From IMG/VR virus record IMGVR_UViG_3300034012_000717, positions 1-35,981 of that record: 35,981 bases of DNA; one strand, given 5' to 3'. The DNA is from a virus. The first letter of the stretch is position 1, and every line of letters starts with the position of its first letter. The position numbers and the translations under genes are program-made. This document shows, one piece after another, positions 1-35,981 of this stretch. The notes below the pieces were generated by a model that saw only the letters and a list, made by a program, of their open reading frames with translations, did not search any database and had not been told where the DNA came from.

Positions 1-41
1 GTCGCTGGCACCCCCCCTCGCACAATTTTCGACCCCCCCGG
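1..41. other. C7/G7-run segment between HNH gene and window edge; candidate cos/pac region
   Basis: This short noncoding stretch holds two runs of seven C (11-17 and 33-39; G7 on the coding strand), spaced 22 bases apart start to start. It lies exactly where packaging sites of HNH-TerS-TerL phages usually lie. Cleavage here cannot be shown from sequence alone. Confidence 0.35.
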
Positions 42-356
42 TTAATCTTGCCCGTGCCTGCCATCGTGGCATGTGTTGCATAACGCAACAAGGTTCGTCC
101 ACGTCAGCCGCTGCGATGGGTCAACCGCTATCGGCACGATGTGATGCACTTCGCTGCTGGGTGTGACCTTGCCTTGCTTCAAGCAGTCCTCGCACAATGG
201 GTACTGTGCCCGATACCGCTCACTCAATCTCTTCCAGTCCGCCCCATAGCCCCGTTGTTTCGTTGTCTTGTAGGTCATGCTCGGCGTTGGCTTGCGGCAT
301 GTTCCGCATCCCTCCCGCCCCACCACCTGCCCGCACTTGCAGAACCTCGCCGACAT
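42..356 (-). CDS. HNH endonuclease next to terminase (HK97 gp74-like)
   Basis: A 104-aa HNH nuclease. Two N-terminal CxC/CxxC pairs (residues 6-20) are followed by CEDC, then the VHHIVPI core and a NLVALCNTCH tail, giving the zinc-bracketed beta-beta-alpha HNH fold. The start overlaps the upstream stop as TAATG, so translation is probably coupled. In HK97-type phages an HNH protein encoded beside TerS/TerL is known to stimulate cos cleavage by the large terminase. Reading leftward, this gene runs off toward position 1; if the molecule is circular the next gene is TerS at the right end. The domain call is firm; the packaging role is inferred from position. Confidence 0.9.
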   Translation of the reverse strand: MSARFCKCGQVVGREGCGTCRKPTPSMTYKTTKQRGYGADWKRLSERYRAQYPLCEDCLKQGKVTPSSEVHHIVPIAVDPSQRLTWTNLVALCNTCHDGRHGQD

Positions 357-685
357 TACGCCTCATCCTGATGCGGTGCGTGTTCGATGATGTAGGGTCC
401 GTACATGATCACATTGCCGTTGTCTGTTCGCCGTAGTGCCCAGCGATAACTATGCTCCAGCTTGTTGACGCTTTCGCTGATGGTAAACGTCACAGTCGTC
501 GATGTCTTGGTGATGCTGGCATTGGCGACGGTCGTGATGTCGGTACGGTCCAGCGATTCCAGCACAAACTCCAGCGTCATTGCTGAACAGTTCACCGCCG
601 TGCCGTCCGAGTCCACGGTTGTGAGCGTGTGCGTTTTAGTTTCGCCAACCAATGCGTAAAGCGTTTGTTTGCCAGGCTTTGCCAT
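356..685 (-). CDS. Small beta-rich phage structural/fibre-accessory protein
   Basis: A 109-aa protein rich in Thr, Val and Ser, with alternating beta-strand-like segments (TVTFTISESVN, RWALRRTDNGNV, MYGPYIIEHAP). The overall look is that of the immunoglobulin-like or BppU-type accessory proteins often encoded beside tail fibres. A good ribosome site (AAAGGAG, 6 bases before ATG) supports the start. It lies between the SGNH fibre protein and the HNH nuclease. No specific family is recognised with confidence; the role is inferred from position and composition. Confidence 0.65.
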   Translation of the reverse strand: MAKPGKQTLYALVGETKTHTLTTVDSDGTAVNCSAMTLEFVLESLDRTDITTVANASITKTSTTVTFTISESVNKLEHSYRWALRRTDNGNVIMYGPYIIEHAPHQDEA

Positions 686-697
686 CTCTGCTCCTTT

Positions 698-2488
698 TTA
701 CGGTTCGTTAGCGGTTGTCAACTGAACCGGGTTGGTTGGCTGCACCACACTGGAAACGCCGTTAATCGTCACCGGCAGCGTGACGGAAACACTGGACGGC
801 ATCGTCGCCCCAATATGCTCCTCGCCCGGCACGTAGGTGCAGGTTTGCCCAGCACTCCTTGACGATGCAAACACTAATTGCACACGCCGGGCCGATGTCT
901 TGGTTGCACTGGTTGGCGTTGCTCCTGCGATGTCGAACAGCGTCGTGGTGTAGGTCGTGCCGTTTGCCTCGCCCAAGTCCACATCAAACACCAAATCTAC
1001 CTTCGTCGCGTCCGTCTGCACGTAAGCGTTTGTAATGTTCGGGGCGGTCGTGCCAGTCAGTGCCGCAAACCATCGGCCAGCAACTAACGCCGCGTCAGCA
1101 TCGGTTGTCGGGTGTACGCCATCCGACCAGTTGGGGCCAAGTAGATTCGGCCCGCACTCAACGTCGCCGCCAGAAATAGCTTCCGCAATCGCTCGCCGGA
1201 CTGGCGGGTTTCCGGCAATGGTTGAATTACTGCGACCGTAGACGCCAAGGTAAACAGGCAACGCAGCCTGTACGTCTGTTTGCAGGTCTGTAACCCATTG
1301 CTGGATTGCTGCCAAGTAGGTCGCTTGTGTCGGGGATGATGAAGCTGCATTTGGCCCAAGATGGGCCAGTAATGCTTCGAACTCTCCTCCTGCTTCGGTT
1401 GCCTGCGACGTGATGATTGAGAAGCCGGCATTCGGCTTGGTGTAGTAGTTGTCACCGCCAGCGATGTCGCGGCTTCCCGTGCCTGTGGTGACGAAACCAA
1501 CCGGGCTGCCATAGTGGGCCGTCAGCAATTGAGCCAACAATGGCCAATGGCTTCCGCTGCTGGTTCCGGTGTCTGCCGGGTCGTCGCCGTTCTTCCATGC
1601 GTCGTCTTGCCGGTACACAAGGCAGTTCACGTTGTTTGACGACTGGGCATTGGTTAGCCGCCCCTCGCTAATAGAATCGCCAGTGACGAGGTAAAGCCGT
1701 CCGGCCATAATCGTGCCGCTGCGTGCAATCAGATTCGTGTTCGGGGCGACTCGCCGAACCTCGACCTTGCCAGCTCCAATCGGCTGGCCAGTCAGATTGC
1801 CCGTCCAGCTGCCGTTGGCTGATATTGTCGCCAGCGTCTGCCAAGGCCCACCGTTGAACCGTCCTTGGATGTCGCCGGTGAAGTTAAACGCATAGCCCGT
1901 GACTGTGAGATCAACCGTACTGCCGTTTCGCTGGTAAAAGATTGGCGCGTCAGGCGTGTCGATAATGATTGCTGGTGTCGAGTAAGAGGTGAACGTGATG
2001 TAGCCGCTCACCCTGCGATTACCGGCAGACGTAAAAGAACCGTAAGGGTCTGGGAATGCGTTTTCATACGTTACAGAACCAGCCCCGCCGAACGGATAGC
2101 CTGCTAAGTCAGTGTGTCGCAGGCCTGTGCCGATGTCCGTTTTGTTGACGAGCCAGTAATGCGTACCAGATGACACGATGCCCGATACAGCCTCAGACTT
2201 CCAACCAGCGTCTGCGACAATGCTGCCAGTGTTTACAACCAACGCACTGGGAGCCGATCCGGTGCCCGTGTATAAACCAAGTTTTAGCGGTCGGGTAACT
2301 CCAAGCGTGTCGTAGATGTGGATGCTGGATAAAAACCCAGACGATGTCGGTTGCCCTAAATACCAAGCGAAAATGGAATCAGGGCCGGGAGCCGACGAAC
2401 CAGCACCGATGTCAGTGAGGCCAAATGTGCTGACAGTGCCGACAATCGGCAACTCGCTATTTCCAGCCAATGAAAGCAAAAGGCCCAT
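698..2488 (-). CDS. Tail fibre/spike protein with SGNH (GDSL) esterase domain
   Basis: A 596-aa protein. Residues 1-170 look like a beta-sandwich region rich in Gly, Ser and Thr, then an Ig-like segment. The SGNH hydrolase domain follows: the nucleophile block LVTGDSISEG lies near residue 268 and the Asp-x-x-His block DGVHPTT near residue 456. Residues from about 485 on form a C-terminal Ig-like domain. SGNH enzymes on phage fibres typically remove O-acetyl groups from surface glycans, so this is a candidate receptor-modifying depolymerase or deacetylase. The gene follows the metzincin gene directly, with GGAG 8 bases before ATG. Esterase fold is fairly sure; substrate unknown. Confidence 0.85.
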   Translation of the reverse strand: MGLLLSLAGNSELPIVGTVSTFGLTDIGAGSSAPGPDSIFAWYLGQPTSSGFLSSIHIYDTLGVTRPLKLGLYTGTGSAPSALVVNTGSIVADAGWKSEAVSGIVSSGTHYWLVNKTDIGTGLRHTDLAGYPFGGAGSVTYENAFPDPYGSFTSAGNRRVSGYITFTSYSTPAIIIDTPDAPIFYQRNGSTVDLTVTGYAFNFTGDIQGRFNGGPWQTLATISANGSWTGNLTGQPIGAGKVEVRRVAPNTNLIARSGTIMAGRLYLVTGDSISEGRLTNAQSSNNVNCLVYRQDDAWKNGDDPADTGTSSGSHWPLLAQLLTAHYGSPVGFVTTGTGSRDIAGGDNYYTKPNAGFSIITSQATEAGGEFEALLAHLGPNAASSSPTQATYLAAIQQWVTDLQTDVQAALPVYLGVYGRSNSTIAGNPPVRRAIAEAISGGDVECGPNLLGPNWSDGVHPTTDADAALVAGRWFAALTGTTAPNITNAYVQTDATKVDLVFDVDLGEANGTTYTTTLFDIAGATPTSATKTSARRVQLVFASSRSAGQTCTYVPGEEHIGATMPSSVSVTLPVTINGVSSVVQPTNPVQLTTANEP

Positions 2489-2995
2489 CTACTTCGCTCC
2501 GTATTTGGCGACCAACTGACCACGGCAGCGGCTGCACCACGCAGACCCAGTTCCGTTGATGTTCATGATGCAGCCTTTATCGGGACAATGCCCCCACTTG
2601 TCAGCGGCTGGGCTGGCCTTGACGCCAAGGAAGTGCCCGACTTCGTGCTGGACACAGATGCCTGCCACAGGTGCCGTGATTGGCCGGGTCTGGGAAAGGT
2701 AGACCTTGCCGTTTCCCATGTAGACGCCGATGGCGTTATAGGTGACTTGTTTTATGAAGTAGAACCGCAAGTGAGGCTTGCTGCTCGACTCCACGAACTT
2801 CGCACCGGACAGCTTCGACAGGTCCGCCATCGCCTTGCGGATGATACCGACCGTCTGGGCGTTATTCATGCCCTTGAACGCGAAGCCTGGGTAATGGCCG
2901 TAGACCAGCTGGAACTTGAATTGACGCGGCTTTCCTGCCGCCATCAGTTCAGGCTGGTCGATTGCTTCGATGTCGCACCCGCAGAAGGCTTGCAT
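2489..2995 (-). CDS. Metzincin-like zinc metalloprotease, atypical third ligand
   Basis: A 168-aa protein with the zinc helix HEVGHFLG (residues 117-124) typical of matrixin/astacin-type metzincins, and a CIMNI segment (142-146) that could supply the Met-turn. In the usual HExxHxxGxxH motif the eleventh residue is His; here it is Ala127. His136, inside WGHC, may be the displaced third ligand. A C-terminal WCSRC pair (153-157) may bind metal or form a disulfide. There is no clear signal peptide. The start overlaps the upstream stop as TAATG. It belongs to a cluster with serine- and cysteine-type proteases, suggesting a role in lysis or entry. Protease call is good; activity is uncertain. Confidence 0.75.
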   Translation of the reverse strand: MQAFCGCDIEAIDQPELMAAGKPRQFKFQLVYGHYPGFAFKGMNNAQTVGIIRKAMADLSKLSGAKFVESSSKPHLRFYFIKQVTYNAIGVYMGNGKVYLSQTRPITAPVAGICVQHEVGHFLGVKASPAADKWGHCPDKGCIMNINGTGSAWCSRCRGQLVAKYGAK

Positions 2996-3330
2996 TAGCT
3001 CACCGGACGCAAAACGCAGACGATGTCACGGGCTGATGCTTCACTGCTGCCGGGCACGAGCTTGACGTATTGCGTGCCGCAGAACACATCGACATCCAGC
3101 GGCACATAATCGCTGGTGCTGACCGTGGCACTGTAGGCAGATGCCCCGCCCTTGGCCATCAGCGTCGTGAAGGTGCTGTTGTCCCAGCTGGCCTGAAACG
3201 TGATCGCCGTGCTGGTAAGCGTGCCTGGCGTGTAGATGCCGACGAGCTGATATCGCGTGCAGTCCAGTGCCGCACTGGCATCAGTGCCCGACAAGCTCAC
3301 GGTTTGGTAAATGCGTCCCGGTGCGTCCAT
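2995..3330 (-). CDS. Small beta-rich phage protein, function unknown
   Basis: A 111-aa protein rich in Ser, Thr, Ala and Val, with the pattern LSGTDASAALDC...LVGIYTPGTLTSTAITFQASWDNS seen in phage virion or fibre-associated beta proteins. The ribosome site GGAGG lies 7 bases before ATG. It sits between a membrane/coiled-coil protein and the metzincin-like protease and shares a TAATG junction with the latter. A structural role is the best guess. Confidence 0.65.
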   Translation of the reverse strand: MDAPGRIYQTVSLSGTDASAALDCTRYQLVGIYTPGTLTSTAITFQASWDNSTFTTLMAKGGASAYSATVSTSDYVPLDVDVFCGTQYVKLVPGSSEASARDIVCVLRPVS

Positions 3331-3341
3331 TCAGTTTCCTC

Positions 3342-3551
3342 CTACTTAGATTCCATTTGTTCGGTGATGTCGGCGATTCGTTCCCAGAGCTTGTCCCGGT
3401 CCTTCCAGAGGTTTTCCCGGTCTTGGCGGCAGTTGATGACTTCGGTTTTCAGTTCGTCGAATTGCCGGACGAACCAGCGGCCCATGTAGGCCACGACGCC
3501 GCCCAGCGTCGAAACTGCCACCCCTAAGGCTCCGATTAGACTCAAGTCCAC
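3342..3551 (-). CDS. Small membrane-anchored coiled-coil protein (spanin- or holin-like)
   Basis: A 69-aa protein starting at GTG (3551), with AAAGGG 7 bases upstream. Residues 3-24 form one hydrophobic segment (LIGALGVAVSTLGGVVAYMG). The remainder is a charged helix (DELKTEVINCRQDRENLWKDRDKLWERIADITEQ) likely to form a coiled coil. This N-terminal anchor plus periplasmic coiled coil is the architecture of an inner-membrane spanin; a holin or tail-accessory role is also possible. It follows the papain-like protease gene in the lysis region. Confidence 0.65.
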   Translation of the reverse strand: MDLSLIGALGVAVSTLGGVVAYMGRWFVRQFDELKTEVINCRQDRENLWKDRDKLWERIADITEQMESK

Positions 3552-3563
3552 AGGTCAACCCTT

Positions 3564-4355
3564 TCATGCAATGGCATCCGGCACTGGATATTCCATGCCA
3601 GCCGGTGCGTAGCCAATGAAAACCGTCCACCTGCCCGCCAGTGCCGTCTCAATACTTTTCGGTGTCCATTCGTGGCATCCATCCCCGCTCCAGCCTGCCC
3701 CCCACGAATTGATGTTGACCACGTTTTGCGATGGCCGTCGCTGCCAGAACACGGTGCTGTGCCCGCCTCCGCTCCGTCCGTTGTAACGGTCGACGATCTC
3801 TTCGTTGCAGCTGTCGTTCCAAGTTAGGCCGGTCTGAATTGGAAGGCCCTGTTCAAGCCAGTCCAGCATTGACTGTAGGTCTTTGAATGGTTTCGTCGTC
3901 TGGAGCTTGAACAGGAATTTGTTTGCAGCCGATGCGGGCTGCTGCGGGTTGTATCTCGACGGATACGGCCAGTCGGATTCAAGGCAAAGGCCGTGCTGAG
4001 TTGCCACCCATTGGCCTGCGGAAAGCGTGCTGCCTTGGTCGCCCCGGATGCCGTCTTTTTTCTGGCTTAGGTAATAAGCCGCTGCCCGGCTGAATGATGC
4101 CTTGCGACCAGTTGCGAGGAAGTAACAAATTTGAAACACGGTCGCTAGTGCGTGCCCCTGACATGCACCTTGCTGGCCTTGGTCCGTAATTGAAACCACG
4201 CCCAGCGGGTCCGCTTGCGTGTTGAACTTCGGAAACGTGTCCCGATACCACTTCAGCAGCTCGCCCGATTCCGTGCCGGTCGATTCAAGCAGCGGTACGT
4301 TTTCGCTGTCGATGGCCCAGCCGAGCCTGCCCTGTTCCAGTTTGCGTCCGCTCAT
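3564..4355 (-). CDS. Papain-like (C1) cysteine protease
   Basis: A 263-aa protein with the C1 catalytic set in order: Gln59 and Cys65 in TDQGQQGACQGHA, His199 in GGGHSTVFW, and Asn216 in NINSWGAGW. NSWG is the standard papain-family Asn motif. No signal peptide or propeptide is obvious. The start overlaps the end of the upstream secreted-protein gene by four bases (ATGA). C1 proteases are uncommon in phage lysis cassettes. Here it is grouped with a trypsin-like and a metzincin-like protease and membrane proteins, which suggests protein-directed breakdown of the host envelope; an endolysin substitute is possible but unproven. Confidence 0.85.
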   Translation of the reverse strand: MSGRKLEQGRLGWAIDSENVPLLESTGTESGELLKWYRDTFPKFNTQADPLGVVSITDQGQQGACQGHALATVFQICYFLATGRKASFSRAAAYYLSQKKDGIRGDQGSTLSAGQWVATQHGLCLESDWPYPSRYNPQQPASAANKFLFKLQTTKPFKDLQSMLDWLEQGLPIQTGLTWNDSCNEEIVDRYNGRSGGGHSTVFWQRRPSQNVVNINSWGAGWSGDGCHEWTPKSIETALAGRWTVFIGYAPAGMEYPVPDAIA

Positions 4356-5140
4356 TGTCGGGCCTCCAGTGCCTTGGCCACTTCGTTCAGTGCAGCGAAC
4401 CAGTCATCACGGCTGAAACTGCCACGGCGGGTCTGCTCGGCCTTGATGGCGGCGTCGAGCTTGGTCTTCCATTCGCCCCATTTCGCACACTTGGCCAAAT
4501 CCGCACACTGCCGCCCGTCCACGGTTGCCTTCAGGTCTGCCAAGATGCGGTCGATGCTGCGGAGCTGACCCCCAACGCCGAATAGCTGCCCGGCTCCGTT
4601 TCGGTAGGCAGCAGCGAACTTGGCAGCGTTAGCAGCGTCTGCCGGTGCCATGTCGTAGGTCAACTGGCCGACGCCGTAGTCGTTCGGCACGATGTCCGGC
4701 TTGGGTTCCGGTTCCGGCTCAGGGTCCGGTGTCGGGTCCGGCTTAGGCGGGACTGGCTTGCCGCCGATGTCAAACTTAATCTCAGCGTCGTCGATGCCCT
4801 TGTCGGGGTCGAATACCGTCACCTCGACCACGTAGGCACCCGCACCAGCAAACAGGTAAACGTTATCGGCCAGCTTTTCCGGCTCGACACGGTTGCCGTT
4901 TTGCCTCGCCTTCACCCGCTGGAACTTGTAATCGCTTTTGACTTCCAGCAGCACGACATCCGAAACGCTGACATTGCTGTCGTCGCCGACCAAAATGCGG
5001 TTGCCCTGCACCTGCGGGTTAGTCACGCCCAGCAGTGCCTTCTTGCGGGTTACGGTTGTCTCGACCTGCCCGAACGCAGACGACGCCAGGCACAGCAGCA
5101 GCAATGCCGTAATGAAAAAGGCAGCGGATTTGTTACGCAT
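4352..5140 (-). CDS. Secreted protein: signal peptide, beta domain, Pro/Glu/Asp linker, helical tail
   Basis: A 262-aa protein. Residues 1-24 form a clear Sec signal peptide with AFG before the predicted cleavage. About 25-128 is a beta-rich Ig/cadherin-like region (YVVEVTVFDPDKGIDDAEI). A PxP-rich acidic linker of about 20 residues (PTPDPEPEPEPKPD) follows. The C-terminal 110 residues look helical. Such signal-Ig-linker proteins are common in Planctomycetota and in their phages, which supports that host group. The start forms TAATG with the previous stop and the end overlaps the papain-like gene, so the two products may act together outside the membrane. Function not recognised. Confidence 0.75.
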   Translation of the reverse strand: MRNKSAAFFITALLLLCLASSAFGQVETTVTRKKALLGVTNPQVQGNRILVGDDSNVSVSDVVLLEVKSDYKFQRVKARQNGNRVEPEKLADNVYLFAGAGAYVVEVTVFDPDKGIDDAEIKFDIGGKPVPPKPDPTPDPEPEPEPKPDIVPNDYGVGQLTYDMAPADAANAAKFAAAYRNGAGQLFGVGGQLRSIDRILADLKATVDGRQCADLAKCAKWGEWKTKLDAAIKAEQTRRGSFSRDDWFAALNEVAKALEARQ

Positions 5141-5370
5141 TACAGCACCCCAAACGCAGCCAGAATCATCAGCACAATCTTGACCACCTGCTCCCAGTCG
5201 ATTTGCGACCAGTCGATGGACTTGACGTTCATCAACGTCGCCAGTTCTTCTTCAAACGATGCCGCAAAATCTGGGTCACGGCGGCATCGCATTTTTAACC
5301 ACCGCAAAGCGACCCGGTCACGAATCGTGTGCCGTGCAATGTTCTGGTCAATTGCGTCAATTAAAGTCAT
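5140..5370 (-). CDS. Small protein with C-terminal hydrophobic tail
   Basis: A 76-aa protein: an amphipathic N-terminal part (MTLIDAIDQNIARHTIRDRV...) and a hydrophobic C-terminus (VVKIVLMILAAFGVL) that could insert in the membrane. It starts at an ATGA overlap with a 30-aa micro-ORF and ends in TAATG with the secreted protein gene. Its place between holin-like and protease genes suggests a lysis or envelope role; no family is recognised. Confidence 0.6.
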   Translation of the reverse strand: MTLIDAIDQNIARHTIRDRVALRWLKMRCRRDPDFAASFEEELATLMNVKSIDWSQIDWEQVVKIVLMILAAFGVL

Positions 5371-5459
5371 TTTTCGCCCCCGTGGATTTCAGCCAACACC
5401 GACAAGCAGCTGGTTAGCATCACCGCCAGCAGAACCAACCCCATGCACTCCGATGTCAC
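5367..5459 (-). CDS. 30-aa lipoprotein-like micro-ORF
   Basis: A micro-gene in the 85-base gap after the holin-like gene. The GTG start overlaps the holin stop (GTGA), and the stop overlaps the next ATG (ATGA). GGAG lies 8 bases before GTG. The product has a hydrophobic stretch (MGLVLLAVML) ending in LTSC, which fits the lipobox pattern; cleavage would leave a 13-residue lipopeptide beginning CLSVLAEIHGG. This resembles a tiny outer-membrane spanin or lysis lipoprotein. Double coupling makes it likely to be translated; the role is inferred. Confidence 0.5.
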   Translation of the reverse strand: MTSECMGLVLLAVMLTSCLSVLAEIHGGEK

Positions 5460-5707
5460 TGTTTCGGCTCCAGATACTTGGGCGATGTTTTGACAAGCAG
5501 CAGCGTCTCCAGCAGTGGCCATCGTTTTGCAGCCAGCCCAATCAGTGCATTGGCCAGCCCGGTCAGCAGGATGATGAACGCCGCCTCGACTGCCAGTGAC
5601 TGGTCAGGCGAGAACCCCACGCCGAGGTATCGCAGCAGGAACGCAGCCAGCCACGCCCAAACGCTGGAGGCAGCTACACGCACGAAACGAGTCACTAAGT
5701 CATTCAT
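5456..5707 (-). CDS. Holin-like membrane protein
   Basis: An 83-aa protein with two hydrophobic segments, about residues 10-30 (VRVAASSVWAWLAAFLLRYLG) and 40-58 (VEAAFIILLTGLANALIGL), and a basic C-terminus. Size and topology fit a class II-type holin. ATG at 5707 is preferred because GGAGG lies 7 bases upstream; a TTG three bases earlier is less likely. It overlaps the RMF-like gene upstream by 8 bases. Membrane topology is clear; the holin role rests on position. Confidence 0.65.
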   Translation of the reverse strand: MNDLVTRFVRVAASSVWAWLAAFLLRYLGVGFSPDQSLAVEAAFIILLTGLANALIGLAAKRWPLLETLLLVKTSPKYLEPKQ

Positions 5708-5912
5708 CAAACCACCTCCGCCGCTGGTGCGGCTTAACGTACTTCTCGTCGTAATAACCTCTGAGCCATGCGAGTCGTCGAATGTTGCCGCCTTGACCGC
5801 TTGGATGCGGGCAGGCCGTTGATGGCTCGCCCGTTAGAAATGCCTTCCGCCCCTCGTTTTCGTCCGCCTCGTAAGTTAAAAGCGGGCTGCCTTCCATGAC
5901 TTTTGTGGCCAT
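5700..5912 (-). CDS. Ribosome modulation factor-like small protein
   Basis: A 70-aa protein. Residues 22-56 (EGRKAFLTGEPSTACPHPSG..., then RRLAWLRGYYDEKY) match the RMF pattern of a Gly/Ala start, C-P turn, and R-x-x-W-x-x-G-Y-x-D helix. In bacteria RMF dimerises 70S ribosomes in stationary phase. RMF-like domains are found in many phage genomes, where their function is not settled. GGGAGG lies 9 bases before ATG. The gene is between the trypsin-like protease and the holin-like gene. The domain resemblance is good; ribosome binding is unproven. Confidence 0.65.
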   Translation of the reverse strand: MATKVMEGSPLLTYEADENEGRKAFLTGEPSTACPHPSGQGGNIRRLAWLRGYYDEKYVKPHQRRRWFDE

Positions 5913-5938
5913 CCTTCAGCCTCCCGCTCCCGGAGAAA

Positions 5939-6610
5939 CTACCGACCTAGAAGTTGTCGGGCCTTGTTGGCAAGTCCCGACCGCACCGGGGCCGTGATGC
6001 TGTGGACGGTGCCTGCCACGGTTTTCACCTTACGCTTGGCCCAGACGCTGCCGCCACTCACCACGCCAACGACCTTGCCAGCGGTGTTGACCACCGGCCC
6101 GCCGCTGTCGCCAGGCACCGCAAACGCAAACAGAACCAGCGACTTGTCGCCAATTGCCGCCACGGTTGACTTAAAGCATCTGAGGCCCTGCCCGCCACCG
6201 AATCCGCAGACACGCACAGCCTCGCCTTCCTTGGCGTCGCCGACCTCTAAAACGCTGCATCCGTCCGGCGCGGCGCAGTTCAGAACGGCCACATCCGCCT
6301 CGCGGTCAGTGCCCCGCAGCGTGGCCTTGTTGGTGCTGCCGTCGTGGAATGAGACGGTGAAAGATTCGTTGCCATCGGTGACGTGGGCAGCGGTCAGAAT
6401 CGCAGGCCGGTTATCTGACGCCTGGACAATGCAGCCAGTCCCGGTGCCGCCGTTGCTGTTACCACGCACGACCACGAGGGCCTTGGCCACTTCCGGCTCG
6501 CAGTCCACGAATTCCCAAAGGTCAGTGCCGACGCCGACTTGCCCAGCAGCGTGCTGGACCAGCAAGAAAAACGCAACCAAGACTGGTATAGACAGTTTGG
6601 CGAGATACAC
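5939..6610 (-). CDS. Secreted trypsin-like (S1 family) serine protease
   Basis: A 223-aa protein starting at GTG with AGGTG five bases upstream. Residues 1-23 form a Sec signal peptide (LVAFFLLVQHAAG). The catalytic triad is complete: His76 in LTAAHV, Asp106 in EADVAVL, Ser169 in PGDSGGP. It has at least six cysteines, consistent with disulfides after export. The fold is that of short bacterial trypsin/HtrA-type proteases without a PDZ domain. As a secreted phage protease in the lysis region it could act on envelope or S-layer proteins from inside the periplasm. Enzyme class is confident; target unknown. Confidence 0.9.
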   Translation of the reverse strand: MYLAKLSIPVLVAFFLLVQHAAGQVGVGTDLWEFVDCEPEVAKALVVVRGNSNGGTGTGCIVQASDNRPAILTAAHVTDGNESFTVSFHDGSTNKATLRGTDREADVAVLNCAAPDGCSVLEVGDAKEGEAVRVCGFGGGQGLRCFKSTVAAIGDKSLVLFAFAVPGDSGGPVVNTAGKVVGVVSGGSVWAKRKVKTVAGTVHSITAPVRSGLANKARQLLGR

Positions 6611-6690
6611 GGATCACCTGCCTTTCCTTGACTGAGATTGCTGCTCTCAGGCAATGGTAGCCATACGTGCCCGTGTCACGTCATCGACTT

Positions 6691-6876
6691 TTAGTCATTT
6701 GGGAATTTTTCCCGGATGCACTTCGCAGACTCACAGCAATGCTCGACCGGACAGTACACGTACCCGACCGGCCCTTTACTGGACTCCACCCGCATCAGCA
6801 CGCCATGCACCGGACAGCGTGGCCGGTTCTCCTTGCGTGCCTTGTACCGAACTGCTCGCTCATCCTGCTGCGTCAC
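6691..6876 (-). CDS. Small zinc-ribbon protein
   Basis: A 61-aa protein with a zinc-ribbon arrangement: CPVHG, then YVYCPVEHCCESAKC. The GTG at 6876 is chosen over an upstream ATG because GGAGG lies 7 bases before it, and because the longer frame overlaps the upstream gene. It may bind nucleic acid or act as a protein adaptor. The 80-base gap before the trypsin-like gene shows only a weak hairpin (CTGAG/CTCAG). Confidence 0.65.
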   Translation of the reverse strand: MTQQDERAVRYKARKENRPRCPVHGVLMRVESSKGPVGYVYCPVEHCCESAKCIREKFPND

Positions 6877-7069
6877 GCTTCTCCCTCCAGCACTGTCTTG
6901 GCATCCGCTCAATGCCGTAAGTCCGTTTAACGTCCCAGTACGCCAGCCGCTCCGCCTCATGCCGCCGCCATTCCGCAGGCCGATGCTTCCAGAACGGGTC
7001 AGACTGGCATCCTTCTTCGATAATCGCCGCCCGTTCCTCCCACAGTGCGACCAGTTCGGCTTCGGTCAT
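6860..7069 (-). CDS. Small charged helical protein, function unknown
   Basis: A 69-aa protein rich in Trp, Arg and Glu (WEERAAIIEEGCQSDPFW, EWRRHEAERLAYWDVKRTYG). The start overlaps the helicase-loader-like gene by ATGA, so it belongs to the replication operon. No family is recognised. Confidence 0.65.
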   Translation of the reverse strand: MTEAELVALWEERAAIIEEGCQSDPFWKHRPAEWRRHEAERLAYWDVKRTYGIERMPRQCWREKRDAAG

Positions 7070-7422
7070 CTGGCCAGCCGCTTTTCAATCTGCGTAATAA
7101 ACTCCGACACCTGCACCGCCGTGGCCTTAGGGTTCTCGCTGCGGTACTTGTCCGCCTCCAAGGCAATCCGCTGGTTACGCCACAGCGTCGACCGCTTGCG
7201 GGCCTCTTCCGCTCGCTGAGCCTTGATGTACCGAATCACCGCACCGACTGGCGGCATCGCTTCGGCGGTGTCGACCAAGTGCATGCAGGCCTTGGTTATC
7301 TCCGCCGTCTCGTACCGCCGCAGGGCAATCCACCAAGCTTCGACGTGCATCTCGTTGGCCTCCCGATTGAACGCCGCAAAGATGAACGCCACCGCTGCCG
7401 CCACTTCCGTTTTCGTTGTCAT
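7066..7422 (-). CDS. Probable helicase loader (G39P/DnaC-accessory-like)
   Basis: A 118-aa all-helical protein (EVAAAVAFIFAAFNR..., WWIALRRYETAEITKACMHLVDT..., MPPVGAVIRYIK) with the helical pattern of short phage helicase loaders/inhibitors such as SPP1 G39P: W-x-x-x-L near residue 30 and a PP-x-x-x-I turn after it. The start overlaps the initiator gene by ATGA, giving an initiator-loader pair like lambda O-P. No ATP-binding motif is present, consistent with G39P rather than DnaC. Assignment is by pattern and position. Confidence 0.55.
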   Translation of the reverse strand: MTTKTEVAAAVAFIFAAFNREANEMHVEAWWIALRRYETAEITKACMHLVDTAEAMPPVGAVIRYIKAQRAEEARKRSTLWRNQRIALEADKYRSENPKATAVQVSEFITQIEKRLAR

Positions 7423-8336
7423 TCGCTGTATCCCTCTAAAAGTGCCTGCTGCCCCGTAATCCGCCCCGCTGCCGCATCAGCTGCCGCCGCCTTGGAAATG
7501 ATCGCAGCCATGTTTGCTTGAGCCTGCTGGGCGAAGGTGACCGGCTTGCTGGCTGGCTGCTGTTTGGAAACGCAGAACGTCCAGCCCTGATAGTTGTTGG
7601 CAATTGCCTTTTCGATTCCGTCCCGCACAACTTCAGGCCCGTACTTGGTTAGAGCCTTCTCGACCTGCGTTACCAGTTTCTTCAGCCCCATCGGTTTGTA
7701 TTTGTGGTTTCGCTGCCGCTTGTATTCCAGCCACTCCTCACAGATGTCCCGCACGCATTCGGGGAACTGTGGCGAGGGTTCAGGTGGAACGTCCGCAGGT
7801 GGCGGTTCTTTTGGCGGCTCACCAACAGCGGTCTGTTCTTCAGCACTTTCCCCCTTGGGGGATAAAGGGGGTTCTTCTTCCTTCTTACTCTTCTCTTCTG
7901 TACTCTCCTCTACTGTGGTCACGCTTTTGTCACAAACTTCTGTGACATTTGTCACAACTTTTTGTGACATTTCTGTGACACGTTCTTTCTGCTTCCGACG
8001 AGACGCTGAAATCCGCTTTTTTGCGGACTCGCCCAGCCATCGGTCCCAGTTCGGAAAACTGATGTAAGGCTTGCCGTCGGTGTCTACGCCATGCTCCAGC
8101 CATCCAGCATCCGCCATGAGCTGCGGAAAGTCCGGCAGGGAAGTCACCCGGCCAAGTGATGTTAGCGTGACATGCTTAACGCAGCCGTCCTGCGACTGCC
8201 TTGACGCCCACGCCCAGATTCGGTGCAGGTAGCCGACCACGACTTCCTCCCGCTGGCCAATCCGTTCCGCCATGTAGGTCACGGCTGGGTCTTCGTACAG
8301 GTCCAGCCGCATTGGTATCCAGTCACCTGCCATCAT
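7419..8336 (-). CDS. Replication initiator (replisome-organiser type) containing a putative origin
   Basis: A 305-aa protein. Residues 1-125 form the winged-helix N-terminal domain of phage replisome organisers: MRLDLYEDPAV, W-A-W, DGCVKHVTLTSLG, GWLEHG, FPNWDRWLGESAKKR. Residues 125-190 are a low-complexity Val/Thr then Pro/Glu linker. Residues 190-260 form a C-terminal helical domain (ECVRDICEEWLEYKRQRNH..., NNYQGWTF) of the DnaD-like type that contacts helicase or loader. DNA coding for the linker holds iteron-like repeats. The start overlaps the RusA stop (ATGA); an ATG three bases on has better ribosome-site spacing. Role is well supported by domain layout and neighbours. Confidence 0.8.
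   Translation of the reverse strand: MMAGDWIPMRLDLYEDPAVTYMAERIGQREEVVVGYLHRIWAWASRQSQDGCVKHVTLTSLGRVTSLPDFPQLMADAGWLEHGVDTDGKPYISFPNWDRWLGESAKKRISASRRKQKERVTEMSQKVVTNVTEVCDKSVTTVEESTEEKSKKEEEPPLSPKGESAEEQTAVGEPPKEPPPADVPPEPSPQFPECVRDICEEWLEYKRQRNHKYKPMGLKKLVTQVEKALTKYGPEVVRDGIEKAIANNYQGWTFCVSKQQPASKPVTFAQQAQANMAAIISKAAAADAAAGRITGQQALLEGYSE
7871..7980. other. Putative replication origin: iterons plus polypyrimidine tract inside the initiator gene
   Basis: Positions 7926-7980 hold two and a half copies of a 22-base repeat, each an inverted pair TTTGTCACAA / TGTGACA: TGTCACA at 7928 and 7950, TGTGACA at 7941, 7963 and 7974, plus GTGGTCAC at 7915. Beside them, 7871-7912 is almost purely pyrimidine on the plus strand. 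Iterons followed by a strand-asymmetric tract inside the initiator's linker is the layout of the lambda origin in gene O. Repeats are directly visible; origin function is inferred. Confidence 0.65.
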
Positions 8337-8764
8337 TCACCCCACATTACTACGACTTCCGTGTGCGGCTGCTCGCCCAATGCCGCCCTAAACTTGCTTA
8401 GGTTCGCCTGGTACACCCGTGAATCATCCACCCACAGCTGCCCGTTCAAGGCATCCGCCAGCGACTTGAACAGGTTGTCGACATCCGGCTTGCCCAGATG
8501 CGGCATCCGCTCCGTGCCTAACTTCTTCGGCACCTTGACCGGTCTTGGGAACACGAATCGCACCAGCACCGTCACCGGCACGTCCAGCGGCTCGCCTTGG
8601 TAGGCTTCGGCGGCAGCGAACCGGGCCGCAGCCTTGAACGCATTGACCGGGTCACGTGCTGGCGTGTAGTTCATCGCCATCGCCTTGCCGTGCATGTGCA
8701 TTACCCGATGCCGCTGCCGTGGCTGGGCCACTGGGATGCCTGGGATAACAAACCGTAAAAGCAT
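8333..8764 (-). CDS. rusA: RusA-type Holliday junction resolvase
   Basis: A 143-aa protein with the RusA core near residues 91-116: GKPDVDNLFKSLADALNG then WVDDSRV. Asp94, Asp96, Lys100 and Asp113/114 fit the acidic metal site and catalytic Lys of the family. RusA dimers cut four-way junctions symmetrically during recombination and replication. GGAGG lies 6 bases before ATG. It lies between the PP-loop protein and the replication initiator and overlaps the latter by four bases. Confidence 0.93.
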   Translation of the reverse strand: MLLRFVIPGIPVAQPRQRHRVMHMHGKAMAMNYTPARDPVNAFKAAARFAAAEAYQGEPLDVPVTVLVRFVFPRPVKVPKKLGTERMPHLGKPDVDNLFKSLADALNGQLWVDDSRVYQANLSKFRAALGEQPHTEVVVMWGE

Positions 8765-8828
8765 CGTTGCCTCCGTGTTGGTACAAACCCCCGCCCGCTT
8801 CGTGTTGCAGGCCGGGACTTGTCGCTAG

Positions 8829-9674
8829 TTAATTCCCGCACATGCCTTCGCAGTCCATCTGCGAAAACTGAAACTTCATTTGCCCGTCCGCTGGCTTGGC
8901 CTGTAGCTGCACCAAGGCCAGCGGCTGGCAGCTTCGGTGTAGGTATTGCTTTGACTCCATGCCTTTTGTGCAGCGGCTAGATTCGTCCCTAATCGCTTCG
9001 TCAATTTCAACAGCTCGATGCCAGCCTTGCGGGTCCGTTTCCTTAAGCCGTAGCCATTCGTCGTCGCTTCGGTATGGGCAGAACACGCAGGCCGAACGTG
9101 GGACCGTGTAGCCCGGCAGTCGCTTCCGCAGCCATGCCAAGCAGTCGGTGCGGGTCATGAAGTCGTCGAACAGCGGGAACTCAGCCCGCCATCCAGCCCG
9201 ACCGATAAACCGGGTCCGCACTCGCTCCACCCGCCGAGGCTCATCAAACGACAGGCCGAATAGCTGCGTGATTTCCAACTCCTTCGGTTTACGCTGGCCC
9301 TTTTCCAGCCCGGCCAGTTCCCGAATCGCTCGTTCGATTGGCTTAATCTTAAATTCAGCGGTGCAAAGACGCCGACCAATGCCGTTAGGCTTGCCAACTT
9401 CGTCAGCCGTATAAGCCGGAATCGAAACGAACCATTGCCCAGTAGCGTTCATGCCGTTTTTAAGATTGTCGCCCAAACTCGTTTCGCTCGCCCGGCAGAC
9501 GACAATCTCCGGCCCGCCCAGCGTCCGCAAAAATTCAAGGTGCTGGTAAACGTCCTGCGGTTCGTCGCCCGTGTCCGCAAAAATGGCGTAGTCAACTGGC
9601 GGCAAGTCGCCGTCGATAAGCATCAGAAAAAGCGTCGTGGACTGAACGCCAGCCCCAAGGTTTAAGATTCTCAT
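8829..9674 (-). CDS. PP-loop ATPase of the PAPS reductase/DndC superfamily
   Basis: A 281-aa protein with a modified PP-loop NLGAGVQSTTL (residues 5-15), FADTGDEPQDVYQHL, a LCTAEFKIKPI block, and a CVFCPYRSDDEW motif. The three conserved Cys match the phage branch of phosphoadenosine phosphosulfate reductase-like proteins. The superfamily activates substrates by adenylation and includes sulfurtransferases such as DndC. The second of two close ATGs (9674) is chosen because AAAAGG sits 6 bases upstream; longer upstream frames run through a structured leader. The reaction in phages is not established; sulfate assimilation is unlikely given the isolated gene. Confidence 0.8.
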   Translation of the reverse strand: MRILNLGAGVQSTTLFLMLIDGDLPPVDYAIFADTGDEPQDVYQHLEFLRTLGGPEIVVCRASETSLGDNLKNGMNATGQWFVSIPAYTADEVGKPNGIGRRLCTAEFKIKPIERAIRELAGLEKGQRKPKELEITQLFGLSFDEPRRVERVRTRFIGRAGWRAEFPLFDDFMTRTDCLAWLRKRLPGYTVPRSACVFCPYRSDDEWLRLKETDPQGWHRAVEIDEAIRDESSRCTKGMESKQYLHRSCQPLALVQLQAKPADGQMKFQFSQMDCEGMCGN

Positions 9675-9683
9675 TTGCATCCT

Positions 9684-9774
9684 TTTTAAACCCCCACCCT
9701 CGCCCGACGCTGCTAAGCAACCGGCAGCGGCAAAGATTACGCCGCCAACCCACACAGGTGCGAGGATGGGTTTA
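9684..9774 (-). ncRNA. Structured leader upstream of the PP-loop gene
   Basis: This gap of about 100 bases has a long-range stem: AAACCCATCCTCGC (9774-9761) pairs with GCGAGGGTGGGGGTTT (9699-9684) over about 14 pairs with a two-base bulge. It closes a loop containing smaller stems (GCGGC/GCCGC and, overlapping it, GCTGC/GCAGC). The closing stem ends just before the AAAAAGG ribosome site, so it could control translation. No known riboswitch class is recognised. Confidence 0.35.
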
Positions 9775-9778
9775 GTTC

Positions 9779-10024
9779 CTAATCAATTTGCGACCTGATA
9801 CCTTCAAGTAAGCACGTTTGCAGTCCAATGTTTGCGAACGCTGCAATCAAGCCTTCAATACATGGCGGCTGGTTACTATAAAAACTCATTTGCAGTTCTA
9901 TGTTTTCATACAATGCGTGGCGTACATCACTAGGCATCTCCGCGAGGTAATCAGTCATGTTTGATTTACGTTGCTCCAGCTTGGATTCGTAAACTGATGT
10001 TTCCTTTGCGATTTCTTCGCTCAT
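9779..10024 (-). CDS. Small helical protein, function unknown
   Basis: An 81-aa protein beginning MSEEIAKETSVYESKLEQRKSN, mostly helical, with two late Cys residues. It shares the MSEE start with its upstream neighbour and is more AT-rich than most genes here. AGGA lies 8 bases before ATG. The two may be an acquired pair. No function can be assigned. Confidence 0.6.
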   Translation of the reverse strand: MSEEIAKETSVYESKLEQRKSNMTDYLAEMPSDVRHALYENIELQMSFYSNQPPCIEGLIAAFANIGLQTCLLEGIRSQID

Positions 10025-10033
10025 AGACTTTTC

Positions 10034-10366
10034 CTACTTCAAGTCGTTTTCGATTTTGGCGATTCTCAACTTCAGTTCGCCAAGCTCGCTGGTCAGTTCT
10101 TCGATTCGCTTAAAGCATCTTGATGTCATGCCGCCGATGCTGCTCGCGCCACCCAAAACCACTTTCTGCTTTTCAATTTTGATGTTCTCGCAAGCTGACT
10201 GAATGTTTGCTTTTGTGACGTGAAAATTCAGCGTCTTGGCAAACCATTCGACAGCCCTTTCGTAACTGGTGAACGGTTCGTTTTTCTCTGCAACGTATTG
10301 CTTGACTGCAAACGCCAATTCAATTGCTTGACGCTGATTCAAAAATGATTTCTTTTCTTCACTCAT
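10034..10366 (-). CDS. Helical/coiled-coil protein, function unknown
   Basis: A 110-aa protein with a C-terminal coiled coil (RIEELTSELGELKLRIAKIENDL). The first 70 residues are a helical, Lys-rich domain that might bind nucleic acid. GGAG lies 6 bases before ATG. It is the first gene after an intrinsic terminator, so it may start a new transcript, though no clear promoter is visible between them. AT-rich relative to neighbours. Confidence 0.65.
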   Translation of the reverse strand: MSEEKKSFLNQRQAIELAFAVKQYVAEKNEPFTSYERAVEWFAKTLNFHVTKANIQSACENIKIEKQKVVLGGASSIGGMTSRCFKRIEELTSELGELKLRIAKIENDLK

Positions 10367-10383
10367 AACTTTCTCCGTTGGTT

Positions 10384-10415
10384 AAAAAATGCGACAGGCT
10401 CCCACCGCTGTCGCA
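10384..10415 (-). terminator. Intrinsic terminator after the 134-aa gene
   Basis: A perfect 8-bp stem, TGCGACAG (10415-10408) with CTGTCGCA (10397-10390), a 10-base loop and six T (10389-10384) on the minus strand. It lies 55 bases after the stop of the upstream gene. Confidence 0.8.
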
Positions 10416-10429
10416 CCGGCGGGGTTAGC

Positions 10430-10459
10430 GTGTCCGGCGGGACTAACAAAACCGGACAC
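10430..10459 (-). other. Second hairpin just upstream of the terminator
   Basis: A perfect 8-bp stem GTGTCCGG/CCGGACAC with a 14-base loop. An alternative pairing, GTTAG (10424-10428) with CTAAC (10443-10447), would disrupt it, so the two hairpins could form an attenuator-like switch. There is no T-run directly after it. Confidence 0.55.
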
Positions 10460-10470
10460 GGCCAGGGAAA

Positions 10471-10875
10471 CTACGATGTCGCCAGTTGTGCTGGTGTCCC
10501 CAAACGCTTGACCAGCCCTTTGCGAATCTTGACGCCGACTGGCATCACACGAATCGCCACGACCTGATCGCCAAACGCTTCCACCTCCCGCACCGCCAGC
10601 GTGATCTCCTTGCCGACCCACTCAGCCGGGCCACCACCGCAGACGAAGTGCAGCACCGACTCGTTCGTTTTGCACAGCACCAGCATCTTGGCCTTGCCCT
10701 CAAACCGCAGCGTCCATTTATCGATGGGCTTGCCGTTCGCACTCCGCAGCCGGTTAGGTTCGATGGCCTCGGCGATCTTGACCTTGACCGTTTGATATGC
10801 ACCTTTGGCCAGCAAGTTCTCCGCATACAGGAACTCTTGGCCGTAGCTTTCTTTGTCTTTCACGTTCTGCCCCAT
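10471..10875 (-). CDS. Conserved recombination-module protein next to exonuclease, function unknown
   Basis: A 134-aa protein (EFLYAENLLAKGAYQTVKVKI, KPIDKWTLRFEGKAKMLVLCKTN, AEWVGKEITLAVREVEAFGDQVVAIRV) with an OB-like beta pattern. Proteins with this look commonly sit directly after RecE-like exonucleases in phages, where a single-strand binding or annealing partner would be expected. It starts two bases after the exonuclease stop. Function is inferred only from position and fold impression. Confidence 0.65.
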   Translation of the reverse strand: MGQNVKDKESYGQEFLYAENLLAKGAYQTVKVKIAEAIEPNRLRSANGKPIDKWTLRFEGKAKMLVLCKTNESVLHFVCGGGPAEWVGKEITLAVREVEAFGDQVVAIRVMPVGVKIRKGLVKRLGTPAQLATS

Positions 10876-10877
10876 AG

Positions 10878-11729
10878 TTAAAATGCCACTTCACTCGGCA
10901 CGTCCGTGTCTTCCAGTTCGACGATCTCCATGTCGTCCTCCCGCTTCAGCCCATACGCCGGGATCAGCTCCGGCCAGTCGTTCTGCCATCGGCCCGTCTG
11001 ATAACACGCCGCCAACTCGCACAGTTTCCGTGCGTGGAACTGCCTCGCTGCCTTGCGATCTTCGGGGCCGTACTCACGCCGCAGCACCCTGTACGGGAAC
11101 TCAGTCTCGACTACCCAGAACACGAACGTCACCCGCTCCGCATCTCGCACCGACTCAAGGCCCGCCGTGTAATGTGCGTCCTGTAGCCAGTACCGAAACC
11201 GATCCGCAGTCCGCCCCCACTCCCACGGGTTGACCGTCGCCGTCACCTTCAAGTCGTGGCAAAAGATTCCGGCACTTGGCCCCTCGCACCACCAGTCCGG
11301 CTTGGCCCTGCACTTGAGTCCACTTGCTGCGTCGGTCCAGTAAATGGCCTGCTCCCGTGCCGCTGCCGACTCGATGCCCATTTCGGGGACGTACCGCCGC
11401 ACGCTTTCGATGATGGCCGCAATCCGCCCGAACTCCGCAGCCTTCACGTACACGATGCCAGGCGTCGCCGCTCGCAGCTCCGCCATCCGTTTGCCGTTGA
11501 TGGCTCCGTTCGATTGCAGGCAGTCGTCGGGGACAAGGCGGACGTGGTCTTCGAGCTGGCCACCTTCAAGCAGGACAGCATGGACAGTCGTGCCGACATC
11601 CATTGAGGCAGTCGATTCGCGGGCCGGTAGTTTGCGTTCGATGTAGCGGAGCCGAAATAACTCGCGGTCGGTGCAAAAGTCCGATAGCATCGACTTGCTG
11701 ACGTGGTCGTAGTCGTCGTGGTAGTTCAT
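10878..11729 (-). CDS. RecE-like PD-(D/E)XK exonuclease
   Basis: A 283-aa protein of the exonuclease VIII/YqaJ-like group. Visible elements are MDVGTTVHAVLLEG (His50), the RAKPDWW block with Asp145, the catalytic DLK (Asp159, Lys161) and a helix with WLQDAHYTAG near residue 182. The family degrades double-stranded DNA ends to feed single-strand annealing. The ribosome site AGGAG lies 6 bases before ATG. It lies between a DNA methyltransferase and a probable annealing or SSB-like partner, forming a recombination module with RusA further on. Confidence 0.85.
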   Translation of the reverse strand: MNYHDDYDHVSKSMLSDFCTDRELFRLRYIERKLPARESTASMDVGTTVHAVLLEGGQLEDHVRLVPDDCLQSNGAINGKRMAELRAATPGIVYVKAAEFGRIAAIIESVRRYVPEMGIESAAAREQAIYWTDAASGLKCRAKPDWWCEGPSAGIFCHDLKVTATVNPWEWGRTADRFRYWLQDAHYTAGLESVRDAERVTFVFWVVETEFPYRVLRREYGPEDRKAARQFHARKLCELAACYQTGRWQNDWPELIPAYGLKREDDMEIVELEDTDVPSEVAF

Positions 11730-11738
11730 TAGCTGCTC

Positions 11739-12653
11739 CTAGAAAAGTGACGGTTGATTCAACTTCGCTTCCTCATCGGCGAGGAACTTGCTGGCCCACT
11801 CAAAATAGGACTGCTTCAGTTCGACGCCGATAAACTTACGGCCAGTCTGGACGCTGACCACGCCTTCACTGCCGATGCCCGCGAACGGACTCAGCACGAC
11901 ATCGCCTTCGTTCGTCCACAGCTCCAAGCACCGCTCGATAACATCCAATTGCAGCGGGCAAATGTGCCGGTCGTCTGCTTCCTCTCTGGCCATGCGTCCA
12001 TTCAGCGTCCGGCTCTGGTTGATGTCCATCCAGACCGGGCTGGCGTACCGCTGCCAGACATCAATGCTCAAGTCGCCCTTGTTGTCGAACGTGGACTGGT
12101 CGCCGATGAACCGCTCGAACCGACCGCTGACTGGGCTTTCGTTGTCGCCGCCTTTGCGGAATGTGCAAACGTAGTCGGGGATTCCTTGGCGTGAACGGCA
12201 ACTGTCCTTTGTGATTTGCTTGTGCAACAGGCCGAGAGCCTTTGTCCGCTGCATCGCCAGCACCGGGTCTTTCCAAATGCAAACCTCGGAGTGGTAAACG
12301 AATCCGCTGGCCTGCATAGTGCGGATGATGTCGCCGCGAAAGTCACGGATGCCGATGTAGCCGTTGTTCTGAATCGTGCTGGGCAAGTTCATGCAATGGA
12401 CGCTGACCAGCCTGCCCGGTTTAATCAGCCGATAAAGCTGGTCCGACAGAAAGCGGTAGTGCGTGAAAAACTCCTCATCCGTCTCGCAGTTGCCCATGTC
12501 TCGCTCACTGTCGCTGTAGACGTATAGCGACGCAAACGGCGGACTGAACACGGAATAATCAATCGATTCGTCCGGCAGTCCTTGCAGCACCTCGCAGCAG
12601 TCGCCGCGAAACAGATGCCACCTCTCGCCTTTAGCCTGGTCTATCACTTGCAT
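11739..12653 (-). CDS. DNA methyltransferase (beta-class N6/N4)
   Basis: A 304-aa site-specific DNA methyltransferase. The catalytic motif IV is SPPF (residues 37-40) and the SAM-binding motif I, SPFAGIGSEG, is near residues 255-264, so the order IV-then-I marks the beta class. SPPF is typical of N4-cytosine enzymes but also of some N6-adenine ones. AAGGAG lies 8 bases before ATG, and the gene overlaps the helicase end by 10 bases. No restriction endonuclease partner is visible, suggesting phage self-protection rather than a restriction system. Recognition sequence unknown. Confidence 0.9.
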   Translation of the reverse strand: MQVIDQAKGERWHLFRGDCCEVLQGLPDESIDYSVFSPPFASLYVYSDSERDMGNCETDEEFFTHYRFLSDQLYRLIKPGRLVSVHCMNLPSTIQNNGYIGIRDFRGDIIRTMQASGFVYHSEVCIWKDPVLAMQRTKALGLLHKQITKDSCRSRQGIPDYVCTFRKGGDNESPVSGRFERFIGDQSTFDNKGDLSIDVWQRYASPVWMDINQSRTLNGRMAREEADDRHICPLQLDVIERCLELWTNEGDVVLSPFAGIGSEGVVSVQTGRKFIGVELKQSYFEWASKFLADEEAKLNQPSLF

Positions 12654-14596
12654 GCCACTGCTCCTTCAATAAAACTCGGAACCTGAATCGATACGCTTGG
12701 CCGATAACGCTGCTTGAGCATGTCACCGTTCCATTCGATGCCGTTACTGCAAGACATCGCCTGTGCCATCCCTGACTGCATAACTGCGTGGTCGCTTTCC
12801 TTGCGGGCCACTGCCGACTCAATCGCACTGTCGCTGTCTGCGATTACGATATGAATCTTGACCGGCTTTTTCTGGCCGAACCTCCACGAACGCCGGACTG
12901 CTTGGTAGTACGCCTCAAATGAATAACTCAGCCCGGCGAATATCTGCGTGTCGCAGTGCTGGAGATTTACACCAAATCCGAAAATGCTAGGTTTTGTAAT
13001 CAGTATTGGATGAAATGTATTTAATTGCGGTTTGCAGCAGTTCAATTGAGTCATTGAATCCGCCGATTGACGTGTTGCACTTTGTGCATAGCAAGCCACG
13101 GACTCTTCCAGTTTCGTGGCAGTGGTCAATATGCAATCGCTCGCCTCGCCTGTTGCTTGCTTTTGTTGTTCCGCAAATCGCACATCCTCCGTTCTGTCGC
13201 TCAAGAATTTCTGCGTAAATGACGCTGGTGATTCCGTATTTTCTGCAAAGTTGCTCGTGACGCTGTTCTCTCGTCCTTCTCTTTGCATATCCAATGCACT
13301 TGCTTCTGAACTCTGCGTCTGATGCGTACAAGGATCTCCGCTTAGCGTTGTTTTTTTCTGCTTGCTCTTTTGTTTTCTTAAACTTATCTGGATTCCTGCG
13401 TCTGTACTCTTCCATGTACTGCTTTCTTCGTTCTCTATTTTCTGACATCCATTTGGCTGCTGCTGCAATCTTTTTGGCTCTGTTTTTCCTGTGGTAATCT
13501 CGCTGGTACGTGTCGCTTTTTTGCATCGCATCATTCCTTTGCGATTAGGCTTGCTTGTTAATCCGCAAAACCATTCAAGTGCTTGATCCTTAAACTCCTC
13601 TGTATCGTCACCGCGAACCTCGACCGCATCCGGCAGATGCTTCCGCAGTTCGTCGGCCTCGTAATTCGTATCGCACCAAATCAGCACCGGGCCGCTGGTA
13701 GACTTGGCCAGTTCCGCCGCCCGTTTGCACCTGGCCTCATTCGTCAGCCGCTTTTCTTCGTGCATCGTCGTGGCACTGATGCCAGCGGTGTTGAACAGCA
13801 TGCCGCTCGGTGCGTTGTCGATTTCCGGCGTGACGTGGTGCCGCTCAATAATCATTTGCGGCAAGGTGTATCCAGCGTCCTCGCCGCCGATGTCCGATGG
13901 CTTGCTGATACAGACCGCCCACTGGCTGACCCACGACCAGAAGTCTCGCTCGGCATGGCCACGCAGCCTCCACTTACTGGTATCGCCGCTGTCGTGGACG
14001 AAGTACCGATTCAGCATGTCCACCGGCTCGCAGATGCCAAGGAACTCAGCGTGGTTGCCCAGTTCCATATGGTCATTCGGTGCTGGTGTCGCCGTGCAGG
14101 CCAGCCGGAATCGAGTCTGGCCGTAGCTCTCTTTCAGCAGTTTCCGCGTGACGCTGTTCATTCCTTTGAGAATTGACGATTCATCCAGCACAACGCCGCA
14201 GAACGTGGCCGGGTCGAACTTGTGCAGCTTCTCATAGTTAATCAGGTTAATGCCGTTAATGACTTCGTCCTGGCTGTCGGCCACAGTCACAGGCGAATCA
14301 ATCCCAAACTTCTCCGCCTCGCGTTTAGTCTGGCTGCGGACTCCGACCGGGCAATGGACCACGACCGGCAGGCCGCAGTGCTGATGAACCAGCCTTGCCC
14401 ATTCGAGTTGCTGGAGCGTCTTGCCCAGCCCGCATTCCTCGAACAGTGCCGCACGCCCTCGCTTAATTGCCCACTGCACCGCCCGCTTCTGCCAGTCAAA
14501 CAGATTCGGATTCAGCTTGTCCGTTCCGATGTCGAATCCGTATGCTTCGACTCGCCGCTGTTTCCGCTTGATGAACGCTTCGTAATCCGTGACCAT
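12644..14596 (-). CDS. SNF2/DEAD-like helicase with a 177-residue in-frame insertion
   Basis: A 650-aa helicase. Domain 1 has Walker A ECGLGKT (54-60), the DExx box LDESS (137-141) and TATPAPND (168-175). Domain 2 starts normally (GPVLIWCDTNYEADEL...) to ALEWFCGLTSKPNRK (to residue 353), then has about 177 polar, disorder-prone residues, and resumes at ILITKPSIFGFG (531) with the arginine finger block QAVRRSWRFGQ. The insert reads open but its other frame encodes an endonuclease VII. ATG at 14596 is preferred; the longer frame overlaps the small membrane gene almost fully. If the insert is kept, it splits helicase motifs IV and V. Activity in this state is uncertain. Confidence 0.8.
   Translation of the reverse strand: MVTDYEAFIKRKQRRVEAYGFDIGTDKLNPNLFDWQKRAVQWAIKRGRAALFEECGLGKTLQQLEWARLVHQHCGLPVVVHCPVGVRSQTKREAEKFGIDSPVTVADSQDEVINGINLINYEKLHKFDPATFCGVVLDESSILKGMNSVTRKLLKESYGQTRFRLACTATPAPNDHMELGNHAEFLGICEPVDMLNRYFVHDSGDTSKWRLRGHAERDFWSWVSQWAVCISKPSDIGGEDAGYTLPQMIIERHHVTPEIDNAPSGMLFNTAGISATTMHEEKRLTNEARCKRAAELAKSTSGPVLIWCDTNYEADELRKHLPDAVEVRGDDTEEFKDQALEWFCGLTSKPNRKGMMRCKKATRTSEITTGKTEPKRLQQQPNGCQKIENEESSTWKSTDAGIQISLRKQKSKQKKTTLSGDPCTHQTQSSEASALDMQREGRENSVTSNFAENTESPASFTQKFLSDRTEDVRFAEQQKQATGEASDCILTTATKLEESVACYAQSATRQSADSMTQLNCCKPQLNTFHPILITKPSIFGFGVNLQHCDTQIFAGLSYSFEAYYQAVRRSWRFGQKKPVKIHIVIADSDSAIESAVARKESDHAVMQSGMAQAMSCSNGIEWNGDMLKQRYRPSVSIQVPSFIEGAVACK
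12987..13526 (-). CDS. Endonuclease VII-like HNH homing endonuclease nested in the helicase gene
   Basis: A 179-aa protein. Residues 1-95 are a strongly basic helical region (KKIAAAAKWMSENRERRKQY, EEYRRRNPDKFKKTKEQAEK), likely DNA-binding. Residues 105-165 form the recombination endonuclease VII domain: CAICG, then HIDHCHETGRVRGLLCTKCN, i.e. two CxxC knuckles around an H-x-D-H-C-H core. AAAGGA lies 8 bases before ATG. The frame differs from that of the helicase, and its last six codons and stop use helicase sequence (ATTACAAAACCTAG). The AT-rich composition differs from neighbours, consistent with a mobile gene. Confidence 0.88.
   Translation of the reverse strand: MQKSDTYQRDYHRKNRAKKIAAAAKWMSENRERRKQYMEEYRRRNPDKFKKTKEQAEKNNAKRRSLYASDAEFRSKCIGYAKRRTREQRHEQLCRKYGITSVIYAEILERQNGGCAICGTTKASNRRGERLHIDHCHETGRVRGLLCTKCNTSIGGFNDSIELLQTAIKYISSNTDYKT
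13007..13537 (-). mobile_element. Homing-endonuclease insertion within the helicase gene
   Basis: Comparing the helicase with its family pattern (WF-x...RxLxTKPxIxGFG) places an insert of about 531 bases between codon 353 (AAA) and codon 531 (ATA). It is an exact multiple of three, has no stop in the helicase frame and carries an HNH/endonuclease VII gene in another frame. About 11 bases precede the nuclease ATG and include its GGA ribosome site, so there is no room for a group I intron. The exact ends are estimated. Confidence 0.6.
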
Positions 14597-14784
14597 TCCA
14601 CCAGTCCCCATATAGCCAGCCCACAATAAACCGCCTGCAATGCCGCCTGTGCATAGATGCCGTGCATGATGTCGACCACGCACCACGCCGCATTGGTAAC
14701 CGTCCAGATTGCAAAGCACTCCTTCCGGTGTTTGATATTCAGCACCGTCGCCAGCAGCGATGCCGATGCCAGTAGCCACATCAT
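14512..14784 (-). CDS. Small membrane protein (PnuC-like short form)
   Basis: A 90-aa protein with three hydrophobic segments: WLLASASLLATVLNI, CFAIWTVTNAAWCVVDIMHG and AALQAVYCGLAIWGLVEW. The pattern NIKHRKECFAIWTVTNAAW...YAQAALQAVYCGLAI matches short phage proteins related to half of the PnuC nicotinamide-riboside transporter fold. ATG at 14784 is chosen because it overlaps the previous stop as ATGA. The C-terminal tail overlaps the helicase start by about 85 bases. It could influence NAD-precursor uptake, but transport is unproven. Confidence 0.65.
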   Translation of the reverse strand: MMWLLASASLLATVLNIKHRKECFAIWTVTNAAWCVVDIMHGIYAQAALQAVYCGLAIWGLVEWSRITKRSSSGNSGESKHTDSTSERTS

Positions 14785-14972
14785 CGAACCGGCTCCGTAA
14801 GGCATTCGATCACGTAGTAGTCCGCGTTCCATCGCTCGACCGCTCCGGCGTCCAGTCCAGCCGCCTCGCAGATTTCGGCTACGGTCGTCATCCATGCCGG
14901 GATGTAGACCGCGTTCCGAATACGCAGCGGCTTAAATGTTTCGAGCTTGTCGTGTAGTTGGTTGGATGTCAT
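14781..14972 (-). CDS. Small protein with helix-turn-helix-like pattern
   Basis: A 63-aa protein (PLRIRNAVYIPAWMTTVAEICEAAGLDAGAVERW) whose AEICEAAGLDAGAVERW stretch resembles a short HTH or MerR-like helix pair. GGAG lies 7 bases before ATG. It is coupled to the membrane protein gene by ATGA. Function not known. Confidence 0.6.
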   Translation of the reverse strand: MTSNQLHDKLETFKPLRIRNAVYIPAWMTTVAEICEAAGLDAGAVERWNADYYVIECLTEPVR

Positions 14973-15001
14973 TTAGTTGCTCCAAGTAAATAAACGACCG
15001 G

Positions 15002-15811
15002 CTACCAGTTTGCCGCCCTAACAACTTTGCCAACCAAACGCCCCTCCATATGAGCTTTCATGCACGAGACAGCTTTCAGGTATTGTTCTTTTCTGTGAAC
15101 GTAAGAGCCGCCGACTTGCATTCGAAGAAGAAAGTCTCTCAGCATTTGCGACTGCTGTACTTCGCCAGCAGGACGAAATAAATCTGTATAGAACTCATCT
15201 GCTAACTCGTAGTTTTTTTCAAAATACTCCATCGCCGCAACCGCGACTGGCATAGCACCAGTCCCCCTTTCGCGGCGATGACGCTCAAAAACATTTCTTA
15301 CTGCCACGGAATGCAATTCATAAAATTCCCTCGCATCTTGCGGAGTCGCTTTTCCGTACCTTTTATCCTTGCCAGTAACGAGACTTAGGTGAGCTGAGAT
15401 TATTTGAGACGCAAATTTATTTAAAACACTGTCGCTTTCTAGTTCGACACGGTCGTCTAGCGTCCTCGTAATACCAGTATCCATATACTCACGAATACTA
15501 TCACTGGCCCCCGTCTCCACTCTCAAATAAACAGAACTGCCGTTGTAAACTTCCGACTCGGCAATTGCTGTCAAGCGATGCTGCCCGTCGATTAGCCTTC
15601 CAGCGTCGGAAAATACGACCGGCTGCGGATGGTTTGATTGCCACTCTCCAGTTTTAATCTGTCGCTTCAGATACTCGACCAGCGTTTTACGTATACGCCG
15701 GTTTCCTGTATTCAACTTCAACCATTCACGAGCCGCGTCGGAGTTGACTCTGACGACGACTAAGTCTGGCGATGTGATGTTTAATTGATTCCACTTAACT
15801 TCCTTAAACAT
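15002..15811 (-). CDS. DGQHR/ParB-like protein, AT-rich
   Basis: A 269-aa protein. The N-terminal ParB/sulfiredoxin-like domain contains VVFSDAGRLIDGQHRLTAI, with the DGQHR motif at residues 75-79. A helical C-terminal domain follows (DSVLNKFASQIISAHLSL..., REFYELHSVAVRNVFERH). DGQHR proteins include DndB, which controls DNA phosphorothioation, and many phage ParB-like proteins of unknown role. Codon choice is clearly more AT-rich than in flanking genes, suggesting later acquisition. GAGGG lies 7 bases before ATG. Family is clear, function is not. Confidence 0.75.
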   Translation of the reverse strand: MFKEVKWNQLNITSPDLVVVRVNSDAAREWLKLNTGNRRIRKTLVEYLKRQIKTGEWQSNHPQPVVFSDAGRLIDGQHRLTAIAESEVYNGSSVYLRVETGASDSIREYMDTGITRTLDDRVELESDSVLNKFASQIISAHLSLVTGKDKRYGKATPQDAREFYELHSVAVRNVFERHRRERGTGAMPVAVAAMEYFEKNYELADEFYTDLFRPAGEVQQSQMLRDFLLRMQVGGSYVHRKEQYLKAVSCMKAHMEGRLVGKVVRAANW

Positions 15812-15849
15812 ATGCTATCCCTCATTTAAATTTAAAACCTGAAATGCCT
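15812..15849. other. AT-rich intergenic spacer
   Basis: A short AT-rich gap containing the palindrome TTTAAATTTAAA. It might include a promoter for the DGQHR gene, but no convincing -35/-10 pair was found. Confidence 0.3.
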
Positions 15850-16170
15850 TTAAACTGTAATCCACGCTTCCGCCAATTTCCCCGTCACGCCACACCGCTG
15901 GATGCCGACAACTTTGATCATCCGCACCCGCTCAACTTCCGCCGCTCGTTTCCTCACCGACTCCGCATTGACTGCCAGTCCCATCGCCACTGCCTTGGCA
16001 CCGACTTCGTTTGCCGTTGCCGGTTTGCCGATGGCTGTCAGTGCCGCCAAAAATGCCGCTTGCAACTGGCCAATCTTCGGCTTGATTTCCTCGGCCGCTG
16101 TCCGGCTCGTCATCGGATCACCTGCCCGTGCCAGTGCTGGTTCAACGTCAAACAGACTTAGCTGATTCAT
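15850..16170 (-). CDS. Winged-helix DNA-binding protein
   Basis: A 106-aa protein beginning MNQLSLFDVEPALARAGDPMTSRTAAEEI, with a winged helix-turn-helix in the middle (FLAALTAIGKPATANEVGAK...NAESVRKRAAEVERVRMIKVVG). The DPxTSxxAAEEI entry and ATANEV core are typical of a common phage wHTH protein. GGAGG lies 6 bases before ATG. It may regulate early genes; targets unknown. Confidence 0.75.
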   Translation of the reverse strand: MNQLSLFDVEPALARAGDPMTSRTAAEEIKPKIGQLQAAFLAALTAIGKPATANEVGAKAVAMGLAVNAESVRKRAAEVERVRMIKVVGIQRCGVTGKLAEAWITV

Positions 16171-16381
16171 CGCTCGCCTCCCGCCGTCTAATTTCCCTGT
16201 CGATGTACCACGCCGCTTTCCGCAGGTCTTCCACTGCGTCTTGTTTCAAGCCGGCTCGCCATACGTACTTGATGACGTTGCCAAGGCAGTAATTAAAATG
16301 CTGCGTTACCTCGATGCACTCCACGCCGCTGGGATGCTGGCGATAGTGCTGCGGGTTGATACTGTCAGGCTGGGTCGACAT
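16148..16381 (-). CDS. DUF3310 protein (T7 gp1.7-like)
   Basis: A 77-aa protein matching DUF3310 almost end to end: INPQHYRQHPSGVECIEVTQHF, NYCLGNVIKYVWRAGLK, EDLRKAAWYIDREI. T7 gp1.7, a member, is a nucleotide kinase acting on dGMP and dTMP; whether short members share this is unclear. ATG at 16381 is used, three codons after the longest start, because GAGGAGG is 9 bases upstream of it. Confidence 0.88.
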   Translation of the reverse strand: MSTQPDSINPQHYRQHPSGVECIEVTQHFNYCLGNVIKYVWRAGLKQDAVEDLRKAAWYIDREIRRREASDESAKSV

Positions 16382-16694
16382 CGTCTTCATCCTCCTCAGC
16401 CAACTCCCTGATACGTTCGACCAGCGACTGGCAGTCAGGCCACGGACTTGGCCGCTGCATCACTTCAGGCAGCACGCTGTCCAGCAGGCCCAGCACGGCG
16501 GTCGTTCGCTCAGTCAGTCGCAGGTCAGGCGTTGTCACCATCAGCACCGGGTAGGCATCGACATCGATGGCGGTTACTTCCATCATCTCGCCGCACCACT
16601 TCACCTTGGCCGATAAACACTCAGGGCTGAACGCCTGAATCTGATAGCCGGGGATTCCGAATCGCAGCATTTCCAAGAATTGCACTGGTGTCAT
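16365..16694 (-). CDS. Small acidic phage protein, function unknown
   Basis: A 109-aa protein (MTPVQFLEMLRFGIPGYQIQAF..., a beta-rich middle, and an acidic tail EEDEDDVDPA). It is coupled upstream by ATGA and overlaps the DUF3310 gene. The middle might bind DNA or protein, but no family is recognised. Confidence 0.65.
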   Translation of the reverse strand: MTPVQFLEMLRFGIPGYQIQAFSPECLSAKVKWCGEMMEVTAIDVDAYPVLMVTTPDLRLTERTTAVLGLLDSVLPEVMQRPSPWPDCQSLVERIRELAEEDEDDVDPA

Positions 16695-17056
16695 CGCAGT
16701 CCGTCTCCTACGAAAGCCACGAATTTCAGCTCTACCCGGCAGAGAGGTTGCTTCTCTTCGCGGCTCGCTTCAATCAGCGATTCTTCCCACGTCTTCCGCA
16801 GCAGGCCGGGGCCGTTGTCGTACTCGTTCAGCCAATACAAACGCTTAACCAGAATCCGCAACTCGCCGCTGATGTCGAACGCAGACCGGCCAATGCTATT
16901 CGCTTTGCCATCCGGTTCCCAAACCTGCCCGAATGGCGTGCTTCCAATCATCACTCGCCCGACCAGCAGGCCATCGACCACCGCATCGACCACCGCTTCC
17001 CGCCCGTCCCGTGTCGTGTACTTGCCCACGCCCAGCGTCTTTGTTTCGCAAACCAT
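16691..17056 (-). CDS. Small early protein, function unknown
   Basis: A 121-aa mixed alpha/beta protein (MVCETKTLGVGKYTTRDGREAVVDAVVDGLLVGRVMIG, GQVWEPDGKANS). GGAGG lies 5 bases before ATG. It is in the run of small early genes and is coupled to the next one. No recognised domain. Confidence 0.65.
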   Translation of the reverse strand: MVCETKTLGVGKYTTRDGREAVVDAVVDGLLVGRVMIGSTPFGQVWEPDGKANSIGRSAFDISGELRILVKRLYWLNEYDNGPGLLRKTWEESLIEASREEKQPLCRVELKFVAFVGDGLR

Positions 17057-17057
17057 T

Positions 17058-17381
17058 TCAGCCTCCCATCGCCACGACCATCGAACCGACCACCACTAAC
17101 GCCGCCAGTGCGAACACGCACCAGAACACAAACTCCGCCCTGTCGCCGTGACGCTTGTCTGCTGCGGCGATCTCGTCCTCGACACTGGCTTCTTGCTGTT
17201 CAAGCCAGCGGTAAATCTCCAGCCGGATGTCAGCGGGTATCTGCCTGGCGTTTCGCAAGTAGGCCCGCATAGTGCCGCAGCTCCATTCGTGGCAGGTTCG
17301 TGTCCAGTTGCAGCACGGCACCGAAACCAGAATCAGGCCGTTACTGCGGACGGCTTCCCATGTTCTTGCAATTGTCTGCAT
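17058..17381 (-). CDS. Small protein with C-terminal membrane anchor
   Basis: A 107-aa protein with a Cys cluster (VPCCNWTRTCHEWSCG), a charged helix (RLEIYRWLEQQEASVEDEI) and a C-terminal hydrophobic segment (FVFWCVFALAALVVVGSMVVAMG). It is the first gene after an intrinsic terminator. GGGAG lies 8 bases before ATG. A membrane-tethered cytoplasmic protein; role unknown. Confidence 0.6.
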   Translation of the reverse strand: MQTIARTWEAVRSNGLILVSVPCCNWTRTCHEWSCGTMRAYLRNARQIPADIRLEIYRWLEQQEASVEDEIAAADKRHGDRAEFVFWCVFALAALVVVGSMVVAMGG

Positions 17382-17396
17382 CGCATTTGCTCCCAG

Positions 17397-17417
17397 AAAA
17401 AAAGGCCATCCGTGGCC
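17397..17417 (-). terminator. Short intrinsic terminator
   Basis: A 5-bp stem GGCCA/TGGCC with tetraloop CGGA, followed on the minus strand by seven T (17403-17397). It lies 15 bases after the stop of the 146-aa gene. The stem is short, so termination may be partial. Confidence 0.65.
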
Positions 17418-17431
17418 AACCTTGAATCCTG

Positions 17432-17872
17432 CTAATCCATCACCTTGACGATCCTCGTCTCCGCTCCCACGGTCTTAACCGAAGACCGCAGCTCCCTAAC
17501 TGCATCCGACCAGCCCTCTTGAAACTTGCGGCACTGTTCGGCAATCTCTTCCGGTGTCGGGTCGGTAAATATCTGACCCTCGCCCGTTTCCTCTTGGCGA
17601 TAGTGCGATACCGATTGCCGGGCTGATGCTTCGTTGTTGGCTTTCCGCAGGCCCTTGAAGTAGTCAAAGCATTGCTCGAACACGTCAGCGGCTTCGGCCT
17701 TTTCCTTTGCCTCGGCGATGCGGCCAGCGAGTCGCAGCCGGGCCGACTCACGCTTCAAGCTGGTGCGTTTGTTGCGAAGATACGCGGCCATGTCGAAAAC
17801 GATTCGTGCCAGTGCTTCACGGTGCAGGGTGTCTGCTTGCGCGAAGTCGTCGGCGAATGGTTGCTTGGTCAA
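17432..17872 (-). CDS. Helical early protein, function unknown
   Basis: A 146-aa, highly helical, charged protein (LARIVFDMAAYLRNKRTSLKRESARLRLAGRIAEAKEKAEA). It starts at TTG overlapping the upstream stop (TTGA), with GAGGGA 4 bases before it. Coiled-coil segments are likely. No family recognised. Confidence 0.65.
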   Translation of the reverse strand: MTKQPFADDFAQADTLHREALARIVFDMAAYLRNKRTSLKRESARLRLAGRIAEAKEKAEAADVFEQCFDYFKGLRKANNEASARQSVSHYRQEETGEGQIFTDPTPEEIAEQCRKFQEGWSDAVRELRSSVKTVGAETRIVKVMD

Positions 17873-18075
17873 ACAATCCCTCGCAGTCTGCGGACTCGCC
17901 GCAAATCTCGCTGGCGTTTCAGTTCCAGCTGCCGCTGATGTCCAGCAAACATCTGGACCATCTCGCTCACCCGGTAACCTTCCGCACGCCTTGCCATCTC
18001 ATCATCACTCCAGCCGCTGCGGATCTGCTGTAGCCGTTCCATTTCCTCGCATGTCAATTCCAAGTCCAGAATCAT
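17869..18075 (-). CDS. Small charged helical protein
   Basis: A 68-aa protein (MILDLELTCEEMERLQQIRSGWSDDEMARRAEG...) ending in a very basic helix (QRQLELKRQRDLRRVRRLRG). It could bind nucleic acid. The start overlaps a 31-aa micro-ORF by ATGA. Confidence 0.6.
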   Translation of the reverse strand: MILDLELTCEEMERLQQIRSGWSDDEMARRAEGYRVSEMVQMFAGHQRQLELKRQRDLRRVRRLRGIV

Positions 18076-18167
18076 GCCAGCACCTCAAGCAATAACCCTA
18101 CTCGATAGTTTACATTCGCCGCCACGTATTGCAGCAGTCGAATCCTCGGCAACGTGTACGATTCCAT
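18072..18167 (-). CDS. 31-aa micro-ORF downstream of the HTH regulator
   Basis: A micro-gene in the 133-base gap after the regulator. AGGTG lies 6 bases before ATG (18167), and the TGA stop overlaps the next ATG as ATGA. The product (MESYTLPRIRLLQYVAANVN...) is basic with a hydrophobic end. Either a leader peptide that couples translation of the next gene or a small protein. Confidence 0.45.
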   Translation of the reverse strand: MESYTLPRIRLLQYVAANVNYRVGLLLEVLA

Positions 18168-18208
18168 CCGTTCACCTGTTCGCTATAGTTTCCAGTATCG
18201 CAAAAAAA

Positions 18209-18400
18209 CTAAGTGCATTCGCTGATTGAAATACCAAGCACCTTGGCCGCTCTAACTGCCAGTTTGAGACTGACGCCGCGTTTACCTCGCACAACGTAAC
18301 TCAGCATCGAATGCGTACAACCTATTTCGGCAGCGGCACGGCGTAAACTCCAGCCCTTTTGCCGAATGCGTTTCTCGATTTGTTTTGCGAACTTGTCCAT
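18209..18400 (-). CDS. Small HTH_XRE (Cro/CI-family) regulator
   Basis: A 63-aa protein that is almost only the helix-turn-helix: WSLRRAAAEIGCTHSMLSYVVRG, then VSLKLAVRAAKVLGI. Size fits Cro-like or single-domain repressors. The start is unusual: a candidate promoter (TTGCGT, 16 bases, TACAAT) places the transcription start only two or three bases before ATG, and no ribosome site is present, as for leaderless lambda cI mRNA. An inverted repeat GTAAC-N4-GTTAC overlaps the -10. Autorepression is inferred. Confidence 0.85.
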   Translation of the reverse strand: MDKFAKQIEKRIRQKGWSLRRAAAEIGCTHSMLSYVVRGKRGVSLKLAVRAAKVLGISISECT

Positions 18401-18408
18401 GCCAGGCG

Positions 18409-18436
18409 ATTGTAACGGCTGTTACCACTAACGCAA
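18409..18436 (-). promoter_or_regulatory. Promoter and operator of the HTH regulator
   Basis: On the minus strand, TTGCGT (18436-18431) and TACAAT (18414-18409) are separated by 16 bases. The inverted repeat GTAAC (18412-18416) GGCT GTTAC (18421-18425) lies over the -10 and spacer, ideal for an autorepressor. Further GTAAC half-sites occur at 18469 and 18482. Confidence 0.55.
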
Positions 18437-18476
18437 GCCGACAATCGGAAAATATTTTGCCAAGTGTCGTAACCCC

Positions 18477-18519
18477 GCACGGTAACAAAACCCCGTAAAT
18501 TCCCGCCGTTTTCCCGTGC
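18477..18519. repeat. Inverted repeat in the control region
   Basis: GCACGG (18477-18482) and CCGTGC (18514-18519) are complementary, with an inner pair AAAAC/GTTTT. This 43-base dyad lies in the 264-base noncoding region before the regulator and includes a GTAAC half-site. It may be an operator or the end structure of the phosphoesterase transcript; there is no T-run. Confidence 0.45.
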
Positions 18520-18596
18520 AGGAAAATTAACCGAACAGGCCCAGCCCGGCCCCGTAAAATGACACTGGCGAGCAGGTCAGGCATGGAGGCGGGGCA

Positions 18597-18704
18597 ATGT
18601 TCGACTGGGACGATGGCAGCGACGACTTCGACGATACGATCATCTGGGCGTATGCTAGGCAGCGTCACGCTTGCCGTATCTTGCAGTCACTGGCCAGCCG
18701 GTAG
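18597..18704 (+). CDS. Possible plus-strand acidic micro-ORF
   Basis: The only plausible plus-strand gene. GGAGG lies 7 bases before ATG, and the 35-aa product starts MFDWDDGSDDFDDTIIWAY, strongly acidic. It is divergent to the HTH regulator and runs into the 3' end of the phosphoesterase gene. Small acidic proteins of this sort are seen in phages, but without a clear promoter this is only a candidate. Confidence 0.3.
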   Translation: MFDWDDGSDDFDDTIIWAYARQRHACRILQSLASR

Positions 18705-19663
18705 TTCCGCACGCTGAACTCGCCGCTGGCCTCGACCTCGACTTCAGCAAGGCCCCAGTTAGTGGAATTAACCCGTGCGTATTCGGGATTTAAATCGCAC
18801 AGGCACCCGACGCTGAAGCAGGCGATCTCTTCGTGTCGCCAATTCGGCTGCACGTAGGTGCTGGTTCGATGATGATGCCCGACCAGCACGCTTGCCGTTG
18901 TCCGCAGGAACGCCGAACGGGCTGGCATCGCTGGCACAAACTGCCCGCTCAGTTCGTGGCCATGAAAGATTGCCAACTTGCCCGCCATCACCGGCCTGCC
19001 ATCGCCGACCACTTCGATGCCTAACTTCTTGCAGCCGAGAATCGACGGCAGTCTGACCTGCGGCAAGTCGCTGATCTCCGGTGCATGGTTCCATAGCCAG
19101 TGGTCGTACCGTTCGTCGTGGTTGCCCATCTTGTAGACCAGCCTCGCCCGTGGGAACTGCGACCGCAGCCACTTGAGCCCATCCCGCTGGAGCTTAATTT
19201 CCCGCTTGAAGTTCCGCTTCTTCGGGTTCTTGGTAAACCGGCTGATGCTATAAAAGTCGCCGTAGTCGCCATTCAGCAGCACGACATCGGGCCTGCGTCG
19301 CTTGAGGTAATCGACCGCTGCCGCCAGTGCCCGCTCGTCGTGATAGGGAATGTGGATGTCTGACAGGATGCCAACACGAATCCCGCCGCCCAGCTCAAAC
19401 GGTTCCCATTTCTTCGCCAGCGAAGGAGGCAGTTTCGGCTTGGCACCCGCTTTGCCTGGCGGTTTGAACAGCGACTTGTCCAGCGTTTGCTCCCGGCGAA
19501 ATTTGCCGTTCACTCCACGCACAGTCCGCACCGCAGTCCGTGCCATTTCCATGTTTACCTTGCACTCGGCGGCAACACGCTTGGCCAATGTGCGGCTCGG
19601 CGTGTCTGGAAACTTCTTGCACAATTGCTCAGCCAGTACCCGGTGCGGTGTCTTGGGCTTCAT
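18665..19663 (-). CDS. Calcineurin-like metallophosphoesterase
   Basis: A 332-aa protein. Residues 1-60 form a helical, possibly DNA-binding N-terminus (TLAKRVAAECKVNMEMARTAV). The metallophosphoesterase domain has all motifs: SDIHIPYHD (101-109), NGDYGDF (131-137), GNHDERYDHW (180-189), FHGHEL and VGHHHRT. The family cleaves phosphomono- or diesters using two metals. ATG at 19663 is clear (AGGAGG, 6 bases upstream). It ends the late tail operon. The N-terminal extension suggests a nucleic-acid substrate, but this is inferred. Confidence 0.88.
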   Translation of the reverse strand: MKPKTPHRVLAEQLCKKFPDTPSRTLAKRVAAECKVNMEMARTAVRTVRGVNGKFRREQTLDKSLFKPPGKAGAKPKLPPSLAKKWEPFELGGGIRVGILSDIHIPYHDERALAAAVDYLKRRRPDVVLLNGDYGDFYSISRFTKNPKKRNFKREIKLQRDGLKWLRSQFPRARLVYKMGNHDERYDHWLWNHAPEISDLPQVRLPSILGCKKLGIEVVGDGRPVMAGKLAIFHGHELSGQFVPAMPARSAFLRTTASVLVGHHHRTSTYVQPNWRHEEIACFSVGCLCDLNPEYARVNSTNWGLAEVEVEASGEFSVRNYRLASDCKIRQA

Positions 19664-19856
19664 CAGTCGCCTCCTGTTGCGGTTGGTAATCGTCGCAGGC
19701 GAGACAAACCTGCTCCGTCTGTCCATGTCGATATTTGCGATGCGTGCAGATGACGTGCAACTTGCAGCGATAGACCGGCTCCATCACGCCACGACTGCCG
19801 CAGAGGTGGCTGCGAAGGTGGAAGGCAATCGGGCCGAGGTGGGTGCAAGGTGTCAT
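19629..19856 (-). CDS. Small Cys/His-rich (zinc knuckle-like) protein
   Basis: A 75-aa protein with pattern PCTHLG...CGSRG..VYRCKLHVICT...VCLACDDYQP. The C-x-H-x-G, C-x-x-H-x-x-C-T and C-x-x-C-x-D-Y spacing resembles a short Cys-rich motif I associate with planctomycete proteins, often fused to glycosyltransferases, and with phages from the same environments; this is from memory. It probably binds zinc. It overlaps the fibre gene by ATGA and the phosphoesterase start by 35 bases. Confidence 0.65.
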   Translation of the reverse strand: MTPCTHLGPIAFHLRSHLCGSRGVMEPVYRCKLHVICTHRKYRHGQTEQVCLACDDYQPQQEATDEAQDTAPGTG

Positions 19857-20977
19857 GCTGGCCCCGGCCCGCCGAGGGTTGATATAGTCACGCTGTAGTC
19901 ATCAAACCAAAGCCTGTCTTGCGGATTGTTGGCGGATGACCACGTAACCGCAGCATAAGCTGCCGGTCCCGGCGAGCCGGGAAACCCCTGATTCCCGCGT
20001 GCAAAACTTTCGTTTGGCGGCAAACCACCTCGCCACCAGATAACTGGAGTTACAGCCCCAGAACTTGCATAAACCTTCCAAGGCTCAATCGACTCGATGT
20101 CCGTTATGAAATTGCAAAAGCTGTCGCAGTTTTGGCCGGGTATTGATGGCGACAGCCACCCAGTAAATGTCTTCGTAAGGTAAAGCGTCCCATTTACGTA
20201 GTATTCACGGGTCCCAGACTTTGAAATCGGATTCCATGTTACGTCCATTCGCAACTCAACCAACCCCCAAGGAACCGTCACAGACGTTTCAAATGTTGGG
20301 CTAAAAGTTGGATGATCATTTCGTTGCGGGTTTATTTGGCTTATACCAACACTAAGCGTTGCGTTTGGGTTTGTGTCCGTCCCCGGTGTCAGTCCTTGCC
20401 CGGCCACTGTAAAAGAAAAAAATTCCGAACCTGGAAACGTTCTCGTTTCTGGTGCCCCAAACCAAACACGCATAAACACACCCATAGCTGGACCGACAAA
20501 ACCATCTAAACTGGCAAGTCGTGGCAGTGTGTTTTGCGGATAGTTTGCATTTATCTTGAACGTGTAGCGGCGAATTGCTGGCGACGGAAAATACAAATCA
20601 TGGCGACGGCGAACCCACACCCACGGCTGGCGAAAATTCCAACTGTCAGGAGTTGGCTTGGGCGGAATGGCTCGCACGCCAGCACCAAATAACGGGTCTG
20701 GGTCGTTGTAGATGATGAATGGCGACCGAAAAGCATAAAGCTTTCCGTCTCTCAAGTAGTCTGCGATGTTGTTTGGCGTTACTGGCGGTTGTGGGCCGCG
20801 ATGGTCATAGCCTCCGCGAAGTTCCCATTTTGGGTCTACGAATGAAAAATTATCCGTAACATCTCCGCGATCCGACGAATAACCAAAATAGGCTCCATCA
20901 CAAGCCCCGCAGGAAACAGGCGGATCGCCGCCCCCACCGCCACCGTTACAGCATCCGCATCCAATCAGACCGACCAT
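19853..20977 (-). CDS. Tail fibre/receptor-binding-like protein with Gly/Cys-rich N-terminus
   Basis: A 374-aa protein. It starts MVGLIGCGCCNGGGGGGDPP and CGACDG, an odd Cys- and Gly-rich head. The rest looks like a concanavalin/LamG-type beta jelly roll (KLYAFRSPFIIYND, RYTFKINANY, FMRVWFGAPETRTF, FSFTVAGQG, VELRMDVTWNPIS, REYYVNGTLYLTKTF, DRLWFDDYSVTI). Such folds bind glycans. ATG at 20977 is two bases after the upstream stop. A longer frame upstream is only a shadow. Receptor binding or adhesion is inferred. Confidence 0.7.
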   Translation of the reverse strand: MVGLIGCGCCNGGGGGGDPPVSCGACDGAYFGYSSDRGDVTDNFSFVDPKWELRGGYDHRGPQPPVTPNNIADYLRDGKLYAFRSPFIIYNDPDPLFGAGVRAIPPKPTPDSWNFRQPWVWVRRRHDLYFPSPAIRRYTFKINANYPQNTLPRLASLDGFVGPAMGVFMRVWFGAPETRTFPGSEFFSFTVAGQGLTPGTDTNPNATLSVGISQINPQRNDHPTFSPTFETSVTVPWGLVELRMDVTWNPISKSGTREYYVNGTLYLTKTFTGWLSPSIPGQNCDSFCNFITDIESIEPWKVYASSGAVTPVIWWRGGLPPNESFARGNQGFPGSPGPAAYAAVTWSSANNPQDRLWFDDYSVTISTLGGPGPA

Positions 20978-20979
20978 GT

Positions 20980-21396
20980 TTAGCTCGCGTAATAAAGCCC
21001 GCTGGTCTGGTCGAAGTCGATAGTAAACGTCTGCCCGCTGGCGACCGTGATGCTGTATCCGTAGTCGATGTAGCCAATCAGCTGGTCGCTGCTGGCGGTG
21101 TCGTTGTAGATGACGGCATAGCGGAATGGCCCGATACTGCCGCCGCTGGCCGTCCATGTAACATCGCTGGCGATGAGCGTATAAAGCCCGCTGGACTGCG
21201 ACGACGCCGTGACCGTTATCGTCGCTGCCGTGTAACCGAATGCCGTTGACAACTCGCCGCTGATGTCCGCCTTGACGGTGTTACTCAAACTCGGTGCCGT
21301 GTTCGTTAGCAGCACCTTCAGCGTATCGCTGCCGAGGTTGTGAACTTTTTCGTGAACCGCTTCGACGAACGAATAAAACTTAGTCAGTGTTGGCAT
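20980..21396 (-). CDS. Conserved phage tail/baseplate-associated protein
   Basis: A 138-aa protein of a common phage family: LTKFYSFVEAVHEKVHNLGSDTLKVLLTNTAPSLSNTVKADI..., then GGSIGPFRYAVIYNDTASSDQLIGYIDYG and a beta end. These are usually beside fibres or baseplate genes; the exact virion role is unsettled. GGAGG lies 5 bases before ATG. Confidence 0.75.
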   Translation of the reverse strand: MPTLTKFYSFVEAVHEKVHNLGSDTLKVLLTNTAPSLSNTVKADISGELSTAFGYTAATITVTASSQSSGLYTLIASDVTWTASGGSIGPFRYAVIYNDTASSDQLIGYIDYGYSITVASGQTFTIDFDQTSGLYYAS

Positions 21397-21407
21397 TCTG
21401 CCCTCCG

Positions 21408-21926
21408 TTACTCAAACCCACCACCTACGCCAGCCCCGCTATAGCGAATCTCATACGACCCCGTGACCATGCTGGCCGGCGTCAGCGTGCCCGTATCAAT
21501 TGCCTCGCCGACCGTGCCGCCTGTGCCGCTACCCGCTCCCGGCTCCAGCGTTGTGCCCTCATCGTTGCAGTCCTCAGCGATCACATACCAGCCGCCGTTA
21601 ATCCACGCAGCGATGCCGTACCGGTCGCCGTTGACGCAGACCGCCGACGTGGTCCAGTTCATCACCTTGATGTCCTGCCCGCTGTCTTCAATCTGCTGCG
21701 TCGTTGCCGCTTCTTTCCACACGTCGCAGATGACGCCGCCGAGTAAGGTGCCGACTCGACCGGGGATGCCGCCGGACGGGGCTTTGATGAGCTTGAACGT
21801 CTGCTGTGCCGTAAACATCCGTGGCACCTTACGGGCCATCGGCTGCTCTGGCGGCTTGCTGCCGTTCGCTTTGTACCAGGCGACCATCTCACGCAGCCGC
21901 CGAATGTCGTCGTCGGATAGCTGCAT
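21408..21926 (-). CDS. Tail-associated protein, function unknown
   Basis: A 172-aa protein. It begins with a charged helix MQLSDDDIRRLREMVAWYKANG, then a beta-rich middle (TFKLIKAPSGGIPGRVGTLLG, RYGIAAWINGGWYVIAEDCN), and ends in a Gly-rich tail. The start at 21926 forms TAATG with the previous stop. Probably a tail-tip or fibre component. Confidence 0.65.
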   Translation of the reverse strand: MQLSDDDIRRLREMVAWYKANGSKPPEQPMARKVPRMFTAQQTFKLIKAPSGGIPGRVGTLLGGVICDVWKEAATTQQIEDSGQDIKVMNWTTSAVCVNGDRYGIAAWINGGWYVIAEDCNDEGTTLEPGAGSGTGGTVGEAIDTGTLTPASMVTGSYEIRYSGAGVGGGFE

Positions 21927-23086
21927 TACTTCAGGTCCAGTGGGGCAAAGGCAACCGGGCGATACTTCAAATAACAAAGATGCGGCTGGTCAGATTGATA
22001 CGGCTCAGTGTTCTGCGGCACAATATTTGACGGGCTTGAATAGCCAAACCTCAGTCCGTGCCCGTTTAATGCAACCGGCTCCGATGGTGCGACCCATAGC
22101 GGCGTGTCGACTTCACCATCTAACTGGAGCAGTGCGATAGGTTTCGTGGCGTACCACGGCACATTTTCGCCGAGCTGAGTTTCAATGTCATTTCTGGTTA
22201 AAGTGTCATTGCCTTTACCCGCGAACTGCCCCTCCCATAACATTTCGTTATAGCCTTCGTCCTTTATAGAATCGAACCATTTGCGACCGTATCGCTTGGC
22301 GTTAAGCTGGACGCCTCGCCGAAACCACAGCCTGCCGTCTCGCCAGTGGTCTTCCTTGATAACGCCAGAGCATAATAGTTCATACGGACCGTATTCCAAT
22401 TTCATCCGCAAGCCATCTTTGTCGTACTGCGTCATCACCACATCGTCAGTATTGACACAGTCGATCCACTCCTCCCACCCCTCGGACCAGTTGCGATGCC
22501 AAGTCCAGTACACAATTTTTTTGCGGTACTTGCGTCGCGTGACTTGCCCAATAACGTCATTAGCAGAATTGACCAGCGGGCCGGAAATTAGCGTTCCTGC
22601 CTCAATTGATGGCGCAACTGCAATTCGATTCACAAGGTAAGGCGGAGGCTGTAGAAAATTCGCAAACTCGCTAGTCGGGTCGTCTCGATAACCCTCTGTT
22701 ATTCCGCACAAATGTGCCGCAAAGTCAGATTCTTCAGTGTACTCCTCCAGCGTCACTTCCAGCCGCGGCGCAATCTCTTCCGGCGTGCTGGCTGGCAGGC
22801 CCTCAATTGTCCGCTCGTATCGATTAATGGCGTTCGTAAAACTGCACACGACATCAAACGTGTTCTTGGCCTGCGTGTCGCTGCGTCGGCGGGGGACTCG
22901 CTGGTAGCAGTAGACCGGGGCAGATATGCCAACGATGGTGTATTCCTGCCCGATGCGTGGAAGGTCCGCATCCAGCAACGCCGCCGAGATGCCGCTGGCC
23001 GTAACCTGCCACGTCTCCGTGTAGTCGTATTGCATGTAGCCGTCAATCAAGCGTTCGGCCAGTTCTTGGTTGCTTCGGTCGCCCAT
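21926..23086 (-). CDS. Probable distal tail/baseplate protein
   Basis: A 386-aa protein directly after the tape measure, where siphoviruses encode the distal tail (Dit) or tail-hub protein. It is aromatic-rich (KKIVYWTWHRNWSEGWEEWIDCVN, GRLWFRRGVQLNAKRYGRKWFD). No family is recognised from sequence alone. The TAATG junction with the tape measure couples their translation. Position gives the tentative role. Confidence 0.6.
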   Translation of the reverse strand: MGDRSNQELAERLIDGYMQYDYTETWQVTASGISAALLDADLPRIGQEYTIVGISAPVYCYQRVPRRRSDTQAKNTFDVVCSFTNAINRYERTIEGLPASTPEEIAPRLEVTLEEYTEESDFAAHLCGITEGYRDDPTSEFANFLQPPPYLVNRIAVAPSIEAGTLISGPLVNSANDVIGQVTRRKYRKKIVYWTWHRNWSEGWEEWIDCVNTDDVVMTQYDKDGLRMKLEYGPYELLCSGVIKEDHWRDGRLWFRRGVQLNAKRYGRKWFDSIKDEGYNEMLWEGQFAGKGNDTLTRNDIETQLGENVPWYATKPIALLQLDGEVDTPLWVAPSEPVALNGHGLRFGYSSPSNIVPQNTEPYQSDQPHLCYLKYRPVAFAPLDLK

Positions 23087-24462
23087 TATTCAATTAGCCC
23101 TCTGCGTTGTGCCTGCCTGTCCAATTCAACACGGACTAACTCTTGCGATGCGGCAACTTGCTTTTTCAGCTCGTTCAGAATTTCAATCTGAACCTGTTCC
23201 TGTGTTCCGCCTGGGTTGCCCTTTAATGCACTGCGGTTCAGTGCTTCACGCTGGTCCGTCCGCAATGAGTAGTCGCTAAAGTTCGGGTCAAACTGCCGAG
23301 CCTGCTGAAAGAAGTTAATTAGCGAGTCGGCATTGAGTCGCCCTCGCACCTGCGTCATGAACTTGCCGCGGTTGTTTGCAAACTGCCCCATGCCGACTTG
23401 CTCAGTTGCGGCCATTGCTTCCGCTGCGCGAACGATGTCACGACCGGGCATGCCGGAAACGCTTGGCGTCAAACCTGCTGCCCCGTTCTTTCCGCCGAGC
23501 GTGTTATTGACGAACTGCAAAACCTGAACCATCTTGTCCAGCCACGGTGTCAACTCGACCGCCAGTTTGCGAATCAGCCCCGTCCAAGTGTCTTGCAGTT
23601 TCTCCGTTTGCCCGACCATCTCGCTGATTGCCGTGACGCTGTCATTCTTCAGCGTTAGCCCAAGTTCATCAGCGGTTGCCGCAATCTTATTTAGGTTGTC
23701 CAGACCGCCGCCCAGCAGCGTTGTCAGTTTGGCGTCATCGGTTCCAAACAACTTGGCGACAATCAAGCCCTTGCTGCCTTGGTCCGGTAGCGTGCTAATC
23801 TGCTGCACGACTGTGCGGAACTGCTCCAGCACTGGCATCTTCGACAGGGCAAACATGGAATCCATTTCCAGCCCAAGTTCTCCAGCCAGTGCTTTGAATT
23901 TGCCCATGTCACGGGCCGAAAGCTGGATGTTCTGCTGCATTGTCCGCAGGGCTGGCACGACCGTATCGCCGCTAACTTCGCCGCCACGAATGAAAGCCTG
24001 CTGCACCCGGACCAAGTCGTTGAACGGAATCTGCAAATCTTCCGCAGCGTCCGCCAAGTCCTTGATATTTGCGATCTCCTTTTTGACGTTATAGCCAAGT
24101 ATGCCCACGCCAGCCGCACCGGCAGCACCTGCCGCCATCAACCCGGCCTTACCGATAGACCGCAGTGAAGCGTTCACCTTGTCCAGCGTTTTCCAAACTG
24201 GCGAAGCTGCACGGTGAATTGATGTCAGTTCGCGGGCAATATCCTGTTTTGCTTTGGCGTACTGGGCCGCGCTTACTTTGCCAGCGTCAAATAGCTTGTT
24301 TAGGTTGGTTAGAGCATTAGCGGCTTTCTGTTCCGCCGTCGTGTCGCCCAGAATCTTTTTCAGCAGCTGCGTCTGCGACTTCGTGGCCAGCATTCCTTTA
24401 GTGAAGTTGCTGGTATCGGCGACCATCTTGTAGGACAGCGTGTGTATTGTCGTGCTAGCCAT
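23086..24462 (-). CDS. Tape measure protein (short)
   Basis: A 458-aa helical protein with the features of tape measures: an N-terminal coiled region (FTKGMLATKSQTQLLKKIL), AQYAKAKQDIARELTSIHRAA, a hydrophobic segment (LMAAGAAGAAGVGILGY, 108-124), then LADAAEDLQIPFNDLVRVQQAF and a Gln-rich end. It directly follows the frameshifted assembly chaperone, the classic order. At about 0.15 nm per residue a tail near 70 nm is expected, shorter than lambda's. Confidence 0.88.
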   Translation of the reverse strand: MASTTIHTLSYKMVADTSNFTKGMLATKSQTQLLKKILGDTTAEQKAANALTNLNKLFDAGKVSAAQYAKAKQDIARELTSIHRAASPVWKTLDKVNASLRSIGKAGLMAAGAAGAAGVGILGYNVKKEIANIKDLADAAEDLQIPFNDLVRVQQAFIRGGEVSGDTVVPALRTMQQNIQLSARDMGKFKALAGELGLEMDSMFALSKMPVLEQFRTVVQQISTLPDQGSKGLIVAKLFGTDDAKLTTLLGGGLDNLNKIAATADELGLTLKNDSVTAISEMVGQTEKLQDTWTGLIRKLAVELTPWLDKMVQVLQFVNNTLGGKNGAAGLTPSVSGMPGRDIVRAAEAMAATEQVGMGQFANNRGKFMTQVRGRLNADSLINFFQQARQFDPNFSDYSLRTDQREALNRSALKGNPGGTQEQVQIEILNELKKQVAASQELVRVELDRQAQRRGLIE

Positions 24463-25026
24463 GTCCTAACCTTTGAAAAAAGTCCATTGCCGCCTGCGGG
24501 TCCATGCCCTTTTTTTCTTCCGCTGCCGGAAACCAGCCGTTTAGGTAGCCGAACGCCCACCACTCGAACAGCTGCTCTCGGTCCAGTTCATCGGCCACCG
24601 CATCGGCGTCCAGCCTGCCGCTAAGTTCGGCGAGCTTCAGATGCAGAAATCGCCGATGGTTGTGCCTTAGTCGCCTGATGTTTTTTTTAGTTTGTCGCCG
24701 ATGTCCTCATCACTCAGCCCGGCCAGCGACATCGCCACATCCGCCAGCCGTGTGACTACCGCCGATGGCATCTGCCGCATCGTCGGGAAGTCGTCTTCCG
24801 TCAGATAAGGCTGGCCGTCGTCGCCGACCACGCACAGACTGACAATCTTCAGCCGTGCGTCCTGCTGCCGCTGCTTGTTTACCTTGTCGCCTGGACGCAG
24901 CCACAGGTCGAACTCCCGCACCCGCATCGATTCTGGCAACTCCCGCATCTTGACCACGCCAAACTCAGGCACGTCAACGCTAACAATCTTCGTTTCCCGT
25001 GCCTTCAAAAACTGCTCTCGATTCAC
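24455..25026 (-). CDS. Tail assembly chaperone, -1 frameshift product (gpGT-like)
   Basis: The same start as the short chaperone, but read through the slippery heptamer A AAA AAA (24688-24682), with zero-frame codons CTA AAA AAA ACA. After the -1 shift the frame is open for 75 codons (AAC ATC AGG ...; product contains ELDREQLFEWWAFGYLNG), to a TAG at 24457-24455 that overlaps the tape measure start by eight bases. The total is about 190 aa. This gpG/gpGT arrangement is conserved in long-tailed phages. The extension has no start codon of its own. Confidence 0.82.
24667..25026 (-). CDS. Tail assembly chaperone, unshifted product (gpG-like)
   Basis: A 119-aa protein starting at GTG with AAGGAG 6 bases upstream. 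The pattern MNREQFLKARETKIVSVDVPEFGVVKMRELPES... is typical of phage tail assembly chaperones that coat the tape measure before tube polymerisation. It ends KLKKTSGD just after the slippery site. Confidence 0.85.
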   Translation of the reverse strand: MNREQFLKARETKIVSVDVPEFGVVKMRELPESMRVREFDLWLRPGDKVNKQRQQDARLKIVSLCVVGDDGQPYLTEDDFPTMRQMPSAVVTRLADVAMSLAGLSDEDIGDKLKKTSGD

Positions 25027-25036
25027 CGTCTGCTCC

Positions 25037-25399
25037 TTAGGTGTTGTATAAATCGAACTTGACCTTGCACGCCGCCGTGTCTGAGATGGCGTATAACGTC
25101 ACGCCCGCCCCGATATGAAAGCAGGCTTGCCCGCCATTGGCTGGCAACTTGATTGCGTTCGCTCCGGCACTGACAAACCGCAGACTGACGAAGTTGGTCG
25201 TATCCAAGTTGGTCGCCACGATGTAGCCCGGCACGACATCGCCAAACGCTACCGTCTCCTCCGAGGTGCCGACGTCTTGGCAAACGCTGCCAGCCCGTGC
25301 GGTCGTCTGGGTGAACTGCCGCGTCTGCGTCTGTGTCGTTTGCCGCAGGTATCCATTAGTCACGCTCGCCCCAACCGTGACGCTGATTTCATTTGCCAT
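25037..25399 (-). CDS. Beta-rich tail-module protein, function unknown
   Basis: A 120-aa Thr/Val/Ala-rich protein (ISVTVGASVTNGYLRQTTQTQTRQFTQTT, YIVATNLDTTNFVSLRF, ACKVKFDLYNT). It lies between a hypothetical and the assembly chaperone; TAATG junction. Perhaps a minor virion protein. Confidence 0.65.
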   Translation of the reverse strand: MANEISVTVGASVTNGYLRQTTQTQTRQFTQTTARAGSVCQDVGTSEETVAFGDVVPGYIVATNLDTTNFVSLRFVSAGANAIKLPANGGQACFHIGAGVTLYAISDTAACKVKFDLYNT

Positions 25400-25680
25400 T
25401 ACTCGTCGTCCTCCTCATTGACTGCCACTGGTTCCGGAACGCTGCTAATCTGGTCAGGCTTGATGCCGAACTCCGTTTCGACCAGCACCTTGACCGCCGT
25501 CACAATCCACGGTTCCTGCGATGCGAACCAGTTGATGAACTGGACACGGTGGTAGGGTGGGTCGCCTGTGTAGCCGACCAGCCCGTAACCATCGGCGATG
25601 ATGCTTCGCAGCTGCGGAAACAACGGGCCGCCGTCTTTGTCCTTGGCCGGATGTGGTGCCAGCCTTACACGTTCTGCCAT
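25399..25680 (-). CDS. Small tail-module protein, function unknown
   Basis: A 93-aa protein (MAERVRLAPHPAKDKDGGPLFPQLRSIIADGYG...HRVQFINWFASQEPWIVTAVKVLVETEFG) ending in an acidic tail. ATG at 25680 has GGAGG 5 bases before it; the longer TTG frame is less likely. Position after the tail tube gene suggests a tail assembly role. Confidence 0.65.
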   Translation of the reverse strand: MAERVRLAPHPAKDKDGGPLFPQLRSIIADGYGLVGYTGDPPYHRVQFINWFASQEPWIVTAVKVLVETEFGIKPDQISSVPEPVAVNEEDDE

Positions 25681-25692
25681 CTGTGCCTCCAA

Positions 25693-26118
25693 TTAGTTGC
25701 CTGCGGTCCATGCTGGCGGGGTTGCCCCAGTCCATTTAACGGTCAGCTCGCAGGTCTGGACTTGGTTCGTTTGCAGCGTTGGGAACTTTACCCGTGTAAC
25801 CAGTCCGGTTCCGGCGTAGGTTGCGGCAGTTGTTCCGCCAGGTGCAACCGGCCAAGTGATGGTCACGGTTTCCGATGTGGTGCTGGTTGCGTACCAGCCC
25901 GCAGTCGCCGCTGGGTCGAATTGTGCGGTCAGCGTCACCTCGCCCGGTTCCTCCAAGTCGCCCGCCATGTAGGTCGGTGCGGTGCTGGCCAGATGCGTGA
26001 TGTCAATTGCTGGCCGGGAACGCTCGCCGGCGTCGATAGTCAGCCAATTCAATGCCCGGCTGCTGGTTCCGAACGTGATACTGCCGCCGTGCCCTGTGTC
26101 GATTCGTGTGTTTGCCAT
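25693..26118 (-). CDS. Major tail tube protein
   Basis: A 141-aa beta protein (MANTRIDTGHGGSITFGTSS, IDAGERSRPAIDITHLAST, EPGEVTLTAQFDPAATAGW, WPVAPGGTTAATYAGTGLVTRVKF, ELTVKWTG) with the lambda V/phage tail tube pattern. It starts with TAATG after the tail-terminator-like gene, the usual gene order. Hexamer rings of this protein would form the tube. Confidence 0.82.
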   Translation of the reverse strand: MANTRIDTGHGGSITFGTSSRALNWLTIDAGERSRPAIDITHLASTAPTYMAGDLEEPGEVTLTAQFDPAATAGWYATSTTSETVTITWPVAPGGTTAATYAGTGLVTRVKFPTLQTNQVQTCELTVKWTGATPPAWTAGN

Positions 26119-26564
26119 TAGCTTGTCGCCTCCTGATACATGACGATGTAATCCCTGCTCACCCAATACCGTTTTTGACTTGAACCAGACACTGGAGGAT
26201 CAAACCCCCGACGATAGCTAACGTTGCCGGTGACGTTCAACACCCGCACCAAGTCGCCGCCAGTGGCCATCGAACCCCGAAACATTTGCAGAGGTGCGAG
26301 ACGTACCGCTTCCGCAAGGTTGTAAGCAGCCGCAGCCGTGACGCCGTAGCAATCGATCTGGATGCGGTTGCTGCACACGCCGCTGATTCCGGCGAGGTGT
26401 TCCAGCGACTGACCCTCAAATATTTCCATGACGATGTAGGGCATGGTCGCCCCTTCCTTGGCGTCGTGGAAATAGATGCGGGCTGCGTCGCCACTGCCGA
26501 CCAGTGCCGTAATCGCCGACTTGGTCTTCAGGTAAATCCGCAGGCTGTTCAGGATGTCCGGCAT
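26118..26564 (-). CDS. Tail terminator/neck protein (DUF3168-like)
   Basis: A 148-aa protein (LRIYLKTKSAITALVGSGDAARIYFHDAKEGATMPYIVMEIFEGQS..., NRIQIDCYGVTAAAAYNLAEAV, YRRGFDPPVSGS) matching DUF3168-type tail completion proteins. TAATG start. It lies between the gp10-like and tail tube genes. Confidence 0.82.
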   Translation of the reverse strand: MPDILNSLRIYLKTKSAITALVGSGDAARIYFHDAKEGATMPYIVMEIFEGQSLEHLAGISGVCSNRIQIDCYGVTAAAAYNLAEAVRLAPLQMFRGSMATGGDLVRVLNVTGNVSYRRGFDPPVSGSSQKRYWVSRDYIVMYQEATS

Positions 26565-27094
26565 TAGCGGCTGCTCCTGATGGACTTTTCGAGGCTGCTG
26601 ATAACCGCTTGGTTCTGCTGTATCTGTGTTGAATCAACGGCAGGTGCCAGCCATCGCTTAGCCTCGACAAACGTTTTGCGTGTCGCTGGCTTGTCGCTCC
26701 AAAAATACGCCTTGTGCCCGAACTCCAGCAGATGCCCGTGTGCGGTCGTGTTCTTGCGGTCCTTGCCTTTCATGTGCGGCTCCAGCTTTTGCCCGGTAAT
26801 CGCCATGTGTAGCATTCCGTCATTCTTGGAAACCATCTTGATGGCGATACTGTCCGCCAGCGGTTTCCGCAGCATGTCACGGTCCCGCTGCTTCTTGCTT
26901 TTCTTCTTGGCTGTTCCAGTCCGGTCGCTGCGTGGAATCCGTGCCTGTGCATCCTTCTGCACAATCTTGGACGCTGCCTTCAGTGCGTCGGCAAGTGCCT
27001 TGCCACGAACCAGCAAGTCAACCCGCTGGAGGTAGTCTTCGATCTTGACGTCTTCGCTGATGCTGGACTCAATAGCCATCTTCGCTTTTGCCAT
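26564..27094 (-). CDS. HK97 gp10-like tail-joining protein
   Basis: A 176-aa protein with ALADALKAASKIVQKDAQARIPRSDRTG, a Lys/Arg-rich segment, HMAITGQKLEPHMK and HLLEFGHKAYFWSDKPATRKTFVEAKRW. The EFGH-like turn and C-terminal helix fit HK97 gp10 proteins that complete the head-tail joint. One-base stop/start overlap with the previous gene. Confidence 0.82.
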   Translation of the reverse strand: MAKAKMAIESSISEDVKIEDYLQRVDLLVRGKALADALKAASKIVQKDAQARIPRSDRTGTAKKKSKKQRDRDMLRKPLADSIAIKMVSKNDGMLHMAITGQKLEPHMKGKDRKNTTAHGHLLEFGHKAYFWSDKPATRKTFVEAKRWLAPAVDSTQIQQNQAVISSLEKSIRSSR

Positions 27095-27420
27095 CAGACA
27101 ACCACCTCCGTCGCTTGAATCATCAGCTGCGTATTGCTGTCCATTGCCAGCACCCGGCTCACTTCGTAGTAAGTCTGGGTCAGCGGCTGATAGATTCGCA
27201 TGTTAGGAAGGATTCCGGCGTAGTACCGCATTTCGATAACGTGCGAGACGGTCGCTTCAATCTGCCTGCCGCGGTAAGTTTCGCCGCCACTGACTGCGGT
27301 GATGCTGCACGGCAGGTCACGCCAAAGCGTCGTTGCAAAAGCAGGGTCGTCGCTCCCCTCTGCGGAGGTTTCGCGGTAGACGTGAACACGGTCACGGTAC
27401 TGGCCAGCCTTTAGTCTCAT
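27094..27420 (-). CDS. Head-tail adaptor (head closure/stopper)
   Basis: A 108-aa beta protein (LKAGQYRDRVHVYRETSAEGSDDPAFATTLWRDLPCSITAVSGGE..., SHVIEMRYYAGI...Y.VSRVLAMDSNTQLMIQATEV), matching the SPP1 gp16/HK97-type head-tail joining family. It overlaps the connector gene by ATGA. Confidence 0.85.
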   Translation of the reverse strand: MRLKAGQYRDRVHVYRETSAEGSDDPAFATTLWRDLPCSITAVSGGETYRGRQIEATVSHVIEMRYYAGILPNMRIYQPLTQTYYEVSRVLAMDSNTQLMIQATEVVV

Positions 27421-28034
27421 GGGTAGTTACTCCGCTTGAGCCGGGCCAGCAGGTTCTCATAGGCTTTAAATCCGCCTGTGATGACTTCGTTGCCCATCAT
27501 CGTGCGCTCTTCAAAGTAATACCCAATCAGCAGCAGCATCGCCTGCTTGTAAATCTGCGGCACTGCCCCACCATTGGCACCATAGCCCGCCGTGTAGGCT
27601 AAGCTGATGGCGTCCCAGCGGTCGTAGGCTGTCGGCCATGCCGCGTTGCTATTAAGCCACACGCGGCGACGGTCCGTGTCCAGGCTGTAGAGGCTGGCCG
27701 AAAATGTCTGCTGCGTGTTGGCTGAGTCGTAATAGGTGATCGAAGTGACCGCCGAGACTGGCCGGTAATACAGTTGCCAATATTCTTCGTCGCCGGACCA
27801 GTTGAATTTTTCCGTAACCGTGCGAGATATGAGGCAAACTTGACAGTCATGCTCGACCTGCTCCCTTGCCTGCTGAATGAGGTTTTGCAGATGCTCGTCG
27901 TGTGCCGTGTCAGCGTCGGCGATTTCGAGGTGCTTTTTCACCTCGCTCAGTTGCAGCGGTTCCACTGCCGGGGCTGTCTGCGTGATCGACTTGTCCGCTG
28001 TCCGCAATGGTCCGCTGATTGAGAATCCGCCCAT
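27417..28034 (-). CDS. Head-tail connector (HK97 gp6-like)
   Basis: A 205-aa protein with LQLSEVKKHLEIADADTAHDEHLQNLIQQAREQVEHDCQ (the LxEVKxHLxI opening of gp6-like connectors), RPVSAVTSITYYD and a C-terminal helix (LLLIGYYFEERTM). ATG at 28034 has GAGG 7 bases upstream. It overlaps the end of the small upstream gene by about 125 bases. Confidence 0.85.
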   Translation of the reverse strand: MGGFSISGPLRTADKSITQTAPAVEPLQLSEVKKHLEIADADTAHDEHLQNLIQQAREQVEHDCQVCLISRTVTEKFNWSGDEEYWQLYYRPVSAVTSITYYDSANTQQTFSASLYSLDTDRRRVWLNSNAAWPTAYDRWDAISLAYTAGYGANGGAVPQIYKQAMLLLIGYYFEERTMMGNEVITGGFKAYENLLARLKRSNYP

Positions 28035-28155
28035 TTCCAAACCTCACCAGACAATCTGCCACACCGGGATAAACTTCGATCACGTCGTCGGCCTTGCGAC
28101 CGTTCCAGTTGCGGAGCAGTTGAACCTGCACCTGCTGGACCTGTTTTAGTTTCAT
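27910..28155 (-). CDS. Small head-module protein, function unknown
   Basis: An 81-aa product starting MKLKQVQQVQVQLLRNWNGRKADDVIEVYPGVADCLVRFGNGRI, a beta-rich opening common in short phage proteins between capsid and connector genes. It is coupled to the glycosyltransferase by ATGA. Its last 40 residues overlap the connector gene in another frame and look low in structure, so the overlap may be incidental. Confidence 0.55.
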   Translation of the reverse strand: MKLKQVQQVQVQLLRNWNGRKADDVIEVYPGVADCLVRFGNGRILNQRTIADSGQVDHADSPGSGTAATERGEKAPRNRRR

Positions 28156-28829
28156 GCCTGCTGCTCCTTGCGTTCGAGGTACTGCTGCCGCCACTGCTCT
28201 GGGTAGATGTGCTGCGGTTGCAGGTTCTCGTCATAAATCGCAATCATCTCTTCCATGTGACCGATGCGGCAGTCAATGTCTACCCAGACCCGCCGCCCAG
28301 CCTCACGGAACTTGTTCCAAAACCAGATGTCATCATCGATCTTGGCGTCGGTCCACTTGCCATCCGCATCCGGCCTGCACCAGAACCAAGGCTTAGGCAC
28401 GTCCTTGAGCCGGTCCAGCTTGATGGCCGTTAGCCCGAAATGGGCCGTCGTCACTTCCAGCGGCTGGCCGCAGTATTCCACCCGCGTCTCGCCGCCCATC
28501 GTAAACAGCGGAATTTGCTTTCCACGCTTGCACTGCATTGCCGCCACAGCGTCGTATTTGTCGTCGCTGTAAAGCACGCCTAACAAACGGTGAACGTGTT
28601 CCACGGTAAAGCAGCTGTCGAAGTCCACCGTAATAGCCACGTCGATGCCGTGGTCGATGGCGTCTTCCAGCATCCTCTGCATACATTGCCCGTAGAACAC
28701 GCCGCCCGAAACGACAATCGGAATACCTGCCTTCTTAAAAGCGTGGTCGATGACGTTGCGGCTCCAGACGCATTCATATCTGGGAGCCGTCATTAACGCG
28801 GCGACCTTCGCTTCCTTGTGTGTATCCAT
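28152..28829 (-). CDS. GT-A type glycosyltransferase in the head operon
   Basis: A 225-aa protein with a GT-A-like fold pattern: ALMTAPRYECVWSRNVIDHAF, the DxD metal site in ITVDFDSCFT (Asp69, Asp71), HFGLTAIKLDRLKDV, and DDDIWFWNKFREAGRRVWVDIDCRIGHM. Such genes often lie among phage structural genes and are thought to glycosylate virion proteins or host surface. Here an FkbM-like methyltransferase is four genes upstream. Donor and acceptor unknown. Confidence 0.8.
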   Translation of the reverse strand: MDTHKEAKVAALMTAPRYECVWSRNVIDHAFKKAGIPIVVSGGVFYGQCMQRMLEDAIDHGIDVAITVDFDSCFTVEHVHRLLGVLYSDDKYDAVAAMQCKRGKQIPLFTMGGETRVEYCGQPLEVTTAHFGLTAIKLDRLKDVPKPWFWCRPDADGKWTDAKIDDDIWFWNKFREAGRRVWVDIDCRIGHMEEMIAIYDENLQPQHIYPEQWRQQYLERKEQQA

Positions 28830-28864
28830 AGCGTTCTGCTCCGCTGCTGGTGACCGTCTTATGA

Positions 28865-29287
28865 TTAACCAACCTTGACGTAATCGGCATTGTTGGTGTT
28901 TGCGGAGGCGGCAATTTCCTTTTGGAGGATGCCGACCACCGAGGTTAAGACCGGGCCATTGGTCGTGGTGTCCGGTGTGAGTCCGACTTGCAGATACCGC
29001 TTGCGGCCATTCAGGTCAACGTGCAGAACAGCTTCAGCCGCTGCGGTGTTGTCGATGGTAAAAGCGTAGGTGCTGTTGAACGTGGCGAAATTGGATGCCG
29101 TGGTGTCGTCTGATTCCTTGAGGGAGACGACGACGTTCGTGCTGTTGGTGTTCAGTTCCGCACCGCAGGAAATGCTGATGGTTGCGTAATCGGCACCTTG
29201 GCAATCGAGGTTGGCAGTCCGTGCGGTAGTCACGGCGGTAATCGGGGCGAGCAGCGTGGAATACACGCAGCTTTGGAGAGTCTTCAT
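28865..29287 (-). CDS. Small head protein (possible capsid decoration)
   Basis: A 140-aa beta-rich protein (CVYSTLLAPITAVTTARTANLDCQGADYATISISCGAELNTNSTNVVVSLKESDDTTASNF..., HVDLNGRKRYLQVGLTP). It directly follows the major capsid gene, after a strong terminator. AAGGA lies 9 bases before ATG. Position and size suggest a decoration or minor head protein. Confidence 0.65.
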   Translation of the reverse strand: MKTLQSCVYSTLLAPITAVTTARTANLDCQGADYATISISCGAELNTNSTNVVVSLKESDDTTASNFATFNSTYAFTIDNTAAAEAVLHVDLNGRKRYLQVGLTPDTTTNGPVLTSVVGILQKEIAASANTNNADYVKVG

Positions 29288-29321
29288 TTATCGGTTCCTT
29301 GTCAGGTATTGATGTTTTCAG

Positions 29322-29353
29322 AAAAAGGAGGGAGCGGGAAACCCGCCCCCTCC
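29322..29353 (-). terminator. Strong intrinsic terminator after the major capsid gene
   Basis: A 12-bp GC-rich stem (GGAGGGGGCGGG with CCCGCTCCCTCC, one G-U pair), loop TTT, then TTTTT (29326-29322). It lies 35 bases after the capsid stop. Confidence 0.9.
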
Positions 29354-29361
29354 CGACGGTC

Positions 29362-29383
29362 CCAAGTGGAGCAGAACACTTGG
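29362..29383 (-). other. Second hairpin right after the capsid stop
   Basis: A perfect 7-bp stem CCAAGTG/CACTTGG with an 8-base loop, four bases after the capsid TAA and just ahead of the terminator. It may protect the capsid mRNA 3' end. Confidence 0.65.
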
Positions 29384-29387
29384 ATCA

Positions 29388-30743
29388 TTAGGATGCGTTG
29401 CACTTGACGCCGATGATCGGTCCGCCAGTGGTCGTGGTTCCGCGTTCGTGGCAGTTGATGTCGAAACGTTCGGTTGCACGGAAGTAAATGCTGTCGGTGT
29501 TGAAGCCGTAGCTGTTATCGACTGCGATGCTAATGCCACGCTTCTGGCCCATCGAAACGGCTCGGCTCATGTCGCCAAAGTAGGCGATGAACTTGCCGGA
29601 CAGGTCAGTCGTCGGCGCGCCGCTGTCCATTCCTTGGCAGAACACGACCGGATAGCCCATGAAGATTGGACCCATGCCGGTTGCGTAGTTGGCCACGTTG
29701 ACAGCCTGAGCACTGGCCAGCCGTTGCAGCACGTTATAGTAAATCGAGCTGTGGCAGTACCACTTCGGCTGGATGCCAGGCAGCATCAGCAGTTTGCCCA
29801 TCGCTTCCTCAAAGGATGCAATGGTGATCTCGGCTGGCGTGTCGATGTTGGTTGCGGTTTGTGCGTAAGCACCCGCTGCCAATGCGTTTGCCAGACCGAC
29901 AATTCCGCCGTAAGTGCTGGTGCCGTCGCCAAGGAAAAGACATTGGTCTTCCTTGACAGCAAAACACTGGGCCACTTCTTGGGTCAGCAAGTCACCCAAG
30001 GCCACGACGCTGTCTTCCGGCAGTTCGCTGGACCAGCTGGAGAAGACCATCAGCTTGCGAGCTTCCAGCCGGACTTGGTCGAACGCCAAATCCGATGCGG
30101 TGACGCTGCTGTTTTCGCCAGCAAAATAGCCAGTGAATCCGCCAGCCCGGCGAGGAATGAGCGTGACGCCCGGTCCCATCGGGTAGACGCGGCATTCCCG
30201 GCGAGCGATGCCGTATTCTTCGACGTTGCGAATGATGGCCGACTCCAGCACCTCAGGCACCAGATAGCCGCCCTTGGTGTTGTCGCTGGTCGACATGGCG
30301 TTTTGGATGCCGTGCGACTTCAGCCATTCGTTTGCACCCTGATGGCCGTTGATGCTGAGGAAGAACTGACCGGCGATGTAGGCTTCCTTGTCGGCGTTGG
30401 GGCCTTGGAAAGCCTTAACCACGCCACCCTTCGCCTTGGCCGGAACCCTGACGGCAGCGACGTTCAGCTCGCCATTAGCGACAACTTCGTCGGTTTGCTT
30501 GTCAGCGTCGAACCGTTGACGGGCGATTTGCTTCTGGGCGGCTTCGACCTTCAGCAGCCGGTCCAGTTTCGCTTCCAGTTCGCCGAGCTTTCCGGCTTGG
30601 TCGCCCTTGCCTTGAACCTCGTCGATTTCCTTTTCCTCGTCAGCGTTCAAATCACGCTGTTCGGCCTTGGCAACGGCCAGAATCGCAGCCACGCGGTCGT
30701 GCTGCTCCTGAATCAATTCCCGCAGTTTTTGTACGGTAAACAT
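29388..30743 (-). CDS. Major capsid protein (HK97 fold) with N-terminal delta domain
   Basis: A 451-aa HK97-type capsid protein. Residues 1-105 form a coiled-coil scaffold-like delta domain (LRELIQEQHDRVAAILAVAKAEQRDLNADEEKEIDEVQGKGD). The mature part starts near AFQGPNADKEAY and includes STSDNTKGGYLVPEVLESAIIRNVEEYGIARRECRVYPM, the E-loop/P-domain hallmark, and SSWSSELPEDSVVALGDLLTQEVAQCFAVKEDQCLFLGDGTSTYGGI. ATG at 30743 has AAAAGGA six bases upstream. The gene is bracketed by hairpins. Confidence 0.95.
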   Translation of the reverse strand: MFTVQKLRELIQEQHDRVAAILAVAKAEQRDLNADEEKEIDEVQGKGDQAGKLGELEAKLDRLLKVEAAQKQIARQRFDADKQTDEVVANGELNVAAVRVPAKAKGGVVKAFQGPNADKEAYIAGQFFLSINGHQGANEWLKSHGIQNAMSTSDNTKGGYLVPEVLESAIIRNVEEYGIARRECRVYPMGPGVTLIPRRAGGFTGYFAGENSSVTASDLAFDQVRLEARKLMVFSSWSSELPEDSVVALGDLLTQEVAQCFAVKEDQCLFLGDGTSTYGGIVGLANALAAGAYAQTATNIDTPAEITIASFEEAMGKLLMLPGIQPKWYCHSSIYYNVLQRLASAQAVNVANYATGMGPIFMGYPVVFCQGMDSGAPTTDLSGKFIAYFGDMSRAVSMGQKRGISIAVDNSYGFNTDSIYFRATERFDINCHERGTTTTGGPIIGVKCNAS

Positions 30744-30776
30744 GGTCATTCCTTTTTTGTGCCGACCGTCAGCAGC

Positions 30777-30838
30777 AAAAAAAGAAATCGACTGCGACAG
30801 CCGACGTTGGTTTCCAAACGTCAGCCCGTCGAGTCGAT
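30777..30838 (-). terminator. Long hairpin with T-run just ahead of the capsid gene
   Basis: On the minus strand, ATCGACT (30838-30832) pairs with AGTCGAT (30793-30787); inside are CGAC/GTCG and GCTGACGTT/AACGTCGGC around an 8-base loop, over 20 pairs in all. It is followed by TTCTTTTTTT (30786-30777). The capsid ATG is only 33 bases further on, so it may attenuate transcription or act as an RNase III-like processing and stabilising structure. Confidence 0.7.
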
Positions 30839-30923
30839 GACAACCGAACTCTAGCGGGAGTTTTTCAAAATGTGTGGCGAGACATTCCCGCCGTCTGAAA
30901 TAATACGCTTTTCAATTACCGAA
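30839..30923. other. Noncoding spacer between prohead protease and capsid hairpin
   Basis: An 85-base AT-rich spacer (contains GTATTATTTCAG on the minus strand). No gene is seen; a weak -10 (TATTAT) occurs without a good -35. Confidence 0.4.
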
Positions 30924-31598
30924 TCAAGTGTCCCGTCTTTTTAGTCGTATTGCCCGCAGTTTTGCGGCAATTAGCTTCGGGAATCGCTGCTCCACTGGCG
31001 TCGCTGGCTTGGCCGGGTCGAACAATTCCTGTGGCGGATGGCGGAACATGGACGCCGAGGCCATCGCTTTCGGTGCGTCCTTGATGTCGACCACTTCATC
31101 CACCAGACCGATAGCCAGTGCTTCCTTGGCTGTGAACCATGTTTCCTCCGCCACCATCGCCAGAATTTCGTCACGGCTGGCATCCATCTTGGCAGCGTAG
31201 GCATCGACCAGCGTTTCGCTGTATTTGTCCAGAATTTCCGCCGTTTTCCGCATTGCGGCCGCGTCGCCGATGGCAATTGTGTGAGGCTGGTGAATCATAA
31301 CCATCGCCCGTGGTGCGGCCGTAACCTTGAATCCGCTGACCAGAAACAGAGTAGCCGCCGATGCAGCCAAGGCGTCAACGCTTACCGTCACCTCGCCGCC
31401 ATGCCGCCGCAGGTTCTCTACCGCTGCAACTGCCTCATCGACGCTGCCGCCAGGTGAATTGACACGCACGCTGATCGGTCCGTCGCCCAGCATCCCCAGC
31501 CCTTCGACGATGGAATCGGCCCCGATGAATCCCCAGTCGGCTGGCCCGATCTGGCCGTAGACGAACATTTCCCGCGTCTTCTCGTTTACCCGCAGCAT
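30924..31598 (-). CDS. ClpP-like prohead protease
   Basis: A 224-aa ClpP-fold protease: RVNSPGGSVDEAVAAVENLRRH, the nucleophile in DALAASAATLF (Ser80), MVMIHQPHT (His103) and ETWFTAKEALAIGLVDEV. In HK97-like phages it trims the capsid delta domain during maturation, matching the next gene. ATG at 31598 has GGAGG 5 bases upstream. Overlaps the methyltransferase by 13 bases. Confidence 0.9.
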   Translation of the reverse strand: MLRVNEKTREMFVYGQIGPADWGFIGADSIVEGLGMLGDGPISVRVNSPGGSVDEAVAAVENLRRHGGEVTVSVDALAASAATLFLVSGFKVTAAPRAMVMIHQPHTIAIGDAAAMRKTAEILDKYSETLVDAYAAKMDASRDEILAMVAEETWFTAKEALAIGLVDEVVDIKDAPKAMASASMFRHPPQELFDPAKPATPVEQRFPKLIAAKLRAIRLKRRDT

Positions 31599-32209
31599 TC
31601 CAGCCTCCATTCCATGTCAAAGTTAAAGTCGTTTCGGTCCGGCATTCTGCTTGGCCGGTAACATCCAAACTGCTCCATATACGCAACCGCACCCGATAGC
31701 GAGTTGTCCGGTAGTCCGTCGTAGTGCTTGAATCCGTCGGCGTCTGTTTCGTGTATCACCCGCTGGACTGCCCGCCTGCGGAAGTATGGTTCCATCGTCT
31801 TCAGGATGGCAAGGTCCATGCCCTGTGCGTCAGTCATCAGCGTCTGAATCTGCTTGACGCCGAACCATTCAAGGAACTCGCCAAGGTTTACCACCTGCAC
31901 CTCTACCTCGCCCTGTTCGCTCAGGTCCGCTTGTGGATACAGCTGGCGTGCCTGCTCCGTGCAAACGCCGAGGCTGCTGCTGACTCCGTTCGTGTTATAC
32001 CTTCGCATCTTGGCCCGGCAGGTAGCTGGACCGCAAGCCGCTTCGACTACGTGGAAAATATCGGCGATGTGTGCGTTATGCTGCCGCAGGTACGCCGCAG
32101 CATCTGGCAGCGGTTCAAACATAAAAAAGCGGTCGTGCCCTTGCAGTAGCCGCAGCATCTCGGCATCCCCACGGTTCGGCCCGACGCAGACGAAGACACG
32201 CTCACTCAT
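31586..32209 (-). CDS. FkbM-like SAM methyltransferase
   Basis: A 207-aa protein: VFVCVGPNRGDAEMLRLL (SAM-binding-like opening), FFMFEPLPDAAAYLRQHN, a variant acidic loop, KMRRYNTNGVSSSLG, VVNLGEFLEWFGVKQIQTLMTDAQGMDLAILKTMEPY. These blocks are typical of FkbM/Methyltransf_21 enzymes, which O-methylate sugars or other small hydroxyls. The start overlaps the portal stop by ATGA. A methyltransferase between portal and prohead protease is unusual. Substrate unknown. Confidence 0.78.
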   Translation of the reverse strand: MSERVFVCVGPNRGDAEMLRLLQGHDRFFMFEPLPDAAAYLRQHNAHIADIFHVVEAACGPATCRAKMRRYNTNGVSSSLGVCTEQARQLYPQADLSEQGEVEVQVVNLGEFLEWFGVKQIQTLMTDAQGMDLAILKTMEPYFRRRAVQRVIHETDADGFKHYDGLPDNSLSGAVAYMEQFGCYRPSRMPDRNDFNFDMEWRLECCG

Positions 32210-33747
32210 AGGCTGGACAGCTCCTTGACGCCATCCGCCCGCCAACTGGTGACCAACGCCTTGACCGCTTCCACAAACTCCGCTGGCTGTTTGTCCGCTG
32301 CCGCCAGCAGTGCGTCCTTATGCCGCTTGCAGTATCCGGCCACGTCACAGTCCTCCGCCCCCGCTGTTGATTCCAGCCGTTCCTGCCATCGAGCGTAAAA
32401 GCCATCGACCCAGTCCACGAAGTTCTTCGCCCGCAGGCCACGCTGCTCAATGCGGTTGCATTCGACGCCGACCATGTGCTGGAGCTGGGCCTGTGCCGCT
32501 GGTGCTGCCGTTGGCGTTTCGGTTTCAGTGGTGCCGTCGCCTGCCGGGTCCACTTCGTCGGTCGTGATGTTCGGGTTAGAGTAGACATCGCCGCCGCTGT
32601 AAGGGTTCATATCCAATTTGGCCCGTGCCTCGTTCGGGTTGATAATCTTGTGAACAATGCCCTGTGCCAGCGTGTCCACGGTCGTCTTCATGTCGGTCAT
32701 GATGAGCGTGCCACGGTTAAACTTGAAGTAATACTGGTCCGCCATCTTTTCGCGGTCAGTCAGCAGTTTGGCGCGGCACTGCATTTCCCATTTGACCAGC
32801 CAGCGGTTCAGGCAGGACTGCAACTCCGAGAGCTGCTTCTGTTCGAGGCTGGAGTAGCTACTGCGGCTTTCATCGCCAGGCATCGACTCAAGGCCGAACC
32901 AGAGCATAATGTCGGTGCGGTTGAACTTCTGTTGTTCGACGAACTGGGCATCATGGTTCGACATCGTCAGCACGTTAGCCGTTACGCCCTCCCGCAGCAG
33001 TCCGACCAATTCCCCGTCTTCGTTGTGATGCTTGCGGAATGTAGTCAGGAACTCCGCCGCCTGCTTCTCGTCACGGAATGAACCGGGCGGGGCCTGTAGC
33101 ATCAGCCGCCCAGTGAATCCCTTTTCGCTTTGCTTCGTCGCCAGCCGCTGTCCATTCAGCCCCATTGAAATCGACTCACGGGCCACGCTGGCAAACGACT
33201 TGCCCTCGATGCCGTCATAGCCGAAGCCTTGAATGTGCAGAACGTCCCGGTCGTGAATGACTACGGTCGTCTCAGGGTTGGCAGTCATCGCCGCCTCGAA
33301 GTCGCCAGCGTAGGCAGCGATGCGGTCGTGGTCCATGTTCGGGTTGGTTACGTGGTACTTCTCGCCGCCGACCATGTAGGTCTTCGTCCGGTCAGGCATC
33401 AGCGGCAGCAGCTCCGTCGGCCTGCCTGCTTGGCGAATCACCACCGCCCGCCCATTGCCCCAGCCGATAGCGTGGCCCTGAATGGTTTCCTTCCAAACGT
33501 CCGCGGTCTGATAGTCGTTGGGTTGCCACCGCAGCAGGTTCCAAACCGGATGGCCAATTCCGTCGTCGCTTCCGCCTCCGTCAATCTTACGGCGAATCTC
33601 CAGCGGCATCTGGCCGACCATGCCGCTGATCTTCGACATGGCATACCACACGCCAGCCAGCCCCAGCATCGTATGCGGGTTTACTGGCGTCACGCCGTCA
33701 TCGGTTCCGTTGAACCATTTAATCAGGCCATTGAGTCCGAATCCCAT
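32206..33747 (-). CDS. Portal protein (HK97/SPP1-like)
   Basis: A 513-aa portal. It shows the HK97 portal signature: MLGLAGVWYAMSKISGMVGQMPLEI, HPVWNLLRWQPNDYQTADVWKETIQGHAIGWGNGRAVV, DVLHIQGFGYDGIEGKSF, GFTGRLMLQAPPGSFRDEKQAAEFLTTFRKHH and ESMPGDESRSSYSSLEQKQLSEL. The C-terminal 90 residues are helical after a Thr/Pro linker. ATG at 33747 is chosen (GGAG 8-9 bases upstream); the longer frame overlaps TerL. Forms the DNA entry ring. Confidence 0.93.
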   Translation of the reverse strand: MGFGLNGLIKWFNGTDDGVTPVNPHTMLGLAGVWYAMSKISGMVGQMPLEIRRKIDGGGSDDGIGHPVWNLLRWQPNDYQTADVWKETIQGHAIGWGNGRAVVIRQAGRPTELLPLMPDRTKTYMVGGEKYHVTNPNMDHDRIAAYAGDFEAAMTANPETTVVIHDRDVLHIQGFGYDGIEGKSFASVARESISMGLNGQRLATKQSEKGFTGRLMLQAPPGSFRDEKQAAEFLTTFRKHHNEDGELVGLLREGVTANVLTMSNHDAQFVEQQKFNRTDIMLWFGLESMPGDESRSSYSSLEQKQLSELQSCLNRWLVKWEMQCRAKLLTDREKMADQYYFKFNRGTLIMTDMKTTVDTLAQGIVHKIINPNEARAKLDMNPYSGGDVYSNPNITTDEVDPAGDGTTETETPTAAPAAQAQLQHMVGVECNRIEQRGLRAKNFVDWVDGFYARWQERLESTAGAEDCDVAGYCKRHKDALLAAADKQPAEFVEAVKALVTSWRADGVKELSSL

Positions 33748-33760
33748 CAGTGCCACTCCA

Positions 33761-35455
33761 TTAGCCGATGAACAAGCTGCCAGTAAACTTCGACTTACAA
33801 ACCATAACCGCACGCATCGCCATCAAAGACGCAACCACCGCATCAATCTTTTCCTTGCTGTGCTTTTTGTCCGGCATCACCTGGTCCCGGCTGTTGCGGT
33901 TAATGCTCATGTTCAAGGCACACCACCGCAGCACCGGGTCATTCACTGCCGGCCGCAATCGCCCCTCGACCGCTGCGTTTTGGAACTCCAGCAGTACCTC
34001 ATTAAAGTGGTGATGGGCCTGCGGCATCTTCACCGCAGTAAGTCCTGCCGCGTCCAGTTCGTCGCCGAGTTGGCTTGCGTTGTACGGGTCAAACGCCACC
34101 ATCTGAATGCCAAGTTCCTCGCATTCATCCAGCAGCGAATCACGCAGGCTGGCCACGACGTAGCGACATTTGACCAACTGCCCGCTGTGTATCCAGTGCG
34201 ACCACGGTTGCTGCGTCAAATCCCGCCTCGATTCCTCACTGATGAACGCCCGGCTCCGCATTTCGTAACGGTAGATGGGCCGCAAGTTTCCGGCATCGTC
34301 TTCTGCCTCGCCGACTTTGAACCGTGCCACCAATCCGTATGCCGCTAGATCATCTTTGCCGCCCAAGTCCACACCCGCAGCGATGGCATCCGCTTCGTCC
34401 CAGTTCGACAGTGGTGCGACGATGCTATCCCACAGCTCCGCCGTGATGCCGTTCTCCACGCTGGAGACGGTACGGTTACAGTGGTAACGCATGAAGTCGT
34501 GCCGGGCCTGCGGCTTGTTCTTGGCCTTGGTCGCCTGCTCGCTGAGATAGTCGAGCTTCACCGAGATGTTCAGGTTCGGGTTGGCCTTGACCCAGACAGC
34601 CGGGTCGAACGGGTCATCCGCCTCGTCGATTTCGTAGATGATGCCGAACGTGGAATCGTCCTGCCAGTCGCCCTTGATGACGCCGCGGGTGTAGGTCAGT
34701 TCCTCGTTGTAGATGCGGCTGCGGTCATTGCCCGCCGTGGTAATCATCACCTGCATCGGCTGGGTCCGTGCCGCACTGCCGGTCGTCATCGTGGCGTAAA
34801 AGTCCCGGTGATACTCCTGCCAAGCGTGCAGCTCGTCGAAGAATACGCCGTGAGGGTTCAAACCGTCGTATGGCTTGTCTGAACCTAATGGCCGCAGGAA
34901 AGAATTGGTCGCCTCGAATGCGACATTGTCTTTTGTGATGCTGGCGTGCCGCCCAAGGTACGGCGACTGCCGCAGCATCCGGTTGGCTTCCTTGTGGATA
35001 ATGCGGGCTTGGTCCAGTTTCGTCGCCCCGATGTAAACCTCGGCCCCAGCCTCCCGGTCTCCCGCCGTCAGCAGCAAGGCCAGCCCGGCACAGTAGGAAG
35101 ACTTGCCATTCTTGCGGGCCACGCTGATGAATGCCCTGCGGAATCGCCGGGTGCCGTCCTCGCGTTCCCAGCCGAACAGGTTCCAGTTAATGAACGCCTG
35201 CCACGGCGAGAGGTGGAACGGATGCCCGACGAACTCGCCGATGGAATGCCGCAGCAGCATCGGGAAAAACTGGCACGACTTCTCCGCCCGCTGCTGGTTC
35301 AGCCGATAGGGAAAGTCCGGTGTCTGCTGCCGCTCCAAGTCCCGCTGATACCTGGCAACCGCTGCCTTGACCATATCGCACGCCACGACCGAGCCGTCCT
35401 GCACGTCGTCGCAGTAGCTTGTCACAGCATCACGATATAGGTTCGCACGAATCAA
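33761..35455 (-). CDS. terL: Terminase large subunit
   Basis: A 564-aa terminase (Terminase_1/HK97-like). Walker A SVARKNGKSS (111-120), Walker B GVFFDELHAW (203-212), the ATPase coupling block MVITTAGND-like (QVMITTAGNDRSRIYNEEL) and the RNase H-like nuclease (AAGVDLGGKDDLAA near residue 350). It starts at TTG overlapping the TerS stop (TTGA), with AGGA five bases upstream. Cuts and pumps DNA into the prohead. Confidence 0.96.
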   Translation of the reverse strand: MIRANLYRDAVTSYCDDVQDGSVVACDMVKAAVARYQRDLERQQTPDFPYRLNQQRAEKSCQFFPMLLRHSIGEFVGHPFHLSPWQAFINWNLFGWEREDGTRRFRRAFISVARKNGKSSYCAGLALLLTAGDREAGAEVYIGATKLDQARIIHKEANRMLRQSPYLGRHASITKDNVAFEATNSFLRPLGSDKPYDGLNPHGVFFDELHAWQEYHRDFYATMTTGSAARTQPMQVMITTAGNDRSRIYNEELTYTRGVIKGDWQDDSTFGIIYEIDEADDPFDPAVWVKANPNLNISVKLDYLSEQATKAKNKPQARHDFMRYHCNRTVSSVENGITAELWDSIVAPLSNWDEADAIAAGVDLGGKDDLAAYGLVARFKVGEAEDDAGNLRPIYRYEMRSRAFISEESRRDLTQQPWSHWIHSGQLVKCRYVVASLRDSLLDECEELGIQMVAFDPYNASQLGDELDAAGLTAVKMPQAHHHFNEVLLEFQNAAVEGRLRPAVNDPVLRWCALNMSINRNSRDQVMPDKKHSKEKIDAVVASLMAMRAVMVCKSKFTGSLFIG

Positions 35456-35916
35456 TTAAGTCCTGCCTTCATAAACTCAGCGAACGGGTCAGCGTCCTTC
35501 TGCTGCTGGTCGACCTTCAGCCCTGCCCGGTCAACAGGCGACAGGCCGAACTGCTTGCCGAGTCGGTCGTATTGCCCGCACAGTTTCAAGTAAATCTCAA
35601 TTAGCTTTCCATCAAGCGGCGACGATTCAATTGCCTGCTGCAAGTCGTTGAGCTGTTGACGGATGAACGCCAGTTGATGCAGCTTGCCCTCGTCGCAATT
35701 CTTCAGCACGCTTTCCGGCAGCGTCTCCATTACGTGCCTCCACTGGCGTTTGCCGTCATCACGCAGCGATTCTGGTGGAGTTAATTGCAGTGGTGCGTTG
35801 CTGAATATCACAGACTCCAAACGGTTGCCGTGCCGGTCCTCCCGGTAGGTGCCGTCTAGCTTGTGCTTCGCTGCAATCTTCGGTTTGCGTCCTTGTTGGC
35901 CTTTGTAACCAGCCAT
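35452..35916 (-). CDS. terS: Terminase small subunit (P27-like)
   Basis: A 154-aa protein with GQQGRKPKIAAKHKLDGTYREDRHG, a central helical bundle (GKLHQLAFIRQQLNDLQQAIES) and FGLSPVDRAGLKV, typical of P27-family small terminases that recognise the packaging site. ATG 35916 gives the usual short basic start; a TTG at 35946 with AAGGA upstream is an alternative adding ten residues. Confidence 0.85.
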   Translation of the reverse strand: MAGYKGQQGRKPKIAAKHKLDGTYREDRHGNRLESVIFSNAPLQLTPPESLRDDGKRQWRHVMETLPESVLKNCDEGKLHQLAFIRQQLNDLQQAIESSPLDGKLIEIYLKLCGQYDRLGKQFGLSPVDRAGLKVDQQQKDADPFAEFMKAGLN

Positions 35917-35926
35917 TTTTCGAGTC

Positions 35927-35981
35927 CGTTCGTGTGTAAAGGTCAAAAGAGTCCTTCATTTTGCCAAAATGCGTTCGTGTG
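35927..35981. repeat. Direct and inverted repeats ahead of TerS
   Basis: CGTTCGTGTG occurs at 35927-35936 and again at the window end (35972-35981). Between them is a perfect dyad ATTTTGCCAAAAT (35959-35971). Repeats just before TerS are typical of terminase-binding sites; binding is inferred. Confidence 0.4.

Follow-up and report, generated by a model that had tools for sequence, protein, structure and literature searches.

A candidate replication origin within the linker-coding DNA of a phage initiator gene

The initiator gene and its neighbours

The window, by which we mean the whole stretch of DNA analysed here, is an IMG/VR virus record of 35,981 bases, and at positions 7419–8336 of its minus strand lies a replication initiator gene of 305 codons, recognised by profile search and belonging to PHROG families through its matches to phrog_2509 (replication initiation protein, E=5.8e-37) and phrog_9474 (E=2.4e-22). 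Its N-terminal DNA-binding domain (DBD), approximately residues 1–108, is encoded at 8013–8336 (minus strand) and is a predicted winged helix, and its C-terminal part (7419–7849, minus strand), which is 98% identical in the relative L005, is presumed to contact the loader or the helicase. The AlphaFold model of the DBD has a mean pLDDT of 83 and the order helix-helix-strand-helix-helix-strand-strand, with weak structural matches (Z 4.7–5.3) to winged-helix proteins that include the plasmid Rep structures 4pql, 4pt7 and 5kbj; Foldseek against the PDB gave the DBD no match at E<=0.001, its profile found none among the sequences of solved structures, and NCBIfam had none for either the initiator or the loader.

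The upstream neighbour is a RusA-type resolvase gene (8333–8764), and the next gene (7066–7422, minus strand, 118 amino acids) had been said in the preliminary description to look like a helicase loader, and its profile match and predicted fold are in keeping with this. It matches the helicase loader family phrog_2289 (E=3.9e-5), with PF11417 at E=0.038 below the cut-off (15 vs 22 bits), and its model (pLDDT 93) has as top PDB match 1no1, the G39P loader of phage SPP1, with an rmsd of 2.0 over 65 columns of the 67-residue target and a probability of 1.00 but E=0.33, so the product is predicted to resemble G39P. A DnaB gene was looked for within the window and none was found, and the likely target of this loader is therefore the host helicase. 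Two further genes deserve mention, namely one for a phosphoadenosine phosphosulfate reductase-like protein (8829–9755; phrog_424, E=3e-41), which adjoins the replication genes, and one for a trypsin-like serine protease with a hydrophobic N-terminus (5939–6610; PF13365, E=1e-18) in this phage contig.

Half-sites, purine tract and inverted repeat in the linker-coding DNA

Read on the coding strand from gene nucleotide 356, the DNA for the linker holds in order the half-sites TGTCACA (7974–7980, encoding VT), TGTCACA (7963–7969, encoding MSQ in another frame), TGTGACA (7950–7956, VVT), TGTCACA (7941–7947, NVT) and TGTGACA (7928–7934, CD, in the third frame), all located on the minus strand by motif scan, then a degenerate GTGAC(C) (7918–7922, minus strand, GTCAC on the plus strand; kept in L003, L004 and L021), a 40-nt purine tract and the inverted repeat CCCCCTTTATCCCCCAAGGGGG. 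The motif, with plus-strand starts of TGTSACA at 7928, 7941, 7950, 7963 and 7974, is thus read in three codon frames (VT, MS and CD), and the encoded linker peptide is probably in large part a by-product of the DNA. The repeats of 22 bases built of TGTCACA/TGTGACA dyads that the preliminary description had reported, together with their position and that of the tract in the DNA for the initiator linker, are real: although the six TGTSACA in the whole window are an unremarkable total (5.2 expected), five of them fall within 53 bp, and Tandem Repeats Finder gives its top score in the window (73) to 7926–7972, with period 22 and 2.1 copies. When codons were resampled synonymously with the protein fixed and the phage's own codon usage, five TGTSACA arose in 2 of 200,000 trials; these motif tests were picked after the sequence was seen, and independent support comes from the comparison with relatives.

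The tract was described beforehand as nearly pyrimidine-only over 40 bases, which holds for the plus strand at 7872–7911, where the coding (minus) strand has 37 purines in 40 and reads as a degenerate member of an (AGAGA)n family. It is the best-scoring purine/pyrimidine segment of the window, and Tandem Repeats Finder ranks 7876–7916 second there (score 54), while the tract by itself is not significant under synonymous resampling (p=0.09). Adjoining it at 7850–7871 (minus strand) is the inverted repeat CCCCCTTTATCCCCCAAGGGGG (CCCCC…CCCCC…GGGGG), absent from the preliminary description, whose C/G arms arise in 8.5e-5 of synonymous-resampling trials; it is common to the window and L005, where it stands at the edge of their homology, and similar ones occur in L006, L012 and L028. 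Tested as a hairpin, the window's dyad is unremarkable (p=0.21), and a hairpin after the tract was rejected as a rule for the family, given that it reaches p<0.05 in only 23% of the genes and that many of the best ones are iteron dyads.

Loss of the repeats in close relatives with a conserved initiator, which had been named in advance as evidence against an origin, was not seen. The half-sites recur in L003 and L004, whose DBDs are 98–99% and 94% identical to that of the window, and the 114 DBD codons compared between L003 and the window show 25 synonymous changes and one replacement, while all five 7-mers are unchanged. About 15 codons touch the 7-mers, and we estimate the chance of their remaining intact at about 2% under a uniform rate; taken alone, this conservation is modest evidence, and it agrees with the coding of the motif in three frames. 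The sole close relative lacking TGTSACA repeats, L005, also has a different DBD, together with GTAACG-type repeats.

In many genes of the family, the tract takes the form AGAGAAGAGAAGAGAAGAGAAG, a 5-bp repeat. Among the genes for EEKRREE-like peptides, the exact 15-mer is present in 63 of 63, with reading frames distributed 53/28/2, and arginine in the tract is encoded by AGA in 243 of 260 cases vs 7% elsewhere. A protein-blind scan of viral contigs with a 24-mer of the tract gave 80 loci, about 75 of them, by our reading, in initiator linkers, where two frames predominate (59 and 20) and the DBDs are of several types. The (AGAGA)n tract is common to the three repeat classes A, B and C described below, and it is therefore unlikely to be read by the DBD; its role may rather be that of a region for melting (unwinding), loading or a host factor. 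Similar arrangements were observed beside other DBD families: L015 (3600–4322) encodes a Phage_rep_org_N initiator (PF09681, E=1.5e-21) whose linker carries TGTCACA repeats and an AGAG-rich tract, and in L460 (2001–2693) the linker has GAAACG/CGTTTC repeats and then a ACAGAGACAGAG tract, which extends the design to yet another DBD family.

Repeat classes, DNA-binding domains and HNH insertions among relatives

We surveyed viral and genome contigs with DBD-based scans, obtaining 143 non-redundant genes, and assigned repeat classes from their linkers: class A (TGTCAC) comprises 39 genes, class B (GGTAACG/CGTTAC) 59 and class C (GTCCGCA) 22, with one mixed gene and 22 with none, which means that there are further repeat types or that the rule has exceptions. 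Across the 143 genes, half-site density is highest 30–90 nt past the end of the DBD, and the linker half-sites far exceed synonymous resampling in class A (115 vs 28.1+/-4.1), class B (287 vs 27.5+/-6.0) and class C (58 vs 5.7+/-2.3). A generic count of 7-mers and inverted 6-mers in 90-codon blocks showed less contrast and was unexpectedly high in the DBD block, and this excess led to the class-specific test by which a second, class-matched cluster was found inside the DBD-coding part of many relatives. In classes A and B, it lies at -220 to -90 nt from the DBD end (74 vs 20.4+/-3.6 and 184 vs 27.4+/-5.6 by resampling), and in class C farther upstream (35 vs 5.0+/-1.8). Classes and regions were defined after inspection, the safeguard being a cross-class control in which the DBD cluster of class-A genes held 74 A and 8 B sites, and that of class-B genes 183 B and 3 A. 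The class B dyad GTAACG-N7-CGTTAC has equal spacing in linker and DBD cluster (31 and 35 cases), its next step in the linker being 18–19, and its start-to-start step of 13 is that of the window's TGTCACA-N6-TGTGACA. The window itself has a weak counterpart of the DBD-internal cluster at 8143–8172 (minus strand; TGTCAC at 8167–8172 and GTGAC at 8143–8147), which is not significant for this gene alone. In L097 (4001–4708), the peptide that the iterons of the linker encode (SAKCPQNVRIDADKMR) occurs again in a loop of the DBD, as though a copy of the array had entered the DNA for that domain. In L014 (match at 1803–1830) and L016 (match at 5754–5781), the DBD frame stops just before the TGTCACA iterons and the purine tract, leaving origin and C-terminal domain unfused to the DBD, which could mean a split initiator or a broken gene.

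Judged from these sequences, the repeat class follows the DBD. The nearest neighbour shares the repeat class in 106 of 119 cases when chosen by DBD and in 62 of 98 when chosen by C-terminus (0.38 by chance), and in all nine classified pairs with a C-terminal identity of at least 55% and a DBD identity of at most 50% the class differs, among them L012/L013, with C-termini 100% identical, and the window/L005. One counter-example is the pair L208/L256, with DBDs 72% identical and different classes. Where C-termini are similar and DBDs dissimilar, homology between the two genes, as read by eye, picks up again either within the purine tract or at the C/G inverted repeat.

The arrays of some relatives are interrupted by an HNH domain. 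In L003 and L004, an in-frame HNH domain of 258 nt (PF01844, E=4e-10) lies between the third and fourth half-sites, at coding nt 387–645 in L003 (gene at 1770 on), and the corresponding junction of the window, at 7949–7950, is uninterrupted; the window is the uninterrupted allele of one HNH insertion. HNH domains occupy the equivalent place, with iterons on both sides, in L117, L136 (also L137, L138 and L263) and L154, and L264 has a partial copy. In each case, the nearest DBD relative is without HNH (L003–window 99%, L136–L151 75%, L117–L145 65%, L154–L145 67%), and hence the domain has been gained or lost repeatedly. It conserves its cysteines, central histidine and TPxE motif, differs between L003 and L004 by five synonymous changes and one replacement, and sits in initiators that retain their C-terminal parts and their downstream gene, which is a G39P-like loader gene in L003 and, by reading, a DnaB-like helicase gene in L117. 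An initiator of another family, L331 (phrog_3926), also carries HNH, and L460 is an uninterrupted relative of it. HNH domains within or beside the iteron-coding linker are thus seen in phage initiators of at least two DBD families, and L291, where a DUF1376-like DBD is joined to HNH, may represent a third.

The role of the HNH domain may be homing, interference with other phages (cf. PMC8263062, PMC10448857) or nicking of the phage's own origin. A tentative and rather unlikely proposal is that the HNH initiator is an origin-homing nuclease, which its own DBD would steer to intact arrays, where it would cut the uninterrupted origin of co-infecting phages and spread by repair, its own split array still working; the window's origin would then be an uninvaded target. 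For these HNH-bearing relatives only, there is a likeness to Odn, the origin-directed nuclease of phage ICP1, in which a nuclease domain is joined to an initiator-type DBD and cleaves an iteron origin (PMC8263062); in contrast, Odn is a dedicated nuclease of GIY-YIG type, whereas the HNH domain lies inside an otherwise complete initiator and its own iteron array.

The locus read as an origin, and known replicons

We consider it very probable, from the sequence comparisons given above, that 7850–7980 is the phage's own replication origin inside the initiator gene. The N-terminal winged-helix domain would bind, as dimers, the TGTCACA-N6-TGTGACA dyads, which recur at intervals of 22 bp or two helical turns, the bound DBDs would build an initiation complex that opens the adjacent purine/pyrimidine tract, and the C-terminal part of the initiator would recruit the G39P-like loader from the next gene, which would place host DnaB on the melted strand, presumably for theta replication. 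Cumulative GC skew has no inflection at 7.9 kb and is uninformative because the likely genes are almost all on one strand.

Of the rival explanations, the one that survives best, though still improbable, takes the repeats for operators at which the initiator would repress its operon or obstruct transcription. Palindromic half-sites do suit a dimeric winged-helix regulator, and fold comparison of the DBD gives mostly MarR/CRP-like regulators, but their position is about 350 nt into the gene, they are typically followed downstream by the purine tract, for which an operator would have no need, and they travel together with the DBD as a module. It is less probable still that the function lies in the RNA, the stretch being a terminator or an internal ribosome-binding site, to both of which a purine tract with an inverted repeat after it bears a superficial likeness: in the window, AAAGTG and not a T run follows the inverted repeat, no ATG stands at ribosome spacing past the tract, an Rfam search was without match, and the coupling of iterons to the DBD is left unexplained. 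Least credible is that the pattern in the DNA is only a consequence of selection on the protein for a linker that is charged and flexible (VT/EEKRREE). The linker is of low complexity and peptides like it are widespread, but the same DNA is translated in more than one frame, and both the AGA preference of the tract and site counts about 4- to 10-fold above synonymous resampling already contradict it in the codon tests.

The reading as an origin places the window beside known replicons, since an origin within an initiator gene is a known kind of arrangement (lambda ori in O, SPP1 oriL in gene 38, pSK41 Rep boxes in rep), and its layout, repeats with a putative unwinding tract inside the initiator linker, is what the window has. 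The preliminary description had likened the locus to the lambda origin with its loader gene, a claim that is supported and fits everything tested, and had noted that the protein families differ, as they appear to do; the likeness in design may be convergent or inherited. In lambda, the iterons and the unwinding tract lie mid-gene in O (PMC7466680), and in the public record the iterons occupy gene nt 349–433 and are followed by an A/G-rich tract and then TTCGTCAGAGAATTCTGGCGAA; lambda thus has, in the same order, at the same gene position and in the linker as in the window, iterons, a coding-strand A+T tract rich in purines, and an inverted repeat, the loader gene (P in lambda) comes next in both, and the half-site step is about 13 bp. 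In contrast, the window initiator has no detectable sequence relation to O (BLASTP E=0.63), a weak O-like phrog_678 match covering its linker and beyond and not its DBD; the loader model looks more like G39P than P, with no match in a P-family profile search and the lambda P chain behind G39P at E=2.2 in the fold search; the lambda tract is A-rich, whereas that of the window's family is of AGAGA type; and lambda O, unlike the genes with the second cluster, has no iteron-like cluster in its DBD part.

In SPP1, oriL repeats and an unwinding element lie within initiator gene 38, and the loader is gp39 (1NO1) (PMC6316719), so the likeness, by this published description, extends to the origin inside the initiator gene and to the loader model matching 1NO1, whereas SPP1 has its own DnaB-type helicase, gp40, and none was found in the window. 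The pSK41 initiator has a winged-helix N-terminal domain, four Rep boxes centrally in rep, a dispensable central segment and a separate C-terminal domain, which in pSK41-type plasmids binds DnaG primase (PMC5703833); the predicted plan of the window initiator resembles that of this RepA_N type, with a weak fold match of the window DBD to its structures (Z about 5), while we count the DnaG-binding C-terminal domain as a difference, and Pfam RepA_N gave no match for the window initiator. Apparently undescribed in the literature searched are the (AGAGA)n element, the second cluster and the in-frame HNH domain inside the array; that search, in which subscription journals were sparsely covered, returned no account of an AGAGA tract, nor of an initiator with HNH within its iteron array.

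Many phage origins are unmapped, and the signature of fixed-step dyads followed by (AGAGA)n inside an initiator linker locates candidate origins in many phages by sequence alone. That the tract is near-invariant across phages with differing iterons suggests that they have a step of unwinding or host-factor action in common. The DBD and its putative binding sites change as one module and so offer a natural set for decoding winged-helix specificity, and, to judge from the HNH insertions, origins may be what phages in conflict attack in one another.

Follow-up and report, generated by a model that had tools for sequence, protein, structure and literature searches.

The window, by which we mean the whole stretch of DNA analysed (an IMG/VR virus record of 35,981 bases), carries on its minus strand a helicase gene within which a second gene lies out of frame. 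The mechanically called helicase ORF, 12644-14779(-), begins at a GTG at 14779 and is open along its whole length of 711 aa; the start is most likely the ATG at 14596, giving a protein of 650 aa. Pfam matched the protein to SNF2-rel_dom (2.1e-6) and Helicase_C (9.4e-4, the latter under its gathering score), it falls in phrog_62, and the Foldseek matches were SNF2 ATPases, indicating an SNF2-like host fold. The features of the locus are as follows.

12644..14596, minus strand: SNF2-type (SF2) helicase coding sequence, 650 aa including the insert, assigned from Pfam, phrog_62, Foldseek and the empty homologues L002-L012; start probable
12987..13526, minus strand: Endonuclease VII-family (PF02945, beta-beta-alpha-Me) nuclease coding sequence, 179 aa, intact, out of frame within the helicase
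13007..13537, minus strand: helicase-frame reading of the insert, without a stop in its 177 codons; polar or charged residues, Pro and Gly make up 71%, and disorder is predicted
13535..13540, minus strand: Shine-Dalgarno-like AAAGGA, 8 nt 5' of the nuclease ATG, from direct reading
12987..12989, minus strand: nuclease stop TAG, made from the helicase codons CCT-AGC (Pro-Ser of 'TKPS', motif V)
13538..13604, minus strand: co-converted 5' flank, departing from the empty allele L002, which matches the window exactly over the preceding 1,069 nt
12963..13006, minus strand: co-converted 3' flank, departing from L002 and common to the window and L001

A first-pass annotation of this DNA had claimed that about 531 bases encoding an endonuclease VII in another frame interrupt the helicase, that the helicase frame nevertheless stays open through all 177 codons, and that the nuclease borrows its stop from the helicase. 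Each of these points was borne out by the ORF layout and reading, the TAG at 12987-12989 using the Pro-Ser codons of 'TKPS'; across the family, nuclease stops at or near the 3' junction repeatedly overlap host codons. The nuclease starts at offset +2 relative to the helicase frame and was matched to Pfam Endonuclease_7 at 3.9e-24 (84.8 bits against a gathering score of 23.6) and to phrog_2914. T4 endonuclease VII is among its PDB profile matches, and the closest solved structures are T4 endonuclease VII and Hpy99I. Eight residues, C115, C118, D134, H135, H137, C147, C150 and N151, comprising the zinc cysteines and the metal-binding/catalytic-type DHxH...N, are invariant in 18/18 aligned copies.

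Alignment with the uninterrupted relatives L002-L012 (67-94% identical; L002-L008 89-94%) showed that the insert has no counterpart in any of them and placed its ends at about 13007 and 13537. The window exceeds L002 by a net 183 codons, of which approximately 177 are the insert and the remainder divergent flank. The same insert is found in L001, an independent metagenome contig, and sequenced isolates carry the same arrangement, which is therefore not an assembly error. At its 3' end the helicase gene overlaps by 10 nt an N6/N4 DNA methylase gene (11739-12653), an adjacency also seen in Gordonia and Mycobacterium phages, and the methylase gene is adjoined by a PD-(D/E)XK nuclease-like gene (DUF3799; 10878-11729).

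Two surveys extended the search for further in-frame insertions of this nuclease. In the nuclease-anchored survey of 222 EndoVII genes from IMG/VR and GTDB genomes, 20 were flanked by helicase homology on both sides, with the host frame open in all 20. The helicase-anchored survey (268 loci) added L290, L291 and L386, all three with an open host frame. In total, 20 different helicase alleles proved to carry an insert, which occupies one of two sites. At site IV the insert precedes 'PWLIWCxLNxEQ' (e.g. L058, L082, L122, L126 and L205), and at site V it precedes '(V/I)L(V/I)(S/T)KPxIFGFG' (the window, L128, L131, L133, L144, L208 and L386); both sites lie in loops preceding a strand of the second RecA-like lobe. 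The nuclease tree was only weakly resolved as to whether site IV and site V nucleases form separate clades. A further EndoVII-like nuclease (L096:3753-4571) is nested in a different host, a dATP/dGTP diphosphohydrolase-type gene whose frame is open and which is matched by PF18909 in two stretches. Among phage isolates, Gordonia phages Malisha and Squiddly carry the insert in genes labelled only 'DNA helicase'.

Some loci from these surveys stand apart. L131 has a TAA at 4644-4646 in the host helicase, 3' of the insert and shortly before motif VI, which is either an inactivated allele or a sequencing error. At L141:3809-4738 two tandem EndoVII genes follow a fragment of this helicase of about 55 residues. 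The match to 'internal virion protein B' of Yersinia phage WX2 (H38) proved to be an ordinary free-standing nuclease gene bearing that label, not a nested one, and the Moonbeam-type HNH beside a helicase is a separate adjoining gene. EndoVII genes with short or one-sided overlaps (L085, L168, L195, L223, L230 and others) lack two-sided helicase homology and were not counted.

The absence of stops in the host frame was evaluated against a null model in which the nuclease protein was held fixed and its synonymous codons were redrawn at the GC3 of the gene. An earlier estimate of about eight stops by chance (177 x 3/64) is too high, because it ignores that the insert DNA encodes the nuclease; with the nuclease coding fixed, 3.9 host-frame stops are expected in the window and none is observed (P(0) ~0.007). 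For the 21 distinct full-length inserts (the 20 distinct helicase alleles plus L096), 102.3 stops were expected and 0 observed, with a sum of log10 P of -53.8. As a control, 155 free-standing EndoVII genes had 690 stops against 758 expected, with 7 of the 155 stop-free, so that the control is adequate if imperfect, the null predicting slightly too many stops in free-standing genes. Taken crudely, the rate of 7/155 raised to the power of a dozen independent inserts is negligible. Permuting each gene's own codons gave weaker single-gene P values, since codon composition is itself shaped.

Furthermore, the open frame tracks the frame of the host. Fifteen distinct alleles use one relative frame and two, L129 and L135, the other, and the frame that is not the host's contains stops: in L129 and L135 the host's relative frame is open and the usual one has 6 stops. 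In free-standing genes the relative frame usual for nested copies has about half as many stops as the other (690 vs 1,210), which possibly accounts for the preference of most nested nucleases for that frame. The window alone is suggestive, and the family-wide stop avoidance is decisive.

Selection on the two proteins was compared between L205 and L126, which both bear the insert and whose synonymous divergence exceeds 1, with a dS of about 1.1 in the helicase flanks while the insert is present. The dN/dS was 0.07 for the nuclease and 0.06 for the helicase flanks. The insert read in the helicase frame gave 1.84 with no stops, and 0.95-1.84 across comparisons. The value of 1.84 signifies no detectable constraint rather than positive selection, because synonymous changes in the nuclease hit helicase codon position 2. 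The alignments therefore indicate purifying selection on the nuclease and the helicase flanks and no constraint on the amino acids of the loop: selection keeps two functional proteins and bars stops and frameshifts from the loop but is indifferent to its sequence. A loop sequence that is free and yet without stops fits translation through a tolerated loop; constraint would be expected for an intein and stops would be irrelevant for introns or bypassing, so that the observed pattern is unlike either. Consistent with the disordered loop proposed in the first-pass annotation, AlphaFold modelled the lobes of the 650-aa helicase mostly at pLDDT 80-97 and insert residues 357-527 at about 29. The same DNA read as the nuclease gave a mean pLDDT of 90.

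One locus, L451:3-1944, has a nuclease of the same family at site IV, but its helicase gene is in two pieces: a TAA closes the N-half, AGGAG gives the nuclease its own Shine-Dalgarno sequence, and the ATG of the C-half overlaps the nuclease stop (ATGA). This truly split allele, along with the split-gene precedents of mobE in Aeh1 nrdA and mobA in T4 gene 60 (PMC2988022), speaks for the possibility that the helicase is made as two chains, or that translation hops over the insert in the manner of T4 gene 60, its openness being incidental. We judge this very unlikely, as neither a split gene nor bypassing needs a stop-free insert in phase, yet 20/20 of the other full-length helicase alleles have one, and we recognised in the window no C-half start like the one in L451. 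Translational bypassing, which had been put forward earlier as an alternative, is accordingly disfavoured by the family-wide stop avoidance. A second variant, L370:1419-2909, likely represents a degenerating copy, in which the nuclease is truncated to about 75 aa and the host helicase frame is still open, a state that read-through translation of the host protein would predict.

Removal of the loop after translation, by an unusual intein or a protease, would likewise demand a stop-free, in-phase insert. Such removal nevertheless appears highly improbable given a host-frame sequence that is unconstrained over the whole dN/dS range above and predicted to be disordered. Pfam reported no Hint domain in the five host proteins scanned, and the insert junctions showed no consistent pattern of intein junction residues, so that an intein, excluded at the outset, remains disfavoured. 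Introns often house homing nucleases, and Rfam would miss a ribozyme that is novel or very small, so an undescribed self-splicing intron bearing the nuclease ORF was also considered. It is scarcely credible here: the nuclease ORF takes up all but about a dozen nucleotides of the insert, so that there is no space for a separate ribozyme and, as had been argued before, no room for a group I intron; Rfam gave no match at E<=1 in window positions 12300-14200 and none at the gathering score in 18 related loci; and an intron does not require a stop-free exon frame. Chance, that is, a nuclease newly inserted in a dispensable helicase whose frame happened to be open, could be entertained for the window alone (P ~0.007, with 7/155 free-standing relatives also stop-free in that frame) but is refuted at the family level by recurrence in about 20 alleles, where 102 stops are expected and 0 seen, and by helicase flanks at dN/dS 0.06 over a dS of about 1.1, although single alleles could still be inactive.

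That the overprinted nuclease gene is mobile is indicated by the sequences around it. Compared with the empty allele L002, the window is identical over helicase nt 107-1175; around the insert, on either side, identity drops to 50-60% before recovering. Compared with L001, it is about 93% identical generally, with only 3 differences over nt 1135-1838 spanning the insert. Malisha and Squiddly have in common an 842-nt tract with 1 difference, at a dS of 0.40 in the helicase flanks. Homing with co-conversion leaves such flank signatures (PMC2988022), and the sharp tracts (window vs L002; Malisha/Squiddly) are best read as traces of recent homing, with the cleavage of empty alleles inferred. The empty rhizobial alleles are usually more conserved downstream of the site than upstream, and the insert-bearing L126 shows the reversed pattern (96.2% upstream vs 70.1% downstream). 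A tree of the helicase N-terminal domain required at least 19 gains or losses of the insert. Both marks of a homing element, presence/absence polymorphism of the insert and co-conversion of its flanks, are thus seen here.

At both sites the nested nucleases are often preceded by a leader (GRTG-NTAAACTGGCARCATG) resembling the conserved helicase GMNWQHC codons in another frame.

L122:2890-2917, L130:3870-3896, L290:2380-2406, L126:3880-3902 and L386:2546-2568: conserved leader before the nested nuclease start

The TGG (Trp) codon of GMNWQHC is lost in 21/22 insert-bearing helicases compared with 37/137 empty ones (Fisher 6.6e-10; median p 0.016 in phylogenetically independent pairs). We raise only tentatively, and with considerable doubt, the idea of an element with its own control and immunity, in which the nuclease would recognise the GMNWQHC codons, carriers would hold a resistant co-converted version and the leader would be an operator like that of I-TevI; the loss of Trp could also be explained by hitchhiking of donor exon sequence. 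Two empty helicases, L303:1501-2865 and L304:1501-2865, have Phe in place of this Trp, and the downstream part of L303 is unusually divergent, resembling insert-bearing alleles; the two are possibly past carriers.

Taken together, our results lead us to propose, at a probability of roughly 0.86, that an EndoVII-family homing gene spreads among phage helicase genes without splicing, overprinted on an open host frame. The nuclease frame would overlie that of the helicase, and ribosomes translating the helicase would read straight through the insert, a translation that we infer. In the second RecA-like lobe the protein would thereby gain about 177 disordered residues, looping out between a helix and the strand of motif V. 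Separate translation of the nuclease would run from an internal start codon to the stop codon borrowed from the helicase. This step is also an inference, and its mode is unsettled, since most nested starts lack a clear Shine-Dalgarno sequence: Shine-Dalgarno-like cores lie 5' of 7/21 against a background of 17%, a modest enrichment with weak conservation. In a cell shared by a carrier phage and a phage with an empty helicase allele, the nuclease would cut the empty allele, and repair would copy the insert with its flanks; cleavage is again inferred, from sequence alone. Selection for helicase function would then purge stops and frameshifts from the insert and leave the loop amino acids free. 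The nesting, the stop avoidance, the purifying selection on both proteins and the co-conversion are shown by the sequences themselves. The suggestion that a mobile gene is tolerated in frame as a disordered loop thus draws support from about 20 alleles, from stop avoidance that tracks the host frame, from dN/dS, from co-conversion and from the predicted disorder; that a working helicase keeps the loop is an inference.

The natural alleles, about 20 in number, together with the empty, split and truncated forms, allow measurements on overlapping genes and on disordered loops that originate de novo. A direct laboratory test could draw on sequenced Gordonia phages, among which Malisha and Squiddly are carriers and Holliday has an empty allele. 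There is also a warning for annotation, as such nucleases are concealed beneath 'DNA helicase' labels in current records.

Insertion in an essential gene without splicing, which the first-pass annotation had suggested, is of a kind already described. In the ShiLan domain, an out-of-frame HNH nuclease lies in actinobacteriophage DNA methylases (Arsenault, Gosselin and Gogarten 2025; PMC11855218). As here, a phage gene of DNA metabolism contains an out-of-frame nuclease and itself remains free of stops, no intron or intein was found, the distribution is sporadic and the host-frame product is loop-like (PMC11855218). In ShiLan gp65 the HNH lies at relative offset +2, as in the window, and gp65 has no significant match to the helicase. 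The window satisfies the definition of this kind (out-of-frame nuclease, open host frame and insert-free homologues), whereas the families differ, ShiLan pairing an HNH nuclease with a methylase and the present inserts pairing Endonuclease VII (PF02945) with an SNF2-type helicase or a dGTP-diphosphohydrolase-type gene. We found no synonymous-codon null, dN/dS, split or truncated forms in that work (PMC11855218), and no paper on an Endonuclease VII nested out of frame, our coverage of the literature being partial. The present study thus adds as new another nuclease family, helicase and diphosphohydrolase genes as hosts, approximately 20 alleles, tests for stop avoidance and for selection, the homing evidence, and the split and truncated forms.

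The intron-less homing nucleases mobE (Aeromonas phage Aeh1 nrdA) and mobA (T4 gene 60) are also inserted in phage genes (PMC2988022), and like the present nuclease they occupy a critical region of the host gene without an intron. They split the host gene into separate coding regions, whereas here a single open frame is kept, L451 being the split counterpart. Free-standing phage EndoVII-like nucleases (phrog_2914, PF02945; T4 endonuclease VII) belong to the same family, with the conserved Cys4/DHxH/N, but do not lie inside another gene and have normal stop numbers in their other frames. Inteins and group I introns with homing endonucleases likewise home and co-convert flanking exon DNA; unlike them, the present insert has no RNA- or protein-level splicing element that we could find. 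Our results thus support a third route, besides introns and inteins, by which a mobile gene can reside inside an important gene, namely overprinting, in which the host protein would carry the translated second frame.
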